From the IMG/VR virus record IMGVR_UViG_3300043544_000026, positions 1-23,507 of that record: 23,507 bases of DNA; one strand, 5' to 3'. This document shows, piece after piece, positions 1 through 23,507 of this stretch. The position numbers and the translations under genes are program-made. Source of the stretch: a virus. Position 1 is the first letter of the stretch. Every line of letters begins with the position of its first letter. The notes under the pieces are model-generated. The model saw only the letters and a list, made by a program, of their open reading frames with translations, made no database searches and was not told the DNA's origin.

Positions 1-204
1 TGTGCGTCAATTTCTCTTTTTTCGTCTGCCATAAACTCATAGTCCGATTTTTTCAAAAATATTCCGCTGTCAGGGGCATTGTCCCAGTTTAAGAATTGGT
101 AGCTGTTAATAAACCCGGCAGGGCAAATTTGTAGAAGCGCTTCATCGTAATCCGCCAGGTAGATGTTTCCGCTGCTTGCGATCTTTCCCAGCCCACCCGT
201 CCTG
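1..204. repeat. Direct terminal repeat, left copy
   Basis: Bases 1-204 equal 23304-23507 except at one position (C77 against A23380). It most likely reflects a circular or circularly permuted genome assembled past its own start. A genuine terminal repeat is less likely because it lies in the middle of one open reading frame. Confidence 0.97.
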
Positions 205-1724
205 GCTGCCGGGTTGTAATATATCCACGTATCTTCACCCCTGTTTAAATTGGCATTGCTGAGGTAGACCATTAATTGTCTGTCTGCCGTCGTTCCGTTC
301 TGCGTTGTCCGGTAGACCTTTGTAATCCTTTGCCCGCTCTGGTCATATGTGAATAATGCCTCTACAAGCTTATACCCGGAATCGTACCCCATACCCTTAA
401 ACTCACCGCCACTGGGCTCAATCGTCCTCTGCAATTGAAGGTTTAGCCCCGTCGTCGCAACCGTATAGTGTTGGACTTTTTCTGTTATCCCCTTTCTGTA
501 GGCCGTAAAATGAATTATTTGTGTCTGCGTATCAAGGTATCCTGTAGCCCATGCAGTGCTTTCTGCTGTAACGATATCATTCTGGCTGAGCGAAGTTCCG
601 CCTGGTCCGGTGTTGTATATCTGAAGTCTGAAATGCCGAGGACCGCCGAGGATGTAGAGGTCGTAATAGGTCCCTCTGCTAACATAAAAAGCAGCCGGCT
701 TTAGCGTCGTCACTGTGTTAGACGGATAAACAATTAAAGCTACCTGGTATATGCTGCTTCCGTTTGAAAGGACCAGGGTTCCATTAGGTATGCCCTTAAA
801 TAAAAAGACCTGGCGTCCATCCGGTAAGGAAGCTAACCAGTTGTAGGTGACGTCTGTATTGCCCTGTAGGTCCTCTTCTTTTATGAAAAAGCCACTTTTT
901 GAGCTAAGCGATAGGGTGGATGCCGAGACATTAAAGATGCGGTAGCAGTTGATCTGCGGTGTGTTATTGGTTCGAATTTGGCATGCGTTAGTCATGATCT
1001 GAAGGGTGCCAGATGTGATGCCCATAATCTGTCCGCAGATCCCGGGTGAATAAACCGCCCCGTCAACGATTGCATCCGTAGACGTTTGGTCCGTTGAGTC
1101 GCAGAAGTTCCGAATGTCTACCATTGCTTCTAACTTCCACGGCTCCGTTGTAGTGTCAAATTTCAAAAGTACGTTTCTAAGTAAGACAAAAACCTTAACT
1201 CCGGAGCGTGCCCATGTGATTTCCCATGGTTGTAGGTCTGATGGAATTTCTGCTCCGGCATAAAACCGCAGGTTATCGTACGTACTGTGTGAAAACGCAA
1301 CCGCTGGCCCTGTTGTGCTAATTCCGTATATGTCTGCCAGCACTCTGTTTAAATCCGCTACGTTATAGGTCGTGTTTTGTTTAATGCGGGCTTTTCTTTG
1401 TTTCTCATACTCAATCTCAAGGACCTCAAGCTTACGGGTGTATCTGCCGGTGGTCCAAAACTCCCGGTCCGGATCATAGTTCCTTAAAATCTTAAGTTTA
1501 ACAGCTCCGAATGAGGGCCCATTCTGAAGTCCGAGTAGTATTTTTTCTATAACTCCGTCCTTGTCTATGACCTTCAATGTGCCCTCAATGTTGTAATCAT
1601 CGCCGGCTGCCATTCTAACATCTAACGGATAGGTGTCCTTGATCACCCTATCCGTGATATCCAAAGTCTGAATCATTCCGTTGTATGCTTGCCACTCTAA
1701 GATATAGCTGATTGTGTTAGGCAT
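1..1724 (-). CDS. Tail-tip / receptor-binding protein, N-terminal part (gene continues at the right edge)
   Basis: The ATG at 1722-1724 (MPNTISYILEW...) follows GGGAG seven bases upstream and overlaps the tape measure stop by 8 nt. The frame stays open to base 1 and, through the 204-bp terminal repeat, joins the frame that ends at 21464. The whole product is 1187 residues, of which about 574 lie here. It sits directly after the tape measure, where siphoviruses carry the distal tail, tail-associated and receptor-binding proteins. No separate gene for those roles is present, so this one protein probably combines them. The sequence is beta-rich with many Thr, Tyr and Gly; I recognise no enzymatic motif. 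Tail-tip assignment is from position and from the C-terminal half. Base 77 differs between the two repeat copies, changing one residue (Ala here, Ser in the right copy). Confidence 0.8.
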   Translation of the reverse strand, partial: MPNTISYILEWQAYNGMIQTLDITDRVIKDTYPLDVRMAAGDDYNIEGTLKVIDKDGVIEKILLGLQNGPSFGAVKLKILRNYDPDREFWTTGRYTRKLEVLEIEYEKQRKARIKQNTTYNVADLNRVLADIYGISTTGPAVAFSHSTYDNLRFYAGAEIPSDLQPWEITWARSGVKVFVLLRNVLLKFDTTTEPWKLEAMVDIRNFCDSTDQTSTDAIVDGAVYSPGICGQIMGITSGTLQIMTNACQIRTNNTPQINCYRIFNVSASTLSLSSKSGFFIKEEDLQGNTDVTYNWLASLPDGRQVFLFKGIPNGTLVLSNGSSIYQVALIVYPSNTVTTLKPAAFYVSRGTYYDLYILGGPRHFRLQIYNTGPGGTSLSQNDIVTAESTAWATGYLDTQTQIIHFTAYRKGITEKVQHYTVATTGLNLQLQRTIEPSGGEFKGMGYDSGYKLVEALFTYDQSGQRITKVYRTTQNGTTADRQLMVYLSNANLNRGEDTWIYYNPAARTGGLGKIASSGNIYLADYDEALLQICPAGFINSYQFLNWDNAPDSGIFLKKSDYEFMADEKREIDA

Positions 1725-3534
1725 TTAAGAGCTCCCTTTTAATGATCTTTTTTTCTTTTTGCCCCATCCTGGTGAATATCTCGACGTATGTCTCCGGCGT
1801 GGCATTGTGGATAACGACTTGGATTTGTGGTTGCAATAACCCCAGCTTTGATTGTGGAATTATGTATTCTGGCTCACCCCCCTCACCCACGAGGGCAAGG
1901 GTTGGTCTTGTAATCACTCCACCCTCTTGTAAAGTTGCAATGGGTCGAATCCCTTGCACCACGCCACCCTCTTTTAATCCGCCAAGGAAATTTAAAAATA
2001 GCCCACCGAATGAGCTTTGTGCGGGGCTTAGCCCTGCACCGAGCCCTGTGAGAGAGAATATTGCCTTCGTTATGGCGGCCATGATGGTTGCTTTGACGAT
2101 GTACACCGCCATCTCTTTTAGCAAGTCTGCCAGGGCTTGCCCCAGGTTTCTGCTTCCGGCTATAGCATCCATGAATGCGTCGGATACTCGGCGTGCAAAG
2201 TCGTACACCACCCCTCTTGCCGTCTCAAATCGCATCCTGACTATCTCAAGTTTTTCTCTTAAAATGTCTAACCCGGCACTTATTCTATCCTCAAGGTCAC
2301 CGAGCACGTCGCTTACGTCAAAAGTCTCTTGCAATTCTCTTTTTATGCCCGGAAGGGCTGCTTTAAACCCTTTTAGCTGTCTAATCAATGCCTGGATAGA
2401 AGCATTAGAATTCTCAAGGTTTCCATTTAAGTCGCCTACCAATTTATTAACTTCGTTGAATCCGCCCTTTGCTGCCTTTGTCCCCTGTACCATGTTCTTT
2501 AAGGCTTTGTCCTGGTTGGTGTATAGGGCAATAACCCGGTCGATTAATCCCTCAAATCCGGCCTTAAGGTCTTTTATTGTTTCCTTTATAACCCGACCGG
2601 CTTCCTTAAAGTGTCCGGTTACTGCAACACCTATTCCGGCCAGCAAAAGCCCCACCTGTTTTAATCCTGTAAAGACCACGTCGATTAGTGTTACCGCAAG
2701 CTTGCCCACCGCCCCCAGCACCCATCCCAGGCCTCTGATGGCTGTCCCGAGGCCACTTGTTTCGCTTTGAGCTTGCCGGAGCAGTGTGGTTAGATATGCT
2801 AAAATTGTTTTAAAGCCAGTTCCTTCAACTACGGCTTTCCCTACCAATTCTGTTAAATCTTCCATCGCATTTCTGAAGTTCGTCATTGCGCCCTGGGTCG
2901 TTTCCATGTAGGCTTCACCCATTCCCTTAAATTTTTCACCTAATGCTGCAAGGACGTACGTCATCCCTTCTGATTTTACCCTATTCTCATCCAGCCGGAT
3001 TCCCAGGCGGCTTAATCCAGCGGTTGCACCATTTGAGGCCCTAATTAAAAGTTGCATAGCTGTCGTAGAATCAATCCCGAGGGCCCGGCTCATGTTTATT
3101 GAAGTGGTGACTAATTCTTTTATCTTGTCTGTTGGTGTTCCCATCCTGACGGCGAGGGCTATCATTTCCCTTCCGGCTGTGTCTGTGATTCCCATGGTGT
3201 TCTGAAGCTCTTGCGCCAAAGCCTCAAAGTACTCAGTAGCTTTCTCTACGTCGTCGTATGCCAACGACAGGGCATTCCGCATCTTAGTAATGCTTTGTTC
3301 TTCCTCTGCCCAGGCGCCGACAGATTTCCGAAGGGCCATTACCAGGGCTGTTACTCCGGCTGTAGCGCCTATGAATCCTTTTACGTCGCTGATAATCTGA
3401 TTAAACCGTGAGGTTGTCGTTGTTGCCTCTGCGGTTGTTTTTGAAAGCCCAGCGATTTTATCACGTAAATTTTGAGCCGTTTGGCTGGCTTTGTCGACCG
3501 CTTCGAATATGATTTTTACTTTTCCTTCCGCCAT
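1717..3534 (-). CDS. Tail tape measure protein
   Basis: This 605-residue protein is the internal ruler of a siphovirus tail and is ejected with the DNA. It is alanine- and glycine-rich and mostly helical. Residues 1-120 look like a coiled tape-measure N-terminus. Residues about 262-308 form a hydrophobic stretch (GLGWVLGAVGKLAVTLIDVV and onward) of the kind tape measures use to cross the cell membrane, and helices with amphipathic spacing lie around residues 365-460. The gene follows the tail assembly chaperone and precedes the tail-tip gene, the standard order. From the usual relation of about 0.15 nm per residue the tail would be near 90 nm (inference). The ATG at 3532-3534 overlaps the end of the chaperone -1 frame. 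A long antisense frame inside it is a shadow. Confidence 0.9.
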   Translation of the reverse strand: MAEGKVKIIFEAVDKASQTAQNLRDKIAGLSKTTAEATTTTSRFNQIISDVKGFIGATAGVTALVMALRKSVGAWAEEEQSITKMRNALSLAYDDVEKATEYFEALAQELQNTMGITDTAGREMIALAVRMGTPTDKIKELVTTSINMSRALGIDSTTAMQLLIRASNGATAGLSRLGIRLDENRVKSEGMTYVLAALGEKFKGMGEAYMETTQGAMTNFRNAMEDLTELVGKAVVEGTGFKTILAYLTTLLRQAQSETSGLGTAIRGLGWVLGAVGKLAVTLIDVVFTGLKQVGLLLAGIGVAVTGHFKEAGRVIKETIKDLKAGFEGLIDRVIALYTNQDKALKNMVQGTKAAKGGFNEVNKLVGDLNGNLENSNASIQALIRQLKGFKAALPGIKRELQETFDVSDVLGDLEDRISAGLDILREKLEIVRMRFETARGVVYDFARRVSDAFMDAIAGSRNLGQALADLLKEMAVYIVKATIMAAITKAIFSLTGLGAGLSPAQSSFGGLFLNFLGGLKEGGVVQGIRPIATLQEGGVITRPTLALVGEGGEPEYIIPQSKLGLLQPQIQVVIHNATPETYVEIFTRMGQKEKKIIKRELLNA

Positions 3535-4165
3535 TTTTTCATTTCCTTTTCTGTCTGTGCTGCCTGTAAAAACGCCAGCACTTCGTCTATGATTCTAAAA
3601 GCCACGTAAAAGTCAGGGTCGTTTCCTTTGGTGCGTTCGTATTCCCAGAGCAGGTGCTCAAATGTCCAATCGTCCGTTTCTGGTACTGCGAATGGGCAGC
3701 CTGCAAATGGACCATCTATTGGTTCACCTGCTTCGTTGGTGATCCAGACGACTGGTGGTGGGTCTCTGTCCGTTCCGGGGTGGCATTCTCTACATTGGTG
3801 GCTTGTAAGTTTGCCCCAGACCCAGTATCTAAACCTGGATTGGCGAGTCTTGTTAAGAAAAAAAGAGCTGGTTCTGTCTCAAGTAGCTCATCTAAAAATC
3901 GCATCTCATCCTGTAATGTCTCGATGCCTCTGGTCCTTAAAAATTCTTCGACTGCTTCCGGGGTTGCTACCGTAATCGTTCCGAATGGGCTATCCTCTGT
4001 GCAGGTTCTGGTTGCATCTTCCGGGTCGACCAAAAGTGAAAAGATGAGGTCTGAGGCTATTAACGTGAGTTCGTCTTCCGTTGCTTGATATTTCCGGGCC
4101 AATTTTTGAATCTTCCATAGAAGGTATCGCTGCTCTGCTCTGGTCAATCTTTGTTTGATCCTCAT
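3516..4165 (-). CDS. Tail assembly chaperone, -1 frameshift fusion product (lambda gpGT-like)
   Basis: Reading from 4165 and slipping back one base at the T TTT TTC heptamer (3863-3857) joins residues 1-103 of the chaperone to a 113-residue extension that ends at TAA 3518-3516, inside the tape measure start. The fusion would be 216 residues. The extension has no ATG, GTG or TTG near its beginning, so it is best explained as reached by frameshifting. It contains a Cys-x2-Cys-His cluster (QCRECH), an acidic-hydrophobic block (GPFAGCPFAVPETDDW, then FEHLLWEYER) and a helical end, all clearly protein-like. In lambda-type siphoviruses the unshifted and shifted products together hold the tape measure before the tail tube polymerises. 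Slippage frequency cannot be read from sequence. Confidence 0.78.
3716..4165 (-). CDS. Tail assembly chaperone, unshifted product (lambda gpG-like)
   Basis: This is the 149-residue zero-frame product. GGGGGG three bases before the ATG gives a very strong ribosome site. The first 100 residues are helical and acidic (MRIKQRLTRAEQRYLLWKIQ... then ETLQDEMRFLDELLETEPA). After the slippery site the zero-frame tail (about residues 104-149) becomes Asn/Thr/Ser/Gln-rich and low in complexity, as expected for a segment that mainly pads out the unshifted product. The position between major tail protein and tape measure is the defining location of this family. I recognise no sequence signature beyond that, so the assignment rests on synteny, helical character and the frameshift arrangement. 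Confidence 0.8.
   Translation of the reverse strand: MRIKQRLTRAEQRYLLWKIQKLARKYQATEDELTLIASDLIFSLLVDPEDATRTCTEDSPFGTITVATPEAVEEFLRTRGIETLQDEMRFLDELLETEPALFFLTRLANPGLDTGSGANLQATNVENATPERTETHHQSSGSPTKQVNQ
3857..3863 (-). other. Programmed -1 frameshift site (U UUU UUC)
   Basis: On the minus strand the zero-frame codons 101-103 read CTT TTT TTC, giving the canonical X XXY YYZ heptamer T TTT TTC. Both tRNAs can re-pair one base back. The -1 frame downstream is open for 113 codons. About 16 nt downstream the mRNA has ATCCAG (3840-3835) able to pair with CTGGGT (3825-3820), a weak 6-bp stem that might stimulate slippage. Confidence 0.72.
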
Positions 4166-4181
4166 TTGCCCCCCTTACCCG

Positions 4182-5045
4182 TTATGAGGCGAAGTAAAAA
4201 GTCAGGGTCTTAAGTGCAAACTCTAAATCCTGGCTTGCTATCCCATCCCTGTCCTTAAGCATCGCCGGTGCCGTAAGAATTCCGTTTACGCTGATCTTAC
4301 GGCTTGTGGACCCATTGATGAGGATTGTTTGTGTTAAGGCGTTTCCGGGTGTCAGGAAGGTATCCCAGCTTGCCAAGACACCGGCGTCGTAGTCCACCTT
4401 AAGCGAAGCCTCTATGTTAGTGAGGATCAGTTTTGGTGCTCCGGTGGTTTGGTCTTTTTGGTTGTAATACGTAGGTCGTACGTCAATCTCTAAGGTGGCC
4501 CAGTAGTTTGTCTTCCCTGAGAAGCTCACGCTTGTGATCATGTTGTCGGAAACTGTCACAGGTGTAAAGCTTGGCTCCGTCGGTAATCCTGTTAAAACAA
4601 GCTCACCTTCAATATCCAAATCCAGCGTCAGAATTCCGTTTTTTGGCATTGAGAATTTTGGCTTACCCCGGGCGTTTTTGATCAAAAACTTAAAACCGTC
4701 AACGTTGAAAAGAAAGGCGCCGTATGTATCCTGTGTTTGCCCACCCATGTTTAATTGTGTCGTTGTTCCGCCAAAGCCGGAAATCCTTAGGGAATCTTTG
4801 ACCTTCGTGTCCCAGATTGCTTCGTACAATGGAATCTTGAGGCTTGCTTTAGCTCGTATTTTTTCCGTAGCTACCACGTTTATGAATTTGACGAGGTCTG
4901 CCGGATTGGTGACCGTTTCTGTTTCTACCTCTGCGCTAAGGCTTGCAGTGGCTGTGATGCTGTCGCTGGCTGCAAATGTTGGCACTGTGTCGTACGCACT
5001 CTGCACTGCAAACCAGCACTTAGGCTTAAATAAAAGGTTGGCCAT
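4182..5045 (-). CDS. Major tail (tube) protein
   Basis: The product has 287 residues, is beta-rich and is placed between the tail-terminator-like gene and the tail chaperone, the usual slot of the tube subunit. The ATG at 5043-5045 is preceded by GGGGG about nine bases upstream, overlapping the end of the previous gene. It opens MANLLFKPKCWFAVQSAYDT, a start typical of phage tube proteins, and contains alternating strand patterns such as GILTLDLDIEGELVLTGLP. There is no sheath gene in the genome, so this should form the non-contractile tube. The C-terminal portion (about 190-287) could be an additional surface domain, but I cannot name its fold. Assignment is by position, size and composition rather than by a catalytic motif. 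Confidence 0.8.
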   Translation of the reverse strand: MANLLFKPKCWFAVQSAYDTVPTFAASDSITATASLSAEVETETVTNPADLVKFINVVATEKIRAKASLKIPLYEAIWDTKVKDSLRISGFGGTTTQLNMGGQTQDTYGAFLFNVDGFKFLIKNARGKPKFSMPKNGILTLDLDIEGELVLTGLPTEPSFTPVTVSDNMITSVSFSGKTNYWATLEIDVRPTYYNQKDQTTGAPKLILTNIEASLKVDYDAGVLASWDTFLTPGNALTQTILINGSTSRKISVNGILTAPAMLKDRDGIASQDLEFALKTLTFYFAS

Positions 5046-5051
5046 TGCTTA

Positions 5052-6074
5052 TTACCCCCTTCTTTTGTATGTTTTTACAAGGGCCACGCAGCTTGCGTAG
5101 GCCCGGTTTATTTCTGTTTCCCATTGGTTCCATACCCGGCATTGTGTAATGGTTGCCGGTGTTTCAAAGTTTATAAAATTTACGACCGATTCTATAAAAT
5201 CCAGCACCTCTTTTAATGTCGCATCATCGGGTGCCTGGACTTCGATTGCTACGTTAGTCGTGTACTCCAGGACCGGCCCTTTTTCGTTGATCGTTACGGG
5301 ATTCAGCGGGTATATACCCACCATTACCCCGCCGGCCCTTGTTTCTGTTAAAGGCTTTGCTACCACAGGGTAACTAACTCCTACCAGAGTTCGCATGGTC
5401 TCTATGACACCCTGTGGTTCGTTCTGTGTTTCTGCCTTAACAAGGTAACCCTTCACGGAATCAAATAACTCTTTAGGATCTGTAAGGGGCATAAGATCCT
5501 GGATGAGGTTTAGAGCCGTTTGGCTGTCACAATTAAGCTCTCCTAAAAGCCGCATAGCGGCCGCAATATCCTCCTCAGTTATTGGTCCAGGTTTCCCAAT
5601 CAAGGTATTTATTTGCGGAACAAAAACCCCAAAAACGTTAAAGTCCAGAGGAACCGCAAAACGCACCACCCTTCCCATTAAATTGCCCGTGGATAAAGAT
5701 AAATCTTTTACCTTTCCTGCCTCATCATAAATTTCCAACCTAATGGTGTGGAAAGTTTTTCCGCTTTTTATTGTGGTTCCTGTTCTTCTAAAATAAAACG
5801 CAAGCTTTCCGTAGTTTGAAAAACTAATCCCAACATTAAAATAAGCACCGCTAATAAAAACGTATGTGATACTCCCATCTTGCGCAAAGGCATCAAACAC
5901 AATGTTTCCCATATCATTATAACCATGCAATAGCGATACGCTGTCTTCAAGCGCCAAACAATACCCCGCTATGCCAACCAAAACTCCATTGTCCCAATCA
6001 GATGGCGAAGCGAAGTCTATTACAGGAGTTCCATAACCCGTTATTTTTATTATCTGTGAAAGCTGAAAATCCAT
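5052..6074 (-). CDS. Tail-terminator-like protein with an extra N-terminal domain
   Basis: The product has 340 residues and its ATG overlaps the previous stop by one base (TAATG). The gene lies between the tail-completion protein and the major tail protein, where the tail terminator (lambda gpU-like) belongs. The C-terminal part, about 200-340, has the expected mix of helices and strands (VVAKPLTETRAGGVMVGIYP, later VAIEVQAPDDATLKEVLDFI) and about the expected size for a terminator. Residues 1-190 are an additional beta-rich domain (GVLVGIAGYCLALEDSVSLL, AYFNVGISFSNYGKLAFYF) that looks like a sandwich or jelly-roll. If right, this is a fusion of a terminator with a decoration-like domain. I do not recognise the N-terminal family, and the terminator call is mainly positional. 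Confidence 0.55.
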   Translation of the reverse strand: MDFQLSQIIKITGYGTPVIDFASPSDWDNGVLVGIAGYCLALEDSVSLLHGYNDMGNIVFDAFAQDGSITYVFISGAYFNVGISFSNYGKLAFYFRRTGTTIKSGKTFHTIRLEIYDEAGKVKDLSLSTGNLMGRVVRFAVPLDFNVFGVFVPQINTLIGKPGPITEEDIAAAMRLLGELNCDSQTALNLIQDLMPLTDPKELFDSVKGYLVKAETQNEPQGVIETMRTLVGVSYPVVAKPLTETRAGGVMVGIYPLNPVTINEKGPVLEYTTNVAIEVQAPDDATLKEVLDFIESVVNFINFETPATITQCRVWNQWETEINRAYASCVALVKTYKRRG

Positions 6075-6610
6075 TATCCTCCCCCAAGCAACTGGGTCAG
6101 CATTCTTTGAGCCTCTGCTTCACCGTGTCTTTCCATTGCAGCCTGCAGCCCCAGTGCCATGTAGTCGTACTTCCGGCGAATCAGGGCCTCTGCGTATTTC
6201 ACGTTCGTTCCGATCTGCACCTCAACGCTATCGGTTCCCAGGATCTCTGCGTAATGTCCACCGCCCATTTCGTCGCCTTGCCAGTTTGCTCCGATGCTGG
6301 CTCTTAATCTGCCTGTCACGACTCCGATTTTTTCCCGGGGATAAACAGGCACCCATCTTACACTGCCTACTTCGTAGGTCCGTACCCTTTCTACTACTTG
6401 TCCATCCGGTGTGCGTTCATACGTTCTTTCCGTCCGGAGCCTTCTGACCACTCTTCTTTGCCAGGGCCTTCCCGGGTCTGTTAAATAATCCGTTATGGTA
6501 TACCTAATGGTCCACTTTGCAAGTGCTTTTAAATATCCCCTCAGTGCCTCTAAAATTCTGCCCCTATCTGGCATAAGCCAATCAGGAATGTTAAATTCCA
6601 CTGTTATCAT
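6074..6610 (-). CDS. Tail completion / head-tail joining protein (HK97 gp10-like)
   Basis: The product has 178 residues. The ATG at 6608-6610 follows the previous stop by one base. It contains TGRLRASIG followed later by VQIGTNVKYAEAL, the pattern seen in HK97 gp10-type neck proteins (a strand-turn with T-G-x-L-R-x-S-I, then G-[ST]-x-x-x-Y-A). The N-terminal 50 residues are helical (ILEALRGYLKALAKWTIRYT) and basic residues cluster at 48-65. These proteins close the head-tail junction before tail attachment. It is followed by the terminator-like gene and preceded by the connector, the canonical order. Confidence 0.75.
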   Translation of the reverse strand: MITVEFNIPDWLMPDRGRILEALRGYLKALAKWTIRYTITDYLTDPGRPWQRRVVRRLRTERTYERTPDGQVVERVRTYEVGSVRWVPVYPREKIGVVTGRLRASIGANWQGDEMGGGHYAEILGTDSVEVQIGTNVKYAEALIRRKYDYMALGLQAAMERHGEAEAQRMLTQLLGGG

Positions 6611-6611
6611 C

Positions 6612-7148
6612 TCAATAAATCCTGAGCCTTTCGATGCGTCTTTTTGTCATGGTGTCGAGGTCATCCATGACCTTCAAGGTTCCGAGCTCCATTCGTGTCT
6701 CTGTTCCTATCAAACCGCTATCCCACCGGGCGTAGACCCATTCCGTCAGGTAATAAACCAGCTCTAATAGGTCCGATGGAATATCTGCTGTTGTCCCGGT
6801 GTCCGGGTCGGAATATCCAGCTTCGTAGGATAGTGTAAATATTCCACTGGGGCCAATGTACAACCTTGTAATGTCATCGCCTTTTAGGAGTATTGGCTCT
6901 ATTTCTATTCCGTTCTGGTCTCTCATATATGTAACGCTTTTAACTGGCTGTTTCCTTGGTGTATATATGTATGGACTGCAATGTGCAGCGACTATCTCTG
7001 TAAATGTGCCTCTTTCTATTGCTCTTCCGGTTTCTGTTTCTATGTACTTTATCACTGCTTTAATGCACAACTTTGCCCTTTCAGTGTTTACGTTTGTCCG
7101 GTTGCTATGCGTTAGGTATCCGGATAGCAGGTTATCGACTAAAGCCAT
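6612..7148 (-). CDS. Head-tail connector protein (HK97 gp6-like)
   Basis: The product has 178 residues. The ATG at 7146-7148 has GGGGG six bases upstream. The protein opens with helices that include a conserved-looking TETGRAIERGTFTE segment. A strand section follows (PVKSVTYMRDQNGIEI, IFTLSYEAGYS) and then a closing helix (LLELVYYLTEWVYARWDSG). This is the shape of gp6/gp15-type adaptor proteins that form a ring beneath the portal; the Y-x-A-G-Y strand is typical of that family. It is the first gene after the hairpin at 7170-7235, and its initiation region is complementary to repeats in that hairpin's loop, so its translation may be modulated (inference). Confidence 0.75.
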   Translation of the reverse strand: MALVDNLLSGYLTHSNRTNVNTERAKLCIKAVIKYIETETGRAIERGTFTEIVAAHCSPYIYTPRKQPVKSVTYMRDQNGIEIEPILLKGDDITRLYIGPSGIFTLSYEAGYSDPDTGTTADIPSDLLELVYYLTEWVYARWDSGLIGTETRMELGTLKVMDDLDTMTKRRIERLRIY

Positions 7149-7169
7149 CGTGCCCCCTTAAAAAGTCGA

Positions 7170-7235
7170 GGCGGCTTACCCCTTTCCGTGTCCGATGGCT
7201 ATTAACTCCGATGGCTATTACGAGGGTAAGCCGCC
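7170..7235. repeat. 12-bp inverted repeat with a 42-nt loop holding a 14-nt tandem repeat
   Basis: GGCGGCTTACCC (7170-7181) is perfectly complementary to GGGTAAGCCGCC (7224-7235). The loop carries TCCGATGGCTATTA twice (7191-7204 and 7207-7220, period 16). Minus-strand RNA has the stem followed by UCGACUUUUUAA; plus-strand RNA has it followed by CCUUUUUC. It could be a weak, partly bidirectional terminator between the capsid genes and the connector genes, or an RNA control element. Confidence 0.7.
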
Positions 7236-7241
7236 CCTTTT

Positions 7242-7430
7242 TCATTTTGTCACGTTTTTGCCTTTTGGTTTTCCTTCTGTCGTTGTCGCTGGCTCATCCG
7301 CTTGTTCGATTTTTACAACTTCGTAGTATTCTTTTAGGTCTTTGGCTTGTTCCGGCGTTAAATCATATATCTTGCCCCTTTCAAATGTTCCGTAGTCTGA
7401 GATCACCGTTCTAATGAATTTTGCCTTCAT
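7242..7430 (-). CDS. Small head-region protein of unknown function
   Basis: The product has 62 residues. AGGAG lies seven bases before the ATG, and the gene starts right after the capsid protein stop. The sequence (MKAKFIRTVISDYGTFERGK, then IYDLTPEQAKDLKEYYEVVK) matches the general look of short phage proteins found beside capsid and connector genes: a beta hairpin followed by a helix that opens with an acidic E-x-A pattern, then a disordered Thr/Lys-rich tail. A role in head completion or stabilisation is plausible from position only. It is the last gene before the large hairpin, so it should share the capsid transcript level. Confidence 0.65.
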   Translation of the reverse strand: MKAKFIRTVISDYGTFERGKIYDLTPEQAKDLKEYYEVVKIEQADEPATTTEGKPKGKNVTK

Positions 7431-7431
7431 C

Positions 7432-8394
7432 CTATGCTCCTTGCTTTATCACCGCCCAGGCCCCGTCAAATAGGGGCTTAGCATTGAATCTTTCCGTAGC
7501 CCTCAAAGCTATTGCATCGTTCTGCAGCAGATTGATTGTCCCCACGTTGCCGGTATTAAATGTATCCATTCTTACGCCTGGCACGTATGCGAATCCCACG
7601 GCGTCGAAGCTTCCGAAGAGCAAATAATGGTTTTGTGGAAACATTTCGTCCTTCAGTTTGATGTACGGGTAGCCCATAATTGTTTTGATACCGCCCTGGA
7701 AGTCGAAGAGTGGCCTATTGGCAGAATCCTTCAACTTAAGGATCTGTGAATAAGCGCTCTGGCTGAGAAGCCACATTGCTGTGGAGTCATAATTGGACGA
7801 GATCGCTCCGACAACATCCGCCAGCTTGTCGTAGGTGATTCCGGAGAGTCCGTTTACGGTCACCACGGTTGTCATGGTGCTTTCTGCCACGTTTGATATC
7901 CCTATCGAATCTTCTTTCTTTGCCAATGCCAGGGCTATGGTCCGGGTGATCCAGTTTGTTATATCCCATGACTCCAGCATTTCGTTTGTAACGACCACGA
8001 GGGCTGCAATCTTCCGCAGTGTAAAATCTGCGAGTGAAAGGTTTAAATTCAGCTCTGGAATGGTACCCAGTTCGCTTGTGTCATAAGCTATCGCCTCTGC
8101 ACCCACAGGCACTTTAGTATCCCTCTTTGCCTCTATGAGGATTGCCTTTTGACGGAAGATTCCGTATTTGCCCATCGATGTCAAAACGTCCGCATAAAGT
8201 TCTGCAGGTATCTGTGTTCCGGAAAGACTCAGGGCTTTTCTTATGGTTTCTTTCCACATTTCCGCTTTCTGGATTTCCTTTCTGGATTCCGGCTCTGGCT
8301 TTTGAGCCATTTCTTTTATTTTCTGGTCAAATATCTCTGCGACCTTTTTTTCTAAGTCCTCTAAGGTCATCTCAATGTATTTTTCGTCTGCCAT
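7432..8394 (-). CDS. Major capsid protein (HK97 fold)
   Basis: The product has 320 residues and assembles into the icosahedral shell. AAGGA stands five bases before the ATG. Residues 1-60 are charged and helical (EDLEKKVAEIFDQKIKEMAQ), as in the scaffolding delta domain that the prohead protease removes in HK97-like phages. The remainder shows family features: an early strand with VPVGAEAIAYD around the E-loop, LSLADFTLRKIAALVVVTNE typical of the spine-helix entry, and a C-terminal IALRATERFNAKPLFDGAW found in many HK97-type capsids. It follows the protease gene directly, as expected. Confidence 0.92.
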   Translation of the reverse strand: MADEKYIEMTLEDLEKKVAEIFDQKIKEMAQKPEPESRKEIQKAEMWKETIRKALSLSGTQIPAELYADVLTSMGKYGIFRQKAILIEAKRDTKVPVGAEAIAYDTSELGTIPELNLNLSLADFTLRKIAALVVVTNEMLESWDITNWITRTIALALAKKEDSIGISNVAESTMTTVVTVNGLSGITYDKLADVVGAISSNYDSTAMWLLSQSAYSQILKLKDSANRPLFDFQGGIKTIMGYPYIKLKDEMFPQNHYLLFGSFDAVGFAYVPGVRMDTFNTGNVGTINLLQNDAIALRATERFNAKPLFDGAWAVIKQGA

Positions 8395-8410
8395 TTTTCC
8401 TTCTCTCCTC

Positions 8411-9556
8411 TTACTTTTTGATTTTAATCCTGACCCTGGTCCCTTTCACGTCCCCTTTATTATCCTGGCTGCCATCTCTGAGGGTTGCCGCCTCTGATGG
8501 CTCCGCCTTTAATGTGGGGACAACGTCAAGGATCAGGTTCTTAAGCCTTTCTACTTGCTCAACTGCTTGTGATATGTTTTTCTGCACTGCTTCATTGTGG
8601 TTTAAAATCTCCTCTAAATAAAACCGTATCTCTTCCGGCGTCCATGCATCTTCTGGGTTAGGTGGTTCGTTTCCATGATCCCTGTAATGCTTAGCCAGGT
8701 GCCTGTACACCCCATCCCAGTCCTCATCCGGAATGTCTACTCCGCCCCTGGCTCCGAATAACGAGGCCATGGCTGCTACAACACCCCGCCAGCACGTGAC
8801 AAGTTTGCCGTCCTTCACGTAGTGGTGTGGAAGCTTGTATGAGCTCAGCAGCTCTTTGTTTTCGTCGTCATACCATGCGAAGCCCTGGCGGTATTTCGAC
8901 CAATCAATTTTATCGGGGTCCCCTGATCCGTCAGATGAGGCCCACTTTCTTAGTTGGTCTCTGGACTTTGCTCCGTCCCAGGGTGTGTCGTCCGGTAGGA
9001 ATTCCACCTCATGAGGGGCTACTGCTCCCTTTGTGTTGTATATCAAGCGGTACGTCCTTTCTGCCAAATCCAGATTTTTTTTTGCCATTTCTAATATCAA
9101 AGCCTGCGGGTTTGCCGGAATCGAGACAATCGCTATTTCCATTAGCTCAGTTTTTGTGTAAATCCTCACCCCGTCCCTTGAATCCTCAAAATCGTACACC
9201 TTAAATGTGATCGACACTGCTTTGATGTACCCCTCTTTGATAAGTTCCCATAGGGTTTGGCTTAATTCCGTTTTCCTATGAAGCTGGATTTTCACCAAAA
9301 GCTTTGGTACGTCCTCTGTGACCTTCCGGATCCATAAAACCCGACCTACCGGGATTTCGTCCCAGTTGTGCATCCACGTTACCACTGGATTTTTTAAATA
9401 AGCGCTGTAATCCAGGCCGTCGATCTTGACGATCTCATTGTCTCTGTCCAGTACCTCTGCTGTTGCCACTGCTATAAACGATCCCTCAGCGTCGTTAAGT
9501 TCCTTAACGGCCATACGGCCCTCTATTTTTTCGATTTTCTTTTTAATGTCTTCCAT
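8411..9556 (-). CDS. Prohead maturation protease with an additional C-terminal domain
   Basis: The product has 381 residues. GGAGGG seven bases before the ATG is a strong ribosome site. Residues 20-160 are an HK97-type (U35/S78) serine protease: His63 in TWMHNWDEIPVGRV, Ser115 in IKAVSITFKVYDFE, and an acidic residue of ELMEIAIVSIPAN (Glu137 or Glu140). Residues about 183-300 form a separate compact block (WDGAKSRDQLRKWASSDGSG, YKLPHHYVKDGKLVTCWRGV, HLAKHYRDHGNEPP). I recognise this type of block as recurring in proteases and capsid-region proteins of other phages, but its function is not settled. The last 80 residues are helical then basic (VKGTRVRIKIKK). Expected job: cutting the capsid delta domain and possibly acting partly as scaffold. 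Confidence 0.88.
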   Translation of the reverse strand: MEDIKKKIEKIEGRMAVKELNDAEGSFIAVATAEVLDRDNEIVKIDGLDYSAYLKNPVVTWMHNWDEIPVGRVLWIRKVTEDVPKLLVKIQLHRKTELSQTLWELIKEGYIKAVSITFKVYDFEDSRDGVRIYTKTELMEIAIVSIPANPQALILEMAKKNLDLAERTYRLIYNTKGAVAPHEVEFLPDDTPWDGAKSRDQLRKWASSDGSGDPDKIDWSKYRQGFAWYDDENKELLSSYKLPHHYVKDGKLVTCWRGVVAAMASLFGARGGVDIPDEDWDGVYRHLAKHYRDHGNEPPNPEDAWTPEEIRFYLEEILNHNEAVQKNISQAVEQVERLKNLILDVVPTLKAEPSEAATLRDGSQDNKGDVKGTRVRIKIKK

Positions 9557-9569
9557 CTTTTGCCCTCCT

Positions 9570-11504
9570 CTATTCTGGACCTTCTGCCGGTACTATGGTG
9601 CACCGGCAATTTATGGTCTCTTCCGGTGGCGCATCCGGGTCGCCCGGGTACAAAATGGCAGCACCCGTTAAAGGCGATGTAAAATGATCTAAAACCCTTA
9701 CTATCTGCCCGTGTAGGGCCTGGTGAGAAGGCCGCACCCTCTCGTCGAGTGCTGTAAACCATTCCTTGTATTCCACATCGTTGGCAATTAAGGAATCTAA
9801 GGCCGCCATATTGCTCGTCCCTATGGTTTCTGTGCGTGCTATTCGCAGAGCCCGGTATTCGTCTGCGAAGTTGAAGATATCCGCTATTCTGTCTGCTATC
9901 TCATCCATCGTTTCGCCATTCTGGATGCCTGTTACTATGGCTTCACGGATTTGTCGTTCCGTTACGTCATTGATGAGGTTAATCCTGATAATCCTGTTTA
10001 GGGCCGCCTGTAAAAATGCCGGGCTTATGTTTGGTGAGTTGAGTCTGAAAATGCTAATAAATTGGTATGCCCGCTCTAAGTATGCCCTTGCCAATGTTTC
10101 ACGCAGCTCTGCTTCGTAGTCTGCTGCAGCTTCATTCAAAATCAAGGTGATCATTCCGAAGTCCTTAGTAACGCCGGCGGGTGCGTTCTTAAACCTTTCT
10201 ATGAAGTCCAGGACTGCCCGGCGCTGAGCCTTAAAAATGCGGCGCCATATCTTCGTTATGGTAGGCTCTACCTCTCTTAATTGTTCCACCATGTTTTCCC
10301 AGTTCTTTGTTTTTATGTCGTCTACATCCTTTCTGTGTCCTTGAGGTAGCCTTGCCGGGTTTTGTGCCGCCATAGGCATTAGGTTGGCTGGCATGAAGGG
10401 TCGGTTTCCGTATGCTACTGCTTCCATTCCCTCCATTTGGCGCACTTCGTTTATGGTGATGACCCCTCTATCCAGGTAGGCTGTGATTTTTTGCAGCTCA
10501 AACTCTTCATCGATCAAGTCCGGAATGCGAAGTTCTAAAGTGTAACCCTTAAGTCCCAGCGTTTCGTCTATAAGTTCCGCTTGCAGGCTTTGTTCAATGA
10601 ATTTTACCAGCGGTGCTACGGTGTTGTCCCGGAATGTGCGCCTGGCTTCCAACCCGTTAGCCCGGTTAACGTCTTTATACACCCCGAGGACGGCTGGCGG
10701 GACGCCAAATTTTACGAGGATGTCGTCTCTGATTGATTCTGCTGCTGCTATAAGTTGCATCTGCTCTGGCGTCCTTTCTAACTGCACCGCTTGTGCTTTT
10801 GGAATAATGGGAATACTTCCTTCCAATTTTGCCAGCGAGATTTGTTCTTTAACCAGCCGAGCAGCTCCACTGTCCTCTACTGCCAACGCTTGCATAGGTA
10901 TGGGCTTGCCGAGGATTTCCTTTAATACGTTTTGGAATTTGTCCTGTAGGTTCAAAGACTTAAGGATGGCTTCAAGTTTTGAATAGCTTTCAAAATTCTT
11001 AAAGGGATGTGGAATTCTGAGGTAGATAATCTCATCCGGCCTGTACGTAACGACGCCGGTGATGGCTGTGTATTCAAACCCGAGGAGCTCCGTTCCGTCT
11101 GGGGATGTTTGGATCCTCACGGCTGTGGGGTCTGGTATGATGTAAAAGTCGCCATCCTTGTATCTTATCAGGCACTTTCCGGCTGCCAAAAGGTGAAAGG
11201 CGATTTTGTACATAAAAACGGGGCCGTGTTCGTACTTGTTTGGTCTTGTAAAAAATTTTTTAACCGGATCTTTTTCCACAGGATGTCCGTCCGGGTCGTA
11301 TAAGCGTGCCTCAAGTGAGAATAGTTGTTCTGCTATCTTACTGATGGCTACGTAGGTCCAATCCGTTAAAGCCCTAATCTGCAGTAGCGAGGTGGTGGGC
11401 ACGGCCTCAAAATCATCCGGGTTTGTGTGGTAGTTTGAAATTGCCAGGCTCTTTGCAGCCACTTGTTTTTCGTTCGTCTTTTTTGTTTTAAAAAGGCTAA
11501 ACAT
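9570..11504 (-). CDS. Portal protein fused to a Mu gpF-like head morphogenesis domain
   Basis: The product has 644 residues. Residues about 1-400 are a portal of the HK97 type: ALTDWTYVAISKIAEQ near the start, KKFFTRPNKYEHGPVFMYKI, and GVPPAVLGVYKDVNRANGLE in the stem region; it forms the dodecameric DNA gate. Residues about 400-644 are a minor head domain of the Mu F type, ending with ARTETIGTSNMAALDS (from residue 556), a W-x-x-x-x-D-E-R-V-R-x-x-H segment and a closing INCRCTIVP. These parts are separate genes in Mu-like phages; here one frame holds both with no stop. The 39-bp AT-rich gap upstream (11505-11543) gives only a weak ribosome site, AAAGGG far from the ATG. Confidence 0.92.
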   Translation of the reverse strand: MFSLFKTKKTNEKQVAAKSLAISNYHTNPDDFEAVPTTSLLQIRALTDWTYVAISKIAEQLFSLEARLYDPDGHPVEKDPVKKFFTRPNKYEHGPVFMYKIAFHLLAAGKCLIRYKDGDFYIIPDPTAVRIQTSPDGTELLGFEYTAITGVVTYRPDEIIYLRIPHPFKNFESYSKLEAILKSLNLQDKFQNVLKEILGKPIPMQALAVEDSGAARLVKEQISLAKLEGSIPIIPKAQAVQLERTPEQMQLIAAAESIRDDILVKFGVPPAVLGVYKDVNRANGLEARRTFRDNTVAPLVKFIEQSLQAELIDETLGLKGYTLELRIPDLIDEEFELQKITAYLDRGVITINEVRQMEGMEAVAYGNRPFMPANLMPMAAQNPARLPQGHRKDVDDIKTKNWENMVEQLREVEPTITKIWRRIFKAQRRAVLDFIERFKNAPAGVTKDFGMITLILNEAAADYEAELRETLARAYLERAYQFISIFRLNSPNISPAFLQAALNRIIRINLINDVTERQIREAIVTGIQNGETMDEIADRIADIFNFADEYRALRIARTETIGTSNMAALDSLIANDVEYKEWFTALDERVRPSHQALHGQIVRVLDHFTSPLTGAAILYPGDPDAPPEETINCRCTIVPAEGPE

Positions 11505-11543
11505 GTTTTAAATTTTAAACCCTTTTTGTGAAAGTTCAAAAGT

Positions 11544-12770
11544 TCAAATGTCGACGTAAAGTATGCCGACTTCGTTTCCTCTATGGCTAAACGCTGCGTA
11601 TCTCAGTGCATCCATACAGTGGTCGTTGTATTTGGCCGGTAGTTCCTTGTGCTCATCCTGGTAACTGTAGGACTCAATTTCTTTAATCGTGGCAGTGCAT
11701 TTATTGAGGATTCTGATTTTTTTGGTTTGAAGGTAGCCAATTCCGGGCAGCACGTCGTTTTTTGCCTTTGTTACTACGACCCCGAGTGGATCTAATGCAG
11801 TTTGAAGCTCCACTATCTTATCCGGCGCCGATGGGTCTGCGTATGCGACGAGTATCTTTTTCCTTTTTAGAATTTCCTTGTCTAATTTCAACTCTACCAG
11901 CCTATCCGCTATGATCCTTGCAAATTCCTTAATGGTCCGTCGTGTCACGTAGATTTCGTCGAGGACCCAGATCTCATCATCACGGAAGCCGACGAGAAGG
12001 AAGACGGACGGGTTTATGAATCCAAAGTCAACGCCGGCTGCCAAGTCCTCAAAATCTGCCAGGTCGCACGGCATTTCCGCCTCAACCGTCCAGTTCTGGT
12101 AGACAAGGTTTGAAGGTCTGGCCCAGTTCCCTTCTGCGTAGACTTGCCACAAGGCTTCGTTGATGTCTTTAAGTCCCATAAGCTTCTGCCTGTACTCTTC
12201 CGGAATGAATACGTTGTCCCGGTATGTCACCTTTTTTATCCTTGCGTTAGGGTCTTTGCGGTCAAAGAATCGTTGCCGTAGCCAATGGGTGACCATTATG
12301 GGGTTGAAGGTGAGGATAATTTGGTAATACCCCGCTGGGTGCGGGTGTCGTACCCGCAGGTCGACTTGTTCAAATTCGTCTGCCGTTAAATCTGTTGCCT
12401 CTTCAATCCACGCACTGGTAATTCCGGCGATACTCTTCAGCTTTTCCGGATCATCAAGGCCTGCGAAGAGGATTAGGTTTCCGTTTACTGCCTCTATTCG
12501 CATTTCGTTGTCCTTTACTTTAAAAAGTGGTCCCAGTCCGGCATCTGCTATGACGTCTTTAACCTGTTGGAATGCGGAATATCGCAAGGTGCGGGCCACC
12601 TTTCTGACTACGAGGATTCTGCTTCCGGGTTCTGTCAATGTCCGCAGTATAATCTTTTGTGCTGCAAAATAAGACTTGCCAGCCCCGGCGCCCCCGTAAA
12701 TCAAAAGGTACCGGTGTTTGTCGTACAAAAGGTCGCCGTAGGCTTCGTTTATTTTGATCCGTACTTCCAT
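11544..12770 (-). CDS. terL: Terminase large subunit
   Basis: The product has 408 residues and is the ATP-driven packaging motor and genome-cutting nuclease. Walker A is GGAGAGKS at residues 26-33 and Walker B is in SAWIEEA at 119-125. A coupling segment LTFNPIMVTHWL follows at 153-164. The RNase H-like nuclease has its acidic residues in AGVDFGFINPS (Asp248), VAYADPSAPD (Asp312) and the closing NDHCMDALRYA (Asp383 and Asp387). The length is typical of compact TerL proteins. It starts three bases after the small-subunit stop and is followed by the portal. Packaging type (pac, cos or terminal repeats) cannot be decided from this. Confidence 0.95.
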   Translation of the reverse strand: MEVRIKINEAYGDLLYDKHRYLLIYGGAGAGKSYFAAQKIILRTLTEPGSRILVVRKVARTLRYSAFQQVKDVIADAGLGPLFKVKDNEMRIEAVNGNLILFAGLDDPEKLKSIAGITSAWIEEATDLTADEFEQVDLRVRHPHPAGYYQIILTFNPIMVTHWLRQRFFDRKDPNARIKKVTYRDNVFIPEEYRQKLMGLKDINEALWQVYAEGNWARPSNLVYQNWTVEAEMPCDLADFEDLAAGVDFGFINPSVFLLVGFRDDEIWVLDEIYVTRRTIKEFARIIADRLVELKLDKEILKRKKILVAYADPSAPDKIVELQTALDPLGVVVTKAKNDVLPGIGYLQTKKIRILNKCTATIKEIESYSYQDEHKELPAKYNDHCMDALRYAAFSHRGNEVGILYVDI

Positions 12771-12773
12771 TCG

Positions 12774-13265
12774 TTAGTCGTCGGTGCGGCTTTTCATTTC
12801 GATTATGATGCGCAGCTCGTTGTCGACGCTCTGGTCGTAATTGGAATATTTTAGGGCAAGTTCTAAGGCCTTAAGTGCCTCTTGTGGCTCTAAAAACTCG
12901 CCAGCTTGTTTCTTCGCACGTAAGCTTTCAATTGCCAGGTTTCTGATTTCTGTTAGGAGCAAGTAATCCTCTTTTTTTCGCCTGGCTATGGCTTCCTTAT
13001 ATATTTCGTCGATTCTTTGCTCCTTTGCTTTTTCCTTCTCAACTGTTGCTGCTACGATGCCTTTTTTTATCGCCTCTTCCCATAGAATCATCCAGCCGTA
13101 CCGCTCCGCCCATCGCCGTATCGTCTCATGGTGGATATTGCAGGCATATTTCTGTCGCAGCAGTGTCGCAATTGCCCGTAGGCTATACTTTCTGTTGCCT
13201 TTTTCGTCAGGCGTTAAGAAAAGGCTTTTAGCCTCTTCAATCATCTCTGTCTTTTTGATGTTCAT
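12774..13265 (-). CDS. terS: Terminase small subunit
   Basis: The product has 163 residues. It binds the packaging site and hands DNA to the large subunit. Residues about 25-55 form a helix-turn-helix (YSLRAIATLLRQKYACNIHH, then ETIRRWAERYGW), and residues 70-150 are long charged helices of the kind that build the oligomeric ring. AGGGAG lies six to seven bases before the ATG. The ATG (13265-13263) also overlaps TGA 13264-13262, the end of an out-of-frame methyltransferase remnant, an old ATGA coupling junction. Confidence 0.88.
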   Translation of the reverse strand: MNIKKTEMIEEAKSLFLTPDEKGNRKYSLRAIATLLRQKYACNIHHETIRRWAERYGWMILWEEAIKKGIVAATVEKEKAKEQRIDEIYKEAIARRKKEDYLLLTEIRNLAIESLRAKKQAGEFLEPQEALKALELALKYSNYDQSVDNELRIIIEMKSRTDD

Positions 13266-13330
13266 TGGTTGGCTCCCTGTATCTTAACTGCTTTTTGTCC
13301 TGTAAATTTTTCCCAGCGCCAGATTATCAG
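13262..13330 (-). pseudogene. Out-of-frame remnant of the methyltransferase C-terminus
   Basis: In the frame one base back from the methyltransferase reading frame, the bases just before the small-terminase start read LIIWRWEKFTGQKAVKIQGA and end at TGA 13264-13262. The phrase RWEKFTGQKAV looks like the extreme C-terminus of ParB-methyltransferases (family knowledge from memory). It implies a deletion that removed motif I and shifted the frame, leaving this end in place. Confidence 0.6.
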
Positions 13331-14234
13331 CTGGCAATTCTTTTGTCTTTTTGCCTGTAATTATCTGCTCATGGTGTCTGGAATAGTCAGCCCATCCTAT
13401 GACCGGCGCATTTTTGATCCAGACTATGGTGGTTGAAACCTTAAAGCCGACCTTTTTCAGGGTATCCATAAAGACTCCAAGCGATGACCAGCCGCTGCAG
13501 ATGTAAAATGCGGCCCCTGGGCGTAGTGCTTTCCATACGTTTCGCATCCAGTTTTCTGTAAATTCCTTAAAGTCGTCCTGTGGCAAGTCGTCATTAGAGA
13601 CCTTACCCAGTACGCTTTCGTATCCAACTCCGTATGGTGGATCTGTGAAGAGCAGGTCTGCGTGGTTTCCTTCCATCAAGGCTTCGTATGTTTCACATCG
13701 TGTAGCGTCCCCGCATATTAGCCTATGTCTACCCAGTGCGTACATGTCCCCGGGTTTGACTTTCACGTCCTCTGTGGTTGGTATGGGTTCTTTTTCTAAC
13801 TTGTATGTGTCCCCTTTTAAAAATGCCTCATCGGTGATTATGTTTTCCAATTCAATGGTATCAAAGCCTGCCAGTTCGATTTCCGGTGTGTCGAGGTCGA
13901 TGATAAACTCACGTACCAGGTCGGGGTCGAATTGACCATGAATTTTATTGAGAGCAAGGTTAAGTGCCTTTTCCTTGTTTTTGGGGAGATCCACAATAAC
14001 AACCGGTACCTTTTCAACTCCAAGTTCTTTAATCGCTTGTAGTCGCATATTTCCGCCGATCACTTCACCTTGCTTGTTAATGACCAGTGGGTCCACAATT
14101 CCGAATTCCCGGATCGAGTTAAGAAGTTGCGCATAGGTTTTACCATCCATCTTTCTGGGATTGCCAGGGTATGGCCTAAGTCTTTCCACATCCCAGATTT
14201 CCACTTTAAAGAAATCATTAATTGTGTCCGGCAT
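13284..14234 (-). CDS. ParB-like nuclease / DNA methyltransferase fusion, C-terminally truncated
   Basis: The product has 316 residues. GGGGGG four bases before the ATG is a strong ribosome site. Residues 10-100 are a ParB/Srx-type domain with IGGNMRLQAIKELG (59-72, the G-G-x-x-R loop). Residues 165-295 are a methyltransferase half with RLICGDATRCETYEALM, the catalytic FTDPPYGVGY (DPPY at 198-201), an NDD segment, LRPGAAFYIC and HHEQIITGKK. The usual remainder, including the SAM-binding D-P-F-x-G-S-G-T motif, is absent and the frame ends in an unrelated-looking tail. Motif order and length indicate a missing stretch. Catalysis is therefore unlikely unless a partner supplies it; the ParB part could still act. 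Intact relatives modify phage DNA against restriction. Confidence 0.85.
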   Translation of the reverse strand: MPDTINDFFKVEIWDVERLRPYPGNPRKMDGKTYAQLLNSIREFGIVDPLVINKQGEVIGGNMRLQAIKELGVEKVPVVIVDLPKNKEKALNLALNKIHGQFDPDLVREFIIDLDTPEIELAGFDTIELENIITDEAFLKGDTYKLEKEPIPTTEDVKVKPGDMYALGRHRLICGDATRCETYEALMEGNHADLLFTDPPYGVGYESVLGKVSNDDLPQDDFKEFTENWMRNVWKALRPGAAFYICSGWSSLGVFMDTLKKVGFKVSTTIVWIKNAPVIGWADYSRHHEQIITGKKTKELPADNLALGKIYRTKSS

Positions 14235-14235
14235 T

Positions 14236-14544
14236 TTACCCCCCTTTAACTCTTTGTAGAAGTTTAAAGTAATCTTCGGCAGGCAGAATAACCCACCAAT
14301 CCTGCCGGTCTTCTCTAATAAAACAGCCCCGGAATTTAACCAGGTCTTCTTTTATCTTATTGTTCAACGCTCTTTTCCACCGCTTTACGCCGTATACTCT
14401 GCCTTCGATGATTATATCGCCTTTGAATCCTTCAGAGGCTCCACTTAGCGGGATCCTGGTTGCAGCCAAGCCCATATTCCGGGCATATGCTACCAGCTCT
14501 AACTCACCGGTTTTTCCCTTTCTGCGGCTCTTCCTTCCACTCAT
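14236..14544 (-). CDS. Hjc-like Holliday junction resolvase / small PD-(D/E)XK nuclease
   Basis: I chose the ATG at 14542-14544 (MSGRKSRRKGK), which has GGAG five bases upstream. The longer upstream frame runs deep inside the preceding gene without a better site. The product has 102 residues and overlaps the previous gene by 41 nt. It has the layout of archaeal-type Hjc and similar phage resolvases: a basic start, GKTGELELVAYARNMG (the Glu motif), LSGASEGFKGDIIIEG (the catalytic Asp motif) and VKRWKRAL. The Glu of the E-x-K motif that normally precedes this Lys is not visible; the local sequence is VYGVKRWK. The likely job is to resolve branched DNA before packaging, though activity is uncertain. 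Confidence 0.72.
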   Translation of the reverse strand: MSGRKSRRKGKTGELELVAYARNMGLAATRIPLSGASEGFKGDIIIEGRVYGVKRWKRALNNKIKEDLVKFRGCFIREDRQDWWVILPAEDYFKLLQRVKGG

Positions 14545-14893
14545 TTTGTCTCCATTTTCTATCCATTTTGTTAATTTCCGCTGATATCCAGGCAGCAAGC
14601 GTAAGCTTCTTAAATCTACGATCCAACTCTGAAACAATGCAAGGGATGGGTGTCCAGGTCTTTGTCATGCCCTGGTGTACCCTGGAGATCCTTTCTATTG
14701 TCCTGTAGTCACTGGAGAGTTCCACAAGGATTTCTAATGCATCCTGTGGGTCGACGTTTCTGGGATCGAGGCCCCTCTTTTTTGCACGGTATCTCATGAT
14801 ACTCCGGATGGTTTCGTCGGGCCCTTGTGTCCGTGGCTTAGTGAAGTCGAAGTAGTACCCCTTTTCCTCGTGCCATTTTATAAAGTATATCAT
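14504..14893 (-). CDS. Conserved-looking protein of unknown function
   Basis: The product has 129 residues, and its ATG overlaps the initiator-like gene stop as ATGA. I do not recognise the family. It begins with an aromatic strand section (MIYFIKWHEEKGYYFDFTKP), followed by helices rich in Arg and Asp (ETIRSIMRYRAKKRGLDPRN). A further helical part follows (LTLAAWISAEINKMDRKWRQ), then a very charged C-terminus that overlaps the resolvase start by 41 nt. Position between replication and recombination genes and tight coupling suggest an accessory role in DNA metabolism; no catalytic motif supports anything more specific. Confidence 0.7.
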   Translation of the reverse strand: MIYFIKWHEEKGYYFDFTKPRTQGPDETIRSIMRYRAKKRGLDPRNVDPQDALEILVELSSDYRTIERISRVHQGMTKTWTPIPCIVSELDRRFKKLTLAAWISAEINKMDRKWRQNEWKEEPQKGKNR

Positions 14894-15945
14894 ACCCCGG
14901 CAGTCTCCCTTTTAATAGACTCTTTGGCTTTTAAAATTTTCTCTACGAGCGTCTCCAGGTCTTGCATAGATATGTCTGAGAAGCGCCAGTAAAAGTACCA
15001 TTCAAAGGTCAATTTCCGAATCCACCGCTCCGGGACGTTGTCGACACAGAATTTAGCCCAGGCCTTTGGTGTTTCAAACCGCCCGTAGTCGACTTTAGGG
15101 GCTTTTTCGTATGTCATGATGAGGTCATATTTTCTTATCAATGTGTCCCAGTCAAAGCCGTTTAAAAAGCTGAAAACGGGGCGCAGTTCTATGCACTTTC
15201 TGAAGTATGCCTTGAGATTTTCCCAGTCGCCAGCCATGTCTCGTAATTTGAAAATCTGCGTTCGATCGTATTTTGTGAGGTTTTTCCGGGGCCATCCGAG
15301 TTCCTTGAGCAAATCCACGACGTCCGGCGGTATGGCCTCGTAAAACTCGCCTAACCCTAACCTTACCATCTCACCGAGCCTCTTATTTACGTTAAGGTGC
15401 ATTTCTGTGAGTAAAAGTTCGTTTTTGATGCTTTCGATGTCTATATTATTCTCTTTCTTTATATCTTCTGTTTTTATATCTCTGTTTTTATAGAGTCCGT
15501 GGGTTTCATTGTCACTCAAGGAATTAAGCCTTGTTTCCGGCGTCGGTTTTTCCGACGTCGGATTTTCCGTTGCCGGTTTTTCCGGCGACGGATTTTCCGT
15601 TGCCGGATTTTCCACCTCAATCTTTTTAAGTTCCGCTTGCACCAAATCAGACACGGGATCGTTAGGGTTAGACTTTAGGATATAGAGATATCCTCTAAAC
15701 CTATGCTTTTGGTCGTAGATCTGAATTCTGGCGAGGTATCCGGCTTTTATAAGTTCGTTTAGTGTCTTTTTAATGACCTCTGGGCTTTCTGGTCCCTCAA
15801 ATCGCTCTGTCGAGAAGGCCCAGCCCTGTGGCTTAGCCTGTAAGTATGCATACAAGCCTTTAGCCCGTAGGCTGAGCTTTGTGTCATATAGGACTGAATT
15901 TGGAATTACACCGTACTTCTCTTTAATCACCAACCTTTCAATCAT
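14890..15945 (-). CDS. Replication initiator / replisome organiser-like protein
   Basis: The product has 351 residues, with AGGA just ahead of the ATG. Residues 1-95 form a winged helix of the HTH_36 type common in phage replisome organisers (YGVIPNSVLYDTKLSLRAKG, LYAYLQAKPQGWAFSTERFE, then KKTLNELIKAGYLARIQIYD). Residues about 112-138 are a low-complexity linker of repeating E-[NK]-P-x-x pentads, encoded by five near-identical 15-bp DNA units. After an AT-rich stretch the C-terminal 180 residues are helical with aromatic patches (FTFEWYFYWRFSDISM-like region near 320). No helicase, primase or polymerase gene is seen, so this protein probably marks the origin and loads host replication proteins. 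The DnaD-like or lambda O-like role is inferred from architecture. Confidence 0.75.
   Translation of the reverse strand: MIERLVIKEKYGVIPNSVLYDTKLSLRAKGLYAYLQAKPQGWAFSTERFEGPESPEVIKKTLNELIKAGYLARIQIYDQKHRFRGYLYILKSNPNDPVSDLVQAELKKIEVENPATENPSPEKPATENPTSEKPTPETRLNSLSDNETHGLYKNRDIKTEDIKKENNIDIESIKNELLLTEMHLNVNKRLGEMVRLGLGEFYEAIPPDVVDLLKELGWPRKNLTKYDRTQIFKLRDMAGDWENLKAYFRKCIELRPVFSFLNGFDWDTLIRKYDLIMTYEKAPKVDYGRFETPKAWAKFCVDNVPERWIRKLTFEWYFYWRFSDISMQDLETLVEKILKAKESIKRETAGV
15441..15494. other. AT-rich stretch next to the iterons, possible DNA-unwinding element
   Basis: Of these 54 bases, 43 are A or T (11 are G or C), clearly above the surrounding gene. It has short repeats of TATATC/TTTTTATA type. 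Together with the iterons at 15538-15612 it resembles the arrangement of an origin inside an initiator gene. This is inference. Confidence 0.45.
15538..15612. repeat. Five tandem 15-bp iteron-like repeats inside the initiator gene
   Basis: Units at 15538-15552, 15553-15567, 15568-15582, 15583-15597 and 15598-15612 follow the pattern CGnnGnCGGwTTTTC. Units 3 and 5 differ by one base. One junction contains the perfect palindrome CCGACGTCGG (15552-15561). An AT-rich stretch lies 43 bp away at 15441-15494. Confidence 0.85.
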
Positions 15946-16273
15946 TGCTTCCTGCCTTGTATTTTTTCTTCATTAAAAGTTTGCTAACTGCTTCCGGGAT
16001 AATGCGGTAGAAAACTTGCCGGGGATTGTCGTTGAATTTTCCACGTTTTTCCTCGAGTATTCCCAGCTTACTTAGGTTCCGACGTATTGTTCTGAATTCG
16101 TCCTTTGAAAGGCCGAGTTCCTCTATTTGTTCCCGGGTCAAAATTACCCATCCTGTATCCGATTGTATTTGCCAGGTGAGAAGAAGGGCCACAATTACTG
16201 CTTCCTTAACGCCCCCTATTAGGCTTCCGAGCTGTGGCCAGTATGTGATAGGCTTAGAGAGGTCCGGTTTCAT
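15938..16273 (-). CDS. Winged-helix DNA-binding protein
   Basis: The product has 111 residues. Its ATG overlaps the ribbon-helix-helix gene stop (ATGA), and its end overlaps the initiator-like gene by 8 nt. Residues 20-85 look like a winged helix: VKEAVIVALLLTWQIQSDTG, then LTREQIEELGLSKDEFRTIR as the recognition region, then a wing in LGILEEKRGKFNDNPRQVFY. A basic end (LLMKKKYKAGSND) follows. Similar small proteins precede replisome organisers in other phages and may act with them or as regulators. Which of these applies cannot be told here. Confidence 0.72.
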   Translation of the reverse strand: MKPDLSKPITYWPQLGSLIGGVKEAVIVALLLTWQIQSDTGWVILTREQIEELGLSKDEFRTIRRNLSKLGILEEKRGKFNDNPRQVFYRIIPEAVSKLLMKKKYKAGSND

Positions 16274-16458
16274 TGCTTTTCACCCTTTTTTTCGAAGTTT
16301 TCAATGTATAATCTGATGGCTTCCCTAATTACCTCGGAGTTCCGCATCCCTGTTTTTTCTGCTATCTCTTGTATTTTTTTTGCTTGCTCCGGGTGTAAAA
16401 AGAAGTTAATTCTGTGGGTGTACAATCTTTTCTTATACCCTTCTTTCGCTTTCCTCAT
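16270..16458 (-). CDS. Ribbon-helix-helix (CopG/Arc-like) regulator
   Basis: The product has 62 residues, with AGGGG eight bases before the ATG. After a basic leader comes the strand HRINFFLHPEQ, which would pair between two subunits and insert in the major groove. Helix EQAKKIQEIAEKTGMR and helix NSEVIREAIRLYIENFEKK follow, the classic ribbon-helix-helix pattern including the S-E-V-I-R-E-A-I start of helix two. It is the only evident small regulator in the early operon and a candidate to act on the divergent promoters at 18.8-19.04 kb. A 9-bp hairpin lies just ahead of its ribosome site. Confidence 0.85.
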   Translation of the reverse strand: MRKAKEGYKKRLYTHRINFFLHPEQAKKIQEIAEKTGMRNSEVIREAIRLYIENFEKKGEKQ

Positions 16459-16472
16459 GTTTTAACCCCTTT

Positions 16473-16499
16473 GCCCATGCGGAGCACCGTCGCATGGGC
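16473..16499. promoter_or_regulatory. 9-bp hairpin upstream of the ribbon-helix-helix gene
   Basis: GCCCATGCG (16473-16481) pairs with CGCATGGGC (16491-16499) around a 9-nt loop. On the minus strand it ends a few bases before the AGGGG ribosome site of the regulator gene; on the plus strand it is followed by TTTTC. It may be an RNA control element, an operator or a weak antisense terminator. Confidence 0.5.
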
Positions 16500-16527
16500 T
16501 TTTCTCATCACAGGTTGGTGCCACCCT

Positions 16528-16701
16528 TTAGTCATCTGGTGTGTCGACCAAAATTGCAATGTAGACAAAAATTACAATCGCAAGCAGAAGGCTGGCGAAT
16601 GAATCCACGTATTGCATCTTGGCTCCGAAGTAAAAACCCCGGGCCAGGACGAGAATGAAAAGAATAAAAAGAGCTATAAGCCCTATGTCCTTGCCTTTCA
16701 T
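16528..16701 (-). CDS. Small two-helix membrane protein
   Basis: The product has 57 residues. The ATG at 16699-16701 has GAGGGGG four bases upstream. Residues about 7-22 (GLIALFILFILVLARG) and 35-52 (FASLLLAIVIFVYIAILV) are membrane-spanning; the loop between them is short, and the ends are MKGKD and DTPDD. It lies in the early operon between the ERF gene and the regulator, right after a strong hairpin. Small early membrane proteins of phages often block superinfection or host functions, and this one could also be a holin or antiholin. There is no sequence motif to choose. A longer frame over the same bases is a shadow. Confidence 0.75.
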   Translation of the reverse strand: MKGKDIGLIALFILFILVLARGFYFGAKMQYVDSFASLLLAIVIFVYIAILVDTPDD

Positions 16702-16719
16702 TTTGCCCCCTCATAAAAT

Positions 16720-16751
16720 AGGGCCGGGGTTTTAAGGATAACCCCGGCCCT
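16720..16751 (-). terminator. Strong hairpin, intrinsic terminator or attenuator
   Basis: AGGGCCGGGGTT (16720-16731) pairs perfectly with AACCCCGGCCCT (16740-16751) around an 8-nt loop. In the minus-strand transcript the stem is followed by ATTTTAT. The T tract is short, so it may only partly stop transcription leaving the nuclease and ERF genes, setting the level of the rest of the operon. Confidence 0.7.
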
Positions 16752-16758
16752 GTATCTC

Positions 16759-17829
16759 TTAAAATGGTAAATTTTCGTCACCGTTTGTCGCTGTCGCACT
16801 GTCGCCTTTTTCATTTTTAGAAGTATACGTTTCGTATGTCGTTTCGTCAAGTTCTGTTTTAAGTAGCCGTACTGCAAGTCGTAACTGCTCGAGTGTTAGG
16901 GCTTTTGAGCTGGCAACACCGAATTTCTCAAGTAAAAAGGCATGCCAGATATCTTCACGTTCTTTGGTGTGTTTGGTTGGATATTTCTTTTTTAGAGCCT
17001 CTGCTACTTCGATCCGGAGCTTAAGTCTTTCTACGGTCTCTTTTTCGTCCGTAGTGACCTCTTTGCTTTGTACGGGCATGGGGTTTTGTGGCTTGTCCTC
17101 TATGATGATTTTTTCGTTCTGTATTGTCACGTCCGGGTTTCCATCGGTATCTTCTTCTGATGGAATTCCGAGCAGAAGGCTTAATGCGTATCTCTTGCCG
17201 TATGTTATGACGGCTCCGAAGCTCTGCACTATGTTCATTCCACTGGCATCCGGAATAAGTGGCATTGTTACTTCACATGTCTCTGTGTGACCGTCTTTGT
17301 GGTATAACTCGCATCTTATCATTGCCTTATTGTCGCCTATGTTTGTTTTGAAGCTAAACGAGAATCCATGTTTGACGAGGATGGGCCGTATAGTCTCGAC
17401 CACGTCATCGAAGGTAGCGTAGCGGTATCTAATACTGCCATCCTTGTTTTTAACGATTCTCTTCTTTGGTACAGGCTTTAACTCAGCTTGTACTTGTCTC
17501 AATGCTTCGTAGAATTGGCGCCTTGCATGTTCGTTTACGATGCGTTCTCTTAAGGCGAATAACTCCTTAAGCGCTTCAACTCCGGCTCCTGAGATCCTTT
17601 CTGCCATCCGGAGTATCTGTTCGTCTATTGGTTCTGGTTTTAGAATTGGTTGTACTGGTTCAGGCATTGCCACCGTTAGTTCTTTCCCTTTTTTCTTTTT
17701 TGTTTCTGGTGCCGGTTGAGGCTCTGTGGCCTCAACTTCATTTATTGCCTCTGTAGTCCCTTGTGGGACTGCCATTCCCTGGAGATCCAGGGTGTTTTCT
17801 GTTTGCTTTTTTTCATTCTGTTGATTCAT
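16759..17829 (-). CDS. erf: ERF-family single-strand annealing protein
   Basis: The product has 356 residues. GGAGG six bases before the ATG gives the start, 17 nt inside the nuclease gene. Residues 1-75 are a disordered Pro/Glu/Lys linker. Residues about 90-225 are the ERF annealase core: VNEHARRQFYEALRQVQAEL, RYRYATFDDVVETIRPILVK, HGFSFSFKTN, VQSFGAVITYGKRYALSLLL, GIPSEEDTDG. The C-terminal third is helical, then acidic, and ends in GDENLPF. That end resembles the tip of bacterial SSB, which docks host repair and replication enzymes. With the adjacent exonuclease-like gene it would promote annealing recombination, concatemer formation and end repair. P22 Erf is the reference for the family. 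Confidence 0.9.
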   Translation of the reverse strand: MNQQNEKKQTENTLDLQGMAVPQGTTEAINEVEATEPQPAPETKKKKGKELTVAMPEPVQPILKPEPIDEQILRMAERISGAGVEALKELFALRERIVNEHARRQFYEALRQVQAELKPVPKKRIVKNKDGSIRYRYATFDDVVETIRPILVKHGFSFSFKTNIGDNKAMIRCELYHKDGHTETCEVTMPLIPDASGMNIVQSFGAVITYGKRYALSLLLGIPSEEDTDGNPDVTIQNEKIIIEDKPQNPMPVQSKEVTTDEKETVERLKLRIEVAEALKKKYPTKHTKEREDIWHAFLLEKFGVASSKALTLEQLRLAVRLLKTELDETTYETYTSKNEKGDSATATNGDENLPF

Positions 17830-18805
17830 GGCTTACCTCCTTCTTTTTACGAGTAAACCTTTTTTGGATTGAAACTGAGGCCATATTGCTTACCTCTGCG
17901 TCTACCTTCCGGGCGTACTCTTTAAAGATCCTCGTGTCCACCCGGAAGATGCTTTTATTCCCTTTGGCTTTAGGAATTTGAAGCTCGAATGGATTTATCC
18001 CTTTGCTGGCAAGGTATTTAAATAATTCACTGGGGTTAACCTCGAGTTCTTCGTAGAATTCGTAGTCCCAGATCACATCGCCGGTGCTAACTTCTGCTCC
18101 GGCTTCTGTGAAAGCACGGGCTATTTCCTTAAGATCTGCGATTTCCGTTTCTAAAGCCAATAATCTTCTTGCGAGGCTTTGTGGGTCCCGGGTGAAAAGT
18201 TCCATATCACTGTTAACCTGTAACGCCGGGCAGCTTTTTCTGTACTGGCAATATAGACATCCGCTGCCAGGGTTAGGGATGTCGAGTGGAAATTCTGCCA
18301 TTTCTTTCTCTATCTGCTTTATGGTCGTCAGCAGCCTTGCCCCGTATCTAAGGTATTCGTCCGGTGTATAGCATCTTTGTGTGTAAAAAGTAGGGGTAAT
18401 CGAGACAAACTCTACAACCGGGAGTTCTGCATTTTGTTCTGAGAATAAAAAGCTATAAACTCCGAGTTGTTCCTTTGGATCTGTGGGATAGTTCTTAAAT
18501 TCTGCGATTGCTACGTGTCCCTCGTCAATCCGGGCGATTGCGTCTACGTATCCCACGATCTGCGTGCCCTCAACCTCTGCCTCAAGCTTAACTTCGTATT
18601 GCCATTCTAATTGTAGTAGGTCGTCAGGAATGCCCAGATCGTTTGGCTCTATTCCCTTAAGGATGTTTTGCGCCCGGATGTGGAAATCACGGCCCTCAAT
18701 AAAGGAGACCGGTTCCGGGTTTTCAGGTGCGGCTTTTTCAATGTACCGCTTTAGGAAGAGCCGCTTGCATGTTGTGTATGTTTTTATTTTTGTGATGCTC
18801 CACAT
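17813..18805 (-). CDS. Cas4/RecB-like PD-(D/E)XK exonuclease with Fe-S cysteines
   Basis: I chose the ATG at 18803-18805 (MWSITKIKTYTTC), with AGGAGG six bases upstream; a start further out would lie within the promoter. The product has 330 residues. The nuclease core has His42, Asp88 in VGYVDAIA, Glu102-x-Lys104 in IAEFKN and Gln113-x3-Tyr117 in QLGVYSF. Cys13 plus Cys183, Cys186 and Cys192 (CLYCQYRKSC) match the four-cysteine Fe-S arrangement of Cas4 and AddB. The C-terminal 130 residues are mostly helical with no known motif. It is first in the early operon and overlaps the ERF gene, so it likely resects ends to feed the annealing protein. No CRISPR array or other cas gene is present. Confidence 0.88.
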   Translation of the reverse strand: MWSITKIKTYTTCKRLFLKRYIEKAAPENPEPVSFIEGRDFHIRAQNILKGIEPNDLGIPDDLLQLEWQYEVKLEAEVEGTQIVGYVDAIARIDEGHVAIAEFKNYPTDPKEQLGVYSFLFSEQNAELPVVEFVSITPTFYTQRCYTPDEYLRYGARLLTTIKQIEKEMAEFPLDIPNPGSGCLYCQYRKSCPALQVNSDMELFTRDPQSLARRLLALETEIADLKEIARAFTEAGAEVSTGDVIWDYEFYEELEVNPSELFKYLASKGINPFELQIPKAKGNKSIFRVDTRIFKEYARKVDAEVSNMASVSIQKRFTRKKKEVSHESTE

Positions 18806-18833
18806 TTCAACCTCCTTTTTTGTGTGTATTATA

Positions 18834-18862
18834 AGCATACTCTACCCCATCCGTTTTGTCAA
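18834..18862 (-). promoter_or_regulatory. Leftward early promoter
   Basis: On the minus strand TTGACA (18862-18857), a 17-bp spacer and TATGCT (18839-18834) precede the nuclease gene. A TATAAT is also present six bases further on, at a poorer 23-bp spacing. The box flanks match those of the divergent promoter. Confidence 0.78.
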
Positions 18863-19014
18863 GTTTTTGTTTTTCTCTTTATAGATGTGGTTTGTAAAAG
18901 TGGCAGGCTTGTCCCTTGTGGTCTTGGTATTCTTTCCCAGCTTTTATTCTCTAAGCTTTTATCCGGTTGCTGATTGCCTTGATATTCCTTCAAAGTATCA
19001 GCCTAACTCAGGAC

Positions 19015-19043
19015 TTGACAAAACGAGGTGTGTCTGTTATACT
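19015..19043 (+). promoter_or_regulatory. Rightward promoter of the plus-strand gene
   Basis: TTGACA (19015-19020), a 17-bp spacer and TATACT (19038-19043) form a near-consensus sigma-70-type promoter. Transcription would start near 19050, before the AGGAG at 19061-19065 and the ATG at 19074. It shares CTTGACAAAACG and TATRCTTAT with the divergent promoter. Confidence 0.85.
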
Positions 19044-19073
19044 TATCCTATGGCTAAAAAAGGAGCGGTGAAA

Positions 19074-19628
19074 ATGAGAAGACCCACAGAGGTGGTAGAA
19101 TACGTGGTAGTGGAAGAGGGCCAAAACCCGACCACCGGGTGGCCGTATGCGATCGTGGAATTCCAAGATACGCCGGAAGGCGACCTGAGATTCTATGTCT
19201 CTCTCGAAGCCAAAGGGCTTAAAATTGTACCTTGCTACTCCACCCCAGATCACGAGATTGAGTATAACTGGTCCGGTTGGTGGTATGAAGTAGCGCAGAA
19301 GTATCACTTCCCGGTTCGGCCGTTGTCTCTTGCCGAGACGATATGCGTAGAATCCATCCTTGCTAATGTTCCTATTAAGAGCCAGCGAATTCACCCTGTT
19401 TCCGCCTGGTTCTACTTAAGCGCATTTGACTCTGTCGAAGAAGGCCAGGAGTTTATTGAAAAGCTCACGGCATCTTGTAAAATTCACGTAAAGTGGGGCA
19501 AGGTTGAAATGATAGAATCCGGCCCGATCGCTTTCGCAGTGCTCACCGGCCCTACGGATGTGATTAGGGAATTGGTGGATTTCTACCGTTCGAATTTTGC
19601 ACCGGTAGATCTGCTTAACGTGATATAA
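19074..19628 (+). CDS. Orphan plus-strand protein of unknown function (moron-like unit)
   Basis: The product has 184 residues. The start is the ATG at 19074-19076, with AGGAG eight bases upstream and just downstream of a promoter; upstream in-frame ATGs overlap the transcription start. I do not recognise the family. Residues 1-70 are strand-rich with Trp (GWPYAIVEF, YNWSGWWYE). Residues 111-184 follow a beta-alpha-beta-beta-alpha-beta order typical of ferredoxin-like folds: AWFYLSAF, EEGQEFIEKLTA, KIHVKWGKVEMI, PIAFAVLTG, DVIRELVDFYRSN, APVDLLNVI. It has its own promoter and terminator and opposes every other gene. It may be an early anti-host or anti-defence gene or a regulator; no helix-turn-helix is seen. 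Confidence 0.85.
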   Translation: MRRPTEVVEYVVVEEGQNPTTGWPYAIVEFQDTPEGDLRFYVSLEAKGLKIVPCYSTPDHEIEYNWSGWWYEVAQKYHFPVRPLSLAETICVESILANVPIKSQRIHPVSAWFYLSAFDSVEEGQEFIEKLTASCKIHVKWGKVEMIESGPIAFAVLTGPTDVIRELVDFYRSNFAPVDLLNVI

Positions 19629-19653
19629 AAGCATTCACCGGCTTCTAAGAGAC

Positions 19654-19683
19654 AGAGGCGGGTAAAAACCCGCCTCTTTTTTT
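19654..19683 (+). terminator. Intrinsic terminator of the plus-strand gene
   Basis: AGAGGCGGGT (19654-19663) pairs with ACCCGCCTCT (19668-19677) around AAAA and is followed by TTTTTT (19678-19683). The stem also lies just after the last minus-strand gene and could slow convergent transcription, but it has no T tract in that direction. Confidence 0.92.
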
Positions 19684-19921
19684 ACCTCTTCAAAAAGATC
19701 GCTAAAAGCCCCATAAAGATTGCAGTGATAAAAAACCACTGTATCGTCTGTGCATTCTTTAAACCTGAGAATTTTACCTCTAAACTCTTTAGCGACGTGT
19801 TTATTTCGCTTAAATTCTGTTTAATTTCCTTAATATCCTCACTTAGGCCGTTGTTCACTTTTTGCTCGAGGCTCTTCGTCCGTTCGCAGATCTCTAATAT
19901 CTTCAAATCGATCTTATCCAT
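19682..19921 (-). CDS. XhlA-like holin-associated membrane protein
   Basis: The start taken is the ATG at 19919-19921, giving 79 residues; a TTG at 19937-19939 that overlaps the upstream stop (TTGA) is an alternative and adds six residues. Residues 1-50 form an amphipathic coiled coil (DIKEIKQNLSEINTSLKSLE). A single C-terminal membrane helix follows (IQWFFITAIFMGLLAIFL) and the protein ends in Lys-Arg. This is the layout of XhlA/hemolysin-type proteins that cooperate with a holin in host lysis. It is the last gene of the late chain. Confidence 0.72.
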   Translation of the reverse strand: MDKIDLKILEICERTKSLEQKVNNGLSEDIKEIKQNLSEINTSLKSLEVKFSGLKNAQTIQWFFITAIFMGLLAIFLKR

Positions 19922-19935
19922 CTTCTTTCTGCCAC

Positions 19936-20430
19936 TCAAAATCGTAACCTAACCCCTACAATGACTTCCGGTCTTTTGTTTTCAAAATTCCATCCGGCTC
20001 CTACCATTAGATTTGCTGTTGGTAAGGTGTAAATTGTGACGGAAGACGTGCTAACGAGTACTCCCATTTCTTTCGCCGGGTGTGGTTTCATCAGCAGCAC
20101 TGAAATCCGCCGGATGGTGTCTGCCTCTATCGTAATGCTTAAGCGCTTTTCCTTGTCCTCGTACCTGTATTCCTTCCATTGCAGCACAACCGGGCGTGTG
20201 ATGTAGACTGTGTCGCCTTTAATGATGGTATCTGCTTTCCGTATTGTCTCTGCTTGTATCGGTTTCCACTTGATAACTTGTACCCTTACTGTCTCAACGG
20301 CCGGTGGAGTTATCCCATTAGAATTCTTTGGCTGTTCTTTTGGTTTGCAAAGTGTAAAAATGATTACCGCTACAACGAGGCCAGCAGTGAAATATAAAAA
20401 CTCTGGTCTTAGTTTCATTGCTTTCACCAT
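19936..20430 (-). CDS. Membrane-anchored protein with an outer-membrane-like C-terminus, spanin candidate
   Basis: The product has 164 residues. The first ATG (20428-20430) overlaps the endolysin stop; a second in-frame ATG at 20416-20418 is possible. Residues about 13-27 (FTAGLVVAVIIFTLC) are a membrane helix with no convincing lipobox. Residues 45-110 are strand-rich and charged. The end, LMVGAGWNFENKRPEVIVGV then RLRF, alternates hydrophobic residues and finishes in Phe, like the last beta strands of outer-membrane proteins. Located between the endolysin and the XhlA-like gene, it may link inner and outer membrane during lysis. No homology to known spanins is visible, so the role is inferred from position and topology. 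Confidence 0.6.
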   Translation of the reverse strand: MVKAMKLRPEFLYFTAGLVVAVIIFTLCKPKEQPKNSNGITPPAVETVRVQVIKWKPIQAETIRKADTIIKGDTVYITRPVVLQWKEYRYEDKEKRLSITIEADTIRRISVLLMKPHPAKEMGVLVSTSSVTIYTLPTANLMVGAGWNFENKRPEVIVGVRLRF

Positions 20431-20882
20431 TCTTTTACGTTCTTATAAGCGTTCCGTATGCTAAGTGGAATCCGTCCGGCTTCGTATAGGGCATCCGCAA
20501 TCTTTTCGACTATGTCTATGTGAATATGCCCGGTTGTTTTTTCGTACTCAAGGTGTCCTATTCTGATTATGTCGTTGAATTTCCGTAAATATTCGATGAT
20601 GTTCTGCCTCACTTCCGGCTTTTTAGGTTTAAAGTCGATTGCTACAGCCCACAGGTGCGGGCTGTAGGGCTTGCCGCCTATTGCCTGGTTTCTGACAGGG
20701 CATCTGTATCCGCTTGTTAGGGAAATTTCCCAGGTGCCTGCTACCAGGTCGTAAATTCCGAATAGAATTTTTTGTATCGTCTCAAAGTCTGGGATTATTT
20801 GCCGGATGTCGTCCGGCATAATTTTCCCGCATCCGCACTTGCATCTAAAGTCTTCAGCCCATACGTATTTTGAAAGCTTCAC
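20424..20882 (-). CDS. Endolysin, M15 family zinc peptidase
   Basis: The start is GTG at 20880-20882, with AAAGGAG six bases upstream. The product has 152 residues. It is an M15-type D-Ala-D-Ala carboxypeptidase or L-Ala-D-Glu endopeptidase that cuts peptidoglycan cross-links. The N-terminal FRCKCGCG (Cys14, Cys16, Cys18) is typical of the M15_3 group. The substrate loop is SGYRCPVRN (57-65). Zinc ligands are expected at His76 and Asp83 (SPHLWAVAID) and His121 (GHIHID). One usually conserved Gly in S-x-H-x-x-G-x-A-x-D is Ala here. No signal peptide is seen, so release should need a holin. Confidence 0.9.
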   Translation of the reverse strand: MKLSKYVWAEDFRCKCGCGKIMPDDIRQIIPDFETIQKILFGIYDLVAGTWEISLTSGYRCPVRNQAIGGKPYSPHLWAVAIDFKPKKPEVRQNIIEYLRKFNDIIRIGHLEYEKTTGHIHIDIVEKIADALYEAGRIPLSIRNAYKNVKEW

Positions 20883-20894
20883 GGTGTGCTCCTT

Positions 20895-21308
20895 TTATGT
20901 CACCGTTGGTATATTATACACCGTCTCTATGGTTTTTGCCTCTGCCTTTATCCTTACGACGTCGCTTGTAAAGATTTCGTCGGCGTCGTAATCTGTAAAG
21001 ACCAGGTGCATTCCGGCTAAATTAACCGGACTTGAGCTTATAATTTCCACTCTGTCTGCATTAGTGCAAAGCCTTAAAAAGTCTGCATCGGCAATGTTGA
21101 CATTCTGCAGGATTGCTATTTCGATTCTAATTCTGTATCCTCTGCGTAGTTTTTCGATGCTCCGGTCGGCTTTTTCTACGACCTCATCGAGCGGTTCGTA
21201 CCGTACCCGGATGTAATGCCCTGATGAGGCCTGGTACGTCCTGGTTATGTACGTTTCACCTACTGTCACTTTTAGTTGAATGCTTTCCAGTAAAAAGAAA
21301 TTAGGCAT
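20895..21308 (-). CDS. Protein of unknown function next to the lysis genes
   Basis: The product has 137 residues. Its ATG overlaps the small holin-like gene's end by 8 nt, in the same ATGCCTAA arrangement as the tail-tip gene start. The sequence is strand-rich and charged (QLKVTVGETYITRTYQASSG, RRGYRIRIEIAILQ, LRLCTNADRVEIISSSPVNL, HLVFTDYDADEIF). There is no signal peptide, membrane helix or catalytic motif. The beta-rich build and its position shortly after the tail-tip gene suggest a small tail or fibre-associated virion protein; that is inference only. Confidence 0.68.
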   Translation of the reverse strand: MPNFFLLESIQLKVTVGETYITRTYQASSGHYIRVRYEPLDEVVEKADRSIEKLRRGYRIRIEIAILQNVNIADADFLRLCTNADRVEIISSSPVNLAGMHLVFTDYDADEIFTSDVVRIKAEAKTIETVYNIPTVT

Positions 21309-21456
21309 TTCTCCCCCTTATCAAATCCAGGGTTGTTTCTGATCCAATCCAAACCATAGCGACGACTAACCAGGTGAAGTCGGAAATTTTACCCGCTAAA
21401 AGTAGCAGGGTAGCAATAAGAAACACCAAAAATTTCCGACTTAAAAATTTCCGCAT
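21301..21456 (-). CDS. Two-helix holin candidate
   Basis: The product has 51 residues. The ATG at 21454-21456 follows GAGGCGAGT, eight bases after the tail-tip stop. Residues about 8-22 (KFLVFLIATLLLLAG) and 28-41 (TWLVVAMVWIGSET) span the membrane. The start MRKFLSRKF and the pattern K-[IL]-x-D-x-T-W-x-V-V resemble small phage holins that open M-K-x-L-x-S-R-K-F. A holin would permeabilise the inner membrane so that the leaderless M15 endolysin reaches the cell wall. It is separated from the XhlA-like protein by three genes. Confidence 0.72.
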   Translation of the reverse strand: MRKFLSRKFLVFLIATLLLLAGKISDFTWLVVAMVWIGSETTLDLIRGRNA

Positions 21457-21463
21457 ACTCGCC

Positions 21464-23507
21464 TCACTGTATAATAAAGCCCACCGCTGGCACTGGCTGT
21501 CCAGTCTCTGCCGTATATCCGCTTGACGGCGCTTGTGCCGGCAATGAACTATCGCTCGTATAATAGTCTGTTACGCTCGCAGTTCCAAGTGTTGGCGTTC
21601 GCATGGCCATGCAAGCTCCGACAGGTATCGCACTCACCGACACCGCCGCACTGCTACGCAACGCCATCCAGTATAAGCCAGGGTTTAGCACTATGTTAAA
21701 ACTTGCAGTTTTGATTCCGCTCTCTGTGGAATAGGAGAGGTTTGCACTTTGCAAAAGCACGTTTGGATACCCTTGTTCTGTGCTGTTATAGACGCCAATG
21801 CTCACAGTAGCCGTTGCACTTGCCGTTATATTGATTGCCACCGATTGAATTGTTGTTTTCCGTGTAACCACAAAAGGCCACCAATAGGTGCGTGAGCCTC
21901 CAATTATTGTTCTGGTCGTGAGTGTTGTGGCATTCAAAAGCCCAGCAATCCAATAGCTCGTATCGCCTGGCACTGCTGGAGTCGGGCTTATAAATTGATC
22001 CGGCGAGACAAGTTCTAAACCGGTGCCGTCATTATTCACCTTTACAATCTTGCCGCTGTGTCCGGAAAGGCTGCCGGGCCCATCAAGTAGCTCTGAAAAT
22101 TTGAAACCTTCGATGATGTTATGTTTTGAAATGCCGCTTGTGATTGCTACGGCCCTGATTACGAGCGGATATTCATCAAAGTTTCCTTCAAAAACAAGCT
22201 CCAACGTGTAATAGCAAACCACCGCTCCATCGTAAATTAGCGGTACCTCAATCGGTTTAATAAACGTAGTGTTCAAAAATGCATAGGAGCCAAGGTCGTA
22301 TTCTACCACCCCGAGGCAGAAGTCTTCCTCACTGCATAGGATTACCCTTGCTGATATTTTTATGCTCTGCCCTGTTGAAAACCCGGCGACTTTTATTACC
22401 TTTTTTGCATTTCTGGTTTCACTGTATGGTCCATTAGTGCGGATGAATAGCTTTTGAGCCGTTTTTATGGATGCAGTTGTTCCGCTGTCCGCCACGGCTA
22501 CCCAGCCTCTGCCGAGGTAGTTCCACTGCAGGCTAAAATTGTTAAGCACCCAGCCATAGTCCTCTTGGAAGAAAAACGGGTTTATATTGTCTATGACTCC
22601 CTCTGTTGCTATGACGTCTATCTCTGTCGTTGTAGTTTGTTTTGGCTGTGTAACGTTTTCCATTTCTGCCGTTATCTGTACTTGCTTTGTGTGGTACATC
22701 CCTCTAAAAGTGTAGACAAAGAGGTATTGTGGCTTTAGAGTCGTCACGTTTATGGTTGTATAAAGCACGCCGGAAGCCCTTACTGCCGCCCCCGTATGGG
22801 ATACGAGCTGGCCGGTATCTGCTTCAAATACCTTTATGTCGCAGTAGGTCGGGGTTTCGTATCCTAATGACCGGTATGAAAGCTTCGCACGTATCACGAA
22901 TCCGATGGGTGTCCTTTGCCACGAAGCGGCAAGATTGCAATCTATAACGATCCAGCTAATCTGATCCTGGTTGCCTGGCCATTCCACATCTACGTCCGAT
23001 TGGTAAACCACAATCTGGTATTCAAACTTGCCATCCGTGTTAAAAGTGTAAGAAGTGAGGACCCCTGTTTCTATGTTTCCTTCCGGGTTCTCAAATTGTA
23101 TTTTCATTCCCAGTGCAGACGTGATGTCACTGTAACTCCGGACGGTGTAAGTTTTAAGCCGTGCCCAGCTCCGCCTCTTTGCTAAGAGCGTCCTGGCCAT
23201 CTCGCCCGTCACCGGAAGACTAACTATCTCATCGGACCCACTCCACCAAGCCGTTGTTTCCGGTATTGTCTCGCCGTCTATTGTCTGGATGATGTACCTC
23301 TTGTGTGCGTCAATTTCTCTTTTTTCGTCTGCCATAAACTCATAGTCCGATTTTTTCAAAAATATTCCGCTGTCAGGGGAATTGTCCCAGTTTAAGAATT
23401 GGTAGCTGTTAATAAACCCGGCAGGGCAAATTTGTAGAAGCGCTTCATCGTAATCCGCCAGGTAGATGTTTCCGCTGCTTGCGATCTTTCCCAGCCCACC
23501 CGTCCTG
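21464..23507 (-). CDS. Tail-tip / receptor-binding protein, C-terminal part (gene begins at 1724 on the circle)
   Basis: The frame is open from the right edge to TGA 21466-21464, and the shared terminal repeat places it in register with the frame starting at 1724. The ordinary-looking TTG start at 23359 is internal. The full protein has 1187 residues. Residues about 977-1010 contain FSELLDGPGSLSGHSGKIVK then VNNDGTGLEL, a hinge motif common in phage fibres. The last 175 residues (DTSYWIAGLLNATTLTTRTI, then VSIGVYNSTEQGYPNVLLQS, NPGLYWMALRSS) match a recurring beta-sandwich head found at the tips of fibres and receptor-binding proteins. The C-terminus is therefore the likely host-recognition part. 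Confidence 0.85.
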   Translation of the reverse strand, partial: RTGGLGKIASSGNIYLADYDEALLQICPAGFINSYQFLNWDNSPDSGIFLKKSDYEFMADEKREIDAHKRYIIQTIDGETIPETTAWWSGSDEIVSLPVTGEMARTLLAKRRSWARLKTYTVRSYSDITSALGMKIQFENPEGNIETGVLTSYTFNTDGKFEYQIVVYQSDVDVEWPGNQDQISWIVIDCNLAASWQRTPIGFVIRAKLSYRSLGYETPTYCDIKVFEADTGQLVSHTGAAVRASGVLYTTINVTTLKPQYLFVYTFRGMYHTKQVQITAEMENVTQPKQTTTTEIDVIATEGVIDNINPFFFQEDYGWVLNNFSLQWNYLGRGWVAVADSGTTASIKTAQKLFIRTNGPYSETRNAKKVIKVAGFSTGQSIKISARVILCSEEDFCLGVVEYDLGSYAFLNTTFIKPIEVPLIYDGAVVCYYTLELVFEGNFDEYPLVIRAVAITSGISKHNIIEGFKFSELLDGPGSLSGHSGKIVKVNNDGTGLELVSPDQFISPTPAVPGDTSYWIAGLLNATTLTTRTIIGGSRTYWWPFVVTRKTTIQSVAINITASATATVSIGVYNSTEQGYPNVLLQSANLSYSTESGIKTASFNIVLNPGLYWMALRSSAAVSVSAIPVGACMAMRTPTLGTASVTDYYTSDSSLPAQAPSSGYTAETGQPVPAVGFIIQ
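23304..23507. repeat. Direct terminal repeat, right copy
   Basis: This is the second copy of the 204-bp terminal sequence. It differs at one base, A23380, which makes Ser instead of Ala in the tail-tip protein. Joining the two copies gives a unique length of 23,303 bp. Confidence 0.97.

Follow-up and report, generated by a model that had tools for sequence, protein, structure and literature searches.

The window, a stretch of viral DNA 23,507 nucleotides long, carries a 204-bp direct repeat at its two ends and is therefore probably a whole genome, that of a small tailed phage of about 23.3 kb. On its minus strand lies a gene whose product is, judged from sequence, an ERF annealing protein with predicted annealing activity (Table 1). 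The match to the PF04404 profile covers residues 106-249 and scores 95.1 bits against a cut-off of 25, that to PHROG 155 has an E value of 2e-36, and the single-stranded DNA-binding protein (SSB) profile PF00436 is unmatched by this protein. A PD-(D/E)XK nuclease gene adjoins upstream, overlapping the start of the ERF gene by 17 bp, and its product is likely the exonuclease partner of ERF. A strong intrinsic terminator sits immediately 3′ of the ERF stop codon, so that ERF closes a nuclease-ERF unit and is not followed by an ssb gene. Two replication-initiation/O-like proteins are encoded downstream and their C-termini are without the tip described below.

The original prediction stated that neither an SSB nor a helicase gene was found in this phage, and both statements stand over the genes covered. 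A profile search of the genome gave no match to PF00436, ten further ORFs scanned gave no SSB-like PHROG, and no helicase was found among the genes scanned with Pfam and PHROG, which are a subset of all genes in the window. We also note that positions 13284-14234 encode a DNA methyltransferase domain fused to a ParB N-terminal domain, that the composition of the window gives a rough estimate of host growth near 57 °C, and that the best match of the terminase is to a Thermoanaerobacterium phage (46%).

Table 1. Positions of the features discussed, in the window and at other ERF loci
Feature	Position	Strand	Basis or remarks
ERF annealing protein gene, whole	16759..17829	-	356 aa; PF04404, PHROG 155
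ERF/Rad52-like annealing core, residues 68-232	17134..17628	-	PF04404; structure match
Helical C-terminal domain, residues 260-330	16840..17052	-	AlphaFold2 pLDDT about 75-85
Predicted disordered T/S/N-rich tail, residues 331-356	16762..16839	-	AlphaFold2 pLDDT <50
SSB-like C-terminal tip, codons for DENLPF	16762..16779	-	direct reading, translation
ERF stop codon TAA	16759-16761	-	direct reading
Intrinsic terminator	16720..16751	-	12-pair stem and T-rich tail, fold z -3.4
PD-(D/E)XK nuclease	17813..18838	-	PF12705 48.9 bits, PHROG exonuclease
Two replication-initiation/O-like proteins, downstream of ERF	14890..16273	-	PHROGs 428, 270, 9773
Terminal direct repeat, 204 bp	1..204 and 23304-23507	.	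one mismatch between copies
Replication initiator/DnaD-like loader with tip	L169:5771-6529		SIENLPF
Replication initiator/DnaD-like loader with tip	L349:3650-4522		NDDDLPF
Replication initiator/DnaD-like loader with tip	L093:3974-4714		DDLGLPF
Replication initiator/DnaD-like loader with tip	L416:6099-6929		SEDIVLPF

The C-terminal tip and the predicted structure of ERF

Direct reading and translation give ...SATATNGDENLPF-stop as the C-terminus of ERF. The translated tail, ...YTSKNEKGDSATATNGDENLPF*, has a free C-terminus, and the end of the protein, ...KGDSATATNGDENLPF, is followed by a TAA stop codon. That ERF finishes with an SSB-like tip, DENLPF, as had been proposed, is thus confirmed by the codons themselves and by the translation. 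The ending fits the terminal pattern [DE]x(0-3)[ILVM]PF, and among the gene calls of the window only ERF has a C-terminus of this kind. The segment leading to the tip had been described as an acidic tail rich in Thr, Ser and Asn. The richness in these residues is evident, as they occupy 10/26 of the last positions, but the tail is only mildly acidic because five acidic residues are accompanied by two basic ones.

An AlphaFold2 monomer model of the window ERF was built with 35 ERFs. The core, residues 68-232, mostly displays pLDDT values above 90, and the modelled core superposes on the cryo-EM structure of the ERF Gp77 (PDB code 9y6u) with a Z score of 11.6 and more weakly on RAD52 (Z about 8), a Rad52-like fold in the model. 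The helical domain that follows overlaps a weak, sub-cutoff match to a GemA profile, over residues 292-345. Past residue 340 the model is without helix or strand, and from the low pLDDT over residues 331-356 the tip is predicted to lie on a flexible tail, an arrangement shared with SSB. The assignment of the tip to a disordered, solvent-accessible tail is a prediction only.

Distribution of the tip among ERFs and neighbouring genes

A survey of 402 ERF ORFs from six locus sets provided 278 distinct C-termini. Besides the ERF of the window, those of L140 (EEELPF) and L299 (DSDIPF) carry strict tips, whilst near-tips occur in L289 (ESDYPF), L311 (DDVPW) and L052 (DKIPY). The ERF of L383 ends DDEPPF, outside the strict and near-tip patterns and similar to the end of the HK620 SSB. 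We also observe that the ERFs at L299:6001-6789 and L383:4001-4717 possess an extra C-terminal region ahead of the tip (DSDIPF) or near-tip-like ending (DDEPPF); the extra domain of L299 was examined for an OB fold and the model was of poor quality.

How often would such endings arise by chance? Using the window's own composition, the pattern is expected at one C-terminus with a probability of 1.7e-4 per protein, in a model that treats residues as independent and was applied once the motif had already been noticed; for any of the 24 genes of the window the figure is 0.4%. In the survey the strict tip was observed in 2/278 C-termini against 0.05 expected (P about 1e-3). Strict tips and near-tips together number 5/278 against 0.16 expected, with P about 7e-7, a value that is optimistic since the near-tip pattern was broadened after the first matches had been seen. 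A chance origin for the DENLPF ending of the window ERF is unlikely.

The expectation that relatives of the window ERF would keep the tip is not supported, as only 5/278 distinct C-termini match, although the relatives found, at 45% identity or less, are too distant to make this a fair test. Nearly all ERFs sharing 25-45% identity with that of the window are without a tip, including those nearest to it (30-40% over the core), and tips are absent as well from the nearest relatives of the L140 ERF (40-54%). No relative of the window ERF above 45% identity was found, and searches of viral and genome contigs with the ERF or the terminase sequence yielded no close relative that passed. Comparison of the C-terminal 113 residues with phages gave a single, insignificant match. 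Given this lack of close relatives, selection on the tip is not demonstrable from this sample. On the sequences surveyed the tip is sporadic and patchy among ERFs and not a family trait, and it has probably been gained repeatedly, with independent origins.

The contigs of L140, L299, L289 and L311 were read whole or nearly so (40,000 of 40,310 bases for L299). Neither in them nor in the window was an SSB matching PF00436 found (0/5), and in each of these five genomes ERF is the sole tip carrier among 25-55 gene calls. In L052 a near-tip ERF and an SSB are both present. Contigs with a tip-less ERF, some of which are near-duplicates or fragments, carry an SSB in 28/46, 18/50 and 0/20 cases in three sets. 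The idea that tip-bearing ERFs are specific to SSB-less phages agrees with the counts (0/4 contigs with SSB, window excluded) but was set aside for want of significance (Fisher p 0.30). Lack of SSB is ordinary among ERF contigs, with 70/116 of the tip-less ones also without a PF00436 match, so that a link in which the tip replaces SSB is not significant. Absence of SSB therefore fails to set the tip-bearing ERFs apart.

The tip occurs elsewhere in the vicinity of ERF genes. It is present in 79/99 distinct SSB-like proteins, a hand-seeded set that takes in one family unmatched by PF00436, and in 42/3231 other distinct gene calls that are not SSB-like. A tip rate in ERFs above that of neighbouring non-SSB genes was considered and discarded (5/278 vs 42/3231, p 0.31); the neighbours are enriched in DNA proteins, and so the rate in ERFs does not exceed theirs.

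Ten tip carriers, one of them an ERF, were run against PHROGs. The carriers of L093, L169, L349 and L416 matched replication initiators or DnaD-like helicase loaders and that of L405 an alternative SSB, whilst those of L408, L007 and L300 matched no named function. L310:7370-7744 encodes a small HNH nuclease (DUF968 in Pfam) that ends NDIDTDIPF, and L309 and L312 encode similar proteins with endings alike. The PHROGs classification of the ten carriers suggests that tips are confined to proteins of DNA metabolism.

Possible functions of the tip

The SSB tip normally serves as the docking site for RecO, PriA, RecQ, RecJ, ExoI, DnaG and similar host proteins. We consider, with a probability of about one half, that the window ERF carries a functional docking peptide of the SSB type on a flexible tail and would bind host proteins through it. 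Assembled as rings or filaments along the single strands of phage DNA, ERF would in this case present the tip many times over. The host partners named above and others like them could dock there, and this would link annealing by a phage without its own SSB to repair or the restart of replication in the host. We infer the binding by the tip, the identity of the partners and the benefit to the phage, and the original prediction, in which the annealase could bring host enzymes to phage DNA, is supported in part.

Several observations favour a docking peptide. Tips of this kind are commoner on other ERFs than expected, and in all five tip-bearing genomes read the ERF is the sole carrier and no SSB matching PF00436 was found. 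The non-SSB carriers that could be identified, namely replication initiators, an HNH nuclease of the DUF968 family and an alternative SSB, are proteins of DNA metabolism, and the tail is predicted to be disordered. In addition, loose tips can work; the SSB of HK620 ends NDYPPF and these residues are needed to stimulate its recombinase Sak4 (PMC5928155). Against this, the tip is missing from almost every other ERF in the survey, also from those closest to that of the window, and ERFs bear it no more often than other non-SSB genes. The usual relation of an annealase to the tip is also the reverse, with Red-beta binding the SSB tip, mainly via its C-terminal domain (PMC7496540). A more general proposal is that in SSB-less phages the annealase takes over the role of SSB as a hub, using a portable tip gained repeatedly by ERF annealases, replication initiators and HNH nucleases, and that host repair and restart enzymes would be recruited to annealase-coated DNA. 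We regard this as doubtful.

An unselected tail that merely happens to end DENLPF would agree with the absence of tips from most ERFs, with the lack of close relatives and with the way the motif was picked by eye from many features. Against it stand the low chance figure for any gene in the genome, the excess of tips among ERFs and the identification of non-SSB carriers as DNA-metabolism proteins, and we judge it an unlikely explanation. The tip might instead dock inside the phage recombinase, on the helical C-terminal domain or in the DNA groove of ERF, either within one subunit or between neighbours, or else on the nuclease partner, and so regulate assembly or DNA binding, by analogy with SSB, whose acidic tail acts in this way on the DNA site of its own protein. 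Contact of an SSB tail with its own DNA site has been reported (PMC5928155), the nuclease gene immediately precedes that of ERF and runs into its start, and the Red-beta C-terminal domain has partly overlapping binding sites for its exonuclease and for the SSB tip (PMC7496540), indicating that the C-terminal domain of an annealase can accept such a peptide. However, the Red-beta C-terminal domain is absent among the structure matches listed for ERF, which mostly span the core, and the tail is disordered and undocked in our model, although a model of the monomer has little bearing on such docking. Docking of this internal kind appears improbable.

A further possibility concerns proteolysis, with the C-terminal LPF acting as a signal for removal of the annealase by host ClpXP. 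In some strains of Streptococcus mutans the C-terminal LPF of SsbA, or the same residues placed on GFP, suffices for ClpXP degradation (PMC5143411), and the ERFs of the window and of L140 share this ending. Recognition of LPF is strain-dependent, though, and was unseen in other bacteria tested, and the acidic residues ahead of LPF are dispensable for degradation (PMC5143411). The ERFs of L299 (IPF), L289 (YPF), L311 (VPW) and L052 (IPY) end without LPF. A degradation signal is, in our view, highly improbable.

Comparisons with known systems place the candidate docking peptide in context. Bacterial SSB, with DDDIPF in Escherichia coli, similarly displays acidic residues, an aliphatic residue, proline and phenylalanine at the C-terminus of a disordered tail on a protein that binds single-stranded DNA. 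The tip of the window differs in that it is attached to an annealase of the ERF/Rad52 type and not to an OB-fold SSB, with only Asp-Glu preceding Asn-Leu-Pro-Phe. With other ERF annealases (PF04404; Gp77, PDB code 9y6u; P22 Erf) the protein shares core fold, sequence and an adjacent nuclease gene, although most of these end without a tip and the window ERF has an extra, tip-bearing tail. Lambda Red-beta is likewise an annealase tied to an interaction with the SSB tip, but it receives the tip of host SSB (PMC7496540) whereas the window ERF bears its own. The HK620 Sak4 module also relies on an SSB-type tip, there on a separate phage SSB (PMC5928155), whilst the window ERF unites recombinase and tip in a single polypeptide. 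Keyword searches of openly available literature gave no report of an annealase carrying an SSB tip, which is weak evidence of novelty. An annealase with its own tip would reverse the relation seen in Red-beta and offer a simple route by which a phage that lacks SSB might borrow host enzymes.

SSB-like tips are also found on a group of small proteins, of approximately 80-105 residues, encoded near ERF genes (L408:1538-1789, L369, L391, L401, L406, L424, L426 and L427). The L408 protein, the only member scanned, has no PHROG or Pfam match. The proteins have a stretch resembling RYQRIGSII in common and are possibly unrecognised single-stranded DNA-binding proteins.
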